The translations under genes were made by a program, and so were the position numbers. From Candidatus Rokuibacteriota bacterium (GTDB lineage Bacteria; Methylomirabilota; Methylomirabilia; Rokubacteriales; CSP1-6), in NCBI GenBank assembly GCA_003220435.1, contig QHSL01000063.1:62001-126000 (forward strand): DNA of 64,000 bases, in the 5' to 3' direction. The notes under the pieces are model-generated. The model worked only from the letters and a program-made list of their open reading frames with translations. It had not been told where the DNA came from and ran no database searches. Of this stretch, positions 1-64,000 are shown piece after piece (within the stretch, counting starts at the first letter, position 1; every line of letters begins with the position of its first letter).

Positions 1-186
1 GGCGGCTTTCAGTGCGGCATCTGCACCCCGGGCCAGGTCGTGTCGGCCAAGGCGCTCCTCGACGCGATCCCGAACCCGAGCGACGCCGAGATCCGTGAGT
101 GGATGCTCGGCAATCTCTGTCGGTGCACCGGCTACTACAAGATCATCGAGTCGATTCGGGCAGCAGCCCAGCAGAGTCGCGCATGA
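1..186 (+). CDS. (2Fe-2S)-binding subunit of xanthine dehydrogenase/CO dehydrogenase family (CoxS-like), C-terminal part, truncated by window edge
   Basis: Frame 1 reads GGFQCGICTPGQVVSAKALLDAIPNPSDAEIREWMLGNLCRCTGYYKIIESI..., with the CGxC...CRCTGY second [2Fe-2S] motif; TGA overlaps next ATG (ATGA). Confidence 0.93.
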   Translation, partial: GGFQCGICTPGQVVSAKALLDAIPNPSDAEIREWMLGNLCRCTGYYKIIESIRAAAQQSRA

Positions 187-1070
187 ACGCCTTCGAGTAC
201 GCGGCGCCGCGGACGCTCGACGAAGCCCTCGCCGTCCTGGGCGAGCACGGCGACGAGGCCAGGGTGATCGCGGGCGGCACCGCCCTGGTGACCATGATGC
301 GGCAACGACTGATTCGCCCGAGCTTCCTCGTGAGCCTGCGCGAAATCCCCGAGCTCGCACGCATCGAAGCGGAGAATGGCGGCCTTCGCATCGGTGCCCT
401 CGTCACCCATCGGGAAGTGGAGACCTCACCCCTCGTGCGAGAGCGGCTGCCGGTCCTCGCCGAGACGTTCCGTCGCGTGGCGAGCGTTCGGATCCGACAC
501 ATGGCCACCGTCGGCGGCGCCCTCGCCCACGCCGATCCCAATCAGGATCCGCCCGTGACGTTGATCGCGCTCGGGGCTCGCGTGGAGATCCGCGGCGCCG
601 GCGGCCGCCGCGCGCTGCCGGTCGAAGAGTTCTTCCGTGATTACTACGAGAGCGCGCTCGAGCCCGGCGAGGTCGTCGCCGGTGTCGTCGTCCCCGCGCT
701 GCCTGCGGCGAGCGGCGCGGCCTATGTGAAGTTTCTTCCGCGCACGGCGGACGATTACGCGACCGTCGCCGTCGCCGCGACCGTGAGCCTGGAGCCCGAC
801 GGCGAGCGCTGCCGCGCGGCACGGATCGCGCTCGGCTCGGTCGGCGTGACCCCGATTCGGGCGCGGGCGGCCGAGGCGCTCCTGTCAGGCCAGCGATTCG
901 GCGCGGATCTGCTGCGGGCCGCCGGCGAGTCGGTCAAGGGCGCGGTGGATCCGCTGAGCGACCACCGGGGCTCGGCGGCCTACAAGCGTGAGATGGCCGC
1001 GGTCATGGCCGGCCGGGCGCTCACGCAGGCGTGGGACGCGGCGCGGGCGTCGGGGCACGGAACGCGGTGA
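183..1070 (+). CDS. FAD-binding subunit of xanthine dehydrogenase/CO dehydrogenase family (CoxM-like)
   Basis: MNAFEYAAPRTLDEALAVLGEHGDEARVIAGGTALV...IRHMATVGGALAHADPNQDPP; FAD-binding signatures; coupled to CoxS. Confidence 0.93.
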   Translation: MNAFEYAAPRTLDEALAVLGEHGDEARVIAGGTALVTMMRQRLIRPSFLVSLREIPELARIEAENGGLRIGALVTHREVETSPLVRERLPVLAETFRRVASVRIRHMATVGGALAHADPNQDPPVTLIALGARVEIRGAGGRRALPVEEFFRDYYESALEPGEVVAGVVVPALPAASGAAYVKFLPRTADDYATVAVAATVSLEPDGERCRAARIALGSVGVTPIRARAAEALLSGQRFGADLLRAAGESVKGAVDPLSDHRGSAAYKREMAAVMAGRALTQAWDAARASGHGTR

Positions 1071-1513
1071 CCTTCACACAGGAGTGCGTGATCCCCGTCG
1101 AGCGGGAGCGCCTGTGGGATTTCTTGATGGAGGTCCCCAAGGTGGCGAGCTGTGTTCCGGGGATCGAAACCGTCGAAGCCGTCGACGCGGGCGCCTACAA
1201 AGGGAGCTTGCGAGTTCAGGTCGGCCCGATCCGGCTCTCGCTTCAGGGCACCATGACCGTCGAGGAGCAGGACCGAGGCGCGTGGCGGGCTCGCATGCGC
1301 GCCGAGGCCAACGACCGTCGGGTGGGCGGTGGGATCCGCGCGCGCATGAGCCTCACGCTCGCCCCGGGCGAGGACGGGACGCGCCTGCGCATCGAGACCG
1401 ACCTCGCCATCCTCGGCCGCATCGGCGAGTTCGGTCAGCCCGTCATCAAGAAGAAGGCCGATGGGCTGCTCGAGGAATTCGCGCGCAATCTCGCCGCCGC
1501 GCTCGCGGCCTGA
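1067..1513 (+). CDS. SRPBCC/CoxG family protein (carbon monoxide dehydrogenase subunit G-like)
   Basis: GTG start overlapping CoxM stop; VTFTQECVIPVERERLWDFLMEVPKVASCVPGIETVEAVDAGAYKGSLRVQVGPIRLSLQG is CoxG-like. Confidence 0.85.
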   Translation: MTFTQECVIPVERERLWDFLMEVPKVASCVPGIETVEAVDAGAYKGSLRVQVGPIRLSLQGTMTVEEQDRGAWRARMRAEANDRRVGGGIRARMSLTLAPGEDGTRLRIETDLAILGRIGEFGQPVIKKKADGLLEEFARNLAAALAA

Positions 1514-1568
1514 TTCAGACGGGGGACTCGCAGAGACAGATGGACCGACCGAAGCAAGGAGGACGACG

Positions 1569-1934
1569 ATGAACCGGGGTTATCACGCGCACATCTACTA
1601 CGATCCGCAGAAGACGCGCCCCATCGCCGAGCGGCTGTGCACCGACATCGCGAGCAAGTTCGAGGTCCAGCTCGGCGGCCTGCGCGACGGGCCGGTTGGG
1701 CCGCATCCGGTCGCCAACGCCCAGGTCATCTTCAAGCCCGATCAGTTTCAGCCGGTCATCGAGTGGCTGATGATGAACCGCGATGGCCTCGACGTCCTGA
1801 TCCACCCGCTGACCGAAGACTCGGTCGACGATCACAGCGTCTACGCGATGTGGCTCGGTTCGCCGGTACCGCTGAAGCTCGATGCGTTGCGACGGAACTA
1901 CCGCGCGGAGCTGCTGCCCAGCGCTCGTGAGTGA
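1569..1934 (+). CDS. DOPA 4,5-dioxygenase family protein
   Basis: MNRGYHAHIYYDPQKTRPIAERL...GPHPVANAQVIFKPDQF...VLIHPLT; RBS AAGGAGGACGACG upstream. Confidence 0.85.
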   Translation: MNRGYHAHIYYDPQKTRPIAERLCTDIASKFEVQLGGLRDGPVGPHPVANAQVIFKPDQFQPVIEWLMMNRDGLDVLIHPLTEDSVDDHSVYAMWLGSPVPLKLDALRRNYRAELLPSARE

Positions 1935-2462
1935 TCAGTATGGCCTGTCGAAGAATAGAGGGACGAACCAGACGAACCCTCCGTAGGCGCTGACCGCCGC
2001 CTCCAGAGCGGTTGCCGACAGGAGCGCAAGCCGAGGGGAGCGCCGCGGCGCCACGACCGCGCAGACCAGAAAGGCGAGTGCAAGAAGTGGCGCGACGAGG
2101 ATCCTGAGCACGGAGACCTCGGCCCATGTGGCGAGGGGCGAAGCCTCCGCATGCCTGCCGACCGCGAAGAGGATGGCCGCGATCACGCCCGTGACCGCCA
2201 CCGCGAGACCCACGGCCGAGAGCAGTGTCCAGAAGCGACGATAGGGTCTGAGGAAGACGAGCGCGGCGCCGGTGGGTACGAGAGCGAGGACACCGAAAAC
2301 GGCGACGAACAGAAGCGCGTCGCCGAACGCGTACATGCCGCTCGAAGCCTGTGCGTCAGGGCCGCTCGTGTACTCGACGCGGATGGCGACCGCTGCGGAC
2401 GCGATGAGAACGGCGGCAATGTATCCGGTTGCGACCACGCTGACTTTGACGAACGGCTTCAT
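1935..2462 (-). CDS. hypothetical membrane protein (about 5 predicted TM segments)
   Basis: ORF with several hydrophobic helices; no family recognised. Confidence 0.6.
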   Translation of the reverse strand: MKPFVKVSVVATGYIAAVLIASAAVAIRVEYTSGPDAQASSGMYAFGDALLFVAVFGVLALVPTGAALVFLRPYRRFWTLLSAVGLAVAVTGVIAAILFAVGRHAEASPLATWAEVSVLRILVAPLLALAFLVCAVVAPRRSPRLALLSATALEAAVSAYGGFVWFVPLFFDRPY

Positions 2463-2544
2463 GACGTCGCGTCGATAATCAGCCGTGTAGATCTATATCG
2501 CGCTGTTCTGCTGGAGAGTCTCACCGCAGGCCGCGACGCACACC

Positions 2545-2600
2545 AGCGCCCCGGCCGGGACGGCACCGGGGCGCTCGGCTCCAAGGGCCCCCAGGGCCCG
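2545..2600. repeat. Double-hairpin intergenic element, divergent copy A
   Basis: AGCGCCCCGG(N11)CCGGGGCGCT perfect 10-bp stem at 2545-2575, same arm as 29765-29789; followed by GGGCCCCCAGGGCCC. Confidence 0.55.
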
Positions 2601-2607
2601 CTCTACA

Positions 2608-2934
2608 TCACATCAGCCCGTAGAACTTGCCGGCGTTCTCGCAGGTCATCTTCCGGGTGACGTCGTCGGGAAGATGCTTGAACTGCTCCGAGATGTACTT
2701 GGCGGACTCCGGCCACACGCCGTCCGGATGCGGGTAGTCCGAGCCCCACATCAGCGTCTCCACGCCCATCTCGTCGATCAGCTTGGTGCCCACCCGGTCG
2801 TACTGGAAGGTGGCCTTGCACTGACGGCGCCAGTACTCGCTCGGCTTCAGCTTGAGCGGGAGGTCGTGGTACTGGTCCTCGTACTCGAAGTCCATGCGGT
2901 CGAGCACGTACGGGATCCAGCCGATGCCGAAGGA
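2608..2934 (-). pseudogene. Amidohydrolase (metal-dependent hydrolase) C-terminal remnant
   Basis: Open frame SFGIGWIPYVLDRMDFEYEDQYHDLPLKLKPSEYWRRQCKATFQYDRVG...ENAGKFYGLM aligns to the C-terminus of the intact paralogue at 29833-30972; in-frame stop just upstream (2935-2937). Confidence 0.85.
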
Positions 2935-3261
2935 TCATCAGCATCGGAATCAGCGCTGCGCGCGCACACCCGTCGAACCCGCGCGAGACCAGTGCCGTCA
3001 CGGCGTTTCGGTCGATCGCTCAGCCGGCCGCGGTACCGGCCGGCGTGGCGACGGTCCCCGGGGGTGGGGCCTGGCGGGGCGCGCAGACCCTGCCGTCGCG
3101 CAGGAGTGCACGGAGAGTGGCGATCTGAATCACGAGCCAGCGACCAGAGTGCAGGTCTGGTTTTCCCTCTATCGGATGTCGATGCCGGGATGCGTGGTGC
3201 CTTTTTATGTCAGGATTGCCGGCCGAGCGCAAGGGGGTCGCGTAACCCCGGCGAGTTCGGT

Positions 3262-4200
3262 ATGCTCCAGGACATGCTCGCGGCGCCGGGTTTCCATCAT
3301 CTGCACCTGAACTCCCTCGATCCCGACGCGGCTATCGCGTTCTACGTGCGTCACTTCCCGACGTCCACGAAGACGAGCTGGGGCGGGTTCCCGGCGCTCG
3401 CGGCCCCGAACAACGTCCTGGTCCTGTTCACGCGGGTGGCGACCGCGCCCCCGACGTCGCCGCAGACCGCGCTCTGGCACTTTGGCTGGCACGTCACCGA
3501 CACACGCGCGAGCCTGGAATCCTACAAGCGTCGGCCGGATCTCACGCTGCTGCCGCTCCACACGACCGACGAGGGCGGTGAAGTGTTCGTCAGCAGCGAT
3601 ACGTGGCCGAGCACGGGGCCCACGCCCGGCTTGACCAGAGCGCAGATCGCCGAGGCAAAAGCCAGCGGGGTCCAGCCGACGCGCAAAGGCGGCTTCGGCT
3701 ACATGCGCGGGCCCGACAATGCGCTGGTGGAATACGCGGGCAACCATCCGGCCGAGCGCTTCAACCACGTGCATATGTTCCAGGACGATCCGTTCTGCGC
3801 TCAGCTCTGGTACCAGACGCACCTGGACGCGCCGGTGTTCGCGGGGCGCACGCCCCGCACGCCGATGACCGAAGCCACTTGCCGAGTGGAGCGGGGAGCC
3901 GATCGCAGCTGGCCGGCGCTCGAGCGCGAGGGGATGTTCCGGTCGCCGTCAGCCGCGGTGGTGTTCGGGGACGTGGCGTTGCCCTGGTATATGCGTCAGG
4001 GCAACGCGCCGCTCGCAGGCAGCCGCGGTCACCTGTACGACCACATCGCGCTCAGCGTCACCGACCTCGACGGCTGGGTCGCCAAGCTCCGGGGCGAGGG
4101 CGTCCGGTTCCTCGAACAGCCCTACGCGCTCGGCGGCACGCGCGCCGTGATGATCGAAGGCCCGAGCCGCGAGGCGCTGGAGCTGGTCGAGGTCACGTAG
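3262..4200 (+). CDS. VOC/glyoxalase family protein with two VOC-like modules
   Basis: FHHLHLNSLDPDAAIAFYVRHFP...WHFGWHVTD...GPDNALVEYAGN...FNHVHMFQDDP...YDHIALSVTDLDGWVAKLRGEGV. Confidence 0.85.
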   Translation: MLQDMLAAPGFHHLHLNSLDPDAAIAFYVRHFPTSTKTSWGGFPALAAPNNVLVLFTRVATAPPTSPQTALWHFGWHVTDTRASLESYKRRPDLTLLPLHTTDEGGEVFVSSDTWPSTGPTPGLTRAQIAEAKASGVQPTRKGGFGYMRGPDNALVEYAGNHPAERFNHVHMFQDDPFCAQLWYQTHLDAPVFAGRTPRTPMTEATCRVERGADRSWPALEREGMFRSPSAAVVFGDVALPWYMRQGNAPLAGSRGHLYDHIALSVTDLDGWVAKLRGEGVRFLEQPYALGGTRAVMIEGPSREALELVEVT

Positions 4201-4207
4201 GCGCCTG

Positions 4208-4930
4208 TTGAAGATCAGCGTATCGAAACGTCGACGGCAGACGCGAGGAGCGCCCCGCGATTTTCTGCTTGACAAGTTTCTGCATACGCACCCGCGGCGC
4301 GTCGGCGGCACGCAGAAAATACTGATCGAGCGTTCCAACGACGGCCCAGGATACGCCGTCCTCGAGGACGGCACACACGTTTCCGCAGAAACGTCCCGGC
4401 GGCTGGCCTGCGACGCCAGCTGCGTGGTGATGCTGCACGCTCGGGACGGGCGGGTGGTGGAAGTCGCCGCCCGGACCCGGGCGATTCCGCCGGCGCTACG
4501 CCGCGCGCTCCACCATCGCGACCACGGCTGCCGTTTCCCGGGCTGCGGGGTGCGCTTCGGCCAGGGCCATCACATCCGCCACTGGGCTCAGGGAGGCCCC
4601 ACCACGCTCTCGAACCTCGCCCTGCTCTGCCGTCGCCACCACCGCGCTGTGCACGAGGAAGGCTATCAGCTCGATCGCGCGCCCGGTGGCGAGCTTCGAT
4701 TCCGTCGCCCCGACGGCGAGCTGCTGCCCGAGGTGCCGCGCCCGCCGGAGGTGCCGGGCGATCCGGTCAAGACGCTACGAATGCAGAGCGACGCGGCGGG
4801 GCTTGTGCTGCACGCGCGCATCGCGATGCCGGGCTGGCTGGGCGAGCGCCTCGACGTGCGCTACGCGATCGACGTCTTACATCCGCTGGCTAGACGGGCG
4901 CGAGCCCTTCCTGCCGCCGCACCTCGTTGA
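4208..4930 (+). pseudogene. HNH endonuclease of the DUF222/13E12 type, apparently lacking its N-terminal DUF222 domain
   Basis: VLEDGTHVSAETSRRLACDAS...IPPALRRALHHRDHGCRFPGCGVRFGQGHHIRHWAQGGPTTLSNLALLCRRHHRAVHE is the HNH half; the first ~45 residues do not resemble DUF222. Confidence 0.7.
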
Positions 4931-5822
4931 TGATCTGCAGGACCCACGTGTGCAGGCCGGGGTACTCGACCCCGAATTCCTTGGCCAGCCGGCTCCAGTC
5001 GACCAGATAGTTGCCCGACTCCTCGCGCCCGCCCTCGTTGGCGAAGGTGATCTGCGCGTCCGGCAGGAAGCCGCGCACGGCGTCCGCCAGCTCGCCCAGG
5101 CTTACCGGGAGGCCACCGGAGTTGTAGAGGTGGTGGCGCGGCGCCTCGGCCAGCAAGATCCGCGTGAAGATCTCCGCCATGTCGTCGACGTGCACCAGCA
5201 GCCGCATCATCCCCTTGTTGGGCAGGTGCACCGGCTTGCCGCGCGCCGCGTCCGTCATGATCTGCACGTGGTCGACCGAGCCGCGCACCTTGTCGGGACC
5301 GGTGACGTTGGCCGGCCGGACGCCGATGATCGACATGCCGTAGTTCTTGATGTACTTGCGGGCCTGGAACTCGTTGAAGATCTTGTGCATCGCGTACTGG
5401 CTGGTACCGTGGACCGGATCGTCCTCGTTCACGAGCCGGTCGCCGAAGTGGCTCTGCTGACCGCTGACCGCGATCGAGCTCGCGTACACGACGCGCTTCA
5501 CTCCGGCGAGCCGCGCCGCCTCGAAGCAGTTGTCCATCCCGAGGATGTCCAGGCGCATGACCTGGTGCGGGTTGCCCTCACCGGCCCCGAGCCCGTAGGC
5601 CAGGTTGATGAGGCGCTCCGGCTTCACATCGAGGACCACGCGCATCACGTCCTCGAACTGGGTGACGTCGCCGCGGACCACCGGCGCGCCGATCGGCACG
5701 CCGCTGAAGGAGGCCGCGCCGGGGTTCAGGTCCATGCCGACCACCGACTCGCCGCGGTCGATCAGCCGCTTGATGAGCCGTGGGCCGATGAATCCGGTCG
5801 CGCCGATCACCAGCACCGCCAT
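4890..5822 (-). CDS. NAD-dependent epimerase/dehydratase (extended SDR)
   Basis: MAVLVIGATGFIGPRLIKRLIDRG (GxxGxxG), YASSIAVSG, YAMHK motif. Confidence 0.93.
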   Translation of the reverse strand: MAVLVIGATGFIGPRLIKRLIDRGESVVGMDLNPGAASFSGVPIGAPVVRGDVTQFEDVMRVVLDVKPERLINLAYGLGAGEGNPHQVMRLDILGMDNCFEAARLAGVKRVVYASSIAVSGQQSHFGDRLVNEDDPVHGTSQYAMHKIFNEFQARKYIKNYGMSIIGVRPANVTGPDKVRGSVDHVQIMTDAARGKPVHLPNKGMMRLLVHVDDMAEIFTRILLAEAPRHHLYNSGGLPVSLGELADAVRGFLPDAQITFANEGGREESGNYLVDWSRLAKEFGVEYPGLHTWVLQIINEVRRQEGLAPV

Positions 5823-5850
5823 ACCGAACCTCCTAAACGGGTCTTCGAGG

Positions 5851-5920
5851 AGCGCCACGGCTTTGCCGGGGCGCTTCCGAGCGCTGGGGGGAATGGGGGG
5901 CCATTTCGGGGCCCCCCATT
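5851..5920. repeat. Double-hairpin intergenic element, copy B
   Basis: AGCGCCACGG-CTTTG-CCGGGGCGCT (5851-5875) followed by AATGGGGGGCCATTTCGGGGCCCCCCATT (5892-5920). Confidence 0.8.
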
Positions 5921-5922
5921 GG

Positions 5923-6318
5923 TCAGTCCTGCCTGGTCGACTGCCACGCGACCATGCGCCAGTCCTGGCCCGACTTCGCGTACACGGCCAGGTAGCGGAC
6001 CGTGAAGCGGTTCTCCTTGCCGTCGCGCTCGACGTGCATGTCCGACACGCCGTTGACGATGCCGGCACCACCGGTGACGCGCACCTTGCGGTCTCTCGGA
6101 GAGATCCCGCGGTAGTGCGGCTTGCCGGCGCGGAGGTTCGCGATGTGCTCGGCCTTCGTTTCGAGCCGGGCGGTGGAGTGCACGTAGGTGAGATCGTCGG
6201 CCAGCGCCCGGTCCAGCGCGGCCCAGTCGCCCTTGCGCATCGCCTCGAAGCGACGATCGTCGGCGCTCAGCACTTCGGCCGCGACGCCGGTCGTCTCGGT
6301 CGCCACTGGTGGTGTCAT
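5923..6318 (-). CDS. Nuclear transport factor 2-like / DUF4440 protein
   Basis: RRFEAMRKGDWAALDRALADDLTYVHSTARLETKAEHIANLRAG...VYAKSGQDWRMVAWQSTRQ. Confidence 0.85.
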   Translation of the reverse strand: MTPPVATETTGVAAEVLSADDRRFEAMRKGDWAALDRALADDLTYVHSTARLETKAEHIANLRAGKPHYRGISPRDRKVRVTGGAGIVNGVSDMHVERDGKENRFTVRYLAVYAKSGQDWRMVAWQSTRQD

Positions 6319-6330
6319 GACTGTCTCCTT

Positions 6331-7530
6331 TTACACTGCCGCGGTGGCGGCGGTGGTGCGCCCGGCGCGGCACGCCGGGATCACGTGCTTGCCGAACATC
6401 TCGATAGATTTGAGCGTGCGCTCGTGCGGAATCGTCTCCGTCTGCATGATGAGGATGACCTGGTCGACCCCGGCCTCCTCGTAGAGCCGCACGCCCTTGA
6501 TGCAGCTGTCCGGATCGCCGGCGATGATGATGCCGCGCTCGCACAGGGTGTCGGGATCCATCTGGCCGAAGGCGGCGCGCGCGGCGCCCGGCCCGCTGTC
6601 GAGCGAGATCCCGACCTGCGCGGCCTGCTCCTTGTGCGCGGCGTCGGACTGCCGGAGCCACCGGCCGAAGTCGGCCTTCAAGTGATCGGGCACACCGCCC
6701 CAGGATTCGAGCAGCTGCTCGTAGGCGTTGACGCGGTCGCGGATGTAGGGCTTGTCGGGGCCGAAGAACGTCTTGAGCGAGAGCGCGGCGAGATCCCGCG
6801 CCTCCTTGTTGTTCTCGCCGCAGAAGGCGTGGACGTTGTTGCCCCAGTACTCGTTGACGACGGCGCCCACCGGGGTCGCCCGCTTGACCCGTTCCCGATA
6901 GCGCTGGACGTGCCCGGCCAAGATGGTCGTGGCGAACGTGGCGGAGGACAGGACACCGATGCCTTTCTCGGCCGCCACGTCGTAGCTCTCGGTCTGGGTG
7001 CACGCCAGGTACATGCGCGGGTGCGGTTTCTGGAACGGCTTCGGCAGCACGTGGCGCTTCGGCACCTTCCAGAAATTCCCCTCCCAGGAGAACTCCTCCG
7101 ACTGCCAGATGTGGGGGAGCATCGTGATGGACTCTTCCCACATCGCGCGCGTGTTCCGGGGGTCGATGCCCTGACCGACCTGCTCGTAGGCGTTGGAGCG
7201 GCCGGTCCCGAACTCGAGGCGGCCGTCGGTCAGCTGGTCCAGCATCGCGGCGCGCTCGGCCACGCGAACCGGATGATGCGACGGCAGGATGCACACGCCG
7301 AAGCCGATCCGGATCCGCTTGGTCAGCTGGCTCAACGCTCCCAGCAGGATCTCGGGGCACGGCGAGGCCGAGAAGCCGGTGAGGAAGTGGTGCTCCACGA
7401 ACCACAGGTTGTCGAAGCCGGCCCGCTCGGCCGCCACGCACTGCTCCAACGTCTCCTTGTAGAGCGTGTTCCAGTCGATGTTGGTCCCGGTGAACGGTCG
7501 CTGGGTCTCGTAGAGCAGGCCGAATCGCAT
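6331..7530 (-). CDS. LLM class flavin-dependent oxidoreductase
   Basis: MRFGLLYETQRP...AERAGFDNLWFVEHHFLTGFSASPCPEILLGALSQLTKRIRIGFGVCILPSHHPVRVAE...LEFGTGRSN. Confidence 0.93.
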   Translation of the reverse strand: MRFGLLYETQRPFTGTNIDWNTLYKETLEQCVAAERAGFDNLWFVEHHFLTGFSASPCPEILLGALSQLTKRIRIGFGVCILPSHHPVRVAERAAMLDQLTDGRLEFGTGRSNAYEQVGQGIDPRNTRAMWEESITMLPHIWQSEEFSWEGNFWKVPKRHVLPKPFQKPHPRMYLACTQTESYDVAAEKGIGVLSSATFATTILAGHVQRYRERVKRATPVGAVVNEYWGNNVHAFCGENNKEARDLAALSLKTFFGPDKPYIRDRVNAYEQLLESWGGVPDHLKADFGRWLRQSDAAHKEQAAQVGISLDSGPGAARAAFGQMDPDTLCERGIIIAGDPDSCIKGVRLYEEAGVDQVILIMQTETIPHERTLKSIEMFGKHVIPACRAGRTTAATAAV

Positions 7531-7621
7531 CGTCGTTCTCCTGGCCCCGATAGAATGAAAAACGTCGCCATGCTAACACGCCTTGACGCTGCGGGCGTGG
7601 GCGTCTTAGTGTCACAGGGCC

Positions 7622-8404
7622 ATGCGCGAGCGCTTTCTGGCCATCGAGACGCCGTCCGGCCGGATGGAGACGTTCGTGACGCATCCGGAGCAGGACGGGC
7701 CCTTTCCTCCGGTCATCATCTACATGGACATCTGGGGCGTGCGCGAGGAGCTGTTCGAGATCGCCCGCCGGGTGGGGACCGTCGGCTATTACGGCCTGGT
7801 GCCCGACTTCTACTACCGCCAGGGTAAGGTGCGGCACGAGTTCCGCGACGCGCAAAACCGGATGATCTCGCTCCACGCTCTCGACGACGAGCTCAAGCAG
7901 CGCGTCACCGCGCCGGGCCGGAAGCTGTCCAACCAGATGGTCGTCGACGACACCGGCGCGATCCTCGACTTCCTGGGGCGGGCCGAGCCCGTGCGCGCGG
8001 GCGGAGTCGGCGTGATCGGCTACTGCATGGGCGGGCGGCACGTGATGGGCGCGGCCGGGCACTTCCCGGAGCGCGTCAGGGCGTCCGCGAGCCTCCACGG
8101 CACCAGCCTCGTCAGCGAAGCCGCCGACTCTCCGCACCGCCTGGTGAAGCAGTTTCGGGGTGAGCTCTACTGCGGCTTCGCGGAGTTGGATCCGTACGCG
8201 CCGATGTCGATGGTGAAGGAGCTCGACGAGCTCCTGCGCCCGTGCCCGGTCGCGTATCGCTACGCGGTCCACTCGGGCGCCCAGCACGGCTACGCGCTGC
8301 CCAACCGCGACATCTTCGACGCGCGCGCCGCGGCGCGCGACTGGGAGCTGATCTTCGCGATGTTCAACCGGCAGATTCCCGCCTACACCGCGTGGGCGCC
8401 CTGA
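7622..8404 (+). CDS. Dienelactone hydrolase family protein
   Basis: MRERFLAIETPSGRMETFVTHPEQDGPFPPVIIYMDIWGVREELFEIARRVG...VGVIGYCMGGRHVMGAAG; GYCMGG nucleophile elbow. Confidence 0.92.
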   Translation: MRERFLAIETPSGRMETFVTHPEQDGPFPPVIIYMDIWGVREELFEIARRVGTVGYYGLVPDFYYRQGKVRHEFRDAQNRMISLHALDDELKQRVTAPGRKLSNQMVVDDTGAILDFLGRAEPVRAGGVGVIGYCMGGRHVMGAAGHFPERVRASASLHGTSLVSEAADSPHRLVKQFRGELYCGFAELDPYAPMSMVKELDELLRPCPVAYRYAVHSGAQHGYALPNRDIFDARAAARDWELIFAMFNRQIPAYTAWAP

Positions 8405-8424
8405 TGAAATAGAGCGGAGGCGAC

Positions 8425-9213
8425 ATGGACTGGATCGAGGCGAACGGTGCGAGCCTGCGGTACGACCTGAGCGGGAGCGGCAGCGAGACCGTCGTGCTGA
8501 TCCACGAGGTGGGCGGCTTGATCGAGAGCTGGGACGAGGCGGTCGGAGCGTTCCAGCGGTCGTTCCGAGTGCTGCGCTACGACCAGCGGGGCTTCGGGCT
8601 GTCCGAGAAGACGCGCGTGATCACGATGGATGTGATCGTCGCCGATCTGGCGGCGTTGCTCGACGCGCTCGGCCTGCGGGCGCCGGTGCACCTGGCCGGG
8701 TGCGCGATGGGCGCCGCGATCGCGCTCGCGTTCGCCGGGCGCCATCCCCGGCGCGTCTCCCGGGTCGTCGCCGCCAGCCCGGCCACGTGGGCGAATGCGG
8801 TCCGGGTCGGCAGCCAGAGCCGCGTGGACCAGTTCGAGCGCGACGGCGTGCGCGCGGTCGAGTCCGTGAGCCTGAGCGCATCGTATCCTGACATCGTGCG
8901 GCGCCTCGACCCCGCCCGCTTCGAACGGTTCCGCCGGCGCTGGGTCGGCAACGATCCGGCCGCGATGACGGCAATGTTGAGGATGTCGACGAATCCCGCG
9001 TTCGACCTGAGCGCCGATCTGGCGCGGATCACGGCCCCCACGCTGGTGATCGGCTGCACGCACGATGCGATCCGTACGCCGGACATGGTGGCCAAGGTCG
9101 CAGCGGCGATTCCGGGCGCCCGGTACGTCGAGGCCAACACGGGGCATTTCATGGCGGTGGAGACGCCCGATCTGTTCACCGAGCTCGCGGTTCCGTTCCT
9201 GAAGGGCGCGTGA
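8425..9213 (+). CDS. Alpha/beta hydrolase
   Basis: VVLIHEVGG...LRYDQRGFGLSEK...VHLAGCAMGAAIALAFAGRHPRRVSRVV...NTGHFMAVETPDLF. Confidence 0.92.
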   Translation: MDWIEANGASLRYDLSGSGSETVVLIHEVGGLIESWDEAVGAFQRSFRVLRYDQRGFGLSEKTRVITMDVIVADLAALLDALGLRAPVHLAGCAMGAAIALAFAGRHPRRVSRVVAASPATWANAVRVGSQSRVDQFERDGVRAVESVSLSASYPDIVRRLDPARFERFRRRWVGNDPAAMTAMLRMSTNPAFDLSADLARITAPTLVIGCTHDAIRTPDMVAKVAAAIPGARYVEANTGHFMAVETPDLFTELAVPFLKGA

Positions 9214-9225
9214 AACCGCGGTGGG

Positions 9226-11424
9226 CTACGCCAGGGCCTGCTTCACGCGCTCGGCCGTGAACGGCAGCGCGCGGAGTCGCTTGCCGGTTGCGTTCGCGAT
9301 CCCGTTGGCGATCGCCGCCGCCGTCGGTCCCTGTGCCCCCTCGCCGACGCCGAGGAACCGCTCGGCGGGCTGATTGAGGAGCAGGACCTCGACCTCCGGC
9401 ACGTCGGTGAAGCGGAGGATCGGATAGTCGGACCACGATCGCGTGGTCACCCGCGTGCGATCGAAGCGCACCGATTCCATCAATGTCCAGCTCGCCGATT
9501 GGATGATGCCCCCTTCGATCTGGTTGATGACTCCGTCCGGATTGACGATCTGCCCCGCATCCACGGCGGCGACGACCCGGGTGACGCTCACCCGACCGGT
9601 CTTGCGGTCGACCTCGACGTCCGCCACGATCGCGCAGTGGCAGGCGAGATTCTTGTACTTGGCGAATGCGAACCCTCGACCGCGCGTGCCGTCGCCGAGG
9701 AGCCCGGGCTGCCAGCCGGCCCGTTGCGCCGCCGCCTCGATGACCGCGCGGGCCCGCGCGTCTTTCAGGTGGCGCAGACGGAGCTCGACCGGATCGGCGC
9801 CGGCGACGAGCGCGAGCTCGTCGATGAAGGACTCGAGCGCGAACACGTTCGCGTAGCCACCGAGCGTGCGCAGCGCCGAGGTGCGCAGCGGCGCTTCGGC
9901 GATGTAGTGCTTGACCACTTTCACGTTCGGGAAGTCATAGAGCGGGATCGCGTTACGGGCCGCGCCGCCGGCCGGCTGTGGGACGTCCGCCGGGAGCACG
10001 GGCTGAAAGGCCTGGGCCAGGTGCCGGGCCGCCAAGAGATTCACACCGGCCGAGGAGCCGGGCCGGGTGCTGTGCGGGTGGCTCCACACCTCGTGAGACC
10101 AGCTGACGACGTTGCCCTGGCCGTCGACGCCACCCGAGAGCTTGATCGCCATCGCCGAGCCGTACGGCGCCCACATGAATTCGTCATCGCGCATCCACTG
10201 CAGTTTCACCGGCCGGCCGCCGGTCGCGCGCGCCACCAGGGCCGCGTCGAGCGCCACGTCGTCGGCGCCGTTGTGGCCGTAGCAGCCCGCCCCCTCGGCA
10301 TGGATGCATCGAATGTCTTGAGGGTTGAGGCCGAACACCTTGGCGAGGTCCGCCCGCAGGGGGAACACGCCCTGGCTATGGGTCCAGACGGTCAGCTTGC
10401 CGTTCTGCCAGTGCGCGACCGCGCACGACGGCCCGATCGAGCCGTGGCTCTGGTAGGGCCGCGTGTAGAGCGCCTCGAGCGTCTTCACCCGCGCCTCGGC
10501 GACCGGTGACGTTTTCTCCACCACGGTCTCTCCAGGCGCTGGCGAGCTCATCAGCCGCTGATAGAGCGCCTCGCCGGTCGGCGGCAACGACGCGGCCTCC
10601 TTCCAGCGCGCGCTCCGCGTGAGCGCTTCGCGCGCGCGAATGGCTTGCTCTTCCCGTTCCGCGGCGACGGCCAGGAAGTTCCCGTCGCGAACGACGGCGA
10701 CGACGCCGGGCAGGCGGCGTGCCGCCGCTTCGTCCACGGAGAGGAGCTGAGCGCCCGGGGAGGGCGGGCGCACGACTCGGCCGAACACCATGTTCGGCAG
10801 GCGCACGTCCTGCACATACGCCGCGCCGCCCGTGAACTTCTTCGGGATGTCGCGGCGGGCGATACTCTTGCCGACCCACTTGTGCTCGGCGGGCGGCTTG
10901 GGCTTCACCTTCGCGGTCGCCTCGCGCTTGAAATCCGTGTCGCGCGCGAGATCCCAGTACGTGACGGTCGCGCCGCCGGGCGCCGACACGGTTCCGTCGC
11001 TGACTCGCAGGTCGGTGGCGGGCACGCCGAGCTTCGCCGCCGCCGCCGAGACCAGCATGTCGCGCCCTTCCGCGCACGCGAAGCGCAGGGCGGTGCCGCT
11101 CTGCTCCACCGAGAGGCTCCCGGCGGTCTGACCCTCATTCGGAGTTCGTGCGGTGTCGCCGTGGACTATGTCGATGCGCTGGAGGTTCACGTCGAGCTCG
11201 TCGGCGGCGATCTGCGATAGGGCGGTACCGATACCCTGGCCCAGCTCGATCTTGCCGGTGAAGATCGTGACGGTACCGTTGGGCTCGATGCGCAGCCAGG
11301 CGTCGAGCATGCGGTTCGCGTTGAGGCTACCCGGCAGTCGGTCCTGGCCGAGGGCGAGTCGTGGAGCGAGCGTGAATCCGATGACGAGTCCGCCGCTTGC
11401 CTTCAGGAAGTCACGGCGGTTCAC
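9226..11424 (-). CDS. Molybdopterin-binding aldehyde oxidase/xanthine dehydrogenase subunit, IorB-like, Tat signal
   Basis: GTG start VNRRDFLKASGGLVIGFTLAPRLALG (twin-Arg); IFTGKIELGQGIGTALSQIAADELDV. Confidence 0.9.
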   Translation of the reverse strand: MNRRDFLKASGGLVIGFTLAPRLALGQDRLPGSLNANRMLDAWLRIEPNGTVTIFTGKIELGQGIGTALSQIAADELDVNLQRIDIVHGDTARTPNEGQTAGSLSVEQSGTALRFACAEGRDMLVSAAAAKLGVPATDLRVSDGTVSAPGGATVTYWDLARDTDFKREATAKVKPKPPAEHKWVGKSIARRDIPKKFTGGAAYVQDVRLPNMVFGRVVRPPSPGAQLLSVDEAAARRLPGVVAVVRDGNFLAVAAEREEQAIRAREALTRSARWKEAASLPPTGEALYQRLMSSPAPGETVVEKTSPVAEARVKTLEALYTRPYQSHGSIGPSCAVAHWQNGKLTVWTHSQGVFPLRADLAKVFGLNPQDIRCIHAEGAGCYGHNGADDVALDAALVARATGGRPVKLQWMRDDEFMWAPYGSAMAIKLSGGVDGQGNVVSWSHEVWSHPHSTRPGSSAGVNLLAARHLAQAFQPVLPADVPQPAGGAARNAIPLYDFPNVKVVKHYIAEAPLRTSALRTLGGYANVFALESFIDELALVAGADPVELRLRHLKDARARAVIEAAAQRAGWQPGLLGDGTRGRGFAFAKYKNLACHCAIVADVEVDRKTGRVSVTRVVAAVDAGQIVNPDGVINQIEGGIIQSASWTLMESVRFDRTRVTTRSWSDYPILRFTDVPEVEVLLLNQPAERFLGVGEGAQGPTAAAIANGIANATGKRLRALPFTAERVKQALA

Positions 11425-11900
11425 GACCGTCCCTCCGCCCGCAGCGCCGCCGCGGCGCGCTGCACGGCGCGGACGATGCGATTGTGCGAGGCGCATCGGC
11501 ACAGGTGACCGTTCAGCGTCTGCTTGATCTGCCGGTCGCTCGGGCGGGGATTGCGGTCGAGCAACGCCTTGGCCGACATGACCATGCCGTTGCCGCAGAA
11601 GCCGCACTGACACGCCTGCTCGTCGATGAACGCCCGCTGGAGTGGATGGAGACGGTCGACCGTGCCCAGGCCTTCGATGGTCGTGATGCGCGCCTTCGCC
11701 GCCGTCGACACCGGCGTCACACACGAGCGCGTCGGCTTACCGTCCACCAGGACGGTGCAGGCCCCGCATTGCGCGAGACCACACCCGAACTTGGGGCCGT
11801 TGAGCTCGAGATCGTTCCTCAAGACGTAGAGCAGTGGAGCGTCGGGCTCGACCGAGACTGTCTTGGTCTCACCGTTGACCCGCAGCGTGAAGTTGGCCAT
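11421..11900 (-). CDS. (2Fe-2S)-binding protein, IorA/CoxS-like
   Basis: GCGLAQCGACTVLVDG...CQCGFCGNGMVMSAKALLDRNP...LNGHLCRCASHNRI. Confidence 0.93.
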   Translation of the reverse strand: MANFTLRVNGETKTVSVEPDAPLLYVLRNDLELNGPKFGCGLAQCGACTVLVDGKPTRSCVTPVSTAAKARITTIEGLGTVDRLHPLQRAFIDEQACQCGFCGNGMVMSAKALLDRNPRPSDRQIKQTLNGHLCRCASHNRIVRAVQRAAAALRAEGRS

Positions 11901-11943
11901 AGTGCCCTCCGGCGTGTGGATGATACACGGGGAGGAGGCCCCT

Positions 11944-12927
11944 ATGGCGACGACGACCCTGCAACCCCTGACGGCCGATGACGTCGTGGCGCGGCTGCGG
12001 GCGCTTCGGACACGGCAGCCGGTCAAGTACTGGGCGTTCTACTCCAGCCAGCTCGGCGGGATCGTGACCGAGCCCGCACTCATGGTCATCCCGTTCGACG
12101 ATCACATGGTGCACCGCGGGCACGGCATCTTCGATACCGCGGCCATCGTGGACGGGAAGATCTACGACCTGGAGGCACACCTCGACCGGTTCGTCCGTTC
12201 GGCGCGGCTGTCGAAGCTCGAGCTTCCGCCCCGCGAGGAGATGCGCGACATCATCGTACGAACCACGGCGGCGAGCGGACGGCGAGATGGCTCCATCCGC
12301 TACTGGGCCTCCGCCGGCCCGGGGAGCCTCGGTCTCACCCCGGCCGCCGGCGCCGAGCCCGGGTTCTTCGTCATGATCTTCGCCGGGCTCGCATATCCCG
12401 ACGCCTGGTACACGCAGGGGCTCCGGCTCATGACGACGACCTACCCGATCAAGCCGCCACTCTACGCCGTGACCAAGAGCACCAACTACCTGCCCAACAT
12501 CCTCATGCAGATGGAGGCGCAGGAACACGGGCTCGACAACGGCGTCTTCATCGACGAGGCCGGCAACGTGGGTGAGAGCTCCAACATGAATGTGGCGTTC
12601 GTCACGGCGGACGGCATCCTGAAGCATCCGAAGTTCGATCACATCCTGTCCGGGTGCACGTCGCTGCGTCTGCTGGAGCTGGCCGCTACGCTGCAGACGC
12701 GGGGCCTCGTCAGCGGCATCCAGGTGTGCGACATTCCCGTGGCCGAGGCCCGAACGGCCCGGGAGATGCTGTTGATCGGCAGCTCGATCAAAGTCGCGCC
12801 GATCGTGCAGTGGGACGCGAAACCGGTCGGCGACGGCAAGCCCGGCCCCGTGGCCCGGGCCCTCCGCGAGCTGCTCGACCAGGACATGCGGTCGGGGCGG
12901 GGGCGGCTGATCGAGGTGAGCTACTGA
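11944..12927 (+). CDS. Class IV aminotransferase (branched-chain / D-amino acid aminotransferase-like)
   Basis: VIPFDDHMVHRGHGIFDTAAIVDGKIYDLEAHLDRFVRSA...TKSTNYLPNILMQMEAQEHGLDNGVFIDEAGNVGESSNMNV. Confidence 0.9.
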   Translation: MATTTLQPLTADDVVARLRALRTRQPVKYWAFYSSQLGGIVTEPALMVIPFDDHMVHRGHGIFDTAAIVDGKIYDLEAHLDRFVRSARLSKLELPPREEMRDIIVRTTAASGRRDGSIRYWASAGPGSLGLTPAAGAEPGFFVMIFAGLAYPDAWYTQGLRLMTTTYPIKPPLYAVTKSTNYLPNILMQMEAQEHGLDNGVFIDEAGNVGESSNMNVAFVTADGILKHPKFDHILSGCTSLRLLELAATLQTRGLVSGIQVCDIPVAEARTAREMLLIGSSIKVAPIVQWDAKPVGDGKPGPVARALRELLDQDMRSGRGRLIEVSY

Positions 12928-12943
12928 CGGAAGAGGAGCCAGC

Positions 12944-13819
12944 GTGCTGACCCGCATCGATCACGTCATGATCTGCGTCCGCGACCTCGCCGCGGGTATC
13001 GACGCTTACACGCGAATCGGCTTCGACGTCCAGCCCGGCGGAACCCACGAGGGCCGGGCGACGCACAACGCGATCGCGTTCTTCCAGGACGACTACCTCG
13101 AGCTCTTGAGCTTACGCGAGGGCCAGACCATCGCGGCCGGCAGCTCCGACGCGCGCCTCGCCGAGTTCCTGGCCAAGGGCGGCGGATTCCGCTACGTCGC
13201 GTTGCAAAGTGACGACCTGGCGGCCGACGTCGCGGCGATGCGGCGGCGGGGCGTCGAGGTGAGCGAGGTCGCCGAGGGCGCGCGGCGCACGCCCGCCGGC
13301 ATGGAGCTCACATGGAAGGCCGCGTCGCTCGGGCCGAACAACGCGCTCCCGATCTTCTTCGTCCAGCACCTGACCCCGATCGAGGAGCGAAGGCGACAGT
13401 CAGGCCGGTCGAGCCGTCACCCGAACGGCGCGCTGCGCGTCGATCGCGTGTACATCGCGGTGGCCGACGTCGCCGCGGCCGCCGCGAACTACGGCCGCGT
13501 GCTCGGCATGCCCGTGCCCAAGATTCAGCGTGGCGCGGTGATCAAGGCCGACATGGCGGTCTTCGATCTCGGGCCGACGGGCCTGACCATCGCGCAGCCC
13601 GCCGAGCCCGGCCCGGCCGCCGAGGCGCTCGCGCGACGGGGGCCCGGCCCCTTCCAGGCGCTGTACCGCACGAGCGGCATGGATGTCGCGGCGCGGTTCA
13701 TGGAGAGCCACGGCGTGCCGCCGCCGGCTCGTGCCATCCGCAACACCGGGGAGCACGCGATGCTGGTGCTGCCCGAGCACGCGTGCGGCGCCTACATCGG
13801 GTTCGTCGGGCCGGCCTGA
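12944..13819 (+). CDS. VOC / glyoxalase-like domain protein
   Basis: IDHVMICVRDLAAGIDAYTRIGFDVQPGGTHEGRATHNAIAFFQDDYLELL; second module VDRVYIAVADVAAAAANYGRVLGMP. Confidence 0.87.
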   Translation: MLTRIDHVMICVRDLAAGIDAYTRIGFDVQPGGTHEGRATHNAIAFFQDDYLELLSLREGQTIAAGSSDARLAEFLAKGGGFRYVALQSDDLAADVAAMRRRGVEVSEVAEGARRTPAGMELTWKAASLGPNNALPIFFVQHLTPIEERRRQSGRSSRHPNGALRVDRVYIAVADVAAAAANYGRVLGMPVPKIQRGAVIKADMAVFDLGPTGLTIAQPAEPGPAAEALARRGPGPFQALYRTSGMDVAARFMESHGVPPPARAIRNTGEHAMLVLPEHACGAYIGFVGPA

Positions 13820-13838
13820 AGGCCTGGCGGCCGACTCG

Positions 13839-14228
13839 TCAGTCGAGGACCGCGATCCCCTCGATCTCCACCAGGAAGTGCGGCTCGGCGAGGCCCTGCA
13901 CGACGACCAGCGTGTTGGCCGGGTAGGGCGGCGCGGGGAACACCTCGTCGCGCGCGGCCGCGACCAGTGGTCGATAGCCCCAGTGAGTGATGTACGTGGT
14001 GGTCTTCACGAGATGGCGGAGGCCGCCGCCGTAGTGAGCGAGGATCGTTGCGATGTTGTCGTAGCACTGTCGCGCCTGCGCCTTCGCGTCTCCGACACCG
14101 ATGACCTTGCCTGAGACGTCCATCCCGAGCTGGCCGGCGAGGTAGAGCGTGTTGCCGGCGCGCGCCACATGAGAGTAATGGGCTTGCGGCACGTGAACGC
14201 CGGGCGGATTCCGAAGCTCGCGCTCCAT
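13839..14228 (-). CDS. RidA family protein
   Basis: NTLYLAGQLGMDVSGKVIGVGDAKAQARQCYDNIATILAHYGGGLRHLVKTTTYITH...YPANTLVVVQGLAEPHFLVEIEGIAV. Confidence 0.92.
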   Translation of the reverse strand: MERELRNPPGVHVPQAHYSHVARAGNTLYLAGQLGMDVSGKVIGVGDAKAQARQCYDNIATILAHYGGGLRHLVKTTTYITHWGYRPLVAAARDEVFPAPPYPANTLVVVQGLAEPHFLVEIEGIAVLD

Positions 14229-15577
14229 CACCGAGGTGCTCCGCTGAGAGGCGCGCGGTCGCGCCTGACCAAATCGTCGAGCTCGCGATAGTCGGGCAGC
14301 TGCCGCTCGATGGCGCGGCCGTTGCGGAGCACCACCCGGTTCGCCTGGGGCCGCGAGAGCAGCTCGCTCCACGTCCGGCCCTCGAACAGCACGAGATCGG
14401 CCGGCAGTCCCGGCCCGATGCGGCCGGCTCCGCTCAAGCCCATCAGGTCGGCCGGAGTCGTCGTCACCGCGCGCGGCCAGTCGCCGTAGGGCCGGTCCAG
14501 GTGGCAGACACGCGTGGCCTCACGGAACACCTCGACCATGTCGTGGTCGCCGAAGCCGTAGAACGCGTCGCGGCAGTTGTCGCTCGCGACCGCCACCGCC
14601 ACGCGGCGCGCCGCGAATTCATGGAGGAGCGTCACGCCCCGCCAGCGCGGGGTGCGGCCGGGCACGCGGTCTTGCAGGTAGAGGTTGCACATCGGCAGGC
14701 TCACCACGCTGATCCCGGCCGCGGCCGTGAGGTCGAGCGTCTCGGTGACGACGTCGGGCGGCTGGATCGCCAGGCTGCAGCAGTGGCCGCAGACGACCCG
14801 CCCCGCGAATCGCCGCCTCACGACCGCGCGCGCGATGTGCGACAGCGCCCGCGCGCCGACGTCGCCGCTCTCGTCGCAGTGGAAGTCGACGTTCAGCCCA
14901 CGCTCGGCCGCGAGGTCCAGCAAGCGATCGAGCAGCGCGTCGATCTCCGGCGAGACGAAGACGACGGCGCCCAGAATGCCGCCGGCCGCGGCGACCTGGT
15001 TCGCCAGGTTCGTGCCCTCGGAGGCACCGAAGAGCTGAAGCGGGGCCAACGACACGGCCTGGAGCTCGATTCGCCCGGCCCACCGCTTGCGGAGCTCCTC
15101 GAACACCGGCCAGGTGATCGCGCCCTGCGGGGACATGGAATCGAGGTGAGTGCGAACCGCCCGGGTGCCGTGTGCCCAGCTGCAGCGCAGCCCGAAGTCC
15201 ATGCGGCGACGGACGTCGTCGGCCGACCAGCTCGCGGCGCGGTCCGCGGCGACCGTGCGCAGCGCGCCGGCGAAGGTGCCGTCCGGGTTCGGCGCGCGCT
15301 CCCACGTGTGTCCCTTGTCGAGGTGTGTATGTGCGTCGATCAGACAGGGCCAGACCTGCGCGCGCTGGAGGTCGACGTCGGCGTCGATCAGCGGCGACCC
15401 CGTCGGCGCCAGCACCGCGGCGATCCGAGCGTCGCGGATCGCGACGTCGACGACGGCGAGCCCGTCCGGGGAGACCGGCACGCCCGGCGGCAACCCGGTC
15501 ATCAGCGCCGCCGGCACCGTCGCGTTGCGGAGCCGGACGGCGTCGCGCTCGGGGACGGTGACGAAGCCTGCGGTCAC
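14228..15577 (-). CDS. Amidohydrolase, cytosine deaminase-like
   Basis: VWPCLIDAHTHLDKGHTWER; VDFHCDESGDVGA; VVCGHCCSLA; ASDNCRDAFYGFGDHDMVEVF. Confidence 0.88.
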   Translation of the reverse strand: MTAGFVTVPERDAVRLRNATVPAALMTGLPPGVPVSPDGLAVVDVAIRDARIAAVLAPTGSPLIDADVDLQRAQVWPCLIDAHTHLDKGHTWERAPNPDGTFAGALRTVAADRAASWSADDVRRRMDFGLRCSWAHGTRAVRTHLDSMSPQGAITWPVFEELRKRWAGRIELQAVSLAPLQLFGASEGTNLANQVAAAGGILGAVVFVSPEIDALLDRLLDLAAERGLNVDFHCDESGDVGARALSHIARAVVRRRFAGRVVCGHCCSLAIQPPDVVTETLDLTAAAGISVVSLPMCNLYLQDRVPGRTPRWRGVTLLHEFAARRVAVAVASDNCRDAFYGFGDHDMVEVFREATRVCHLDRPYGDWPRAVTTTPADLMGLSGAGRIGPGLPADLVLFEGRTWSELLSRPQANRVVLRNGRAIERQLPDYRELDDLVRRDRAPLSGAPR

Positions 15578-15578
15578 G

Positions 15579-16424
15579 TCAGCTCTCGCGCCGGACGGCG
15601 CTCTCGTGCCACTTCCGGAGGATCAGGTGCGACAGCCCGGTCAGCACGAGGAAGATCAGGATCCCGCTGCACGTGATCATGAGGAGCGCCGCGAACATGC
15701 GGGGAATCTGCATCGTGTAGCCGGACTCGAGGATGCGATAGGCCAGGCCCGATTGCGATCCGCCGGTCCCGGCCACGAACTCCGCCACGACCGCGCCGAT
15801 CAACGCGAGCCCGCCGCTGATGCGCAAGCCCCCCAGGAAGTAGGGCATCGCGCTCGGCAGCCGCAGATACCAGAGGATCTGACGCCGCGAGGCGCCGTAG
15901 AGCTGCAAGAGGTTGAGCAGGTTGTGGTCCGCGCTGTTGAGGCCGAGCGTCGTGTTGGACACGATCGGGAAGAACGCGACGAGCCACGCGCAGATCAGCA
16001 GCGCGACCGGGATCGACTTGACCCAGATGATGATGAGCGGCGCGATCGCCACGATCGGCGTCACCTGGAGAATGACCGCGTAGGGAAACAGGCTCAGCTC
16101 GACCAGCTTGGACTGGGTGAACAGGATCGAGATGAGCACGCCGGCCACCGTGGCGACGAGCAGCGCCGCTCCGGTGATCGCGAGCGTCACCAAGAGCGAG
16201 GGGTAGAGCGTGCCCCAGTCGCGTACGAGCGTCTGGAACACCAGCAAGGGGCCCGGCAGGATGTAGTACGGAATGTCGTTCAGCCGGACGACCAGCTCCC
16301 AGATCACGAGCCCGGCGGCGCCGATGACGACGGGCGGGAGCACGCGGCGTGCCGCCCGAGTCAGGTCGAGCCGGCGCGGCTGGACAATCGGCGCGTCGGC
16401 CGGCACCCGGTCGACCCCGCTCAT
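15579..16424 (-). CDS. ABC transporter permease (nitrate/taurine/pyrimidine type)
   Basis: Six-TM permease with IIWVKSIPVALLICAWLVAFFPIVSNTTLGL...LQLYGASRRQILWYLRLPSAMPYFLGGLRIS. Confidence 0.92.
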   Translation of the reverse strand: MSGVDRVPADAPIVQPRRLDLTRAARRVLPPVVIGAAGLVIWELVVRLNDIPYYILPGPLLVFQTLVRDWGTLYPSLLVTLAITGAALLVATVAGVLISILFTQSKLVELSLFPYAVILQVTPIVAIAPLIIIWVKSIPVALLICAWLVAFFPIVSNTTLGLNSADHNLLNLLQLYGASRRQILWYLRLPSAMPYFLGGLRISGGLALIGAVVAEFVAGTGGSQSGLAYRILESGYTMQIPRMFAALLMITCSGILIFLVLTGLSHLILRKWHESAVRRES

Positions 16425-16453
16425 CCTGCGCTCGACTCCCGGGCTCTCGGCGA

Positions 16454-17361
16454 TCAGCGCGCGCCCTCCGCTACTCCGCTGGCCACCGCCCTTTTCACGT
16501 AGTACGCCAGCACCCGCGGCGGCAGGAGGCCCTCGGCCACGAGCGTAGCCGCCGCCTTGGCGACGCACGCCACATAGGCGCTCTGACTGAATCGCTCGCC
16601 CGGCTTCAACAATCGGAGCCGCGCCCACGCCTGCGCCACGGTCTCACGCCGGTCACGGACCCCGTTTCCATTCATGTCGACGAGCTCGCCGCGCGCATCG
16701 AGCGGCTCCAGGTTGATCCCGTCGAAGGCCGCGAACGTAGTCTCCTGACCAGCTCGGCGCGGATTGCCCTGAGCTGCCGGGTAGGGGTAGTACACGCCCA
16801 GCGGACAGGCGACTTCCGGCAGCGCGAGGGCGGGACCACCCAGCTCGGGCACGTCGGATTTCGTCGGAGGCGGCTCCACGCCATGCTCGACCCACCGGTC
16901 GAGGGCGTCGACGAGCGCGGTCATGAAGAGCTTGCCGTTCCAATGCGCGGGGTCTTCCGGAAAGAACAGGGTCGCGCCATGCCCGGTCGAGGCGCTGTAG
17001 CGGCCGATTGCTTTGAAGCGCGGGGCCGTGTTGTCGACCGGGTGAAAACGAAGTCGGGGCCGTCACTGAAATAGTTGGACCTGGGTCCCTGCCGTGCCGC
17101 CCACCCTTCCGCGGTGCCGCTGATCCTCAGTTCCCGGCGTCGGAATCGCTGACCGTTGAGGTTGAAGACGGTCTCCTCGGACACGATGCGACAGTCTTCA
17201 GGCCCGATCCTCTTGTCGGCGACTCGCGTCGGAGGTGGGAGGAACTCGTTGCAGGACGTCGCCGGGGCGCCTGGACGCGCCGGCCGGGGACCCTCCTGGG
17301 CGTAAAGCGCCTCGACGGAGACCAGCATCGCAAAGAGCCCCAAGACGATGATGACGTTCAT
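16454..17361 (-). pseudogene. Alpha/beta hydrolase-domain protein remnant (secreted), frameshifted and lacking its central catalytic region
   Basis: Signal peptide [25 protein letters not shown]...; after a frameshift near 17040 the frame reads HPVDNTAPRFKAIGRYSASTGHGATLFFPEDPAHWNGKLFM fused to the C-terminal-type TALVDALDRWVEHGVEPPP. Confidence 0.7.
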
Positions 17362-18116
17362 ACGCGGGTCGCCTCAGCCAGACGGGTCGAGACCTGCCGG
17401 CAGTAGTCGTTGTAGACCGGCGACGTCCGAAACGCCTCGTCGCGTGGCGCCGGCGCCTCGATGGCGACCTCGCTCGCGGTGCGCCCCGGGCGCGCGGTCA
17501 TCAGGGCGATGCGCGTCGAGAGGTAGACCGACTCGTAGACGCTGTGGGTCACGAAGACGACAGTCCAGCGCTGGCGGGCCCAGAGCGCCAGCAGATCGTT
17601 GTCGAGCTTGAAGCGGGTGATCTCGTCGAGCGACGCGAAGGGCTCGTCCATCAGGAGCAGCCGCGGATGCGTGACCAGCGCGCGGGCGATCGACACCCGC
17701 ATCTTCATGCCACCGGAGAGCTCGCGCGGATAGGCGTGCTCGAAGCCGTCGAGCCCGACCATGCCGATGGCCTCGTGCACGCGCGCCTCCGCCTCGTCGA
17801 GCGCCACGCCGCGCAGCTTCAGCGGCAGGAGCACGTTCTTGAACACCGTGGCCCACGGCATGAGCGTGGGCTCCTGGAACACGAAGCCGATGTCGCCGCG
17901 CGGGAGGCCGGCGCGGCCGTTGCCGCCCGGCCACTCGATGCGGCCACCGGAGACCTCGCCGAGCCCGGCCACCAGGCGCAGCACCGTGCTCTTCCCGCAG
18001 CCGGAGGGACCGAGCAAGCTGAGGAACTCGCCCTCGCCGACGTCCAGGTCCAGGTGGCGGAGGGCGACGACGCCGTTGGCGTAGACCTTGTCGACGTCGT
18101 GCAGGCGAACGATCAC
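17358..18116 (-). CDS. ABC transporter ATP-binding protein (SsuB/TauB type)
   Basis: [18 protein letters not shown] (Walker A), [15 protein letters not shown] (signature), [13 protein letters not shown] (Walker B). Confidence 0.95.
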
Positions 18117-19132
18117 GACTTCTTGAGGCTCATCCCGTGCTTCTTGTTGACGAACTGCAGCGTGTAGGCGCGCTTGAGGTCGAGATCGGGCGTGTAGAGG
18201 CCGGCTTCCACCATCGTCGCGTGGAAGTCTTTCCAGCGCGCGTCGACCATCGCGCCGATCCCGAGCCGCTCGGCGTCGCCAGAGTCGACGATGCCGTACT
18301 TCTTGAGCGTCGCCAGCGAGTGCGCGATCTGCTCGTCGGTCATCTCCGGGTTGTCCTTCTTGATGAGCGCGTTGGCCGGTCCCGGATCGCCGTAGAGATA
18401 GGTGTACCAGCCCTCGATGGTCCCGTTCACGAAGCGCTGGACGAGGTCGGGCTTCTCGTTGACGAGCTTCCACGACGTCTCGATCGTGGTCGCGTAGGTC
18501 GAGTATCCGCCGTCCGCCAGCAGGTGGACCACGACCTTCGCGCCGGCCTTCTCGAGCTTGAACGGCTCGCTGGTCAGGAAGCCCTGCTGGATGGCCGACT
18601 TGTCGGCCAGGAACGGCGCCATGTTGAACGTGTACGTCCGGATCTGCTCGTCGGTGTAGCCGTACTTCACCCTCAAGAACTGCCAGTACCCGGCGCGCGC
18701 CACCGGCGAGATCATGATCGGCTTGCCCTTCAGCGCCGCCAGCGAGTCGTTGCCCTGGCCGGCGTGGGTGATCAGGACTTGCGGATCCTTCTGGAAGACG
18801 GTGCCGACGCAGACCATCGGGATGTTGTTCTTGACGTAGTTCAGCGCGCTGAAGCAGTTGCTGCCCATGTTGAAGTCGATCGTGCCCGACGCCAGCAGCT
18901 GCGGGTGATTGATCTGTGGGCCGCCCATCCGGATCGTCATGTCGATGCCGTACTTCTTGTAGATACCGGTGGCGACCGCCTGGTAGTAGCCGCCGTGCTC
19001 GGCCTGCGCCTTCCAGTTGGTGCCGAACGTGAGCTTGTCGACGATCTGCGCCCGCGCCGCCGGGCGCGCGACGAGCGCCCCGGCCGTCGCGAGGGCGGAG
19101 GTGGCCAGGAACGAGCGGCGGGTGACGTTCAT
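18113..19132 (-). CDS. ABC transporter substrate-binding protein, NMT1/THI5-like, Tat-type signal
   Basis: [29 protein letters not shown]...[40 protein letters not shown]. Confidence 0.93.
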
Positions 19133-19998
19133 GAGATCTCCTTCGGCGCGAGGTGGATCTCGCGCTTGGGGCTCCGGTAGATCGCCTCGAGCAGCTCGGC
19201 CAGCCGTGCCGCCTTCGCCTCGCACATCTGCCGGCCCTTCTCGGCGGACGAGCGGTGCGGGTTGCCGATCGCGCCGGTCTTGGAGAGATCGGAGGCGACC
19301 CACGCCTCGATCACGTCGTGGCCCTTGAACGAGTAGCCGATGTCGGGCGTCGGATCGAAGACGTAGCCCTCGGCCCGATCCATGTGGACAAGCTCGGGAG
19401 CGAGGTGCCGGACCATCGAGGTCTCCGAGTCTCCGGAGTGCATCGCGATCGCCGCCTCTTCCGGCGCGACCAGGCCGGGCACCTGGGCGATCCCGCCCAG
19501 GAAGATCTTGAAGACCCGCAGGTCCGTCTCCATCCGGAGATCGCGGAAGTAGTCGTCGGTCGTGCCGACGTTGCCGCCGTGGCTGCCGAGCAGCACGAGC
19601 TTCGTGAACCCGCTCCGGGCCACCGACGCCGCCAGGTCTCTCAGGACCATGCGCAGCGTGTCGCCGCTGAAGGTGAGCGTTCCCGGAAACGTGATGTGCT
19701 CCACGCTCTTGCCGAACATGGTCGGCGGTAGCGCCAGCACGGTCACGTCGTCGGGGAGGCGGGCGAGGGCGGCGCCGAGGAGCTCCATGCCGACGAGCGT
19801 GTCCGTGATGAGGGGCAGGTGCGGGCCGTGCTGCTCGACCGCCCCGACGTTGATCACCGCGGTGGCGTTCCGGTCGTGCTTCGCCATCGCGTCGATCTCC
19901 TGCCACGTGTAGTACGCCCAGTAGCGGGCGGGCGGGATCGACCCGTGCAGACCCGTGCCCATCTTGCCCGGCAGCTTTTTCAGCATGTTCGCCTCCAC
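19129..19998 (-). CDS. Creatininase family protein
   Basis: [32 protein letters not shown]...[13 protein letters not shown]; creatininase metal-site motifs. Confidence 0.92.
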
Positions 19999-20002
19999 GG
20001 AA

Positions 20003-21166
20003 TCACACGCCGGCCGAGACCGGCTGGCTCGCCGGCGCGCGGGCGGCGAGCGCCGGCCTCACGTCGGCCCAGAATCGTCCGAGCTGCTCGAGCGTCTCGG
20101 GTCGCCGCATTCCCGGCAGGTGCGGGAAGATCACCAGCGCCTCGAAGCCGAGCTCGGACTGCATCTCGAGCAGCGTGTCGCGCGCCTGCTCCGGCGTGCC
20201 GATGATCCACGACTTGCCCCCCATGCGCTCTTCCAGCGTGAACGGCCCGCGGCTCGCCAGCGCCGGGTTGCGGCGGATGATGTTCGGCCACAGGAGCTTG
20301 GTGAGCTCGTCGTGGCCGCGCCGTGCGGTGCGCATCGCCGCCTCCGTCGAGTCGGCGACGTGGATCTGCACCTGGAGCATCCGGTCCTCACCCGGTCGCA
20401 GCTTGACGCCGTGCGCCTCCTCGACCAGCTGGCCGTACTTCCGCCACCACGGGACCATGCGCTCCCACGGATGGTTGGCCAGCACGCCCACGTGGCGCTG
20501 GCGCGCGGCGTAGGTCAACGTCTCCTCGCTGCTGATCGGCTGGTAGATCCGCACCGGGGTCTCGAGCGGCCGCGGCACCAGCGGAAACTCCGTGACCGGT
20601 TCGCCGCGGAACGTCAGCCCCTCGGGCGGGATCGTGTAGTGCTTGCCGCGATAGGCGAAGCGCTCGTTCGCGGTCGCGGCCTTGAAGATCTCCACCTGCT
20701 CCTCGAACACATCGCGATTGTGCGTGTCGTCGACGTTGCCGTTGTAGCCGACGTTCACGCCGAACACGTTCGACTCGCGCTCCTCGGTGCCGCGCCCGAG
20801 GCCACACAAGAGCCTGCCCCCCGAGAGCACGTCGGCCAGCGCGTAGTCCTCGGCAAAGTGGACCGGATGCCAGGCGGTCAGGACGTGGATCAAGGCGCCC
20901 AGCCGGATGCGGCGCGTGTGCTGGGCCAGCACTGCATTCAAGAGCACGACGTTCGGCACGACCTCGAACCCGTGGTTGTGGAAGTGATGCTCGGCCGTCC
21001 ACATCGAGTCGTAGCCGAGTGCGTCGCACGCCTGCGCGTAGGCGATGAGGTCGGCGTAGGCGCGGCGGTAGCTCTCCTGGCCGTAGTTCCGCGCATGCGC
21101 CGGCGGCCCGTCGACGCCGGCGTCGGGCATGTCCACGGTCCCGTAGAAGAACGCGCCGAAATGCAT
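20003..21166 (-). CDS. LLM class flavin-dependent oxidoreductase
   Basis: MHFGAFFYGTVDMPD...SMWTAEHHFHNHGFEVVPNVVLLNAVLAQHTRRIRLGALIHVLTAWHPVHFAEDYALAD. Confidence 0.92.
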   Translation of the reverse strand: MHFGAFFYGTVDMPDAGVDGPPAHARNYGQESYRRAYADLIAYAQACDALGYDSMWTAEHHFHNHGFEVVPNVVLLNAVLAQHTRRIRLGALIHVLTAWHPVHFAEDYALADVLSGGRLLCGLGRGTEERESNVFGVNVGYNGNVDDTHNRDVFEEQVEIFKAATANERFAYRGKHYTIPPEGLTFRGEPVTEFPLVPRPLETPVRIYQPISSEETLTYAARQRHVGVLANHPWERMVPWWRKYGQLVEEAHGVKLRPGEDRMLQVQIHVADSTEAAMRTARRGHDELTKLLWPNIIRRNPALASRGPFTLEERMGGKSWIIGTPEQARDTLLEMQSELGFEALVIFPHLPGMRRPETLEQLGRFWADVRPALAARAPASQPVSAGV

Positions 21167-21497
21167 CTCGACCCTCCAGGGCCGCGCGACGCCTGCCCCC
21201 CGCGTACGCACGGCGAGTCTCGCGCAGCCGTCCTCCGGAGATACACCAGGACGGCGGACCAATGCAACACGACCCGGCGGCCCGCGCCCTCTAGTCTCGG
21301 ATCCGCAGCTCGTACCGGATTTCGTCCTCGGTCGTGCCGTCGGGCCAGGTGCGCGGTGCGCGGCCCGTGGGGCGACAGCCATGTCGCTGGTTGGCGCGCC
21401 GTGACGCCTCGTTCGATTCGCGATGAGACACCACCACGCGCTTGAACCGCGGCTGCGCCCGGAGGTCACCGGCCAGCCGGTCGCGGCAGAGCCGGGC

Positions 21498-22229
21498 TCA
21501 GCCGGCGACGGCGCGGCGAAGCCGCTCGTCGTAATAGCCGGCCAGCGACTCGAGGGGCCGCCGCGCCTCGCCCGCGAACGACGGTCCATGCATGAGTGCC
21601 AACGTCCGCGGCGCGAGCGCGCCGAGGCGGCGGATCGCGGGGGCCGTCTCGGCGGTGACGGGCACGAAACGGAAGCGCTCCTCGGTCGCGATCGCCGGAG
21701 CGACGACGTCGGCGGTGGTCGTGGGCGGGCACTCGCCGAGCTGGGTGAAGAGGTCGCTGCAGAAGAGCGTCCCGGTGGTTTCCTCGTGGCAGAGGGCTGC
21801 CTCCCAGTTGTGGGGCAGGTGCGGCGTCGCGATGTGCTTCACCTGCTTGCCGCCGAGGTCGAGCACCTCGCCGTCGGCGAGGACGCGCGGCGGCCGATCG
21901 GCCATCTCGTTGAGCCAGATGGCGCAGGCGAGACGCCCGTGCGCGACGACGGCCCGCGGCGCGGCCGTCAGCCAGTCGTTCAGCGCACCGCACTCATCGG
22001 ACTCGACGTGGCTGAAGGTGATCCAGCGCAGCCGGTCGAGGCTCACCACCCGCGCGGCCGCCGCCGACACGGAGGCGAACAGCGAGCGCTGGCCGCACGC
22101 GAACAGGAGCGGCTCGTCAGCGTCGACCAGGAACTGATTGAACGTGAAGCCGGGCGAGCCCGCGCCCGACGCCACGAAGGTGGACAACCGGTACACTCGC
22201 GCGGCGATCTCGTCGACCCGCGTCTCCAT
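21498..22229 (-). CDS. MBL-fold metallo-hydrolase, flavodiiron (ODP)-like
   Basis: ITFSHVESDECGALNDWL (HxExD), PHLPHNW, LFCSDLFTQLGE, LALMHGPSF. Confidence 0.85.
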   Translation of the reverse strand: METRVDEIAARVYRLSTFVASGAGSPGFTFNQFLVDADEPLLFACGQRSLFASVSAAAARVVSLDRLRWITFSHVESDECGALNDWLTAAPRAVVAHGRLACAIWLNEMADRPPRVLADGEVLDLGGKQVKHIATPHLPHNWEAALCHEETTGTLFCSDLFTQLGECPPTTTADVVAPAIATEERFRFVPVTAETAPAIRRLGALAPRTLALMHGPSFAGEARRPLESLAGYYDERLRRAVAG

Positions 22230-22250
22230 GCGATTCTCCTGTGTAGAGCC

Positions 22251-22297
22251 GCGCCTCGGCCGGCAAGGTCCCAGCCCCGCGACGGCCTGCGGCACCG
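22251..22297 (+). repeat. Dispersed intergenic repeat, family 2, copy 1
   Basis: GCGCCTCGGCCGGCAAGGTCCCAGCCCCGCGACGGCCTGCGGCACCG; about 41/47 identical to the minus strand near 46000-46047. Confidence 0.65.
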
Positions 22298-23539
22298 CTA
22301 GCGGACGTCGGCCACCAGCAGCGCCAGCGCCACCAGCACCACCGCCGCCGCGCTCAGCGCCAGCGAAAGCTCGACGCCGATCGCGGCGCCCAGGACGCCG
22401 ACGGTCACCCCGCTGCCGGCGCGCAGCCCCATCATCGACGTGTTGAAGAGCCCGACGACGCGGCCCCGGAGCGCCGGCGGCGCCAGGATCTGCACGATGG
22501 CTTGAGCCATCGAGGTGAACGCAATGTTGAAGACGCCGGCCAGCATCAGGAGCGTGACGGCCGCCGCGTAGCTGTCGACGAGCGGGAAGATCCCCATCAC
22601 CACGCCCCAGACCGCCGCGCACACGATCGCCGCGCGCGCGCCGCCCTGAAAGACCCGGACGCTTTCCAGCAGAACCGCGCCGATCACCGCCCCGGCCGCG
22701 TTGGCGCCGAAGAGCACGCTGTACCGGACGTCGGCCTCTTCCGAGCCGTGGTGGTGCGCGAACTCCGGCATCTGGGCCTGGAACGCGGTCCCGACGAAGA
22801 GCGACGTGGCGCCGGCCAGCACGATCATCCGGATGATCCGGGGCTCGGTGCGCACCTCGGACAGGAGGCGGCGCGCTTCGCCGAAGCTGAACCGCGATGC
22901 CCGCCGCGCCCCGTCGCCCGCGCCGTGGCCCGTGTAGGGCAGGCGGAACAGGAAGAGGGTGAGCGGCAGATACAGCACCACGTTCACGAGCAGCGCCACG
23001 CCCGGGCCGAGCACGCCCATGAGGCCGACGCCGAGCGCGGGACCGACCAGCATCGAGAAGTAGCGGCTGATCGCGTTGAGGCGGATCGCGCTCGGCAGGT
23101 GCTCGGCGCCCAGGATGTCGTGGACGATGAGCTGGATCGGCGGCGACGCGATGGCGCCCGCCACGCCGTGGACCATGAGCAGCGCGCCGGCGTGCCAGGC
23201 GCGCAGCGTTCCGGTCAAGAACAGCGCGCCCCACGCGAGCGAGACGAGCATCAGGAGGCCCTGCGAGACCTGGATGAGCCGGCGGCAGTCGAACCGGTCG
23301 GCCAGCGCGCCCGTGTACACCGAGAAGACGAGGTACGGCACCCAGTGGCTGATGACCGCGAAGCCGGCGAGCGTCGGCGAGTGGAACGACTGGAAGATGA
23401 CCCAGTAGCTAGCGACGTGCTCGATGCTCTCGGCGGTCATGCCGAGCAGCGCCAGCAGGAAGTAATTCCGATAGTCGCGGTGGTAGAGCGCGCCGAACTT
23501 CGTGGCCGCCGCTGGCGCCGCGGTCGCGCGAACGCTCAC
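22298..23539 (-). CDS. MFS transporter (EntS-like)
   Basis: GALYHRDYRNYFLLALLGMTAESIEHVASYWVIFQ...GALADRFDCRRLIQVSQ; 12-TM type; GTG start. Confidence 0.88.
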   Translation of the reverse strand: MSVRATAAPAAATKFGALYHRDYRNYFLLALLGMTAESIEHVASYWVIFQSFHSPTLAGFAVISHWVPYLVFSVYTGALADRFDCRRLIQVSQGLLMLVSLAWGALFLTGTLRAWHAGALLMVHGVAGAIASPPIQLIVHDILGAEHLPSAIRLNAISRYFSMLVGPALGVGLMGVLGPGVALLVNVVLYLPLTLFLFRLPYTGHGAGDGARRASRFSFGEARRLLSEVRTEPRIIRMIVLAGATSLFVGTAFQAQMPEFAHHHGSEEADVRYSVLFGANAAGAVIGAVLLESVRVFQGGARAAIVCAAVWGVVMGIFPLVDSYAAAVTLLMLAGVFNIAFTSMAQAIVQILAPPALRGRVVGLFNTSMMGLRAGSGVTVGVLGAAIGVELSLALSAAAVVLVALALLVADVR

Positions 23540-24546
23540 CGCCCGCCGGCGTCCACGGTGAGCACGATCTTCCCGGTCTGCGCGTCGCTCAGCATGTACT
23601 TGTGCGCGTCCCGGAGCCCCTCGAACGGAAACGTCCGGTCGAGCACGGGCTTGAGCGCGCCGGAGGCCACCGCGCCGAGCAGGTGGGCGGCGAACCGCTC
23701 GCTGCACGCCAACGACTCCTCGGGCGTGCGGGTGCGGAACGTGACGCCGATGATCGCCGCGCGCTTGCGAGCGATCTCGTCGAGATCACAGTCGCCGACC
23801 CGCCCGGCGTTGCGCCCGACGCTCACCAGCCGTCCCTTGAGGGCCAGCACCTGGATGTTGTCGGCCAGCATCGGGCCGCCGACATGGTCGATGACGACGT
23901 CGACGCCGCGGCCAGACGTGGCGCGCATCACCGCGTCCACCCACTTGCCGGCCTCGCGCGTCTCGACGACCTCGTGTGCGCCGAGGCCGCGCAGGGCCAC
24001 GGCCTTGGCCGGCGTGCGCGTCGTCGCCAGCACCGGATTGGCGCCGATGTGACGCGCGATCTGGATCGCGGCCGTCCCGACGCCGGAGGGGCCGGCGGTG
24101 ACCATCACGGCCTCGCCCGGCTTGGCGGCGGCGTTGGTCACCAGCGCGTCGTGCGCGGTGACGAAGACGTTGGGGATGGCGGCGGCCTCGGCCCACCCCA
24201 TCCCGTCGGGGATCCGCATCAGGGCGCGCTGAGCCGCCACCACGTACTGCGCGTAGCTGCCGACCGCGCGGCCCATGACGCGATCGCCGAGCTTCCAGCC
24301 GCTCACGCCTTCGCCGAGCGCGCTGATCTCGCCGGCGAACTCGGTGCCGGCGCGCGCCGGGTTGGCCGGCGCGCTCGACGGCCGCAGCGCCGCGCCGCGC
24401 ATCAGCTCGCCGCGATTCGTGCCGGCCGCTCGCACGGCGACGACCACCTGGCCCGGACCCGCTGCCGGCGCCGGCGCCTCACGCAGCTCGAACACCGCGC
24501 CCTCGGCTCCCGGCACCGCGAACCACGCTTTCATCGTCTGGCTCAT
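23536..24546 (-). CDS. Zinc-binding dehydrogenase / quinone oxidoreductase family
   Basis: GTEFAGEISALGEGVSGWKLGDRVMG...VMVTAGPSGVGTAAIQIARHIGANPVLATTRTPAK. Confidence 0.92.
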   Translation of the reverse strand: MSQTMKAWFAVPGAEGAVFELREAPAPAAGPGQVVVAVRAAGTNRGELMRGAALRPSSAPANPARAGTEFAGEISALGEGVSGWKLGDRVMGRAVGSYAQYVVAAQRALMRIPDGMGWAEAAAIPNVFVTAHDALVTNAAAKPGEAVMVTAGPSGVGTAAIQIARHIGANPVLATTRTPAKAVALRGLGAHEVVETREAGKWVDAVMRATSGRGVDVVIDHVGGPMLADNIQVLALKGRLVSVGRNAGRVGDCDLDEIARKRAAIIGVTFRTRTPEESLACSERFAAHLLGAVASGALKPVLDRTFPFEGLRDAHKYMLSDAQTGKIVLTVDAGGR

Positions 24547-24800
24547 GACGTCACCGTCCCTTCAGCTTCAGGTCCTCGTACGGCGAGAGGTAGGGATGTC
24601 CCGTGATCGTCGGCAGCTCGGCCAGCCGTGGCCATGACGCCGGGCGTCTCGGCGGGGTCGAACCACGTCGGGGCCAGCGAGACGTGCACCGCGATCGTGA
24701 CGGGCCCATCGGCCGCCGGCTGCGCAGACGCGCGCGACGAGAGCGCGATCGTCGTGGCGATCGCGAGGGTGATCATCAGGAACGAGCGACGAAGCTTCAC
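24543..24800 (-). pseudogene. Family 5 (dipeptide-type) ABC substrate-binding protein: N-terminus joined to C-terminus, centre missing
   Basis: Signal peptide plus PVTIAVHVSLAPTWFDPAETPGV, then in the +1 frame PRLAELPTITGHPYLSPYEDLKLKGR*, the typical extreme C-terminus of this family. Confidence 0.75.
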
Positions 24801-24863
24801 CGTGTCCTCCGCAGTGGGACTGGCGTTTCCGCCAGAGCATACACCGGCCTATAATCCCGCTCC

Positions 24864-26063
24864 ATGAAGCCCTCAGCGATCCTCGACGACGCCCGCGCCA
24901 TCCTCGACGACACGATCCAGCTTCGCCGACGCATCCATCGGCACCCCGAGCTCGGCCTGGCGCTGCCGCGTACCCAGGCGACCGTGCTCGAGGCCCTCGC
25001 CGGCCTGCCGCTCGACGTCCGGACGGGCCAGCGCACGACGTCGGTGGTCGCGCGGCTGGCCGGCGCCCGGCCCGGGCCGACGATCCTGCTGCGCGCCGAC
25101 ATGGACGCGCTGCCGATGCCCGAGGAGACGGGCCTGCCGTTCGCGTCCGAGGTCGCCGGCGCCATGCACGCGTGCGGCCACGACGCCCACACGGCCATGC
25201 TGGTCGGCGCCGCGCGACTGCTCGCCGCACGCCGGGAGTCGCTGGCCGGCAACGTCGTGTTCATGTTCCAGCCGGGCGAGGAGGGCTACCACGGCGCCCG
25301 CGTCATGCTCGAGGAAGGGCTGCTCGAGGGGACTCCGCCGCCGACCGCGGCGTTCGCGCTGCACGTGACCCATCGGCTGACGGCCGGCGCCATCGCGGCG
25401 CGTCCGGGGCCGGCCATGGCCTCCGGCGACACGCTCCAGATCGTGGTGCGGGGCCGGGGCGGGCACGCCTCGGCGCCGCACGACTGCCTCGACCCGATCC
25501 CGATCGCGTGCGAGATCGTGCAGGCGTTCCAGACCCTGGTGACCCGGCAAGTCAGCGTCTTCGATCCAGCGGTGGTCACCGTCGCGAAGATCGAGGCCGG
25601 CACGACGCGCAACGTGATTCCGGACACCGCGAGCCTGCTCGGCACGATCCGCACCGTGTCGGAGGGGACCCGCGAGCGGGTGCTGGAGGGCGTGCGTCGC
25701 GTCGCCGAGGGCGTCGCGGCGGCCCACGGCGCCGAGGTGGCGGTCGAGCTGATCCGTGGCTATCCGGTCACCGTGAACGACGTCGACTTCGCGGGTTTCG
25801 TGCTGGACACCGCGCGCGAGCTGCTGGGGCCGGAGGCGGCGCACGCCACCAGCCATCCGATCATGGCGAGCGAGGACTTCTCGTACGTGCTCCAGCGCGT
25901 GCGCGGCGCGATCGCGAACCTGAGCACGCGTCCGGCGAACGGCCCGGCGTTCCCGAATCACTCGCCGCGGATGCTCCTGAACGAGTCGGCGCTGGCCGCC
26001 GGGATCGCGATGCACGTCGCCGTCGCGCTGCGCTACCTCGAGGGGGCGACCGGCGCGTCGTAG
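24864..26063 (+). CDS. M20 family metallo-hydrolase (hippurate hydrolase / amidohydrolase)
   Basis: RRRIHRHPELGLALPRTQATV...LRADMDALPMPEETGLPFASEVAGAMHACGHDAHTAMLVGAARLL. Confidence 0.95.
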   Translation: MKPSAILDDARAILDDTIQLRRRIHRHPELGLALPRTQATVLEALAGLPLDVRTGQRTTSVVARLAGARPGPTILLRADMDALPMPEETGLPFASEVAGAMHACGHDAHTAMLVGAARLLAARRESLAGNVVFMFQPGEEGYHGARVMLEEGLLEGTPPPTAAFALHVTHRLTAGAIAARPGPAMASGDTLQIVVRGRGGHASAPHDCLDPIPIACEIVQAFQTLVTRQVSVFDPAVVTVAKIEAGTTRNVIPDTASLLGTIRTVSEGTRERVLEGVRRVAEGVAAAHGAEVAVELIRGYPVTVNDVDFAGFVLDTARELLGPEAAHATSHPIMASEDFSYVLQRVRGAIANLSTRPANGPAFPNHSPRMLLNESALAAGIAMHVAVALRYLEGATGAS

Positions 26064-26080
26064 CCCGGCTCGCCCGCGGC

Positions 26081-27103
26081 TTAGTCGGGCTCGTCGTCGC
26101 CGGGCGACGGGTCCTCCTTCTCCACGAACGCGCGCAGGGCGTCGGCCCTGGCCTTGAGATCCGCGAGGTCGACCGCGAAGTCGTCGAGCGACCGCCCGCG
26201 CCGCAGCACGAGCACCGGGGGCAGGATCCGATCGCGATCGGCGATGTGGCTCGGGCTACGGTTCTCGCTCCGGGCCTGCATCCACAGCATCGCCGCGAGG
26301 ATGACCGCCGGGATCGCGACGCTGATCGTCACCGCGATCGGCGTGCGCATGGGGCTCGCGTTCACCAGATGGCAGGATAGGGCCGCCGCCGCCGCGACGC
26401 CGACCAGCACGGGCCCGACCACGGACCACCCGAGGTGCCACCCGAGCGCCCCGTTGAGCACCTCGGCCACGAGGCCCACGACGGCGAGCGCGGCGTAGGC
26501 GACGAACACCGTCACCGCGTGGCGGATCCAGCGCGACTCGCCGAACGCGACGCGGCTCGCGAGTGCCCACAGCGCGATCCAGAGCCCCGCCAGGACCAGG
26601 ACCGTGAGCAGCATCGTGACGAGCGCGGTCGACAGCTCGCGCGGCTGCGTGGTGGCCGTCCACACCTCGAACGCGATCGCGGCCAGACTCACCACGAATC
26701 CCGCCGCCAGCATCTTGAGCTCGATGGCGCGCGCCTGCCGCGACGGCCCTCCGCGGTCGGCCTGCTCGGGCGCCAGGATCTCGCGCCCGGTGCGCACCCG
26801 CAGCCGCGTGCGCCCGATTCGGATCACGCCGTCGGGCACCGGCACCCGCTCCGCGCCGTGCAGGCGGAGGCCGCCGATCTCGACGCCGTTGACGCTGTCG
26901 AGGTCGCTGACGACGACGTTGCCGCCACCGTCGACGTCGATCCGCGCGTGGACCGCGGCGACGAACGGATCGTCGAGCACGACGTCGCACGTGGCGCTCC
27001 GGCCGACGGTGGCCTGCGCCTCGCCTCCCGGCGCCGCGATGCGATGACGGGCCCGCACCCGGTCGTGGCCGCCGAGGACCTCGACCACGATCACGGCTTC
27101 CAT
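26081..27103 (-). CDS. FHA-domain membrane protein
   Basis: ATVGRSATCDVVLDDPFVAAVHARIDVDGGGNVVVSDLDSVNGVEIGG (FHA), then several TM helices. Confidence 0.85.
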   Translation of the reverse strand: MEAVIVVEVLGGHDRVRARHRIAAPGGEAQATVGRSATCDVVLDDPFVAAVHARIDVDGGGNVVVSDLDSVNGVEIGGLRLHGAERVPVPDGVIRIGRTRLRVRTGREILAPEQADRGGPSRQARAIELKMLAAGFVVSLAAIAFEVWTATTQPRELSTALVTMLLTVLVLAGLWIALWALASRVAFGESRWIRHAVTVFVAYAALAVVGLVAEVLNGALGWHLGWSVVGPVLVGVAAAAALSCHLVNASPMRTPIAVTISVAIPAVILAAMLWMQARSENRSPSHIADRDRILPPVLVLRRGRSLDDFAVDLADLKARADALRAFVEKEDPSPGDDEPD

Positions 27104-28401
27104 CGAATCGATTCCAGGTATACGCGCGCGAAGGCCAGCGCCTGATCGGCAGCCACGCCGGTCAGGCTGAGGCTCGACACGAAGCCCTGCTTCGATGCGT
27201 TCTTGCTCACGACCAGCACGTTGAGGTCGTAGACGCCGTCGAGCTTGCGGTAGGCGCGCAGGCAGACCGTCGCGTTCGCCGCCAGGCCGTTCAGCTCGAC
27301 GTTCTGCTGCTGGCAGGCGAACGGCGCGAGCTGCCGCGGGGTCCCGAAGCTCGCGTGCGTGGTCTTCGCGTTCTGCATCCGGTACGCGAAGCGCCAGGCA
27401 TCGAGCGTCTGGGTGCTCATGACCTGGTGCTGGAAGCTGAGGCCGCCGGTTTGTAAATCTCGGCCCAGGTAGAGGGTCGACTTCGCGTCGCAGCTGACGC
27501 GCTCGATGTGGACGGGCTGGTCCGGCGCCGGATCGCCGCCCGCGTGGCACTCGACGAACGGAGCGGGTTTTGCCGGCAGCTCGTAGCCGTGGTGGTTCTG
27601 GGTCGGCAGCCGGGGTCCGAGCGCGGCCAGGAGGGCCTGGGAGTGCGTCCGCAGCTGGCTCGCGATCTCGCTCCGCGCCCGCCCGGGGTCGAGCGAGGAC
27701 TTCTCCAAGCGCGCCAGAAGTGCGATCGCGCGCTCGGCGGGCACCAGGAACGCGACCAGCTGTGAGGCACGATACCCGGCGACGTTGATTCCAATGACGC
27801 CGCCCGAGGCGTCGAGCCCGGGTCCGCCGGACATCCCGGGGTTGAGCGCGCCCGAGTAGTGGACGCGCGGCTCGAACGAATCCTCCACGCGACCATTGCT
27901 CACGCCCTCGGTGATCGTGAGGCCGACGTCGAGCGGGAACCCCACCGAGTACGCGCGCTCACCCTTGATCGCCACCTCGGGGCGTAACGTGAGCGGGCTC
28001 GGCTGGACCCCCTGGGCCTCGACAAGGGCCAGGTCGTGACGGATGTCGATCGCGCGCACGATCACGCGACCGGTCGCGCCCGTGGGCGTGCGGTACTCGA
28101 GCCGATATTTCTCCGGGTACAGGACCGCGTCGCTCACCACGTGCCAGTTGGTGATGAACACGCCGCCGCGCGCGACCGCGAATCCACTGCCGTGGAACGC
28201 CTCGGCGGTGTTGGTGCCGAAGAATCCCTTGATCTGGATCATCGCCGGGCGCGCGCGATCGAGGATCCCGCGGGCCGCCGTCGACGCCGCGGCCGCCGGT
28301 GGCACGGTCCCGTGCGGCGCGCCGCTGTCGTCGCGGGCGGCATCCGCCGAGGCGGCACACGCCACGCCCAGCACCAGGATCGCGACGAGCCGCCGGATCA
28401 T
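27091..28401 (-). CDS. Secreted trypsin-like serine protease (S1C/HtrA-like, no obvious PDZ)
   Basis: Signal peptide; GSGFAVARGGVFITNWHVVSDAV (His), IRHDLALVEAQG (Asp), NPGMSGGPGLDASG (Ser). Confidence 0.87.
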   Translation of the reverse strand: MIRRLVAILVLGVACAASADAARDDSGAPHGTVPPAAAASTAARGILDRARPAMIQIKGFFGTNTAEAFHGSGFAVARGGVFITNWHVVSDAVLYPEKYRLEYRTPTGATGRVIVRAIDIRHDLALVEAQGVQPSPLTLRPEVAIKGERAYSVGFPLDVGLTITEGVSNGRVEDSFEPRVHYSGALNPGMSGGPGLDASGGVIGINVAGYRASQLVAFLVPAERAIALLARLEKSSLDPGRARSEIASQLRTHSQALLAALGPRLPTQNHHGYELPAKPAPFVECHAGGDPAPDQPVHIERVSCDAKSTLYLGRDLQTGGLSFQHQVMSTQTLDAWRFAYRMQNAKTTHASFGTPRQLAPFACQQQNVELNGLAANATVCLRAYRKLDGVYDLNVLVVSKNASKQGFVSSLSLTGVAADQALAFARVYLESIRWKP

Positions 28402-29561
28402 GGCGCCGCGCCGCCATCCGCGAGACGGAAGCGCCGCAGCTCGGGGAAGCGGTACATCCAGAGCCCCGCCACCGCGATCGTGCCCACGCCGCCGATGAGC
28501 ACCGACGGCACCGCGCCGAACAGCGCCGCCAGCAGCCCGGACTCGAACTCACCGAGCTGGTTCGAGGTGCCGGTGAACAGCGAGTGGACGGCGCTCACCC
28601 GGCCGCGCATCGCGTCCGGCGTGCGGAGCTGGACCAGCGAGTGGCGGATGACGACGCTGAGCAGATCCGACGCGCCCAGCACCGCGAGCGTCGCCATCGA
28701 CAGCGCGAAGCTCGTGGAGACGCCGAACACGATCGTGGCGACGCCGAACACCAGCACGCCCCCGAACAGGATCGGGCCGGCGTCGTGCTCGACCGGCCGG
28801 CGCGCCAGCAGGAGCGACATCCCGAGTGCGCCGCACGCCGGCGCGGCGCGCAGGAGCCCGAGTCCCAGCGGGCCGCTGCCGAGGATGTCACGTGCGAAGA
28901 TCGGCAGCAGGGCGGTGGCGCCGCCCAGAAGGACCGCGACGAGGTCGAGCGACAGCACGCCGAGCAGCACGCGCCGGCGGACAATGAACTCGATCCCCGA
29001 GAACAGCGACGCCGTGGTGACCTCCTCGCGCAGCCGCGCGGTCCGCGCGCCGCGGACGCACGCGACGAGCGCCCCCGCGACGACGTAGAGCCCGGCGACG
29101 ATCGCGTAGAGCGTGGTCGGGCCGAAGGCGTACAGGACGCCGCCGAGCGCCGGACCGACGATGCGGGCGGTCTGGCCCGCGGCGGTCACGCCGGTGATGG
29201 CGCGCGAGAGCATCGCGCTCGGCACAAGCCGCGGCACTAGCGCCGCCCGCGCCGGATTCTCGAACGCGCGTGCAGCGCCGAGCGCGGCCATCGTGGCGAG
29301 GATACCGTCGCGATGGAGCCACCCGCCGAGCGTGCCGAAGGCGAGCACCGCGACGGCGCCGGCCTCGGCGAGGTGACAGATCGCCACCACGAAGCGCCGA
29401 TCGTAGCGATCCGCGACCTGGCCGACGGCGAGCGTGAGGACGATCGTGGGAGCGAACTGAACGAGACCGACGAGGCCGAGATCGAGCGCGCTGCCGGTGA
29501 GGGCGTAGAGCTGCCACCCCACCGCCACCGTCTGCATGTGTACCGCCAGCGTCGACAGCAC
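28398..29561 (-). CDS. MFS transporter; the N-terminus probably extends about 18 codons upstream with no ATG
   Basis: HMQTVAVGWQLYALTGSALDLGLVGLVQFAPTIVLTLAVGQVADRYDRRFVV; upstream in-frame RIGTPSLLRQAPLALFLGSRVLSTLAV preceded by TGA. Confidence 0.82.
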   Translation of the reverse strand: MLSTLAVHMQTVAVGWQLYALTGSALDLGLVGLVQFAPTIVLTLAVGQVADRYDRRFVVAICHLAEAGAVAVLAFGTLGGWLHRDGILATMAALGAARAFENPARAALVPRLVPSAMLSRAITGVTAAGQTARIVGPALGGVLYAFGPTTLYAIVAGLYVVAGALVACVRGARTARLREEVTTASLFSGIEFIVRRRVLLGVLSLDLVAVLLGGATALLPIFARDILGSGPLGLGLLRAAPACGALGMSLLLARRPVEHDAGPILFGGVLVFGVATIVFGVSTSFALSMATLAVLGASDLLSVVIRHSLVQLRTPDAMRGRVSAVHSLFTGTSNQLGEFESGLLAALFGAVPSVLIGGVGTIAVAGLWMYRFPELRRFRLADGGAAP

Positions 29562-29679
29562 CCTCGAGCCCAGGAACAGCGCGAGCGGCGCCTGGCGCAG
29601 CAGCGACGGGGTGCCGATCCGTCAGCCCGTGAAGACCGCGAAAGGCCCGGGTTGTGCGGGCGCCATGTGTTGGGGGGTT

Positions 29680-29830
29680 CGGGGGGCCATGTCGGGGCCC
29701 CCCGAGTCGGAGATCCGGGGGGCCATGTCGGGGCCCCCCGTCAGCGAATCACGGAATATCGAGGAGCGCCCCGGTTCACCCGGGGCGCTTCCGAGCGATG
29801 GGGGGTGTGGGGGCCATGTCGGGGCCCCCA
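29680..29830. repeat. Double-hairpin intergenic element, copy C, with two extra palindrome units
   Basis: 25-bp CGGGGGGCCATGTCGGGGCCCCCCG exact at 29680-29704 and 29716-29740; AGCGCCCCGG-TTCAC-CCGGGGCGCT at 29765-29789; TGGGGGCCATGTCGGGGCCCCCA at 29808-29830. Confidence 0.85.
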
Positions 29831-29832
29831 CG

Positions 29833-30972
29833 TCAAATTAACCCGTAAAATTTCCCCGCGTTCTCACAGGTGATCTTGCGGATGGCGTCAGCCGGCAGGT
29901 GGCCGAACTGCTCTTCGATGTATTTCGACGACTCCGGCCACACGCCGTCGGTGTGCGGGTAGTCGGACGCCCACATGATCGTCTCCACTCCCATCTCGTG
30001 GATCATCTGGGTGCCGATCCGATCGAACTGGAACGTCGCCTTGCACTGGCGCCGCCAGTAGTCGCTCGGCTTCATCGTGAGGCCGAGATCGCGGAAGCGG
30101 TCCTCCCACTCGAAGTCCATGCGATCGAGCGCGTACGGGATCCAGCCGATGCCGCTCTCGCCGAAGGAGATCCGGAGGTTCGGGTACCGCTCCAGCACCG
30201 CGGCGCCGATGATCGCGGCCAGGATGTTGACGAGATTCATCTGGAACGCCGACACGCCGGTGAACAGCGCGGCTCGGCGGGTGCGCCCGGTGGCCTTGTC
30301 GCGCGCGCCGGGCGGCGTGCTCGGGAACGTGTGGAAGTGTAGCGGCAGGTTCACCTCGTTGACGGCCTGCCAGAGCGGCTCCCACACGGGGTGCCACATG
30401 GGCTCCATGTCCCACGAGCACGACAGCTCCAGCCCGCGCAGGCCCATCTTCGCCACACGCCGAACCTCTTGCACCGCGGCGTCGATGTCCCCGTAGGGCA
30501 GGCAGGCCAGGCCGATCTGGCGGTCGGGATAGTGACGGCAGAAGTCCTTGAGCCAGTCGTTGTAGATGCGGAACATCTCCTTCGCGGCCTCGTTGTCGTT
30601 CAGACGGGTGGCCGCGCCGAGGATGCCGAAGATGACCTCGGCCTGCACGCCGTCCATCTCCATGTCCTTGATCCGGAGGTGCGGATCGGTCGGCCGCCGG
30701 ATGCCCTTCTTGCCGTCCTCATACAGCCCGACCGCGGCCATCTTGTCGACACGATAGTTCTGGCCGGGGACCAGCTTCTGGCCGCCCGGGCCCACGCCCC
30801 CGACCAGGCCGAACGACGTGCCGTTCTTGCAGGTCCAGTGGGGACCGTCCGGGCCGTCGACGACGTACGGCATCCGGTCGCGCAACGCCGCCGAGGCGTT
30901 GGCAGTGAACAGGTCGTTGGGGATCCACGGCATGTCGATGTGGCAGTCGGCGGAGATCCGGGAATATTGCAT
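29833..30972 (-). CDS. Amidohydrolase family protein
   Basis: MQYSRISADCHIDMPWIPNDLF...PYALDRMDFEWEDRF...MWASDYPHTDGVWPESSKYI...ENAGKFYGLI. Confidence 0.93.
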   Translation of the reverse strand: MQYSRISADCHIDMPWIPNDLFTANASAALRDRMPYVVDGPDGPHWTCKNGTSFGLVGGVGPGGQKLVPGQNYRVDKMAAVGLYEDGKKGIRRPTDPHLRIKDMEMDGVQAEVIFGILGAATRLNDNEAAKEMFRIYNDWLKDFCRHYPDRQIGLACLPYGDIDAAVQEVRRVAKMGLRGLELSCSWDMEPMWHPVWEPLWQAVNEVNLPLHFHTFPSTPPGARDKATGRTRRAALFTGVSAFQMNLVNILAAIIGAAVLERYPNLRISFGESGIGWIPYALDRMDFEWEDRFRDLGLTMKPSDYWRRQCKATFQFDRIGTQMIHEMGVETIMWASDYPHTDGVWPESSKYIEEQFGHLPADAIRKITCENAGKFYGLI

Positions 30973-31111
30973 CGCACTCTCCTCTCGAGGTTGCTCCGAT
31001 GCTAAACCCGCGGCGCGCACGTCGGCAAGCTCCTTGACTCGGCGCCGGAGCATGCGATGGCAAGCTCCGACGCGCCCGAGGGCACCGTCGCGACGAGCGC
31101 CCGCGCGGAGT

Positions 31112-31537
31112 TCAGCTGAGGTCGGGCGCGAGCCGGTAGAGCGGCATCCGGGCCTTGATCTGCTCGTCCCAGCCGCGGGCCCGCACGTCGATCATCAGCC
31201 CGTCGGGGCCCTTGTACTTCCGGTTGACCTTGCTGGTCCCCTGGCACTCGGTGGCGCTGGCCGACTCGAGCGTGGCGCACGCCTGCTCGAGGTCGTCCAC
31301 GTAGAAGCCGATGTGGTGGACGCCCTTGGTGGACGTGCCCTCGCCCAGGTTGGGCGTGTCGTCGCCGCCGTACTTGAGAATGGCGAAATAGATATACCCG
31401 TCGCTCAGCCAGACGCCCTCGGCGCCGGTGTCGGCAGGCGTGCGACGCAGCTCGGTCAGGCCGAAGACGCTCTTGTAGAACTCGGCGGTCTTCGCCGGAT
31501 CATCAGTGGACAGCGCGATGTGTTTGATCCTTGCCAT
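31112..31537 (-). CDS. VOC family protein
   Basis: MARIKHIALSTDDPAKTAEFYKSVFGLTELRR...GVHHIGFYVDDLEQACATL. Confidence 0.92.
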   Translation of the reverse strand: MARIKHIALSTDDPAKTAEFYKSVFGLTELRRTPADTGAEGVWLSDGYIYFAILKYGGDDTPNLGEGTSTKGVHHIGFYVDDLEQACATLESASATECQGTSKVNRKYKGPDGLMIDVRARGWDEQIKARMPLYRLAPDLS

Positions 31538-31559
31538 GGCTCAGTCCTCCTCAGTCTGT

Positions 31560-31853
31560 TCAGGCGACTCCTTCCACGATGCGGATGTCGCGCTCGGCGC
31601 CGTTTCCCAGCTCCTTGAGCGCCGCCTGGTAACCGGGGCTGTCGTGCGCCGCGGTCGCCTGGGCGAGGCCGTCGAATTCGATCACGACCACGCGCTGGTT
31701 GAGACCCATCTCGTAGGTCTTCGCGGGCGTGCCGCGAACGAGGAAGCGTCCGCCCGCGGCCTGGATGGCGGGCGCTGCCAGCTTCGCGTAGGCCGCCAGC
31801 GCGTCGGGGTTCTTGATGGAGCGGTAGCTCGCGATCCAGTACGCCTTGGCCAT
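31560..31853 (-). CDS. DUF1330 domain protein
   Basis: MAKAYWIASYRSIKNPDALAAYAKLAAPAIQAAGGRFLVRGTPAKTYEMGLNQRVVVIEFDGLAQATAAHDSPGYQAAL. Confidence 0.92.
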   Translation of the reverse strand: MAKAYWIASYRSIKNPDALAAYAKLAAPAIQAAGGRFLVRGTPAKTYEMGLNQRVVVIEFDGLAQATAAHDSPGYQAALKELGNGAERDIRIVEGVA

Positions 31854-31865
31854 GGCACCCTCCCT

Positions 31866-32228
31866 CTACGCCCTCTTGAAGGCTCCGTCGCGGTCGAGCT
31901 GCATCAGCGCCTGGACTCCCGTGCTGAACGTCGGGCCACCCCCCGGCACCGCCGCGGACTCGATCGCCTCGAGGAGCTCGCGCTTGGTCGCGCCGTGCTG
32001 GACGGCGCGGCGCATGTGGGTGACCACACCGTCCTCCCGGCCGCGATAGGCCAGGATCCCGATGATGACCATTTCCCGATGCTTGATCGAGAGCTCCTTG
32101 TCCTCGCCGACCGACAGGGCGCTCAGTGGGCCGCGCGCCTTGACGTACTCGGGATCTTCTTTCGCGACCCAGTCCCAGAATGGATAGCCGTAGGGGCTGG
32201 CGGTCTGGCCGTCGACCTTCTCGCTCAT
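31866..32228 (-). CDS. Carboxymuconolactone decarboxylase family protein
   Basis: LSIKHREMVIIGILAYRGREDGVVTHMRRAVQHGATKRELLEAIESAAVPGGGPTF. Confidence 0.87.
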   Translation of the reverse strand: MSEKVDGQTASPYGYPFWDWVAKEDPEYVKARGPLSALSVGEDKELSIKHREMVIIGILAYRGREDGVVTHMRRAVQHGATKRELLEAIESAAVPGGGPTFSTGVQALMQLDRDGAFKRA

Positions 32229-32377
32229 CCTGCCCTCCTGGCGCGTCGTGAGACGCCCCAGGAAGGTATCACATCGGAGGGGTGTTCAGCGCTCGGGGGC
32301 CTCGTCGTCCGCGTGGAGCGCCGCGTCGACCCGGCCGACGTTGCGGGAGCGAGGATTCCTGCATAACCTGGAGCTCG

Positions 32378-34033
32378 ATGCCTCCGGCTCCTTCCGCGCT
32401 CGCGCCGAGGTGGGGTGCGGCCATTCGGGTGTGGATCGACCGCAACATTCTCGGGCTCGGGCGCGAGATGCGGCTCTCGTATCTGCCGCCTCTCATGGTC
32501 TACGTCGCGGCCGGTATCTCCGGGCTCACCGCCATCGTCGGCACGTTCTTCGTGAAGGAGCGGTTGGGGCTGTCGGCGGAGTTTCTCGCCGGGCTCGCCT
32601 TCTGGGCCGGGCTGCCGTGGGCGCTCAAGGTGCCGTTGGGCCACTTCGTGGATCTCGTCTGGCGCTGGAAGGCGACGATGGTGTTCGTCGGCGCCGGGCT
32701 GATCACCGCGAGCATCGCCGTCATGATCGGCCTGCTCGGCCACCCGGAGTCGATGCCGAAGATGCTGACCGTCGAGGCGTGGTACGTGCTCGCCACGCTG
32801 CTCGCGCCGATCGGCTACGTCGTGCAGGACGTCGTCGCCGACGCGATGACGGTCGAAGCGGTGCCGCGCGTTGACGCGGCCGGCCGGCCAGTCGACATGG
32901 CCGCGCGCAAGTCCATGAACACGACCGTGCAGACGCTGGGCCGGGTCGCGATCATTGGCGGCACCGTCCTCGTCTCGCTCGCCAACGTGTACCTGCTCCA
33001 CGGCGTGGCCGAGCTTCCCGAGGCCGAGAAGGCGCTCGCGTATCTGCGCGTCTACGAGCTGGCGCTGATCATTCCGGTCGTGTCGGTGCTGGGGGTCGGG
33101 CTCGGGCTCGCGCTGCGGTGGCGTGACACGCGCCGGCTCGTGGCCAGGGGCTTCGCACCGAGCGAGGCGCGCCGGATGCTGAACCCGCACGGCGAGCGTA
33201 CGCCGATCAACTGGTGGATTCTCGGCGGCGGCCTCGCGTTCGCCGTCGTCTCGATCGGGGTCGGCCTCGGCGACGTGGCCGGTGGTCAGGAGATGATCTT
33301 CGGCCTGTCGATGGCCGTTCTCATCTTCCTGATCTGGCGGATCACCCGCGAGCTCGAGCCGGAGGCTCGGCACGTGCTGGTGGGGACGGCGACGGTCGTG
33401 TTCGTCTTCCGCGCGGTACCCGGACCGGGCGCCGGCGTGACCTGGTGGGAGATCGATCACCTCGGGTTCGATCAGCAGTTCCTGGCCGAGCTGTCGCTGA
33501 TCGGCAGCGTCCTCACGCTGGCCGGGCTGTTCATCTTCCGTCGCTTCATGGCCGAGCGGTCGATCGCCTACGTCGTGGGCGCCCTGACCGTCGCGACGAC
33601 CGTGCTCTCGCTGCCGGTCCTCGGCATGTACTACGGGCTCCACGAGTGGACCGCGGCGCACACGCACGGCATCGTCGACGCCCGCGCGATCGCGCTCGTC
33701 GATACCGCGCTCGAGTCACCGCTGGGCCAGGTCTCGATGGTGCCGATGCTGGCGTGGATCGCGAACTCGGCCCCCGACCGGCTGAAGGCGACGTTCTTCG
33801 CGGTCATGGGATCGTTCGCGAACCTGTCGCTGGTGGCCGCGCAGCTCGGGACCAAGTACCTGAACCAGATCTCCACGGTCACGCGCGAGGTGCGCGACGC
33901 GACCGGCGCCGTCACGACACCCGCCGACTACAGCGAGCTCGGCGGGCTGCTGCTGACGGTGACCGTCATCGGCTTCGTCCTGCCGATGCTGTCAGTCCTG
34001 TTCGTCCGATTCACCCGATTCCGCAGCGCCTGA
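32378..34033 (+). CDS. MFS-type transporter resembling the folate/biopterin (BT1) family
   Basis: LPPLMVYVAAGISGLTAIVGTFFVKERLGLSAEFLAGLAFWAGLPWALKVPLGHFVDLVWRWK...; about 12 TM. Confidence 0.78.
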   Translation: MPPAPSALAPRWGAAIRVWIDRNILGLGREMRLSYLPPLMVYVAAGISGLTAIVGTFFVKERLGLSAEFLAGLAFWAGLPWALKVPLGHFVDLVWRWKATMVFVGAGLITASIAVMIGLLGHPESMPKMLTVEAWYVLATLLAPIGYVVQDVVADAMTVEAVPRVDAAGRPVDMAARKSMNTTVQTLGRVAIIGGTVLVSLANVYLLHGVAELPEAEKALAYLRVYELALIIPVVSVLGVGLGLALRWRDTRRLVARGFAPSEARRMLNPHGERTPINWWILGGGLAFAVVSIGVGLGDVAGGQEMIFGLSMAVLIFLIWRITRELEPEARHVLVGTATVVFVFRAVPGPGAGVTWWEIDHLGFDQQFLAELSLIGSVLTLAGLFIFRRFMAERSIAYVVGALTVATTVLSLPVLGMYYGLHEWTAAHTHGIVDARAIALVDTALESPLGQVSMVPMLAWIANSAPDRLKATFFAVMGSFANLSLVAAQLGTKYLNQISTVTREVRDATGAVTTPADYSELGGLLLTVTVIGFVLPMLSVLFVRFTRFRSA

Positions 34034-34054
34034 CCCGGCTGCTCCGCAGCCTGC

Positions 34055-34525
34055 CTACCGCGCGGGAAGAACAATGACAGCGGGATTCGTCTGGGCCACC
34101 TTGACGGACAGGCGCCACGGCGCCGGGCCGATCTGATCGATCGCGAAATAGAGGATCGTGTTGCCCTGCACCCGGGTCCCGGCGCCCATGGGAATGTTGA
34201 CGCCGACTCCGGTGCCGACGCCGACCCCGCCGCCGGTTGCGCCGCCGATGCCGATCCCGATACCGGAGCTGCTGCCGCCGGCCACCGGCGGCTGCTCGAT
34301 CGTCTGCGGCCGCACCGTCTTCTGATCGACCTTGACGATCTGGGCGTCCTCGAGGCGATAGCCGCTGGTGTCGATCTCGACGCGGAGCCGGTCGGCCAGC
34401 AGCGTGTAGTCGGCGGAGATCGCCGCGCCCGCCGGCGGCGACTCGGGCTTGTACGGAAGGGACACAGCGGTCGCGCATCCTCCGAGTGCGATCACGAGTG
34501 CCGCCAGCGAGAGTCGCGGTCTCAT
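34055..34525 (-). CDS. Hypothetical lipoprotein with a Gly/Val-rich segment
   Basis: MRPRLSLAALVIALGGCATA (lipobox); internal GIGIGIGGATGGGVGVGTGVGVNIP. Confidence 0.8.
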   Translation of the reverse strand: MRPRLSLAALVIALGGCATAVSLPYKPESPPAGAAISADYTLLADRLRVEIDTSGYRLEDAQIVKVDQKTVRPQTIEQPPVAGGSSSGIGIGIGGATGGGVGVGTGVGVNIPMGAGTRVQGNTILYFAIDQIGPAPWRLSVKVAQTNPAVIVLPAR

Positions 34526-36489
34526 CCCGTCCCTCCTATTCTACGTTTCACCCCTTCGGTCACTATCTTAAGCAGCCCGGCGCCGTAGCGCGCCGCCTTG
34601 TGCGGCCCAACACCGTGGGCGCGCTGGAGCTCGACGAGATCGCGCGGTCGCAGCATCGCGATGTCGCGCAGCGTGCGATCGCTGGCCACGATGAAGGGCG
34701 CCACCCGCTCGGCCCGCGCCACTTCGAGCCGGTGGCGCCGGAGCGCCTCGAACAGCGCCAGCCCCTCCGCGTCGAGCTCGGCCGGCTCGTGGCGTACGAC
34801 GCGCCCCGGCGCCCGATCGAGCAGCAGCTCGGGGGCCGGAGCGGTGGCTCGCCCCACGGCGGCGGCTCGAAGCGTGCCCGGCGCCGGCTTCTCGTGCCGG
34901 GCCACGGGCGGCAGGAGCAGGCGCGCCGGGCGCTCGCCCTTCATCACGGCGCGGCCGTCGTCGGTCAGCGTGACGACGGGCCGGTCGAGACCGGCGAAGC
35001 TGACCCAGCCGGCCGACACGCACCGGCGCAGCAGCGCGGTCAGCCACGGCGCCCCATGTTCCCTGAGGTTGCCGAAGGTGCGGACCTTTGTGAGCCCGGC
35101 GCGCTCGAGCCGCTCGTCGGCGTCGCCGTGGACGAGCTTGACGGCGGTCTGAAGCCCGAAGCGTCCGTCGACGCGCGCCACGCCGGAAAGCGCCTTGCGG
35201 ACGATCAACGTCACCCGCTCGGGGTCTCCCGTCTCCGGCTCTCCCTCCAGGGCCCGACAGACGTCGCAGCGGCCGCAGCCCGCGAGCGTCTCCGCCTCGT
35301 CGCCGAAGTAGCGCAGGATCGCGTCGTGGCGGCAGCTGCCGCCCTCGGCCCAGCGAATCAATTCGAGGAACATGCTCCACTTGTGCTCGACCACGGCGGG
35401 GTCGGCCGCCCCGTCCCCGGTGCTGTGCTCGAGCAGCGCCCGGCGCAGCGGCAGGTCGCGGGCGCTCACGAGGAGGAGTCCGAGCGCCGGGGCTCCGTCG
35501 CGACCGGCCCGCCCGACCTCCTGGTAGTACGCCTCGATCGATCCTGGCGGACCCAGGTGGATGACCGCGCGGACGTCCGGCCGGTCGATGCCCATGCCGA
35601 ACGCGTTCGTGGCCACGACCACCTCGAGCGCGCCGGCCGCGAAGTCGCCCTGCACGGCCTCGCGCGTCTTGCCGTCGAGGCCCGCGTGGTAGGCGCGAGC
35701 GCGCCAGCCCCGTTCGCTCAGCCGCTCGCTCTCGTCGTCGGCCCCCTTGCGTGTGGGCGCGTACACGATCGCCGTGCCGCGCTTTCGCCCCGGGCCCTCG
35801 AGCGCCTCCGCCAGTGCGCCGTCGACCAGGCCCGCCCGCTCGCGGCGGCCGCCGATCTCCGCGGCACGCAGCGCGAGGTTGGGGCGCGCAAATCCGTGAA
35901 TGATCTGCGGCGTGTCGGACGGCAGGCCGAGCCTCGCCAGGATCTCGTCGCGCACGATCGGCGTTGCGGTCGCGGTGCAGGCGAGCACGCGCGCGCCCGG
36001 CAGGGCGCCCAGGAGTGCCCCGATCTCGAGATATTCGGGGCGGAAGTCGTGGCCCCACTCACTGATGCAGTGGGCTTCGTCGATCGCCACCAGGGGGCAG
36101 TCGAGCGCGTGGATCAGCGAGCGGAAGCCGGGGAACGCGAGCCGTTCGGGCGCCACGTAGACGAGCGCCAGCTCACGCCTGGCCATCCGGGCCATGCGGC
36201 GACGCATCTCGGCCGCGTCGAGCGTCGCGGCGAGATAGGTCGCGCGGACGGCGCGAGCTTCGAGCGCCTGGACCTGGTCGGCCATCAGTGCCACCAGCGG
36301 CGAGACGACCAGGGTCGTGCCCGAGAGAATCGTGGCGGGAAGCTGATAGCTCAGGCTCTTGCCGCCGCCGGTCGGCGCCACCAGCAAGAGCCGCCCGTGA
36401 GCGAGCAGCGTCTCGATGGCTTCGCGCTGGCCGGGACGGAACGCGACGTGGCCCAGACGCGCGAGGGCGGCGTTGAGGTCCGCCGCCAC
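34522..36489 (-). CDS. recQ: RecQ-type ATP-dependent DNA helicase with HRDC domain
   Basis: VAPTGGGKSLSYQLPA (motif I), AIDEAHCISEWGHDFRPEY (DEAH), NAFGMGIDRPDVRAVIHLGPPGSIEAYYQEVGRAGRDG; C-terminal HRDC. GTG start overlaps the upstream stop. Confidence 0.95.
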   Translation of the reverse strand: MAADLNAALARLGHVAFRPGQREAIETLLAHGRLLLVAPTGGGKSLSYQLPATILSGTTLVVSPLVALMADQVQALEARAVRATYLAATLDAAEMRRRMARMARRELALVYVAPERLAFPGFRSLIHALDCPLVAIDEAHCISEWGHDFRPEYLEIGALLGALPGARVLACTATATPIVRDEILARLGLPSDTPQIIHGFARPNLALRAAEIGGRRERAGLVDGALAEALEGPGRKRGTAIVYAPTRKGADDESERLSERGWRARAYHAGLDGKTREAVQGDFAAGALEVVVATNAFGMGIDRPDVRAVIHLGPPGSIEAYYQEVGRAGRDGAPALGLLLVSARDLPLRRALLEHSTGDGAADPAVVEHKWSMFLELIRWAEGGSCRHDAILRYFGDEAETLAGCGRCDVCRALEGEPETGDPERVTLIVRKALSGVARVDGRFGLQTAVKLVHGDADERLERAGLTKVRTFGNLREHGAPWLTALLRRCVSAGWVSFAGLDRPVVTLTDDGRAVMKGERPARLLLPPVARHEKPAPGTLRAAAVGRATAPAPELLLDRAPGRVVRHEPAELDAEGLALFEALRRHRLEVARAERVAPFIVASDRTLRDIAMLRPRDLVELQRAHGVGPHKAARYGAGLLKIVTEGVKRRIGGTG

Positions 36490-38228
36490 TAGAGGTTGCG
36501 CCGCTGCGCCGCGATCCAGCGGTCCATCTTCGCCTCGAGGATGCTCAGCGGCATCGCCCCGTCCTTGAGGACCTCGTCGTGGAACGCGCGCACGTCGAAC
36601 GAGGCGCCCAGCGCCGTTTCCGCCTTCGTGCGCAGCTCCCGGATCTTCAGGTGACCGATGTGATAGCCGAGCGCCTGCCCGGGCCACACCATGTAGCGCT
36701 CCACTTCGCGCTCCGCGTTCTCGCGCCGTCCGCCGAGGAAGTCGATGGCCTGTTGCCGCGTCCACCCCTTCTCGTGCAGCCCGACGTCGACGACCAGGCG
36801 CGCGGCGCGGAACCACTGGCCGCCGAGCGCGTCGAGCCGATCGCGGCGGGTCTGATACGCCCCGAGCTCGCCGCCGAGACTTTCCGCGTAGAGCCCCCAG
36901 CCCTCGCCGAACGCGACGTACCAGGCGAACCGTCGAAACGCGGGCAGCGTGCGGTTCTCGCGCTGGAGCATCAGCTGGAAATGGTGGCCCGGGACCGCCT
37001 CGTGGAGAAAGAGGCTGCGGCTGACCCGCGCGCTGCCGCCGGCGCGGAGCTCGGAGGTGTTCAAGTAGAAGACGCCGTGCCGCGTGCCGTCGACCGAGCC
37101 CGCCTGGTAGCTCGACGGCATCGAGCGATCGCGAAACGCCTCGATCGGGCGGACCTCGAATCCGGCTCGCGGGAAGCGGCCGAACAGCTTCGGCAGCGCC
37201 GCCTCCACCGAGGTCCGGAGCTCCGCATACCCGCGCAGCAGCGCCTCGACGTCGCGATAGACGACCGGTTCCGGATCCCGATGGGCGGCGATCTCGGCGC
37301 GCAGCGCGTCCATCTCCCTCTGGAGGCGATTCACATCGCGCCGGCCGAGCTCGAAGATCTCGTCGGAGCTCAGGCTGGTCGTCGTCGACATCCGGACCGC
37401 GTGGCGGTACAGGTCGCGGCCGCCGGGCAGGGCGCCGAGGCCATGGGACGACCGGCACTGCGGCAGGTACTCGTCCTGGATGAAGGCGCGCAGCTTGCGA
37501 TACGTCGGCACGATCTTGTGCTCGATGGCGTCCACGTACCGCGCGGTCAGGCGCTGTCGGGTGCCTTCGTCGAAGGGGCTCGGGAAATTCTTCAGGGGCT
37601 CATAGAACGCGCTGGCCCGCGGGTCCTCGACGATCTGCGCGTCGAGCTGCGGCACCACCTTGAGCATCGCGTCGCGCGGCTGCGTCAGGCCCCGCGCCAT
37701 CCCCGTACGCATGTTCGCGATCGCCGTCTCCACCCAGACCACGAAGCCGTCGATCCGCCCGAGGAAGTCCTCGTAATTTTGAACCGTCCTGAACGGGTGG
37801 GCGCCCCGACCCATGCCGAGGACGGGAAACCGGATGGGCCAGCTGCCCACCTGGTTGACCGGCAACAGATGCCACGGGAGGTCGAGGTCCTCGACGCAGG
37901 TGTCGAGCCGATGCTCGAAGATGTCGCGGGTGAGCAGCTCCTGCTCGTTCAGCGCCGAGCGATCGACGCGCCGCAGATCCCGGCGGTAGCGCTCGCACAG
38001 CGCCCGGAGCCCGGCCCGGTATTCCGTGCCGATGTCGTTGGCGAGCACCCGGTCGTACTGGCGGAGCCCGGCCTCGCTGGCCGTGAGCGGGTAGTAGGGC
38101 GTCACCTCGCGATCGTAGGACCGGACGAGCTCGGCCAGCGACACGGTCGGCTCGGCCGCTCGTCGTGCACACGCGTCGGACGCGATCGCGAACGAGAGCA
38201 CGATCGCGAGGGGGAGAAGTCTCCTCAC
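36489..38228 (-). CDS. DUF885 domain-containing protein
   Basis: N-terminal signal; SLFLHEAVPGHHFQLMLQRENRTLPAFRRFAWYVAFGEGWGLYAESLG is the DUF885 HExxH-like region. Confidence 0.9.
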   Translation of the reverse strand: MRRLLPLAIVLSFAIASDACARRAAEPTVSLAELVRSYDREVTPYYPLTASEAGLRQYDRVLANDIGTEYRAGLRALCERYRRDLRRVDRSALNEQELLTRDIFEHRLDTCVEDLDLPWHLLPVNQVGSWPIRFPVLGMGRGAHPFRTVQNYEDFLGRIDGFVVWVETAIANMRTGMARGLTQPRDAMLKVVPQLDAQIVEDPRASAFYEPLKNFPSPFDEGTRQRLTARYVDAIEHKIVPTYRKLRAFIQDEYLPQCRSSHGLGALPGGRDLYRHAVRMSTTTSLSSDEIFELGRRDVNRLQREMDALRAEIAAHRDPEPVVYRDVEALLRGYAELRTSVEAALPKLFGRFPRAGFEVRPIEAFRDRSMPSSYQAGSVDGTRHGVFYLNTSELRAGGSARVSRSLFLHEAVPGHHFQLMLQRENRTLPAFRRFAWYVAFGEGWGLYAESLGGELGAYQTRRDRLDALGGQWFRAARLVVDVGLHEKGWTRQQAIDFLGGRRENAEREVERYMVWPGQALGYHIGHLKIRELRTKAETALGASFDVRAFHDEVLKDGAMPLSILEAKMDRWIAAQRRNL

Positions 38229-38304
38229 TCGTCACCCGTCATCCGTGTGATATAGCAGACAGCACGCGTCACCGACACGGCGTCTACGAGGGTATCGAAA
38301 GCCG

Positions 38305-39222
38305 ATGAAGCTGGATATCAGATTCGGTGGGTACCAGGAGCCCGCGTCGATCCACAACCGCGCGGCCGCGCGCTTCGGCGAGCTGCTCACGCGGGCGCTC
38401 GGGGAGCGCGTCGGCTTCCAGCTGATCGGCAGCGTCCTGAAGCTCGGCCGGCCGTCCGGCGATCTGGTGCCGATGGTCGAGCGCGGAGAGCTGTCGTTCT
38501 GCTACATGTCCACCGTTCGCTTCTCGCGGGCCGCGCCGGACTTGCAGCTGCTCGAGCTGCCGTTCGTCGTGGCGGATCGCCGCACCGCGTTCCGGGCGCT
38601 CGACGGCGAATACGGCGAGAGCGCCGGGCGGCTCGTCGCGGAGCGGACGGCGTGCCGGCTCCTCGGATACTGGGACAACGGCTTCCGGCACCGGTCGAAC
38701 CGGGTGGGGCCGATCCGCCGGCCCGAGGACTGCCGCGGCCTCCGCATTCGCACGCAGATGAGCGACCTCCACGGCGAGGTCTTCCGCGCGCTGGGCTTCG
38801 AGCCCATTGCCTCGGACGTCAAGGAGTTCGTGGAGCAGATCGCCGGCGATCGCTTCCAGGCACAGGACAACCCGCTCACCAACATCTACAACTTCGGGGT
38901 CCACCGCCATCATCGCTATATCACGCTCACGGGCCATTTCTGGGGCGCGTCCGCACTCGTGTGCAACGCGGCCCACTACCGGAGCTGGCCCGCGGAGGTG
39001 CGGGCGGCCGTCGACGCCGCGGCACGCGAGGCGACCGCCTACCAGCGTCAGCTGGCGGCGGCGGAGGACGCCGAGATCATGGCGAAGCTCGATCCCGCGG
39101 CGAACGACGTGCTACGGCTTACCGACAGCGAGCGCGAGGCGTTCATGCGCGCGGTGCAACCGGTCGTGGAGAAGTATCGCAGCCAGCTCGACGCCAGGCT
39201 GTTCGCGTACCTCGAGGCGTGA
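38305..39222 (+). CDS. TRAP transporter DctP-like solute-binding protein without a signal peptide
   Basis: LDIRFGGYQEPASIHNRAAARFGELL...YWDNGFRHRSNRVGPIRRPEDCRGLRIRTQMSDLHGEVFRALGFEPI; begins directly at the mature fold. Confidence 0.83.
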   Translation: MKLDIRFGGYQEPASIHNRAAARFGELLTRALGERVGFQLIGSVLKLGRPSGDLVPMVERGELSFCYMSTVRFSRAAPDLQLLELPFVVADRRTAFRALDGEYGESAGRLVAERTACRLLGYWDNGFRHRSNRVGPIRRPEDCRGLRIRTQMSDLHGEVFRALGFEPIASDVKEFVEQIAGDRFQAQDNPLTNIYNFGVHRHHRYITLTGHFWGASALVCNAAHYRSWPAEVRAAVDAAAREATAYQRQLAAAEDAEIMAKLDPAANDVLRLTDSEREAFMRAVQPVVEKYRSQLDARLFAYLEA

Positions 39223-39231
39223 CGAAGGGGA

Positions 39232-39378
39232 CTAGCGAAGCGCGGAGTCGCTGGGACCGCGAACGATGAAGTGCTTCTGCGCCGTCGGCATCTCGACTTC
39301 GATGGGTTTCGCGTTGATCGAGGCGCATCCGACGAGCAGGAGGAGAGCACCGAGCGCGATGTATCTGAGAGCCGCCAT
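39232..39378 (-). CDS. Small lipoprotein, 48 aa (not in supplied ORF track)
   Basis: MAALRYIALGALLLLVGCASINAKPIEVEMPTAQKHFIVRGPSDSALR*; LLVGC lipobox; RBS GGAGGAAAC; promoter upstream. Confidence 0.78.
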   Translation of the reverse strand: MAALRYIALGALLLLVGCASINAKPIEVEMPTAQKHFIVRGPSDSALR

Positions 39379-39409
39379 GTTTCCTCCGGCCACTCGAAGT
39401 GTGGCTGGG

Positions 39410-39438
39410 AGGATACGGGGTGGCTACTCTCGTGTCAA
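39410..39438 (-). promoter_or_regulatory. Sigma70-type promoter of the small lipoprotein
   Basis: Minus strand TTGACA-N17-TATCCT; TSS predicted about 25 nt before ATG 39378. Confidence 0.7.
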
Positions 39439-39554
39439 TGGCGGATCGGTATCAGTGGCGGTTTTTCGCCGTGCGAAAATTTTTCACGGCTCGCGCATAT
39501 GCGGAACGCGTGGATATCCGGACGCGCGCCCATGCTGGTGACCCACAAACAGCA

Positions 39555-39579
39555 ACGGCGCGGGCCGAGCCCGCGCCGT
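39555..39579 (-). terminator. Hairpin terminator after the 39604-39945 gene
   Basis: ACGGCGCGGGC-CGA-GCCCGCGCCGT perfect 11-bp stem, followed on the minus strand by T-rich TGCTGTTTGTG. Confidence 0.65.
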
Positions 39580-39603
39580 CATCGGTGAAATCGGATTCCG
39601 CGA

Positions 39604-39945
39604 CTAGTCGGCGGCGCCGCCGTCACCCGGCGACTGGATCTCGCTGCTGCGATCGGGGAACTTCGCGAAGTTGAGGTTCAGCGGCTGCTTGTTGTACATG
39701 GCCTTGCCGTCCTCGAAGGTGACCTGGCTGGCCGGGTACTGGGGCTGCGACGCGACGCTCTGAGACTGGATGCCCGAGGCCTGTCCGGCGACCTGCGGGT
39801 CGGACTGCGCCGCCGGGCACGGGCCGAAGTTGGTACCTTCAGCACCGTACGAGCCACCGCACCAGGCCCCGACCGGCGCCTGCGCGAAGGCCGGAACGGC
39901 CAACGCAACCACCGCCAACAGCGCTACGACTCCCGTCCACTTCAT
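39604..39945 (-). CDS. Small secreted hypothetical protein
   Basis: MKWTGVVALLAVVALAVPAFAQAPVGAWCGGSYGAEGTNFGPC...; signal peptide and terminator. Confidence 0.75.
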   Translation of the reverse strand: MKWTGVVALLAVVALAVPAFAQAPVGAWCGGSYGAEGTNFGPCPAAQSDPQVAGQASGIQSQSVASQPQYPASQVTFEDGKAMYNKQPLNLNFAKFPDRSSEIQSPGDGGAAD

Positions 39946-40165
39946 TTGCCCTCTCCGTTCGTTGAGATTCACTGCACCAACTTCAGCCCACCCAAACATC
40001 CGGAATACTTGGCCGGCTTCGGTGCAACGCATGTGCCAGGGACTGCTCCCCGGGGCCGAATGTCGCTGCGATGTGGACTTAGCCCTTGAATGGGCGTCGA
40101 ACCGCGTGAGGTGAAGAGCTCTTATTGCCGGAAAGTGGTATCGCCCGTGCCGCCTTGACAGGGCA

Positions 40166-40192
40166 GGTGTCTTGACACCAGGCCCGGCCTGG
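40166..40192. promoter_or_regulatory. Overlapping dyads upstream of the E1-alpha gene (candidate operator)
   Basis: GGTGTC-TT-GACACC (40166-40179) overlapping CCAGGCC-C-GGCCTGG (40178-40192). Confidence 0.5.
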
Positions 40193-40235
40193 AGCAGCCT
40201 CGCGTGAGATCGGAACTCGAGACGGGAGACAGGCG

Positions 40236-41219
40236 ATGACGATGGGCGCGATCGAGCCGCGGATGGAGCTGGAGCAGAACCTTCACATGTATCGCCAGAT
40301 GGCGAAGATTCGCGCCTTCGACGAGCAGGTGAACGAGCTCTACAAGAGCGCGAAGATGCCGGGCCTCGCTCATCTATATATCGGCGAGGAGGCGGTGGCG
40401 GTCGGCGTCTGCGAAGCGCTCCGCCGCGACGACTTCATCACGAGCACGCATCGCGGCCACGGCCACTGCCTGGCCAAGGGCGCGTCGGTCAACCGGATGT
40501 TCGCCGAGCTGCTCGGCAAGGAGCCGGGCTATTGCCGCGGCAAGGGCGGCTCGATGCACATCGCCGATCCCGACACCGGCAACCTCGGCGCCAACGCCAT
40601 CGTCGGCGGCTCCGCCGGCATCGCCACCGGCGCGGCGCTATCCGCGAAGATGCGCGGCAGCGGTCAGGTCGCCGCGTGCTTCTTCGGCGACGGTGCCTTG
40701 GGCCAGGGGCTGCTCTACGAGACCATGAACATGGCGGCGCTGTGGAAGCTGCCGGTCATCTACGTGTGCGAGAACAACCTCTACGGCGAGTACACGCCGT
40801 GCGGCGACACCATTGCCGGCGAGATCCTGGCGCGCGCGCGAGCGTTCGGCATCCTCGCCGAGAGCGTCGACGGCCAGGACGTGCAGGCGGTCAATGCGAC
40901 GATGCGCCGGCTGGTCGAGCGCGCGCGCCGCGGCGAGGGGCCGGCGTTCCTCGAGTGCAAGACCTACCGTTACTACGGTCACCACGTCGGCGACGTCAAC
41001 CGCGAGTACCGCACGCGCGAGGAAGAGCGCGAGTGGATGACGACCCACGATCCGCTCCAGACCCTGGCCGGGCGGCTCACCGAGCAGGGGCTGGCCGACG
41101 CGAGCGTCTTCGAGCGCATCGGCAACGACGTGAAGGCGGAGGTCGACACCGGCGTGCAGTACGCGCTGGCCGCGCCCTATCCGGCCGCGAGCCAGGTGGA
41201 CGAGGACGTCTACGCGTGA
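40236..41219 (+). CDS. Thiamine-PP-dependent 2-oxoacid/acetoin dehydrogenase E1 alpha subunit
   Basis: MYRQMAKIRAFDEQVNELYKSAKMPGLAHLYIGEEAVAVGV...CFFGDGALGQGLLYETMNMAALWKLPVIYVCENNLYGEYTP. Confidence 0.95.
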   Translation: MTMGAIEPRMELEQNLHMYRQMAKIRAFDEQVNELYKSAKMPGLAHLYIGEEAVAVGVCEALRRDDFITSTHRGHGHCLAKGASVNRMFAELLGKEPGYCRGKGGSMHIADPDTGNLGANAIVGGSAGIATGAALSAKMRGSGQVAACFFGDGALGQGLLYETMNMAALWKLPVIYVCENNLYGEYTPCGDTIAGEILARARAFGILAESVDGQDVQAVNATMRRLVERARRGEGPAFLECKTYRYYGHHVGDVNREYRTREEEREWMTTHDPLQTLAGRLTEQGLADASVFERIGNDVKAEVDTGVQYALAAPYPAASQVDEDVYA

Positions 41220-42139
41220 GCCTGAGCCCCGACGAGTTTCGCGCGCACCTGGCGCTGGCGTCGGCCACCGCCGGCCTCACGCTGCCTGACCTGGTCCTGC
41301 CCGCCGCCCATCACGTCATCCTGCGCGGGATGCGCTTCCACTATCTCGACTGGGGCACGCGCGGCCGACCGCCGATGCTGTTCCTCCACGGCGGCGGGCT
41401 CAACGTCCACACCTGGGACCTCGTCTGCGCCGCGCTCCGGCTCGACCGCCACTGCCTCGCGCTGGACCAGCGGGGCCACGGCGACAGCGAGTGGTCGCCC
41501 GAGATGGACTACGCGATCGAGAGCCACGCTGCCGACCTGGACGCCTTCGTCGATAGCGCAGGGCTCGATCGCTTCGTCCTCGTCGGTATGTCACTGGGCG
41601 GCGCCGCCGCCCTGGCCTGGGCCGGCGCCCACAGCCGGCGACTCGCCGCGCTGGTGCTCGTCGACGTCGGCCCGGAGACTCGCCAGGCGGGGCGTGCGAA
41701 GATCGCCGCGTTCACCTCGGAGGCCACGCCCCTCGACTCGGTGGAAGACTTCGTGAACCGCGCGCTGGCCTTCAACCCGCGCCGCAACGCCACGCTGCTG
41801 CGCCGGAGCCTGCTGCACAACCTGCGGCAGATGCCCGACGGCAAGTGGATGTGGAAGTACGACCAGCGCCACCGGGGCCGCGCCCTCGACCCGACGGCCG
41901 CCCAGCGGCGCCGTGAGCTCCTCTGGTCGGCGGTGGCCAAGGTGAGCTGTCCGACCCTCGTGGTGCGCGGCGCCGAGAGCGACGTGTTCCACGACGAGGA
42001 CGCCGACCGGCTGGCCCGGGCGCTGCCCGACGGCCGCTGGGTGAAGGTCGAGCGCGCCGGCCACACCGTGCAGGGCGACAACCCGGTGGGGCTGCTGGTC
42101 GCGCTGCGGGAATTCCTGAGCGAGGTGCCCGCGGCGTAA
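41216..42139 (+). CDS. Alpha/beta hydrolase
   Basis: GTG start overlapping E1-alpha stop; [17 protein letters not shown]...[13 protein letters not shown]...[18 protein letters not shown]. Confidence 0.92.
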
Positions 42140-42146
42140 GCCTCAG

Positions 42147-42440
42147 ATGACCGTCGGGGTCATTCTCGCTCTCAGTCTTGTTCTCTCGCCGCTCGCGGCT
42201 TCCGACCGTGTTCGGCCTTCGCGAGTACGTCGCCTCATGAGCTACGGGTCGAACCTCAGCGCCGGACACCGGCGCGCCGCCGCCTACGTCGACAGGATCC
42301 TCAAGGGAGCGAAGCCCGCGGACCTCCCCGTCGAGCAGCCAACCCAATTCGAGCTGGTGATCAATCTCAAAACCGCCAGGGCGCTCGGGCTGACGATTCC
42401 ACAGTCACTCCTGGTCCGGGCGGATCAGGCGCTTGAGTAG
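42147..42440 (+). pseudogene. ABC transporter substrate-binding protein (ABC_sub_bind type): N-terminus joined to C-terminus, centre missing, frameshifted
   Basis: Signal [18 protein letters not shown], then [14 protein letters not shown] in frame +1, then [65 protein letters not shown], the canonical C-terminus of this family. Confidence 0.85.
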
Positions 42441-42458
42441 CGCGCTCGGCGGTTCGGC

Positions 42459-43373
42459 TCAGAGCTTCAGGTGGGGGTCGAGCCAGTCGCGGAGCGCGTT
42501 GCCCATCAGGTTGATCACGAGCGTGGTGAGGAAGATCGCCAGCCCCGGGAAGGTGGCGATCCACCAGGAGTTGAGCATGTAGACGCGGCCCTCGCCGAGC
42601 ATGTTGCCCCAGGCCGGCGTGGGGGGCTGCACGCCGAGGCCCAGGAACGAGAGAAACGACTCCAGGATGATCACCTGGGCCACCTGCAGGGTCGCGATCA
42701 CCACGATGGTCGACACGAGGTTGGGCACGATCTGGCGGAAAATCAGGCGCAGGTGACCCATGCCGAGCGCGCGGCCGGCCAGCACGAACTCGCGCTCGCG
42801 GATGGCCAGGGTCTCCGCCCGCACGACCCGGGCGTAGATGGGCCAGCCCGCTGCGCCGAGGACGATGATCATGTTGATCAGGCTCGGCCCGAGCACGGCG
42901 ATGACGGCCAGCGCCAGCAGCACGAACGGAAACGTCAGCATCACGTTGATGATCGTCATGATCGTCCAGTCCGTGTTGCCGCCGAAGTAGCCCGCCGACA
43001 GCCCGAGCAGCACGCCGATCGTGGCCGAGATGAGCACGGCGGCCACGCCGACCACCAGCGACACCCGCCCGCCGTAGATCATGCGCGCGAGCAGATCCCG
43101 GCCGACCTGGTCGGTCCCCAGCAGGTGCTCGGCGGTGCCGCGGTCCATCCAGGCCGGGGGCGACAGTCGGTGGCGAATGTCGACTCCGAGCGGGTCGTGG
43201 GGCGCGATCAACGGCGCCAACGCGGCGCTGGCGACGATGAGCACCAGCACACCGGCGGCGCCGACGCCCCAGCGCAGGCGCAGGAGACGACGCCAGGTCG
43301 CCTGGCGCGCCGCGGACGCCCCGGAGCGCGCCGCGCCGATCTCGGCCAGCTCGATCTGCGTGGGCGTGCCCAT
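42459..43373 (-). CDS. ABC transporter permease, DppC-like
   Basis: HLLGTDQVGRDLLARMIYGGRVSLVVGVAAVLISATIGVLLGLSAGYFGG...ARVVRAETLAIREREFVLAGRALGMGHLRLIFRQIVPN. Confidence 0.95.
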   Translation of the reverse strand: MGTPTQIELAEIGAARSGASAARQATWRRLLRLRWGVGAAGVLVLIVASAALAPLIAPHDPLGVDIRHRLSPPAWMDRGTAEHLLGTDQVGRDLLARMIYGGRVSLVVGVAAVLISATIGVLLGLSAGYFGGNTDWTIMTIINVMLTFPFVLLALAVIAVLGPSLINMIIVLGAAGWPIYARVVRAETLAIREREFVLAGRALGMGHLRLIFRQIVPNLVSTIVVIATLQVAQVIILESFLSFLGLGVQPPTPAWGNMLGEGRVYMLNSWWIATFPGLAIFLTTLVINLMGNALRDWLDPHLKL

Positions 43374-43381
43374 CGTTGCTC

Positions 43382-44299
43382 TCAGGCGGCCCGGATGCGT
43401 GGGTCGATGAACCCCACGACGAGGTCGACGAGCAGGTTCACGGTGACGATGAGCAGCGCGAGGAGGACCACCGCGCACTGGACCACCGGAAAGTCCTGGT
43501 TGCGGATCGACTCGACCGTGAGCGTGGCCACGCCCGGCCAGGCGAACACTGTCTCGGTGATGATCGCGCCGCCCAGGAGCTGGCCGAACTGCAGCCCCAG
43601 CACGGTGATCACGGGGATGCACGCGTTGCGGAAGGCGTGCTTGCCGACCACCCGCCCTTCGGCCAGACCCTTGGCGCGCGCGGTCTTGATGAACTCCATG
43701 TTCATGACCTCGATCACGCCGGAGCGCACGAGACGCATCGTGATGGGCGCCAGCGCCGCGCCGAGGCAGAACGCGGGCATCAGGAAGTTCTGCCAGGTGC
43801 CGTACCCGGAGGCGGGGAGGAGCCGCAGCCTGACCGAGAACACGATGATCATCATGATGCCGAGCCAGAAGATGGGTGCGGCCTGGCCGGCCACGGCCAC
43901 GGCGGTGCAGAGCGTGTCGACCCATGAGTGGCGGCGGAGCGCAGCGAGCGTGCCGAGGGGCAGCGCGATCAGCAGGGCGACCAGCAGGCCGGAAAAGGTG
44001 AGGTAGATCGTCGGCGGCATACGCTCGAGCACGAGCTTGAACGCCGGCGTGTCGGCGTACCACGACTTGCCGAAATCGCCCAGCACCGCGCGCGACACGA
44101 ACTTCCAGTACTGCACGTAGATCGGCCGGTCGAGGCCGAGCAGGTGGCGGTAGCGCTCGAATTCCTCCTTGCCGGCATTTTGGGGCAGGAGCAGGAGGAC
44201 GGGATCGCCGAGCACGTGCAGGATCGCGAACGCGAGAAGGGAGATCCCGAACACCACCACGACGAGCTGGGCGAGCTGGCCGACGACGTAGCGCCGCAT
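43382..44299 (-). CDS. ABC transporter permease, DppB-like
   Basis: MRRYVVGQLAQLVVVVFGISLLAFAILHVLGDPVLLLLP...SGVIEVMNMEFIKTARAKGLAEGRVVGKHAFRNACIPVITVLGLQFGQLLGGAIITETVFAWPG. Confidence 0.95.
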   Translation of the reverse strand: MRRYVVGQLAQLVVVVFGISLLAFAILHVLGDPVLLLLPQNAGKEEFERYRHLLGLDRPIYVQYWKFVSRAVLGDFGKSWYADTPAFKLVLERMPPTIYLTFSGLLVALLIALPLGTLAALRRHSWVDTLCTAVAVAGQAAPIFWLGIMMIIVFSVRLRLLPASGYGTWQNFLMPAFCLGAALAPITMRLVRSGVIEVMNMEFIKTARAKGLAEGRVVGKHAFRNACIPVITVLGLQFGQLLGGAIITETVFAWPGVATLTVESIRNQDFPVVQCAVVLLALLIVTVNLLVDLVVGFIDPRIRAA

Positions 44300-44312
44300 G
44301 CGGATCAGGGGC

Positions 44313-44339
44313 CCGGGCCCGGGGTGGACCCGGGCCCGG
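44313..44339 (-). terminator. Intercistronic hairpin between substrate-binding protein and permease genes
   Basis: CCGGGCCCGGG-GTGGA-CCCGGGCCCGG, perfect 11-bp stem; no T-tract. Confidence 0.55.
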
Positions 44340-44354
44340 TTCTCGTGGGCGCGC

Positions 44355-45893
44355 CTACTTCTTCCGCGGGGTCACGGCCCACATCCGGTCGACTTCGTCC
44401 CGCGGCGCCTCGTACTCGATGCGGTTGCTGACACCCCATATACCGCGCAGGCCCCACTTGAAGAGGTACGCGGCGTCTTCGTGGACCAGTTTTTGCGCCT
44501 TGGCATAGATGTCTGCGCGCCGCTTGGGGTCGAGGGTGGAGCGGCCCTGGATGACCAGGTCGTCCAGCGCCTTGTTGCAGTAGACGCTGTACGGCTGGTT
44601 GCACGTCATCACGTCGAAGAAGATGGCGTCGGCGTCGAAGATCGAGTAGTAGCCCCACGACCACTCGAACATCGGCTCGGCCTTGCCGTCGCGGACCATG
44701 TTCGTGAACGGGCCGACCTCGGCGACCATGCGCGCCTTCGTCCGAATGCCGGCCTTGGCGAGGTCGGCGGCGATCGCGTCGGAGGTCTGGACCACTCCCG
44801 GCTCGACCACCGGTTGCGTTCTGAGAAATCCGACCTCGAGCCCATTGGGGAATCCCGCCTCGGCCAGCAGCTTCTTGGCCTGCGCGAGATCCTGCTTGTA
44901 GGGCCTCAGGCTCGGGTCGAAGCCGAAGGCCATCGGATTGACGGTCGTCGCCGTGCGGTCGCCGAGCCCGTTGAGCACGTGCTTGATGATGGAATCGATG
45001 TCGACCGCCAGGTTGGCGGCCAACCGCACCCGGCGATCCTGAAACGGGTTGGCGCCGGAGCGGCCGGCCTGATCGAGCTGCAGGAAGGCCGTGCGGAGAA
45101 TGGGCGAGGTGGTGGTGCGGGCCTGGCCCGACTTGTTGACCACGTCCATCTGGTCGGGCGGCACCGCCTTGATGATGTCGACGCCGCCGGAGATCAGCTC
45201 GGCGATCTGGGTGGCCTGCTCCGGGATGATGCGGATGCGGACGCTCTTGAAGGCCGGCTTCGGCCCCCAGTAGTCCTCGTTGCGCACGAGCACGTGCTCC
45301 TGCTTCTTGCTCCATCGCACGAGCTTGTAGGGCCCGGTGCCGATCGGGTTCTCCTGCATCCACTCGTGGCCCTTCTCCTTGATGACCTTCTCGGATTGCA
45401 TCACCTGCGCGGTGAGGCGCTCGACGAACAGCGGATAGGGACCGTCGGTCTTGAAGCGCGCGGTGAGGTCGTCGACCACCTCCACGCTCTTGATCTTGGC
45501 GTGATTGCCACGGGCGGTGAGCTTGTTCTCGGGGTTCAGCACGCGGTCGAAGGTGGCCTTGACGTCCTTCGCGCCGAACGGCGTGCCTTCGTGGAACTTC
45601 ACGCCTTTGCGGAGCTTCACTTCCCAGGTGGTGTCGTCGATGTTCTTCCACGAGACCGCCAGGCTCGGGCCCACCTTGCCGGTCTTGAGGTCGCGCGCGG
45701 CGAGATGGTCGAAGACGTTGTAGCCGAGGATGATGCTCTCGCGGAGCACCGAATTGGGCGGGTCCCACGTCTGCACGTCGCTCTGGATCGCGTAGACGAT
45801 GGTGTCGTCCTTGGCTTGCGCTCCCAGATCCGCTGGCATGAGCAGAGCGGAGACCAGCAGGATTGCCGATCCCAGCGTGATGGCGTGAATCAT
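44355..45893 (-). CDS. ABC transporter substrate-binding protein, family 5 (peptide/nickel type)
   Basis: Signal peptide; DTIVYAIQSDVQTWDPPNSVLRESIILGYNVFDHLAARDLKTGKVGPSLAVSWKNIDDTTWEVKLRKGVKFHEG. Confidence 0.93.
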   Translation of the reverse strand: MIHAITLGSAILLVSALLMPADLGAQAKDDTIVYAIQSDVQTWDPPNSVLRESIILGYNVFDHLAARDLKTGKVGPSLAVSWKNIDDTTWEVKLRKGVKFHEGTPFGAKDVKATFDRVLNPENKLTARGNHAKIKSVEVVDDLTARFKTDGPYPLFVERLTAQVMQSEKVIKEKGHEWMQENPIGTGPYKLVRWSKKQEHVLVRNEDYWGPKPAFKSVRIRIIPEQATQIAELISGGVDIIKAVPPDQMDVVNKSGQARTTTSPILRTAFLQLDQAGRSGANPFQDRRVRLAANLAVDIDSIIKHVLNGLGDRTATTVNPMAFGFDPSLRPYKQDLAQAKKLLAEAGFPNGLEVGFLRTQPVVEPGVVQTSDAIAADLAKAGIRTKARMVAEVGPFTNMVRDGKAEPMFEWSWGYYSIFDADAIFFDVMTCNQPYSVYCNKALDDLVIQGRSTLDPKRRADIYAKAQKLVHEDAAYLFKWGLRGIWGVSNRIEYEAPRDEVDRMWAVTPRKK

Positions 45894-45999
45894 GAGCCCC
45901 TCCCTCTCTCGAGTGCTGCGCGTGAGGGCACGCGCGTTGGACGAAGAGTGGCGCTCATCCTATCCGCCGCCCGGCGCGGCGTCAAACCTCGCCCGTGGT

Positions 46000-46047
46000 C
46001 GGCGCCGCAAGCCGTCGCGGGGCTGGGGCCCCGCCGGCTGAGGCGCC
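46000..46047 (-). repeat. Dispersed intergenic repeat, family 2, copy 2
   Basis: Minus strand GCGCCTCAGCCGGCGGGGCCCCAGCCCCGCGACGGCTTGCGGCGCCG; six transition differences from 22251-22297. Confidence 0.65.
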
Positions 46048-46095
46048 GCGACAAAATTTGGTGCACGGGAAGCTTCGGCTCCGGCGGCGTGACGG

Positions 46096-46101
46096 TATAA
46101 T
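46096..46101 (+). promoter_or_regulatory. Candidate -10 box TATAAT (weak -35)
   Basis: GACGGTATAATCGC, 54 nt before the micro-ORF start. Confidence 0.45.
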
Positions 46102-46103
46102 CG

Positions 46104-46135
46104 CTCGAGAACCCGACGACTCGAGAACCCGACGA
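46104..46135 (+). repeat. Perfect 16-bp tandem duplication in the 5' leader
   Basis: CTCGAGAACCCGACGA x2, directly followed by GAGGAGGTGAGCTC-ATG. Confidence 0.9.
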
Positions 46136-46149
46136 GAGGAGGTGAGCTC

Positions 46150-46209
46150 ATGGCGAAAGGCACCGGCATGCGGAAGGAAAAGAAGAAGCCGAAGAAGACC
46201 AAGAAGTAG
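46150..46209 (+). CDS. 19-aa Lys-rich microprotein / possible leader peptide (not in supplied ORF track)
   Basis: MAKGTGMRKEKKKPKKTKK*, strong RBS GAGGAGGTGAGCTC; 6 nt before the ABC-F ATG. Confidence 0.65.
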   Translation: MAKGTGMRKEKKKPKKTKK

Positions 46210-46215
46210 CGTCGA

Positions 46216-48009
46216 ATGACACGCCCGCTCCTGCTCAGCTGCGAGGCCGTGAGCATGGCTTACGGAAGCCGGTCGCTCTTCGACGATCTGTCCTTCGGGT
46301 TGTTCGAAGGCGACCAGGCCGGCCTCGTCGGCCCCAACGGCTCCGGCAAGTCGACCCTCCTCAAGATCCTCGCCGGCGACACGGCGCCCGACCGCGGCTC
46401 CCGCTCCCTCCGGGGCGGGCTCCGGGTCGGCTACGTACCGCAGGACCCCGTGTTCCCCGCCGGGCGCACGGTCGAAGACGTCCTGACCACGGCGGTGGCC
46501 CGCGTAGACGAGGAAGACCGCCCCGGTCGCGTCGCGCAGGCCCTGGGCCGTGCCGGATTCGCGGACGGTCGCGCGGAGGTCGACAGGCTCTCGGGGGGCT
46601 GGAAGAAGCGGCTCACGATCGCTCGCGAGCTGGCCGCCGCCCCCGACATCCTCCTGATGGACGAGCCGACCAATCACCTCGACGTCGAGGGCATCCTGTG
46701 GCTCGAGGACGTTCTCACCGAACGCGCGCGCGCGGTCCTGGTGGTGAGCCACGATCGCTACTTTCTCGAGCACGTGGCCACGCGCATGCTCGAGCTGAAC
46801 CGCGTCTATCCCGACGGCCTGTTCGAGGCCGTGGGGCGCTACAGCGAGTTCCTGGCGAGACGCGACGAGTTCCTGCGCGGGCAGTCGGCCTATCAAGACG
46901 CGCTCGCCAACACCGTCCGGCGCGAGATCGAGTGGCTCCGCCGCGGAGCCAAGGCGCGCTCCACCAAGGCAAAGGGGCGCATCAAGGAGGCGGGGCGGCT
47001 CATTGAGGAGCTGGAGGGGAGCCGCGCCCGTGCCGCCGGCGCGGCGGCGGGAATCGATTTCACGTCGTCGCAGCGCCGCACGCGCCGGCTGCTGGTCGCG
47101 CGCGGCGTGACGAAGTCGCTCGGCGGCCGGCGCCTCGTCACCGATCTCGACCTGGTCATCACGCCGGGCACGCACGTCGGCCTGATCGGCCCCAACGGCA
47201 GCGGCAAGACGACGCTGCTCGATGTGCTGGCCGGCGCGCTTCTGCCGGATGCCGGCGAGATCGAGCGCGCTGACGGCCTGCGCGTGGTGCGCTTCGCCCA
47301 GGAGCGCGGCGGCGTCGACCCGGCGCAGAGCCTTCGGCGTGCGCTGGCGCCCGAGGGGGACGCCGTCACGTGGCAGGGCCGGAGCGTTCACGTCCACTCG
47401 TGGGCCAAGCGGTTCCTGTTCAGGCTCGAGCAGCTCGAGGTCCCCGTCGGCCGTCTGTCGGGCGGCGAGCAGGCGCGCGTCCACATCGCGCGGCTCATGC
47501 GCGAGCCGGCCGACCTGTTGATCCTCGACGAGCCCACCAACGATCTCGATATCCCAACGCTCGAGGTGCTCGAGGAGAGCCTGGCGGAGTTCGACGGCGG
47601 ACTCGTCCTTGTCACCCACGACCGCTTCATGCTCGAGCGCGTGTCCACCGTGATCGTCGCCCTCGACGGCCGCGGCGGGGCGGCCACGTTCGCCGACTAC
47701 GCCCAGTGGGAGGTGGCGCGCGAGGCGGGCGGGCCGCCGCGCCGCCAGCCGGCGGAGACGGTCGCCGAGCGCGCGCGTGCGCGACCGCCGCGCCTCGGCT
47801 ACCTCGAGCAGCGCGAGTGGGACGGCATGGAGCAGGCGATCCTGGACGCCGAGCGCGCGGTCGAGGCGCGCCAGGCCGAGGTGGACGACCCAGCGATCGC
47901 CTCGGACCCGGCGGCGCTCCAGCAGCGGTACGCGGCGCTCGAGGCCGCGCGCGCCGAGGTGGACCGGCTCTACACGCGCTGGGCCGAGCTCGACGCCAAG
48001 CGGGCGTGA
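46216..48009 (+). CDS. ABC-F family ATPase (Uup-like)
   Basis: Two ABC domains: GPNGSGKSTLLKILAG / LSGGWKKRLTIARELAAAPDILLMDEPTNHLD and GPNGSGKTTLLDVLAG / LSGGEQARVHIARLM...LDEPTNDLD; no TM; charged linker. Confidence 0.94.
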   Translation: MTRPLLLSCEAVSMAYGSRSLFDDLSFGLFEGDQAGLVGPNGSGKSTLLKILAGDTAPDRGSRSLRGGLRVGYVPQDPVFPAGRTVEDVLTTAVARVDEEDRPGRVAQALGRAGFADGRAEVDRLSGGWKKRLTIARELAAAPDILLMDEPTNHLDVEGILWLEDVLTERARAVLVVSHDRYFLEHVATRMLELNRVYPDGLFEAVGRYSEFLARRDEFLRGQSAYQDALANTVRREIEWLRRGAKARSTKAKGRIKEAGRLIEELEGSRARAAGAAAGIDFTSSQRRTRRLLVARGVTKSLGGRRLVTDLDLVITPGTHVGLIGPNGSGKTTLLDVLAGALLPDAGEIERADGLRVVRFAQERGGVDPAQSLRRALAPEGDAVTWQGRSVHVHSWAKRFLFRLEQLEVPVGRLSGGEQARVHIARLMREPADLLILDEPTNDLDIPTLEVLEESLAEFDGGLVLVTHDRFMLERVSTVIVALDGRGGAATFADYAQWEVAREAGGPPRRQPAETVAERARARPPRLGYLEQREWDGMEQAILDAERAVEARQAEVDDPAIASDPAALQQRYAALEAARAEVDRLYTRWAELDAKRA

Positions 48010-48030
48010 GGCCGCCGCGCCCTCGGCGCG

Positions 48031-49629
48031 CTACTCCGCGGCGTGAGCTGACGCGCGCTCGGTGGCCGGCGCCGTCGCCGGAGTCGACGGCTCCATCCGG
48101 ATCCGGCGCATCAGCGGCAGGAACAGCGGAACCGCCGTGAACATCACCGCCAGCAGCCAGAAATCGTCCACGTACGCCAGGAGCTGGGCCTGCGCCACCG
48201 TCTCGCGATAGAGCATCGCCACCGCCTGGCGCTCGGCGGTGAAGACGTCGCTGCCCCCGGTCACGAAGTGGCTTGCCCAGTGCGCCAGGCGCTCGCGCGT
48301 CGCCGGGTCCCACGCGGTGACGTGGCTCGCGAGCGTGCTCTGGTGGAACTGGCTTCGCTGGGCCAGCAGCGTCGTGGTCACCGCGATGCCCACGCTCCCG
48401 CCGATGTTGCGCGACATGCTGTACACCGCGGTGGCGTTCACGAGCTTGTCGCGCCGTATCGTGGCCAGCGTCAGGGTCGAGAGCGGGACGAAGACGAAGC
48501 CGAGCGCGAACCCCTGGATGAAGCGCGGAAGCGCCAGGGCCCAGTAGTCCATCCCGAGCGTGAGCGAGGTCATCATGTAGAGGCTCACGGCGTTGAGCAG
48601 GCAGCCGAACCCCAGCATCACGCGCTGGTCGACGCGGGTCACGATCCCCGAGGCGAACAGCGAGAAGATGTTGCCGATACCGCCGGGCGCCAGCACCAGA
48701 CCCGAGGTCCACGCGTCGTACCCGAGAAGCTTCTGCGTGAAGACGGCGACCAGCAGCATGCCCGAGAACGTCCCGAAGCCGACGAGCATGCTGAGCGCGG
48801 CGCCGGTGGCGAAGTTGCGGTCGGTGAACACGGTGAGGTCGAGGACGGGATCGCTGGTCTTCAGCTCGTGGACCAGAAAGCTGCCGAGCGCGCCGACGGC
48901 GCCGATCGCCAGCACGACGATCGTCGACGAGGCGAACCAGTCTTCACGCTCACCGCGGTCCAGGACGAGCTGCAAGCAGCCGAAGCCCGCGATCATCAGC
49001 CCGAGGCCCCACCAGTCGATCCGTGCGGCCCGGCGCAGGTAGGGCGGATCGAACAGGAAGACGCTCGCCAGGAAGAAGCCGAGGATCCCGACCGGCAGGT
49101 TGATGTAGAAGATCCAGCGCCACGACCACTGGTCGGCCAGGAAGCCGCCGACGGTCGGCCCCAGGATCGGGCCGAAGATGAAGCCGAGGCCCCACACGGC
49201 CATCGCGAGCCCCCGCTGGTGGAACGGGAAGATCTCCCAGAGGATCGCCTGCGAGAGCGGAATGATCGGCCCGCCGCCGAGACCCTGGAAGATGCGCGCC
49301 ACGATCAGCGTCGTCAGGTCGGGGGCCGCGCCGGAGATGAACGAGCTGACCACGAAGAGCGTGGCGCAGATCAGGAAGAACCGCTTGCGCCCGAACAGCC
49401 CGGCCAGCCACCCCGAGGCCGGGATGACGATGGCGTTGGCGGCCAGGTACGAGGTGATCACCCACGACACCTCCTCGAGCCCCGCCGACAGCGAGCCCTG
49501 CAGGTGAGGGAGGATCACGTTGGTGACGCTGGTGTCGAGGATCTGCATGAAGGCGACCACCATGACCGTGAAGGTGATCGCCCACTTCTGGACGGGAGAG
49601 ATCGGGGCTTCCGATACCGGGGGCGTCAT
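48031..49629 (-). CDS. MFS transporter, DHA2/EmrB type
   Basis: VQKWAITFTVMVVAFMQILDTSVTNVILPHLQGSL...GWLAGLFGRKRFFLICATLFVVSSFISGAAPDLTTLIVARIFQGLGGG; 14-TM layout. Confidence 0.95.
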   Translation of the reverse strand: MTPPVSEAPISPVQKWAITFTVMVVAFMQILDTSVTNVILPHLQGSLSAGLEEVSWVITSYLAANAIVIPASGWLAGLFGRKRFFLICATLFVVSSFISGAAPDLTTLIVARIFQGLGGGPIIPLSQAILWEIFPFHQRGLAMAVWGLGFIFGPILGPTVGGFLADQWSWRWIFYINLPVGILGFFLASVFLFDPPYLRRAARIDWWGLGLMIAGFGCLQLVLDRGEREDWFASSTIVVLAIGAVGALGSFLVHELKTSDPVLDLTVFTDRNFATGAALSMLVGFGTFSGMLLVAVFTQKLLGYDAWTSGLVLAPGGIGNIFSLFASGIVTRVDQRVMLGFGCLLNAVSLYMMTSLTLGMDYWALALPRFIQGFALGFVFVPLSTLTLATIRRDKLVNATAVYSMSRNIGGSVGIAVTTTLLAQRSQFHQSTLASHVTAWDPATRERLAHWASHFVTGGSDVFTAERQAVAMLYRETVAQAQLLAYVDDFWLLAVMFTAVPLFLPLMRRIRMEPSTPATAPATERASAHAAE

Positions 49630-49654
49630 TGCCCTAGGCTCGCGCAAGGCGATT

Positions 49655-50110
49655 TCAGTCTAATCGATACGCGCGCCGCGCCGTACCGCTGAACAGCGCC
49701 AGCTTCTCCCCGGCCGAGGCCCGGGCGGTGATGCGCTTGAACGCGTTCCACAGCGCGGCGTAACCGATCCCCATCTTCTCCACCGGGAAGTTGCTCTCGA
49801 ACATGCAGCGGTCCCCGCCGAAGCGCTCGATGCACGTCTCGATGTAGGGCTGCCAGTGCGCCGCCAGCTCGACCGACGACGGCGGCGCCGGAAGCGCGCC
49901 GTAGTCGTACGCCGCCAGCCGCATCATCATGCCGCCGAGCTTCATGACCACGTTCGGGCACCGGGCGAGCTCGACGATCCCGGCCTTCCACGTCGCGAAC
50001 ACCGCGTCGCGCTTGCCGGCATAGGGCCCGTAGCCGAGCGGTCCGCCGACGTGGCCCACGATGATGTTCGCGTCGGGAAACGCGCGCGCGAGATCGATGG
50101 CGTGTACACT
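49655..50110 (-). pseudogene. Amidohydrolase C-terminal remnant
   Basis: FLRSVSVHAIDLARAFPDANIIVGHVGGPLGYGPYAGKRDAVFATWKAGIVELARCPNVVMKLGGM...RCMFESNFPVEKMG; no N-terminal half or HxH motif; aroA region begins where homology ends. Confidence 0.75.
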
Positions 50111-50130
50111 GACCGAGCGGAGGAACCCAC

Positions 50131-51429
50131 GTGGCGATGCAGATCGAGCCGATCGCGCGGCCGTTCGACGCCGTGGTCGAGCTTCCCGGGTCGAAGAGCT
50201 ACTCGAACCGCGCGCTGCTCGTCGCCGCTCTGGCCCGCGGGCGCTCCGAGATCGCGCAAGCGCTCTTCTCGGACGACACGCGCTACATGCAGCGGGCGCT
50301 CGAGGCGCTCGGCGTGCGCGTGCGGGCCGACGAGACGTCGCAGTCGTTCGTGGTCGACGGCGTCGACGGCCGCTTCCCCGCGGCGCACGCCGCGCTCGAG
50401 ATCGGCAACGCGGGAACCGCCGCGCGCTTCTTGACGGCGGCGGTCGCGCTCGGCCGCGGGACGTTCGTGGTCGACGGCTCGGCGGCGATGCGCAAGCGGC
50501 CCATCGAGCCGCTGCTCGACGGTCTCCGCGCGCTCGGCGTGGACGCCGAGAGCCGCGACGGCACGGGCTGCCCTCCGGTGGTCGTGCGCGCCGACGGCAT
50601 CGCCGGCGGGCGCGCCCGGGTTCGCGGCGACGTCTCCAGCCAGTACCTGAGCGCCTTGCTGATGGCCGCGCCGTACGCCGCGCGCGACGTCGAGCTCGAG
50701 ATCGAGGGCGAGCTCGTCTCGGCGCCGTACGTCACGATGACGCTGTCCACGATGGCGGAGTTCGGCGTGCGCGCCGAGCGGGACGGCGACCGCTGGTTCT
50801 GCGTGCCGTCGGGCCAGCACTACGCGGCGCGCCCCTACGCGGTCGAGCCCGACGCCTCGGGCGCGTCGTACTTCTTCGCGGCGGCGGCCGTCACCGGCGG
50901 GCGCGTGGTGGTGCCGCGGCTCGGCAGCCGCTCGGCGCAGGGAGATCTGGGACTGCTCGACGTGCTCGCCCGCATGGGCTGCGACGTCAAGATCGAGTCC
51001 GACGCGATCACCGTGCAGGGGGCGGCGCGCCTGCGCGCTGTCGACGCCGACTTCACGCGCATGGGCGACGTCGCGACCACCCTGATGGCGATCGCGCCGT
51101 TCGCCGACGGGCCCGTGACCGTGCGCGGGATCGCCCAGACCCACTACGAGGAGAGCGACCGTCCCCTCGCGGCCGCGACCGAGCTCCGGCGCATGGGGCT
51201 GACGGTCGACAGCACGTGGGACTCCGTGACGATCCATCCCGGCACGCCGCAGCCGTGCGAGGTGCAGACGTACGACGACCATCGCATCGCGATGAGCTTC
51301 GCGGTGACGGGACTGCGCGCGCCGGGCATCCGGATCGCCAACCCCGAGTGCGTGTCGAAGACATTCCCCGAGTTCTTCGACGTGCTCCGCAGCCTGCGCG
51401 TGCCGTCAACGAGGGCGAGGCGAGCGTGA
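50131..51429 (+). CDS. aroA: 3-phosphoshikimate 1-carboxyvinyltransferase (EPSP synthase)
   Basis: PGSKSYSNRALLVAALA, EIGNAGTAARFLTAA, GDVSSQYLSALLMAAP, YDDHRIAMSFAV; GTG start. Confidence 0.96.
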   Translation: MAMQIEPIARPFDAVVELPGSKSYSNRALLVAALARGRSEIAQALFSDDTRYMQRALEALGVRVRADETSQSFVVDGVDGRFPAAHAALEIGNAGTAARFLTAAVALGRGTFVVDGSAAMRKRPIEPLLDGLRALGVDAESRDGTGCPPVVVRADGIAGGRARVRGDVSSQYLSALLMAAPYAARDVELEIEGELVSAPYVTMTLSTMAEFGVRAERDGDRWFCVPSGQHYAARPYAVEPDASGASYFFAAAAVTGGRVVVPRLGSRSAQGDLGLLDVLARMGCDVKIESDAITVQGAARLRAVDADFTRMGDVATTLMAIAPFADGPVTVRGIAQTHYEESDRPLAAATELRRMGLTVDSTWDSVTIHPGTPQPCEVQTYDDHRIAMSFAVTGLRAPGIRIANPECVSKTFPEFFDVLRSLRVPSTRARRA

Positions 51430-52199
51430 TCAACGTCTACGCGCTGTGCACCGGCTCCATCGAGCTCGACCGCGCCAGCATGGTATCGGATCTCGAGCCG
51501 GGCCAGCCCTGGACCGTGCCGGTGACGAGCTTTCTCGTGAGCCACCCGCGCGGTAAGCTCCTGTTCGACACCGGCGTGCACTGCCAGGCGCGCCTCGACC
51601 CGCTGACCCGCCTCGGCGCCGAGCGGATGAAGCGGTTGACGGTCAAGTCGCAGGCGGGCGACGACGTGGTGCCCCAGCTCGCGACGCTCGGTCTCCACCC
51701 CGAAGACATCCGCTACGTCGCGAACTCGCACCTGCACTTCGACCACTGCGGCGGCAACGAGTTCTTCCCGCGGGCGACGTTCCTGGTGCAGCGGCCCGAG
51801 CTGGAATCAGCGCGGCGCCCCGGGTTCGTGCCGAGCTACAGCCCGAGCCCCATCGACTTCGACCATCCGCTCGACTACCGGACGATCGACGGCGAGCACG
51901 ACGTCTTCGGCGACGGCAGCGTGATCCTGTTCCCCACGTACGGCCACACGCCGGGGCACCAGTCGTTGCGGGTTCGGTCCGGGAAGCAGGCGGAGATCGT
52001 CTGCGCGTCCGACGCGTGCTACACGCGGGAGAACATGGACCGCGACGTGCTCCCCAAGATCCTCTGGAACGCGTCCGTCATGTCCGAGTCGCTGGCGGCG
52101 CTTCGCAAGCTGCGCGATCAGGCGGGTGCCACCATGTTCTACGGTCACGACCCTGCGCAGTGGCAGGCCACCCCGCGCGCCCCCGCGCCGGTGCTCTGA
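51426..52199 (+). CDS. MBL-fold N-acyl homoserine lactonase family protein
   Basis: GTG start overlapping aroA stop; NSHLHFDHCGGNEFF (HxHxDH), FPTYGHTPGHQSLRVR, CASDACY. Confidence 0.88.
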   Translation: MINVYALCTGSIELDRASMVSDLEPGQPWTVPVTSFLVSHPRGKLLFDTGVHCQARLDPLTRLGAERMKRLTVKSQAGDDVVPQLATLGLHPEDIRYVANSHLHFDHCGGNEFFPRATFLVQRPELESARRPGFVPSYSPSPIDFDHPLDYRTIDGEHDVFGDGSVILFPTYGHTPGHQSLRVRSGKQAEIVCASDACYTRENMDRDVLPKILWNASVMSESLAALRKLRDQAGATMFYGHDPAQWQATPRAPAPVL

Positions 52200-53200
52200 G
52201 CCCGCGCGGCTCGGCCCTCGCGAGCTGGTTCCGCGGCCCGGCGGCCCTCGCGCGGTTCCGGCGCCGGACAGTGGGACGCTCACCGGCCGTGCTCTCGCCA
52301 CGTGGCTCCGGCTGGCGGGCGATCGCGCCCGACTGGGATGCTCTCTTCGACCTGGCCCGCGCCGGCGTGCCGTTTCAGACGGCGGTCGATCGCCGCTACG
52401 ACCGCTCCGGCAACCCCCGGATCCTGCGCCGCGCGCTTCGCGAAGGCCGCACGGTGTTCTTCCCGCAGATCCATCAAGTGCTGCCGCGGCTCGCCCGGCT
52501 GATGGTCGCCTTGCGGGCGGCGTTGCTCGGGCCGGCGCGTGAGGAGTGCTCGTTCCTGTTTGCGGTCGAGGGCCGGGGCCGGGAAGGCCTGGGACTGCAC
52601 CACGACGGCGACGTCGACGCGTTCTGGCTCCAGCTCGAGGGCCGGCGCACCGTGACGATCGGACCGCCGGTCGCGCCACGCACGCCGCTCGATCTGCCGG
52701 ACTCGCTCGCCGCTCGCCGCGGGCGAGGTTGGCGCACGTTCGATCTTCCGCCGGGCTCGCTCTTTCACCTGCCGCCGCGGACGCCGCACCGGGTCGTGTG
52801 CCACGGGCGCTCGCTGGCGATCTCGCTCACGTGGAGGCGCGCGCGATCGGGACGGGCCGCCGGCCTCGCGGCCTGGGACGTCGTTGGCGGGCGAGCCATC
52901 GCGATCCCGCGCCCGGTGCGCGATCGGCTGTGGGTTCAGGTGCCGGTGGTCGCCGGGACCGTGGATCCGCGCCGCGACGACTTCAAGCTATGCTCGGTGG
53001 ACGGCGTGTCGGTGGGTTTGCCGGCCAACCTGCGCCGCTGGGCGACGAGGCTCGCACTGATGCCGTCTCTCCGCCGAGCCGACGTCCCCGCCGTCGCGCG
53101 CGATCAGCTCTTGCGCCATGGGGTCCTGGCGCCGGTCGACCTGCCGCTCGCCGTGCGACCCGAGCGCCCGCGGGAGCTCGACGGCTGGCGTTTCGCCTGA
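52196..53200 (+). CDS. JmjC/cupin-like 2-oxoglutarate oxygenase family protein (start uncertain; GTG 52271 possible)
   Basis: GLGLHHDGDVDAFWLQLEGRRTVTIGPPV...FDLPPGSLFHLPPRTPHRVVC; HxD...H layout. Confidence 0.72.
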   Translation: MSPRGSALASWFRGPAALARFRRRTVGRSPAVLSPRGSGWRAIAPDWDALFDLARAGVPFQTAVDRRYDRSGNPRILRRALREGRTVFFPQIHQVLPRLARLMVALRAALLGPAREECSFLFAVEGRGREGLGLHHDGDVDAFWLQLEGRRTVTIGPPVAPRTPLDLPDSLAARRGRGWRTFDLPPGSLFHLPPRTPHRVVCHGRSLAISLTWRRARSGRAAGLAAWDVVGGRAIAIPRPVRDRLWVQVPVVAGTVDPRRDDFKLCSVDGVSVGLPANLRRWATRLALMPSLRRADVPAVARDQLLRHGVLAPVDLPLAVRPERPRELDGWRFA

Positions 53201-53204
53201 GTGG

Positions 53205-54776
53205 TCAGCTTGCGCCCCGCGCGCGCGTCAGCACTTCGTCGATTCCGCCAGTGAAGTAGAACGCGTCCTCCGGAATGCCGTCGTGCACACCATCGAGAAT
53301 GGCCGTGCAGGCGGCCAGCGTGTCCGCGCGTGACACGAAGGTGCCCGGCCGCTGGGTGTACGGCTCCGCGATGAAGAACGGCTGGGCGAGGAACCGGCGC
53401 AGCCGTCGCGCGCGCCCCACGGTCGCCCGCGCAGCCGCGTCGAGGTCCTGCCGGCCCTCGAGGGCGTCGGCCTCGGCGAGACATCTCCTGACGCGCTCGG
53501 CCACGGTCGCGGGCGTCTCGCCGACCACTTCGGGCATGAGCCAGCGCGATCGCGATGCCACCGGATCGATGGCCGGCCAGATGTGCGCGGCCGCGATGGC
53601 GCGCGACATCGTGATGACCGTGTCGAACGCCTCGCGATGCTCCGGGTGGTCGGCGACGAAGAAGAACGTCTGGATCCCGCCGAGCCCGAGCGTGAAGCCC
53701 TCGTCGCGGACGTTCCGGAGGTCCTCGATGCGCGCGCCGGGAACGAACGTGAACAGGGAGAGCTCCGACGTGGCCAGACGCCGGACGAGCTCCTCCAGGA
53801 GCACGGTGGTGCCCACCCGCTCTCCGCCGAGCAGCGCGACCACGCCGCCGCGGACGATCGGCAGCAGGAGGTCGATCACCTTGATGCCGGTTTCGAGGAG
53901 CGTGGGGCGGCCGGCCGGCGTGGGCGGCACGAGCCGGTCGAGCGCCGAGCGCATCAGCGGCTCGCCGAGCGGCGCGTTCATCGGCTCGCCGCGCTCGGCG
54001 ATCTGCATCCCCGGCGTCAGCTCGGCCGCCGCGTCACGCGCGATCGCGCGCACCCGCCCGTCGGGGAGGTGCTGCACGACCTGGACCGTGACGGCGCGGC
54101 CGGCCTCGTCGGCGGCGATCAGGGTGCTGAACAGCTCCGGCGGGCCCGCCGGCTCGAAGCGTGCCTCGATCAGCGGGCCCTCGGCACGCACGATTCGGCC
54201 GATCCGCGCGGGGAAGTCTTCGGGCAGCGGGCGGTCGCTCAGCGCGTCCTTCATGATGACGAGGATCCTCCTCTTGAGCCGTCGGCGAGCGGCGTGCAGG
54301 CGGTTGTTCACGGTGGTCGCGGGCAGATCGAGGAACGCCGCGATCTGCGCCTGCGAGCACTCGTGGACCCAGCGCAGCACGGCGGGCTCGCGGAGGCCGT
54401 CGGGAAGGTCGGCGAGCGCGGCCAGCGCCACGAGGCGACGACGGCCGGCGTCCATTCGCTGGTCGGCCGACGGGCCGTCGCCCGGAAGGTGCTCGGCCTC
54501 CGCCAGCGACTCGAGGCGCCGTGCGCGAAGCGCGTGGAGCGCCTGCCGCCGCACGATGCCGCGCAGCCACGCCGGGAAGGCCATGGCGTCGAGCAGACGC
54601 GGGAGGCCGCGCCACGCGGCCACGAACGCCTCCTGCACCACGTCCTTGGCGACGTCGACGTCGTGCACGAGCGCCATGGCCGAGCCGTGGGCGAGACGCT
54701 GGTAGCGCTGGACCAGCTCCGTGAAGCTGTCCACGTCGCCGCCGCGCGCCCGCTCCACCAGGGTCACCAGGTCCAT
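53205..54776 (-). CDS. ECF-like sigma70 factor fused to degenerate F1-ATPase beta-subunit-like domain
   Basis: N-term region 2 YQRLAHGSAMALVHDVDVAKDVVQEAFVAAWRGLPRLL and region 4 LPDGLREPAVLRWVHECSQAQIAAFLDLPATTVNNRLHAARRRLKRR; C-term ARIGRIVRAEGPLIEARFEPAG...LLETGIKVIDLLLPIVRGGVVALLGGERVGTTVLLEELVRRLA...AIAAAHIWPAIDPVASRSR...RARRLRRFLAQPFFIAEPYTQRPGTFVSRADTLAACTAILDGVHDGIPEDAFYFTGGIDEVL (AtpD-like). Confidence 0.9.
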   Translation of the reverse strand: MDLVTLVERARGGDVDSFTELVQRYQRLAHGSAMALVHDVDVAKDVVQEAFVAAWRGLPRLLDAMAFPAWLRGIVRRQALHALRARRLESLAEAEHLPGDGPSADQRMDAGRRRLVALAALADLPDGLREPAVLRWVHECSQAQIAAFLDLPATTVNNRLHAARRRLKRRILVIMKDALSDRPLPEDFPARIGRIVRAEGPLIEARFEPAGPPELFSTLIAADEAGRAVTVQVVQHLPDGRVRAIARDAAAELTPGMQIAERGEPMNAPLGEPLMRSALDRLVPPTPAGRPTLLETGIKVIDLLLPIVRGGVVALLGGERVGTTVLLEELVRRLATSELSLFTFVPGARIEDLRNVRDEGFTLGLGGIQTFFFVADHPEHREAFDTVITMSRAIAAAHIWPAIDPVASRSRWLMPEVVGETPATVAERVRRCLAEADALEGRQDLDAAARATVGRARRLRRFLAQPFFIAEPYTQRPGTFVSRADTLAACTAILDGVHDGIPEDAFYFTGGIDEVLTRARGAS

Positions 54777-54918
54777 TCGCGCCTCCGTTCGTGCACAGCT
54801 TAGTGCCGGGGAGGGCGCGCCGGCTTTGAGGTATTTTGGGGGTATCGCCGCGACTGGAGCGCCCCAAACCGAGGCGATCCTCAAGGAGCTGCGTTCGGCG
54901 TCTCGGTGACGGCGGCAT

Positions 54919-54934
54919 ACTCGCGATCGCGAGT
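54919..54934. promoter_or_regulatory. 16-bp perfect palindrome between divergent genes (candidate operator)
   Basis: ACTCGCGATCGCGAGT between the sigma/F1-beta fusion gene and the Uma2 gene. Confidence 0.5.
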
Positions 54935-55021
54935 GTATCGTTCTAGGGACTTTCGGGGCTCGTCCCCATCGGCTATAGCCTCGTTGATGGGACGAGCCGA
55001 GCACGAGGGAGGAGGAAGCCG

Positions 55022-55588
55022 ATGGCAGTCGACGTGGCGGCGCCGAGAAGGCTGTTCACCCGTCAGGAGTACCTCCGGATGGCCGAGGTGGGCATCCTCA
55101 AGCCGACCGAACGAGTCGAGCTGATCCGGGGTGAGATCGTCGAGATGTCGCCCATCGGCCGGCGTCATCAAGCGTTCGTCGACAACTTGAACCAGCTGTT
55201 GACCGTGCGCATCGCCGGCCGAGCCATCGTGTCAGTCCAGAACCCAGTCGTGCTCGCCGACGACACCGAGCCAGAGCCCGACCTCAAGATCATTCGCCGG
55301 CGCTCCGTGCCGTACAAAGAGCTCGAGGCGCACGGCAACGACGTGCTGCTGTTGATCGAGGTAGCCGAGACCTCCCTTTCCTACGACCGATCCACCAAGC
55401 TCAGGCTCTACGCTGAAGCCGGGATTGCCGAATACTGGGTTGTCGACTGCTCAGCGGAGAGTGTCGAGGTCCATCGCATGCCCGACGCGAGCGGCTATCT
55501 GGAGATGAACCGTTTCACCGGCGGCGCGCCCGTCAGCCCGCTGGCCTTCCCCGACGTCAGGGTCGCTCTCGCCGAGATCTTCGCGTAG
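55022..55588 (+). CDS. Uma2 family endonuclease (DUF820)
   Basis: FTRQEYLRMAEVGILKPTERVELIRGEIVEMSPIGRRHQAFVDNLNQLL...EPEPDLKIIRRR...VLLLIEVAETSLSYDRSTKLRLYAEAGIAEYWVVD. Confidence 0.94.
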   Translation: MAVDVAAPRRLFTRQEYLRMAEVGILKPTERVELIRGEIVEMSPIGRRHQAFVDNLNQLLTVRIAGRAIVSVQNPVVLADDTEPEPDLKIIRRRSVPYKELEAHGNDVLLLIEVAETSLSYDRSTKLRLYAEAGIAEYWVVDCSAESVEVHRMPDASGYLEMNRFTGGAPVSPLAFPDVRVALAEIFA

Positions 55589-55700
55589 CGCGCCCCGGAG
55601 TCTCGCCCCAGGTTGACGCGCCGACCGCTGCTGGCCTATGGTCTGGCCAGTCGCGGCGAGGGCGCCGCGCGTGGGGGCTGTCACTCACCGGGGGTGTCAT

Positions 55701-56711
55701 ATGAAGACGGCGATCGTCGGGACGGCGCAGGGCATCTTCGTGGTCGACGCGGCTGGCGGCGGGTCGTCGTCCAGCCTGATGGGGCCGAGCGTCCGCCACC
55801 TCTCGCGGATAAACGGACAGTGCCTCGCCGGCTCCACCGCCGGCATCTTCCGCTCGGGTGACGGCGGCCGGACCTGGCAGGCGAGCGGGATCGGCGACCG
55901 GGAAGTGTGGGACGTGACGGCCGCACCCGGCGATCCCGAAACGCTCTACGCGGTCACCGAGCCGGCCGGCGTCTTCCTCTCACGGGATGCCGGGGCGTCG
56001 TGGACCGAGGTGGTCGCCTTCCGGCGCGCGCCGGGCTTCGACCAGTGGTGCGTGCCGGTCAACCCGCCGCGGCCGGGCCGGGCGCGCTCGATCGTGATCG
56101 ACCGCCAGAATCCCGACCGCTGGTGCGTCGGCGTGGAGGTGGGCGGCGTGGTGCTCACCGAGGACGGCGGCCGCTCGTGGACGTTCAACATGCCCGGCGG
56201 CAACCCCGATCTCCACAACATCGTGGCCAAGCCCGACGAGCCCGGCGTGCTGTTCGCGTCCACCGGGTTCGGGCGGATCGACCGCAGCGAGCCGATGGAG
56301 AAGCGCATCGCCGGCATGTTCCGCTCGGACGACCACGGCAAGACCTGGCGTTTCCAGTGGACGGGAATGACGCCGCCCTACACGCGCCCGCTCTGCATCG
56401 ATCCGCGGCCGCCCCACGCGGTGACGGTCGGCTCGTCGCCCACGGCGTTCTCGTCCTCCAAGGACGCCGGCGGCGCGCGCGCGATGCTGTTCCAGTCGGC
56501 GGACGGCGGCGAGACGTGGCGCTCGCTGGGCGACGCCGATCACTCGCCCTCGGCGGCCCAGATCCACGCGGTCACCTCGGATCCCGAGACGACCGGCGGC
56601 GTGCTCGTGGGCACCGACACGGGCGAATTGTGGCGGGTGAGCCCGGACACGAAGTGGACGCGCGTGGCCCAGGGATTGCCGATGGTGCAATCGATCCTGC
56701 TGCTCGCGTGA
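55701..56711 (+). CDS. BNR/sialidase-like beta-propeller protein
   Basis: Repeated FRSGDGGRTWQ, LSRDAGASWTEV, LTEDGGRSWTF, FRSDDHGKTWRF, FQSADGGETWRSL blades. Confidence 0.87.
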   Translation: MKTAIVGTAQGIFVVDAAGGGSSSSLMGPSVRHLSRINGQCLAGSTAGIFRSGDGGRTWQASGIGDREVWDVTAAPGDPETLYAVTEPAGVFLSRDAGASWTEVVAFRRAPGFDQWCVPVNPPRPGRARSIVIDRQNPDRWCVGVEVGGVVLTEDGGRSWTFNMPGGNPDLHNIVAKPDEPGVLFASTGFGRIDRSEPMEKRIAGMFRSDDHGKTWRFQWTGMTPPYTRPLCIDPRPPHAVTVGSSPTAFSSSKDAGGARAMLFQSADGGETWRSLGDADHSPSAAQIHAVTSDPETTGGVLVGTDTGELWRVSPDTKWTRVAQGLPMVQSILLLA

Positions 56712-56722
56712 CGAGGGAAGAC

Positions 56723-57709
56723 ATGGCTGAACGAGAGCTCACGTACGGCGAGGCGGTCAAGGAAGCGATCGCGGAGGAGATGCGGCGTGACCCGCGCGTG
56801 TTCCTCATCGGCGAGGACGTGGCGGAGGCCGGCCACCCGTTCAAGACGCTGACCGGCCTCGTGCAGGAGTTCGGGACCGATCGCATTGTCGACACGCCGA
56901 TCTCCGAGCCTGGCTACGCGGGCATCGGCGTGGGTGCCGCCATGACGGGCATGCGGCCCATCGTCGACGTGATGTTCGGGGACTTCATCACGCTCACGAT
57001 GGACCAGATGGTGAACCAGGCCGCCAAGGCGCATTACATGTCGGGCGGCAAGATCAAGGTGCCCATCGTTTTTCGGACGACGCTCGGCGCCACGCGCCGG
57101 TCGGCCGCGCAGCACTCGCAGTCGCTGCACGCGTGGGTGAGCCACATTCCCGGGCTCAAGGTGGCGCTGCCGTCGGGCCCGTACGAGGCCAAGGGGCTGA
57201 TGAAAACGGCCATCCGCGACGACAGCCCCGTGGTGATCTTCGAGGACAAGATGATGTACCGGGTCAAGGGCCCGGTGCCCGCCGACGATTACACGATTCC
57301 GTTCGGCGTCGCCGAGGTGAAGCGCGCCGGCACCGACATCACGATCGTCGCCACCAGCAGCATGGTCGGCATCGCGCTGGGCGCCGCCAAGCTGCTCGAG
57401 GAATCCGGCATCAGCGCCGAGGTGATCGACCCGCGCACCACGTGGCCGCTCGACAAGCAGACGTTGATCGAGTCGGCCAAGAAGACGTCGCGGGCCATGG
57501 TGGTGGACGAGGGCTACGAGCGCTACGGCGTCACCGCCGAGATCTCGTCCGTCATCGCCGAGGGCGCGTTCTATCACCTGGACGCGCCGGTGAAGCGCAT
57601 CGGCGCCATGGACGTGCCGGTGCCGTTCTCGCCGGTGCTCGAAGACCTCACCGTGCCCACGGAGCAATCGGTCGCCGAAGCGGCGAAGGCGCTCTGCCGG
57701 AGGGCATGA
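56723..57709 (+). CDS. 2-oxoacid/acetoin dehydrogenase E1 beta subunit
   Basis: MAERELTYGEAVKEAIAEEMRRDPRVFLIGEDVAEAGHPFKTLTGLVQEFGTDRIVDTPISEPGYAGIGVGAAMTGMRPIVDVMFGDFITL. Confidence 0.95.
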   Translation: MAERELTYGEAVKEAIAEEMRRDPRVFLIGEDVAEAGHPFKTLTGLVQEFGTDRIVDTPISEPGYAGIGVGAAMTGMRPIVDVMFGDFITLTMDQMVNQAAKAHYMSGGKIKVPIVFRTTLGATRRSAAQHSQSLHAWVSHIPGLKVALPSGPYEAKGLMKTAIRDDSPVVIFEDKMMYRVKGPVPADDYTIPFGVAEVKRAGTDITIVATSSMVGIALGAAKLLEESGISAEVIDPRTTWPLDKQTLIESAKKTSRAMVVDEGYERYGVTAEISSVIAEGAFYHLDAPVKRIGAMDVPVPFSPVLEDLTVPTEQSVAEAAKALCRRA

Positions 57710-58761
57710 TGGCTTCCGTGGGCATCGCCGTCGATCTGGCCAGCGACACCGTCACCCGCCCCACGGCCGACATGCGCCGCTTCATGTGCGAGGCCGAGGT
57801 GGGCGACGAGCAGAAATTCGAGGATCCGACCGTCAATCTATTGACCGAGATGGTGGCCGAGCTCCTGGGCAAGGAAGCGGCGGTGTTCCTGCCCTCCGGC
57901 ACGATGTGCAACGAGATCGCATTGCGCGTGCACGCCCGGCCCGGCGAAGAGGTGATCGCCCACCGCACCGCCCATCCCATCAACTTCGAGACGGGTGGGC
58001 CGGGCGCGCTGGCCGGCGTCAACATGCGAGCGATCGACGGCCCGCGCGGCCAGTTCGACGCGGCCGCGGTCGAGGCCGCGATCCGTCCCAATTCTCGCTA
58101 CGCTCCGCGGACGCGGCTTCTGTGGGTCGAGCAGACGAGCAACCTCGGCTGCGGCTCGGTGTGGCCGCTCGCGAGAATCGAGGCGGTGACCGCGGTGGCG
58201 CGCCGCCACGGCCTCGCCACCCACATGGACGGCGCACGCCTCCTGAACGCGGTCGTGGCCAGCGGCATCGCCGCGCGCGACTACGCGGCGACGTTCGACT
58301 CGGCGTGGATCGACTTCACCAAAGGCCTCGGGGCGCCCGTCGGCGCGGCGCTGGCGGGCACGCGCGCCTTCATCGACGAGGCGTGGCGCTGCAAGCAGCA
58401 GATGGGCGGCGCCATGCGCCAGGCCGGGATCATCGCCGCCGGCGGCGTGTACGCGCTCCGCCACCACGTGAAGCGTCTGGCCGAGGACCACGCGAACGCC
58501 CGGCGTCTCGCCGAGGGGCTGGCCGCGCTGCCCGGCGTGCGGCTCGACCCGGCGACGATCGAGACCAACATCGTGTTCTTCGATCTCGAGGGCGCGCTCA
58601 CGGCGCCGGTCGCCGTCGAGCGGCTGCTGGCCCGCGGCGTGCGCATGGGCGCGCTCGGCGCGCACACGATCCGCGCCGTCACCCACCTGGACGTCGACGC
58701 CGACGGGATCGAGCGCACGCTGGCGGCAGCCCGCGAGGTCTTCACGGGGCACCGCGCCTGA
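57706..58761 (+). CDS. Threonine aldolase family protein
   Basis: DLASDTVTRPTADMRRFMCEAEVGDEQKFEDPTVNLLTEMVAELLGKEAAVFLPSGTMCNEIAL...HMDGARLLNAVVASG...WIDFTKGLGAPVGAALAG. Confidence 0.93.
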   Translation: MMASVGIAVDLASDTVTRPTADMRRFMCEAEVGDEQKFEDPTVNLLTEMVAELLGKEAAVFLPSGTMCNEIALRVHARPGEEVIAHRTAHPINFETGGPGALAGVNMRAIDGPRGQFDAAAVEAAIRPNSRYAPRTRLLWVEQTSNLGCGSVWPLARIEAVTAVARRHGLATHMDGARLLNAVVASGIAARDYAATFDSAWIDFTKGLGAPVGAALAGTRAFIDEAWRCKQQMGGAMRQAGIIAAGGVYALRHHVKRLAEDHANARRLAEGLAALPGVRLDPATIETNIVFFDLEGALTAPVAVERLLARGVRMGALGAHTIRAVTHLDVDADGIERTLAAAREVFTGHRA

Positions 58762-60038
58762 TGGCGACGAACGTCATCATGCCGGCGCTCGAGATGGCGC
58801 AGGAGACCGGCAAGGTTGTTCACTGGCTCAAGCGCCCCGGCGACACGGTGCAGAAGGGCGAGCCACTGGTCGAGATCGAGACCGACAAAGTCACCGTCGA
58901 GATCGAGGCGCCGGCGTCGGGTGTGCTGCGCGACGTCAGCGCGCAGGAGGGTGACGTGGTGCCGGTCGGCCAGACGATCGCGTTGATCCTGGCGCCGCGC
59001 GAGACCGGGGTGACTGGAGCGCCGTCGGCGGCCGTCGCCTCTGCCGGAACGGTGAAGGCGTCGCCGCTCGCTCGCAAGATCGCCGCGCAGCACGGCGTCG
59101 ACCTCGCGCGTATCAGGACCGGCAGCGGGCGCATCGAGAAGGCCGACGTGCTCGCGTTCGTCGAGAGCCTGAAGACGCCGTCCTCGTCCGGAAACGGGGG
59201 GGAGGCGCGGTTGGCGCCGGCGTCCCCGAAAGCGCGGCGGCTCGCGGCCGAGCGAGGGGTCGATCTGGGTGGGGTACGTGGTTCAGGCCCGGGCGGCGCC
59301 GTGCTGGCGATCGACGTTCCGGCGGCGGCGCGCCCCGCGGTGGCGGCGCCCGCGGCACCTCGAGTGGCGGGCCCCGGCGTCGGCACCGTCTGGCGCATCA
59401 TGGCCGAGCGCATGACCGCGAGCTGGACCACGGCGCCCCACTTCTACCTGGTGCGCGAGGTCAACGTGAGCCGCCTGGTCTCGTGGCTGGAGCGAGCGCG
59501 CAAGCAGACCGGCGCCCACATCACCTACACGGACCTGCTGGTCAAGCTCGTCGCCGCCGCGCTGTCCCAGCACCCGCGCGTGAACGGTTCGTGGAAGGAC
59601 GGCGCCATCCTCCAGAACACCGACATCAACATCGGCCTGGCCGTCGCCCTCGATGACGGCCTCGTCGTGCCCGTCATCCATCGCGCGGACACGCTCCGCC
59701 TGGCGGAGCTCGCCGCCCGCCGCGAGGACGTCGTGAGTCGCGCTCAGGCCGGCAAGCTGCGCCCGGCCGATATCCAGGGCGGCGGGTTTACGATCAGTAA
59801 CCTCGGGATGTACGGCGTCGACGCGTTCAGCGCGATCGTCAACCCCCCGCAGGCGGCGATCCTCGCGGTGGGTCGTATTGCCGACCGCGTGGTGGCGGTC
59901 AACGGCCAACCCGCCGTGCAGCCGACCATGGTGCTGACGCTCTCGTGCGACCACCGCGCTCTCGACGGCGCTCGGGGGGCCCAGTTCCTCGGTGCGCTCG
60001 CCGACCTCGTCGAGGAACCGCTGGCGTTGCTGGTCTGA
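58761..60038 (+). CDS. Dihydrolipoamide acyltransferase (E2)
   Basis: Lipoyl domain VEIETDKVTVEIEAPASGVL; E3-binding domains; C-terminal catalytic DHRALDGARGAQFL. Confidence 0.95.
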   Translation: MATNVIMPALEMAQETGKVVHWLKRPGDTVQKGEPLVEIETDKVTVEIEAPASGVLRDVSAQEGDVVPVGQTIALILAPRETGVTGAPSAAVASAGTVKASPLARKIAAQHGVDLARIRTGSGRIEKADVLAFVESLKTPSSSGNGGEARLAPASPKARRLAAERGVDLGGVRGSGPGGAVLAIDVPAAARPAVAAPAAPRVAGPGVGTVWRIMAERMTASWTTAPHFYLVREVNVSRLVSWLERARKQTGAHITYTDLLVKLVAAALSQHPRVNGSWKDGAILQNTDINIGLAVALDDGLVVPVIHRADTLRLAELAARREDVVSRAQAGKLRPADIQGGGFTISNLGMYGVDAFSAIVNPPQAAILAVGRIADRVVAVNGQPAVQPTMVLTLSCDHRALDGARGAQFLGALADLVEEPLALLV

Positions 60039-60137
60039 AGGCGGCTCGGCCGCCGCCCCCGGGCCGTCCGCGGTGGTCTCCAAAATGAGAGTTGCCGATC
60101 TCCCGATATGGAGTTAGGCTCTCTCTTGGGGGAGGGC

Positions 60138-60596
60138 ATGAACCCGAAGCGTTCCGCGAAGCGATTTCGCCGGGCGCCCGGCAAGCGTCCCATGCCCTTC
60201 ACGGCGTTCGTGGTTCGGGAGACGCCGGCGGCGGCGAAGATCGCCATCATTCGGACCGGGGTGACCGCTCGAGTGGTCGACGAGATGGTCCGCTACCTCG
60301 GCGTCTCGAAGAGCGATATCTTCCGGGTGCTCCGCACGCCCGAGAGCACGGCGCACAAGCTCATCAAGGACAGCCGGCCACTCGATACGGCGGCGTCGGA
60401 GCGCGTCGTGCGGGTGGCGGATATCACACGGCTGGCCGAAGAGACCTTCGGCGGGCGGGCGCCCGCGACGCAATGGCTCAAGACCCCGAACCTGGCCCTG
60501 GACCGTGCCACGCCGCTGTCCATGCTGGACACGGAACCCGGCGCGAGCGAAGTGAGGCGGATCCTCTCGGCGATCAACTACGGTGGCGCGTTTTAG
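60138..60596 (+). CDS. Xre/MbcA/ParS-type antitoxin (DUF2384)
   Basis: VVDEMVRYLGVSKSDIFRVLRTPESTAHKLIKDSRPLDTAASERVVRVADITRLAEETFGG...APATQWLKTPNLALDRATPLSMLDTEPGASEVRRILSAINYGGAF. Confidence 0.92.
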   Translation: MNPKRSAKRFRRAPGKRPMPFTAFVVRETPAAAKIAIIRTGVTARVVDEMVRYLGVSKSDIFRVLRTPESTAHKLIKDSRPLDTAASERVVRVADITRLAEETFGGRAPATQWLKTPNLALDRATPLSMLDTEPGASEVRRILSAINYGGAF

Positions 60597-60602
60597 TGGG
60601 AG

Positions 60603-61085
60603 ATGCCGCTCCTATGGCGAATCGCTCGACGCCCCTATGCGCTGGACAGAGTCGGAGCCGGTGCCCGGGACAGCGGTGGCCGCTGGAACGCCGTCGGGGC
60701 CCCGGTCATGTATACCGGCCGCACGATCGGGATCGCGGCCCTCGAGAAGTTCGTCCATCTGTCCGGCGTCGTACCACCCGACCTGGTGCTCGTCCGGGTC
60801 GCCGTGCCTGACCGCGCGTCTTCGGAGACACCCAAGCTCACCGACCTGCCCGCTGATTGGAACGCTCCACGGCACGGTCCGCTGAGCATGCAGTTCGGAA
60901 CGAGATGGGCTCACCAGAACCGATCGCTTGTGCTGTACGTCCCCTCGGCGATCATTCCCGAGGAGTCCATCGGCGTCATCAACCCGAATCACCCGGAGTT
61001 CGCCGGAGTTCGCATCGGCGTCGAACGCGAGTTCCGCTACGACCTTCGGATGTTCGCGAGGCGCGTGCTTCGAGCCGATCGATGA
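60603..61085 (+). CDS. RES family NAD+ phosphorylase toxin
   Basis: LWRIARRPYALDRVGAGARDSGGRWNAVGAPVMYTGRTIGIAALEKFVHLSG (R..E core), immediately after the antitoxin. Confidence 0.92.
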   Translation: MPLLWRIARRPYALDRVGAGARDSGGRWNAVGAPVMYTGRTIGIAALEKFVHLSGVVPPDLVLVRVAVPDRASSETPKLTDLPADWNAPRHGPLSMQFGTRWAHQNRSLVLYVPSAIIPEESIGVINPNHPEFAGVRIGVEREFRYDLRMFARRVLRADR

Positions 61086-61120
61086 GACCTGGATCCTCCC
61101 GGGAGGAGTGGAGCGAACCC

Positions 61121-62536
61121 ATGAACGCCGACCTGTGCTTTCTGACGGCCACCGAGCTGGCCCGTCGCATCCGCACTCGCGAAGTCTCGGTCACCGAAGT
61201 CGTCGGGGCCCACCTGGCCCAGATCGAGCGGGTCAACCCGAAGGTGAATGCCGTCGTCACCCTGACCGCCGAGCGAGCGCTCGCCGACGCGCGCGCGAAA
61301 GACGCGGCGCTCGCCCGAGGCGAGACGCCGGGTCCGCTGTTCGGGCTGCCCGTCGCGCACAAGGACATGGTGCCGACGCGCGGGATCCGCACGACCTTCG
61401 GGTCGCCGATCTACCGTGACTACGTCCCCGACCAGGACGCGCTGCTGGTCGAGCGGCTGCGGGCGGCCGGCGCCGTTACCGTCGGCAAGACCAACACGCC
61501 GGAGTTCGCGGCCGGGTCGCAGACGTTCAACGAGGTCTTCGGACGCACGCTCAACCCGTACGACGTGACGAAGACGTGCGGCGGCTCGAGCGGCGGCGCC
61601 GCGGTGGCGCTGGCCTGTGGCATGGTGCCGATCGCCGACGGCAGCGACACCGGCGGCTCCCTGCGCAATCCGGCGAGCTTCTGCAACGTGGTCGGCCTGC
61701 GCGGCGCGCTCGGCCGCGTGCCCCAGTGGCCGTCCGACACCGCGTGGCAGATCTTGTCGGTGGCCGGACCCATGGCGCGCACCGTGGCGGATGCGGCGCT
61801 CATGCTGAGCGCGATGGCGGGTCCCGACCGGCGCACACCGACCGCGATCGCCGAGCCGGGAGATCGCTTCCGCGCTCCGCTCGGCCGCGACTTCAAGGGC
61901 GTGCGCATCGCCTGGAGCCGCGACCTGGGCGGGCTGCCGATCGACCGGCGCGTGACGAAAACGCTGGACGCGCAGCGCGCCACGTTCGAGGCGTTGGGCT
62001 GTCACGTCGAGGATGGGGAGCCTGACTTCGCCGACGCCCGGCTCGTCTTCCAGGTTCAACGGGCATTGAGCTTCGCGACCCGCTACGGGCCGCTGCTTGA
62101 GCGGCATCGACACCAGATCAAGGACACGATCATCTGGAACACCGAGGAAGGGCTGAAGCTCACCGCGAGGGAGATCGGCGAGGCCGACGTCCAGCGCACG
62201 CGGCTGTATCACCGGGTGCGCGAATTCATGGAGCGGCACGAATTCTTGCTGCTCCCGGCGGCGCAGGTGCCGCCCTTCGACGTGACACAGCCCTACGTGA
62301 CCGAGATCAACGGTGTCCGCCTGCCGACCTACATCGACTGGATGCGCGCCTGCTCGGACATCACGGTGACGGGGCTGCCGGCCATCTCGGTGCCCGGCGG
62401 CTTCACCGACGACGGTCTGCCGGTGGGGCTGCAGATCGTCGGGCGTCACCAGGACGAATGGGGTGTGCTCCAGCTCGCGCACGCCTTCGAGCAGGCGACC
62501 GGGTTCCATCGGCGGCGCCCGCCGCTGGCCGGCTGA
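61121..62536 (+). CDS. Amidase (amidase signature family)
   Basis: GLPVAHKDMVPTRGIRTTFGS; CGGSSGGAAVALACGMVPIADGSDTGGSLRNPASFCNVVGLR (Ser-Ser-Lys signature). Confidence 0.96.
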   Translation: MNADLCFLTATELARRIRTREVSVTEVVGAHLAQIERVNPKVNAVVTLTAERALADARAKDAALARGETPGPLFGLPVAHKDMVPTRGIRTTFGSPIYRDYVPDQDALLVERLRAAGAVTVGKTNTPEFAAGSQTFNEVFGRTLNPYDVTKTCGGSSGGAAVALACGMVPIADGSDTGGSLRNPASFCNVVGLRGALGRVPQWPSDTAWQILSVAGPMARTVADAALMLSAMAGPDRRTPTAIAEPGDRFRAPLGRDFKGVRIAWSRDLGGLPIDRRVTKTLDAQRATFEALGCHVEDGEPDFADARLVFQVQRALSFATRYGPLLERHRHQIKDTIIWNTEEGLKLTAREIGEADVQRTRLYHRVREFMERHEFLLLPAAQVPPFDVTQPYVTEINGVRLPTYIDWMRACSDITVTGLPAISVPGGFTDDGLPVGLQIVGRHQDEWGVLQLAHAFEQATGFHRRRPPLAG

Positions 62537-62661
62537 GGCGGATGGGCTGACGCCTTTTGACAACGCGCGCTGGCGGGCGTACGGTGCCCAGCGCGTGGAC
62601 GGAGGACACGGCGACAGGTCGAGTCACGTGAGGGGTGCTTCGATTTAGCGAGGAGGGTGCG

Positions 62662-63807
62662 ATGGCGACGTACAAGCTCATCTCGGCCGACTCCCACATC
62701 ATCGAGCCGCCTGACCTTTATGCGAGCCGGATCGATCCCCGGTTCAAGGACCGGGCGCCCCGGATGGAGCGGATGGAAACCCCCACGGGTCGCAAGTACG
62801 ACGCGTGGTTCATCGACGGCCAGCAGGTCGGCACCCTGGGCGCGGTGATGCAGGCCGGACAACGGTTCGAGGACCCGTCCCAGATCGATTTCCTGGGGAT
62901 GTGGGAAGACGTCAGGCTCGGTGGTTACGATCCCCAGGCGATGATCAAGGAGAACGAGATGGACGGGGTCTGGGGCGCGTGCCTGCAGCCGAGCCAGGGG
63001 CTGTTCTGGTACCGGATCCCGGACAGCGGGCTGCTCTCCGCGATCTGTCGTGTCTACAACGACTGGATCGCGGACTTCTGCAAGCCCTATCCCGATCGTC
63101 TCAAAGGCATCGCCATGCTCAACGTCGACGACGTCGACGACGCCTGTCAGGAGCTCGAGCGCTGCGCGAAGCTCGGGCTGGTCGGGGCGTTCATTCCTGT
63201 CTCGCCGCTGGCCGAGCGGCCCTATCGGCACCCGGTCTACGATCGGCTCTGGTGGACCGCGCAGGACCTCGGGCTTCCCTTGCTTCTGCACATCGGAACG
63301 CCCCGCGGCGGCATCCCGGGCTGCGAGTTCACCATGAACCTCGGCGAGCTGACCGGCGCCGGCCGCTCCACCACCGACTACTGGGTGCGCTACTCGCTGT
63401 CGGCGATGATCTTCGCCGGCGTCTTCGATCGGACTCCCAAGCTGAGGGTCGGCTCCGTCGAGCACGAAGCCGCGTGGATTCCTCACTGGCTGAAGCAGAT
63501 GGACTTCACGTATCGCGAGCGGCCCGTGTTCACCAAGGGATGGAAGTCGAAGGAGGGGCTGCTGCCGAGCGATTACTGGCGGCGCAACATGTTCGTGGAG
63601 TTCATGGAGGACGATCTCGGCGTCCAGATGCGAGAGACGATCGGCGTCGACAACATGCTCTGGGGGAGCGATTTCCCCCACGCGGAGTCGACCTGGCCGA
63701 AGTCCCGACAGTTCCTGGATCGCATCTTCGCCGGAACTCCCGAGGAAGATCTCCGCAAGATCACTTCGGAGAACGCGGCGCGGCTGTTTGGGTTCAAGCT
63801 GAACTAG
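62662..63807 (+). CDS. Amidohydrolase family protein
   Basis: LISADSHIIEPPDLY...LPLLLHIGTPRGG...MLWGSDFPHAESTWPKSRQFLDRIFAGTPEEDLRKITSENAARLFGF. Confidence 0.94.
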   Translation: MATYKLISADSHIIEPPDLYASRIDPRFKDRAPRMERMETPTGRKYDAWFIDGQQVGTLGAVMQAGQRFEDPSQIDFLGMWEDVRLGGYDPQAMIKENEMDGVWGACLQPSQGLFWYRIPDSGLLSAICRVYNDWIADFCKPYPDRLKGIAMLNVDDVDDACQELERCAKLGLVGAFIPVSPLAERPYRHPVYDRLWWTAQDLGLPLLLHIGTPRGGIPGCEFTMNLGELTGAGRSTTDYWVRYSLSAMIFAGVFDRTPKLRVGSVEHEAAWIPHWLKQMDFTYRERPVFTKGWKSKEGLLPSDYWRRNMFVEFMEDDLGVQMRETIGVDNMLWGSDFPHAESTWPKSRQFLDRIFAGTPEEDLRKITSENAARLFGFKLN

Positions 63808-63823
63808 GGCGCCCGGAGCCTCG

Positions 63824-64000
63824 ATGCTGGACGGCTTCGTGCCGGTGATGGCGACCGCCGAGCTTCCGCCGGGCGACATGAAGTTCGTCGTCATCGAGCG
63901 GCGGCGCGTGCTCGTCGTGAACGTCGGCGGCGTCTTCTACGCGCTGTCGGATATCTGCGGTCACGCGGGCGCGCCGCTCTCGGCGGGAAACCTTGCCGGC
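63824..64000 (+). CDS. Rieske [2Fe-2S] protein, N-terminal part, truncated by window edge
   Basis: MLDGFVPVMATAELPPGDMKFVVIERRRVLVVNVGGVFYALSDICGHAGAPLSAGNLAG (CxH first cluster motif). Confidence 0.87.
   Translation, partial: MLDGFVPVMATAELPPGDMKFVVIERRRVLVVNVGGVFYALSDICGHAGAPLSAGNLAG

Follow-up and report, generated by a model that had tools for sequence, protein, structure and literature searches.

ECF41 sigma factors possess a fused C-terminal regulatory domain and no anti-sigma factor, and act on a single target transcript through a conserved promoter motif (PMC3426412, PMC8999054). The proximal part of this C-terminal extension is required for activity (PMC3426412). C-terminal extensions that replace the anti-sigma factor are also present in ECF42 (TPR), ECF57 (WD40-like) and ECF238 (CorE, Cys-rich), and ATP synthase is not mentioned in the review of such extensions (PMC8999054).

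The gene described here lies in a 64,000-nucleotide stretch of DNA from a Candidatus Rokuibacteriota bacterium (the window) and encodes a real fusion of an ECF sigma factor with an F1-beta-like module, as one gene rather than two. Few enzymes are as conserved as the beta subunit of F1, which normally functions only within the F1 hexamer. Like ECF41, the fusion has a C-terminal extension, no adjacent anti-sigma gene, one conserved motif and about one apparent target. The domain of ECF41 is SnoaL-like, whereas the fusion has no SnoaL match in Pfam and carries F1 beta instead; the target of ECF41 is a neighbouring carboxymuconolactone decarboxylase, oxidoreductase or epimerase gene, whereas the apparent target of the fusion is itself. 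A large or sensory C-terminal extension is shared with ECF42, ECF57 and ECF238, although no ATP-synthase-derived domain is among those described (PMC8999054). A sequence-only reading of the window had proposed the architecture as new, and no description of it was found in the literature searched; it may still have an entry in the main ECF reclassification tables. Because the fusion recurs in several phyla and is preceded each time by one shared promoter-like signal, it appears to be a genuine sensor-plus-switch protein not described before.

Domain architecture and predicted structure

The gene occupies a single uninterrupted frame of 523 codons on the minus strand (Table 1); the plus-strand frame is interrupted by a stop. 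The continuous sigma-to-beta frame had been recognized in the sequence-only reading, which named no strand and did not include the catalytic losses, the conserved candidate self-promoter or the wide taxonomic spread described below. The sigma part has the layout of an ECF (group 4) factor, with regions 2 and 4 and without region 1.1 or 3 (Pfam, NCBIfam). Approximately 30 residues separate the two regions, and the helix-turn-helix of region 4 is strongly conserved across the fusion family. Both sigma70 motifs reported earlier are confirmed by Pfam, and the three domain matches then expected, Sigma70_r2, Sigma70_r4_2 and ATP-synt_ab, all lie above the Pfam cut-offs. The ATP-synt_ab match in the window protein spans residues 297–358 (E=4e-10). 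ATP-synt_ab_N at residues 195–259 is below the cut-off for the window protein (E=0.015); the same barrel domain is clear in the homologue from genome G479 (E=1.6e-7). The linker of the window protein reads LPEDF. F1-beta chains in the PDB match the fusion protein down to E=3e-49 (phmmer), and the NCBIfam atpD model TIGR01039 matches in three stretches (E=2e-56), with a score of 191.6 against an equivalog cut-off of 462.85.

Table 1 Features of the sigma–F1-beta fusion gene (window coordinates)
Feature	Residues	Position	Strand	Basis or remark
Whole gene, ECF sigma and reduced F1-beta-like module	523 aa	53205..54776	minus	ATG at 54776; stop ends at 53205
Sigma-70 region 2	21-87	54516..54716	minus	Pfam PF04542 Sigma70_r2, E=4.5e-13
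Sigma-70 region 4	118-167	54276..54425	minus	Pfam PF08281 Sigma70_r4_2, E=3.6e-8
Sigma-beta linker, L[PDS][DE][DE]F motif	177-190	54207..54248	minus	kept in all full fusions
F1-beta N-terminal barrel	191-262	53991..54206	minus	phmmer vs PDB F1 beta; strands in AF2 model
Reduced nucleotide-binding domain	290-404	53565..53909	minus	AtpD alignment; AF2 model
Degenerate Walker A, GGERVGTT for GGAGVGKT	317-324	53805..53828	minus	alignment of fusions
F1-beta C-terminal helical domain, without DELSEED	405-520	53217..53564	minus	phmmer to 1fx0_B and others; alignment
QPFFIAEPYT adenine-side segment, retained		53355-53384	minus	alignment
Candidate promoter AAAG-N16-GGCAC		54803..54827 (AAAG 54824-54827, GGCAC 54803-54807)	minus	26 nt upstream of ATG

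The structure was predicted with AF2 from a 70-row alignment of fusions, AtpDs and ECFs. The resulting model (mean pLDDT 85.7, pTM 0.67) shows a folded sigma part, in which the expected helices are present, followed by a barrel, a small mixed domain and a C-terminal helical bundle. The pLDDT of the C-terminal helical domain is mostly above 90, and the weakest stretch of the beta module comprises residues 350–370, around the deletion scar. An earlier run on eight rows was poor (pLDDT 51.6), and its PDB matches were set aside as structural evidence. Predicted secondary structure and the phmmer homology given above agree with an F1-beta-like three-domain fold.

A reduced F1-beta module

The beta part was compared with a reference of 75 AtpDs containing 202 invariant positions, and 11 fusions were aligned at the Walker A motif and the nucleotide pocket. 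In the fusions, 70 of the 202 positions are deleted; of the remaining 132, just 41 survive in 80% or more of the members. The earlier statement that the frame matches most of AtpD thus holds for the homology and overstates its extent. The deleted invariant stretches include the Walker B strand LLFIDN, GERTREG, GQMNEPPG and LQERITST, and the nucleotide-binding domain is shortened by approximately 100 core residues, with Walker B and the catalytic Glu and Arg gone. Scaffold elements (TGIKVID, GG, QP and DP) are retained. The phosphate-binding Walker A lysine (K155) is replaced in ten of the 11 fusions, the sole retention being in G479 (GPAGAGKL), Walker B is missing from all 11, and the DELSEED turn is absent. 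Loss of the lysine and of Walker B argues against normal hydrolysis. As read from the alignment, the beta half is a reduced, catalytically dead pseudo-ATPase, and because of this truncation the module cannot be an ATPase.

The aromatic pocket has fared differently. At the equivalent of E. coli position 331, all 11 fusions have Y or W (W in several); position 404 is matched by F in 10/11, and position 410 by F or Y in 11/11. In F1, these three positions contact adenine. That the pocket survives points to an adenine-containing ligand; the aromatics could also have been kept for folding alone. Y331W of the E. coli beta subunit is a classic fluorescent nucleotide probe.

In comparison with AtpD (TIGR01039; 1fx0_B, 6fkf_B, 2qe7_D), homology covers the barrel, the C-terminal helical domain and a portion of the nucleotide-binding domain, with 36–41% identity over aligned columns. 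The fusion differs in being attached to a sigma factor, in lying outside the atp operon, and in lacking the catalytic residues, the Walker B core and DELSEED.

A putative self-promoter

AAAG followed after exactly 16 bases by GGCAC is found in all 14 upstream regions examined, and ends 19–46 nt ahead of the start in the 12 regions with an assigned start. In 200 dinucleotide shuffles, the best dyad was common to two or three sequences, versus 14/14 in the real set. The dyad persists in a thinned set of ten, and is retained in AT-rich genomes with unrelated surroundings. A fixed 16-nt spacing is typical of the −35 and −10 elements of ECF promoters. A sigma-54 reading of GGCAC was rejected: the −12 GC is not constant, and what is fixed instead is AAAG, 16 nt upstream.

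The regulon of the window's genome (G000) was searched by pattern matching only, which yielded three occurrences of the strict pattern versus eight for a reversed control, and 13 of the loose pattern versus 30. All other copies of the motif in this genome lie inside predicted coding frames. Because none of them is promoter-like, the likely target is the fusion gene itself, and on upstream conservation we infer that AAAG-N16-GGCAC is a putative self-promoter of the fused sigma factor. A role for this motif in controlling the atp operon was rejected, as no promoter-placed copy occurs at ≤1 mismatch in L040.

Genome G003 contains a second AAAG-N16-GGCAC site (C157:18031), 864 nt upstream of the site of its paralogue. 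This second site (region L026:8032-8260, G003:C157) lies about 20 nt before a frame of about 70 codons with a signal-peptide-like start, MDPAASTIRRILRGLIGLALASIPLAS; the short frame is a possible second regulon member.

Distribution, phylogeny and selection

Co-occurrence of the two domains in related genomes, a check proposed from the sequence, is borne out: the junction is present in 8 of the 95 genomes in the window's class, a patchy distribution confined to one family, and in five genomes outside it. The class carriers are G000, G002, G003 (twice), G007, G010, G015, G023 and G026. Two of these nine copies are damaged, that of G015 lacking the C-terminus and that of G026 being frameshifted. 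A tally of nine class genomes would include a sigma-only match in G017, which was left out. Sampled genomes outside the class were searched with a junction profile, and the five carriers belong to three other groups treated as phyla: G479, from a sample built around a Thermomicrobiales genome; G706, from a five-genome phylum that includes 'Myxococcota bacterium KLAP109'; and G1136, G1182 and G1292, from the phylum to which a record named Bradymonadales DLM2.Bin98 belongs. The G1292 frame lacks region 2. No fusion was found in the Acidobacteria-centred and Proteobacteria-centred samples, and such empty samples weigh little. No record in the plasmid collection covers 80% of the fusion protein, the matches listed being AtpDs, and a genome scan with AtpD-like peptide patterns returned ordinary AtpDs only.

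In genome G006, a copy (L183, L033; G006:C131) keeps the promoter motif and the first codons and has hardly any of the sigma part left; its flanks are syntenic with those of the copy in G002. The sampled genomes are mostly many-contig draft assemblies, and the damaged copies (G006, G015, G026 and G1292) imply either that the gene is dispensable or that some of these assemblies are faulty. Full-length fusions free of internal stops recur in other genomes, and not as two separate proteins; the fusion is therefore not an assembly accident, and two separate genes are likewise ruled out.

The beta modules form one clade separate from all AtpDs (support 99/97, and 200/200 bootstrap trees), which is consistent with a single origin; several members have long branches. 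One supported clade likewise contains the fused sigma domains, together with two other ECFs. The first, in G681, has a GNAT acetyltransferase-like domain as its fusion partner (L222:7207-9021; Acetyltransf_9, E=5e-5, just below the cut-off). The other, in G017 (L132:5025-5654, G017:C109), has an LPKDF-type linker (LLPKDF) and a short tail containing CVCRCG, with CGGCATCTATAAGGGTGAG upstream, a near-match to the −10-like box of the fusion. These sister sigma domains carry an acetyltransferase-like domain and a CVCRCG tail, respectively, where the fusion has F1 beta, and their shared clade suggests a sigma lineage that exchanges C-terminal modules.

Pairwise dN/dS is 0.10–0.28 for the sigma part, 0.05–0.18 for the linker and barrel (the lowest) and 0.10–0.39 for the rest. 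As values of 0.05–0.39 span all segments, both halves are under purifying selection.

Genomic neighbourhood

The fusion gene of the window stands alone, convergent with a JmjC_2 gene and divergent from a Uma2 gene that starts at 55022. The JmjC_2 (cupin-type hydroxylase) gene, at 52016-53200 on the plus strand, ends five bases from the sigma-beta stop codon. Neighbours vary between genomes, those scanned being metabolic or unknown, and F1 beta is fused in all intact homologues. No anti-sigma candidate and no conserved neighbour were found beside the fusion gene in the genomes compared, and the gene shows no synteny to atp genes. Replacement of AtpD by the fusion is ruled out, since the window's genome carries a genuine atpD elsewhere (C20); this intact gene is adjoined by frames that, by size and order only, are as expected for atpA and atpG. 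Several relatives possess extra complete-core F1-beta genes besides the housekeeping atpD (L034, L035, L037, L039), some of which resemble alternate or N-type ATPases.

Proposed mechanism and alternatives

We propose, with a probability of about 0.6, that the protein is a one-component, autoregulated ECF sigma factor in which the F1-beta-derived C-terminal half is a regulatory domain replacing a separate anti-sigma factor. By the ECF41 analogy, the F1-beta module is most likely an on-board regulatory domain, and a role as sensor or lid, raised in the sequence-only reading, would fit the precedent of extended ECF sigma factors (ECF41, ECF42, ECF238; PMC8999054, PMC3426412). Control of the sigma part by the beta half, the ligand and the sign of that control are all inferences. 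The beta part would have lost catalysis and preserved the three-domain shape and the aromatic pocket for the adenine ring. Most likely, it would bind a small molecule, with an adenine nucleotide as a plausible candidate; binding would alter the packing of the beta domain on sigma regions 2 and 4, and the altered packing would turn RNA-polymerase binding on or off. Once active, the sigma factor would transcribe its own gene from AAAG-N16-GGCAC, giving positive autoregulation with a very small regulon. A narrower proposal, possible though doubtful, is that the beta half senses the energy state (adenine nucleotides) without hydrolysis, with the ATP/ADP level directly setting one autoregulated promoter.

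The module might instead sense by docking to a protein partner, such as free F1 alpha, another RecA-fold protein or an F1-assembly protein, in which case the sigma factor would report ATP-synthase assembly or be sequestered by it. The most constrained segment, linker plus barrel, includes the crown-forming part in F1, and the window's genome has an intact atpD with atpA- and atpG-sized neighbouring frames; however, DELSEED and approximately 100 residues of the alpha-facing domain are gone, no promoter-placed motif copy lies near the atp operon, and synteny to atp genes is absent, all of which leaves docking unlikely. The specific suggestion of a decoy for F1 alpha (AtpA) is made less likely by the shared core deletion, because it removes much of the surface of beta towards alpha and gamma. 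A constitutive role, in which the module merely stabilises the sigma factor or holoenzyme, receives no signal and leaves control to expression level, would accord with the need of ECF41 for its proximal extension (PMC3426412) and with the strongest conservation being in the proximal linker and barrel of the fusion. We regard it as rather improbable, given that purifying selection in distant groups has kept the entire 340-residue module, C-terminal domain included.

Another sigma factor might read the upstream motif, or a repressor might bind it; the fused sigma factor would then have an unrelated, larger regulon. The support for a self-promoter is upstream conservation, and the second G003 site precedes its short frame at the same distance; against this, the spacing is fixed at the 16 nt typical of ECF promoters, the placement is the same across distant groups and G000 has no further promoter-like copies, and we hold the motif very unlikely to belong to another regulator. 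A sequence without function, whether a decaying chimera or a product of misassembly, would account for the truncated or frameshifted copies in some relatives, but is scarcely credible for a gene whose frame is intact in four or more groups of bacteria, whose dN/dS is low and whose promoter motif is shared.

If the narrower, energy-state reading is true, the catalytic subunit of a rotary ATPase has been turned into a sensor inside a sigma factor, forming a single-protein circuit. The system brings an assay within reach, with one protein, one conserved promoter and a tryptophan at the 331-equivalent position in several members. With the beta half as a regulatory domain, the F1-beta fold would be reusable for signalling: a dead, shortened module serving as the regulatory half of a sigma factor and selected in distant bacteria.

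Follow-up and report, generated by a model that had tools for sequence, protein, structure and literature searches.

What would a piece of F1-ATPase beta that has lost its catalytic motifs be kept for when it is joined to a sigma factor? The question is raised by one gene in the window, the whole stretch of 64,000 nucleotides of DNA analysed here. The gene starts with an ATG at position 54776 of the minus strand and encodes an ECF sigma factor (residues 1-175) and an F1-ATPase beta-like module (residues about 190-520) in the same protein (Table 1). Three Pfam families matched the protein above the cut-off: Sigma70_r2, Sigma70_r4_2 and ATP-synt_ab. The N-terminal part includes sigma regions 2 and 4 (PF04542 and PF08281) without region 1 or 3, as is characteristic of ECF sigma factors, and also the match to the sigma70-ECF superfamily TIGR02937 was above the cut-off. 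The module matched the F1-beta family TIGR01039 in three separate stretches (E 2e-56), with 191.6 bits against an equivalog cut-off of 462.85, and a sequence search of the PDB matched it to F1-beta chains, the best at E 3e-49. The sequences flanking the lost motifs are thus F1-beta-like, as had been stated in a preliminary description made from the sequence alone.

Table 1. Features of the fusion gene and of the region upstream of it, with positions in the window.
Feature	Position	Strand	Basis or remark
CDS, 523 aa, ECF sigma factor with in-frame F1-beta-like pseudo-ATPase module	53205..54776	minus	single open frame; Pfam; layout shared by 11 other genes
Sigma region 2, residues 21-87	54516..54716	minus	PF04542 E 4.5e-13
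Sigma region 4 helix-turn-helix, residues 118-167	54276..54425	minus	PF08281 E 3.6e-8
F1-beta N-terminal beta-barrel, residues 194-265	53982..54197	minus	six modelled strands; weak PF02874 match; window/L118 dN/dS 0.076
ETGIKVID, RecA core entry; TGIK and Asp invariant in aligned members	53871..53894	minus	
Degenerate Walker A GGERVGTT, residues 317-324	53805..53828	minus	per-sequence table, 12 genes
Shared-deletion junction FTFVPGAR...GGIQTFFF, in place of catalytic Glu, arginine and Walker B (~90 residues gone)	53658..53753	minus	
HIWPAIDP, equivalent of the F1-beta Tyr345 segment; Trp here, Tyr in 9/12 members	53562..53585	minus	
QPFFIAEPYT, counterpart of the Phe418/Ala421/Phe424 segment of the adenine pocket; Tyr for Phe424 in 11/11 readable members	53355..53384	minus	
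Promoter-like AAAG-N16-GGCAC, 5' of the start codon	54803..54827	minus	same place in 12/12 fusion genes

When the module was compared with the genome's own AtpD (locus L002), about 90 residues were found to be gone between SxFxxxx and (V/I)QT. Further gaps include about 30 residues before TGIKVID, and the DELSEED motif is lost. The Walker B stretch, reported as missing in the preliminary description, is indeed absent, the region being represented by about 28 residues versus about 119 in the genome's own AtpD. The segment from the catalytic Glu to Walker B, with the Walker B Asp, is deleted in all 12 fusion genes read. Where Walker A has the pattern GGxGxGKT, the window protein reads GGERVGTT, confirming the change of the P-loop Lys to Thr that had been noted earlier; the motif had been recognized correctly, with coordinates one base off those given in Table 1. 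A change of GER to GAR at the catalytic Glu had also been claimed, and this part of the description was not upheld. The position reads PGVR, PWTP, PPGT, PGGG, PPGP, TGP or APD in the other members; it is therefore not a conserved Glu-to-Ala change, and the motif is simply gone. A point loss from GER to GAR is ruled out, as the loop differs between lineages. No equivalent of the catalytic Glu was found in any of the alignments made.

At the position of the P-loop Lys, the 12 genes include nine with Thr, one with Val and two with Lys, and both P-loop Gly residues are kept in all of them. The Lys is kept by two distant genes with the motifs GPAGAGKL and GDPRVGKL, both of which have Leu at the Mg-binding Thr position. 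Loss of the Lys is limited to the window's family and the large deletion is common to the whole set; because the two distant members keep the Lys, its loss is probably later than the deletion. Altogether, the nucleotide-site equivalents of Lys162 (in 10/12), Glu188, Arg189, Asp256 and Arg260 are lost. Hydrolysis of ATP in the F1 manner should be impossible in the members read, because the catalytic Glu, the adjoining arginine and Walker B are deleted, and the fusion modules would, judging by these sequences, have lost catalysis.

The 12 genes are that of the window, nine others in its family and two from a second phylum, that of a Thermomicrobiales genome. G061 has a further, partial gene at a contig end, which is not part of the set. 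Within the window's family, profile searches detected the fusion in 10 of 57 genomes, including that of the window itself; it was found in none of 38 other genomes of the window's phylum. One genome, G003, holds two copies. The locus L118 is syntenic with the window and its fusion protein is 89% identical. The two relatives in the phylum of the Thermomicrobiales genome differ in extent: L178 (G532) is of full length, with 38% identity over the whole protein, and L181 (G1226) is a protein of 463 aa in which the beta-barrel is missing and the RecA remnant and the C-terminal part are kept. L181 was listed only when the profile was augmented with L178 and a larger draw of genomes was used. With a profile of the window's family only, by which distant forms may be missed, the fusion was found in none of 396 genomes in the phylum of an Acidobacteria locus, 398 in that of a Betaproteobacteria locus and five in that of a Myxococcota locus. 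The matches in one genome contig scan look like plain AtpD genes, and the top matches of a plasmid search were AtpD only. No conserved neighbours were common to the fusion lineages compared, and no conserved adjacent anti-sigma gene was found beside the fusion genes.

Some of these loci show irregularities of their own. In L119 the homology ends after residue 404, L125 has a frameshift near residue 58, and in L126 the sigma part is internally deleted while the promoter element is kept; each may reflect either decay or an assembly error. A stretch of about 60 bases at 46002-46067 of the window recurs in L124 (in tandem, 3149-3327) and in L120 (13844-13895) with 81-92% identity, and is a dispersed short repeat of the window's group.

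In a tree with 60 AtpD sequences, eight F1 parts of the fusions formed one clade (support 100), which is consistent with the fusion having arisen once and then spread vertically or laterally. The N-type F1 beta TIGR03305 was the second-best family for the module (E 9e-46) and was joined to the fusions in the tree (support 86, not starred); its catalytic motifs are intact, unlike those of the fusion. The genome's own canonical AtpD was not rejected as the donor (p-AU 0.338). Some genomes of the window's class have a divergent AtpD; these sequences, at L017, L023, L031 and L032 (G011, G025, G042 and G041, respectively), formed a clade of their own, separate from the phylum's canonical AtpD.

Selection on the module was estimated from two pairs of fusion genes. 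Between the window and L118, dN/dS was 0.203 overall and 0.253 in the F1 part (95% bootstrap 0.169-0.376); between L122 and L124 the values were 0.185 and 0.136 (0.092-0.197), respectively. In the former pair the beta-barrel had the lowest value of the protein, and the values of the F1 part fall within those of the neighbouring genes (0.07-0.27). In the latter, the RecA remnant reached 0.048 (0.016-0.102). The C-terminal part (0.365) is the least constrained in the window's own lineage. The module is under ordinary purifying selection and is not decaying. The preliminary description had read it as a pseudoenzyme and not as a product of random decay, to be recognized by low dN/dS and by a P-loop ending in GTT and a Walker B gap shared among relatives. 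The low dN/dS was found in both pairs and the gap in 12/12 genes; the GTT is not shared, since the two distant members keep the Lys. Random decay is rejected because the gap is common to 12 genes in two phyla and dN/dS of the F1 part is low. The module is a selected pseudo-ATPase, joined to a sigma factor in members of two phyla.

An AF2 model of the F1 module, obtained with 38 AtpD rows added, had a pLDDT of 82.9 and a pTM of 0.76. Its best structural matches were F1-beta chains, which aligned over about 290 residues (VIA Z 25-27) with 32-37% identity at the structurally aligned positions, and the F1-beta fold is kept in the predicted structure. Of the RecA core, the model retains only the P-loop strand, the strand after it and the QTFFF and VITM strands; the loop at module residues 169-182, where the deletion junction lies, was poorly predicted. 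The geometry between the domains of the module is unreadable from the model because of an rmsd of about 10 Å, arising from either domain movement or misplacement. A model of the full protein, based on ten fusion sequences only, did not resolve the RecA remnant (pLDDT 60) and included no usable F1 core, and the modelling gives no view of contacts between the module and the sigma domains.

At the site of Ala421, which we take to be a position of the F1-beta adenine pocket, Ala is present in 10/11 members. The adenine site of F1-beta is lined by Tyr345, Phe418 and Phe424 (PMC5608556), and the equivalent residues are Tyr or Trp in 11/12 members, Phe in 10/11 and Tyr in 11/11, respectively. Since the chemical class is kept anyway in 64 of the 126 conserved, alignable AtpD columns, the retention of four pocket positions out of four lies only slightly over this baseline and is weak evidence. 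It is possible that nucleotide is sensed through the surviving aromatic residues. The loss of the phosphate-binding Lys in 10/12 members argues against tight binding of ATP and, in the window's family, makes F1-style binding of ATP seem less likely than that of a nucleoside or of a nucleotide held in another manner. F1-alpha provides a natural precedent for an F1 fold that binds nucleotide while being catalytically silent; it keeps the P-loop Lys, and the sequence of the fusion module is beta-like.

The AAAG-N16-GGCAC element is situated just 5' of the start codon in all 12 fusion genes in both phyla, with unconserved spacers. In most genes it is followed by a purine-rich stretch, a candidate ribosome-binding site; in L181 the element directly abuts the likely start. 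The pattern was matched six times in 1.01 Mb of other loci, both strands included, which corresponds to a chance rate of about 4 in 10,000 per 120-base upstream region. The spacers of the window and L118 diverge throughout despite the 89% identity of the proteins, and among the lineages compared the element is common to both phyla while no adjoining gene is. Its layout suggests an ECF -35/-10 promoter, a type that is usually autoregulated, and autoregulation would be the simplest reading. A scan of 1.74 Mb (32%) of the genome gave no convincing copy besides that of the fusion gene itself, and matches with spacing 16 were no commoner than those with other spacings. As only the gene's own upstream region has the full pattern at this spacing in the sequence scanned, there may be very few target genes, or the targets may be located in the rest of the genome or have looser sites. 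In G003 (contig C157), a second good element, AAAG-N16-GGCACTTA, was observed at L124:5032 on the plus strand, directly 5' of a short ORF (MDPAASTIRRILRGLIGLALAS...) that has a hydrophobic segment at its N terminus and adjoins an apparently broken methyltransferase gene; this ORF is a possible target of the sigma factor.

We consider it probable that the gene encodes an autoregulated ECF sigma factor whose regulatory domain, acting in cis, derives from a dead F1-beta. The sigma factor would transcribe its own gene, and its built-in domain, derived from F1-ATPase beta and retaining the beta-barrel, the P-loop glycines, the adenine-side aromatics and the C-terminal helical domain, would most likely act in cis. 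A small ligand or a partner protein, once bound, could then alter the presentation of sigma regions 2 and 4 to RNA polymerase; an adenine nucleotide or nucleoside is a plausible, if speculative, ligand. Regulation in cis is the most likely mode because no conserved anti-sigma neighbour is present and, according to a review (PMC8999054), ECF sigma factors that lack an anti-sigma gene can be controlled in cis by a C-terminal extension. A more specific form of this, that a captured catalytic subunit of ATP synthase, stripped of hydrolysis and with its adenine pocket kept, is an on-board energy-state sensor switching transcription initiation, is put forward only tentatively and is rather doubtful as it stands.

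The explanation that the element is recognized by another sigma factor or by a DNA-binding regulator gains from the fact that autoregulation is deduced from position and conservation, and that the third of the genome that was scanned yielded no other convincing site; it is nevertheless unlikely, as two short blocks 16 bases apart near the start codon have been retained with the gene across two phyla, persisting in an ECF-like promoter layout while the spacer and the neighbours change. For the module, the main rival is a protein-contact domain mimicking beta and docking on F1 subunits, for example unassembled alpha, or on some other partner, so that the sigma factor would report the assembly of ATP synthase or be held on it. 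The F1-beta fold is kept, and the beta-barrel, which packs against alpha in F1, has the lowest dN/dS in the window/L118 pair, but the gamma-contact motif DELSEED is lost, the distant L181 has no beta-barrel yet keeps the RecA remnant and the C-terminal part, and the fusion genes share no neighbours; we regard docking as improbable. A view of the module as decaying baggage carried by a functional sigma factor might be drawn from the missing catalytic residues and from the 3/12 genes that look damaged (L119, L125 and L126). Part of that damage may be assembly error, however, both testable pairs show purifying selection with upper bootstrap bounds of 0.376 and 0.197, and the same trimmed form has been kept across two phyla at 38% full-length identity, which makes baggage a very remote prospect. 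Hydrolysis of nucleotide by a changed mechanism is equally hard to credit: two distant members do keep the Walker A Lys, but they have Leu at the Mg-binding Thr position, and Walker B and the catalytic Glu are missing in all members.

Compared with known ECF sigma factors with regulatory extensions, the fusion is alike in its long C-terminal domain behind sigma regions 2 and 4 and, by the account in PMC8999054, in having no conserved adjacent anti-sigma gene. It differs in that the extension, of about 330 residues, is a derivative of F1-ATPase beta; the C-terminal SnoaL, TPR or Cys-rich metal-binding domains of ECF41, ECF42 and ECF238 were not found in it by Pfam. By analogy, the F1 module may act in cis as the SnoaL extension of ECF41 and the metal-binding extension of CorE do. 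No F1-beta-type ECF extension was found in the open full texts of two reviews (PMC8103513, PMC8999054), although an earlier mention may exist elsewhere, for example in tables of the ECF reclassification. With AtpD (TIGR01039) the module has in common the beta-barrel, the RecA-like core entry, the C-terminal helical domain and the adenine-side aromatics. The window fusion differs from AtpD in being joined to a sigma factor, in being about 120-130 residues shorter in the module and in lacking the Walker A Lys, the catalytic Glu, Walker B and DELSEED.

These features suggest that part of the energy machinery has been recruited as an integral sensor or regulator of transcription. Were the domain to sense nucleotide, a single protein would link the energy state of the cell to transcription initiation. 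The graded series of pseudo-ATPases, with the Lys kept, the Lys lost and the beta-barrel lost, offers a model of how an enzyme fold becomes a regulator, and the AAAG-N16-GGCAC element is a concrete, testable promoter element.

Another widespread ECF group in the window's family has a C-terminal hydrophobic, probably transmembrane, segment and a conserved domain of about 130 residues (FGTRVVLASD...LPKLRQLFRYKEYTSLERYRAEV...), which is apparently another sigma extension. It was observed at loci L155, L157-L160, L162-L167, L169-L171 and L173-L175, and in the window's own genome at L003.
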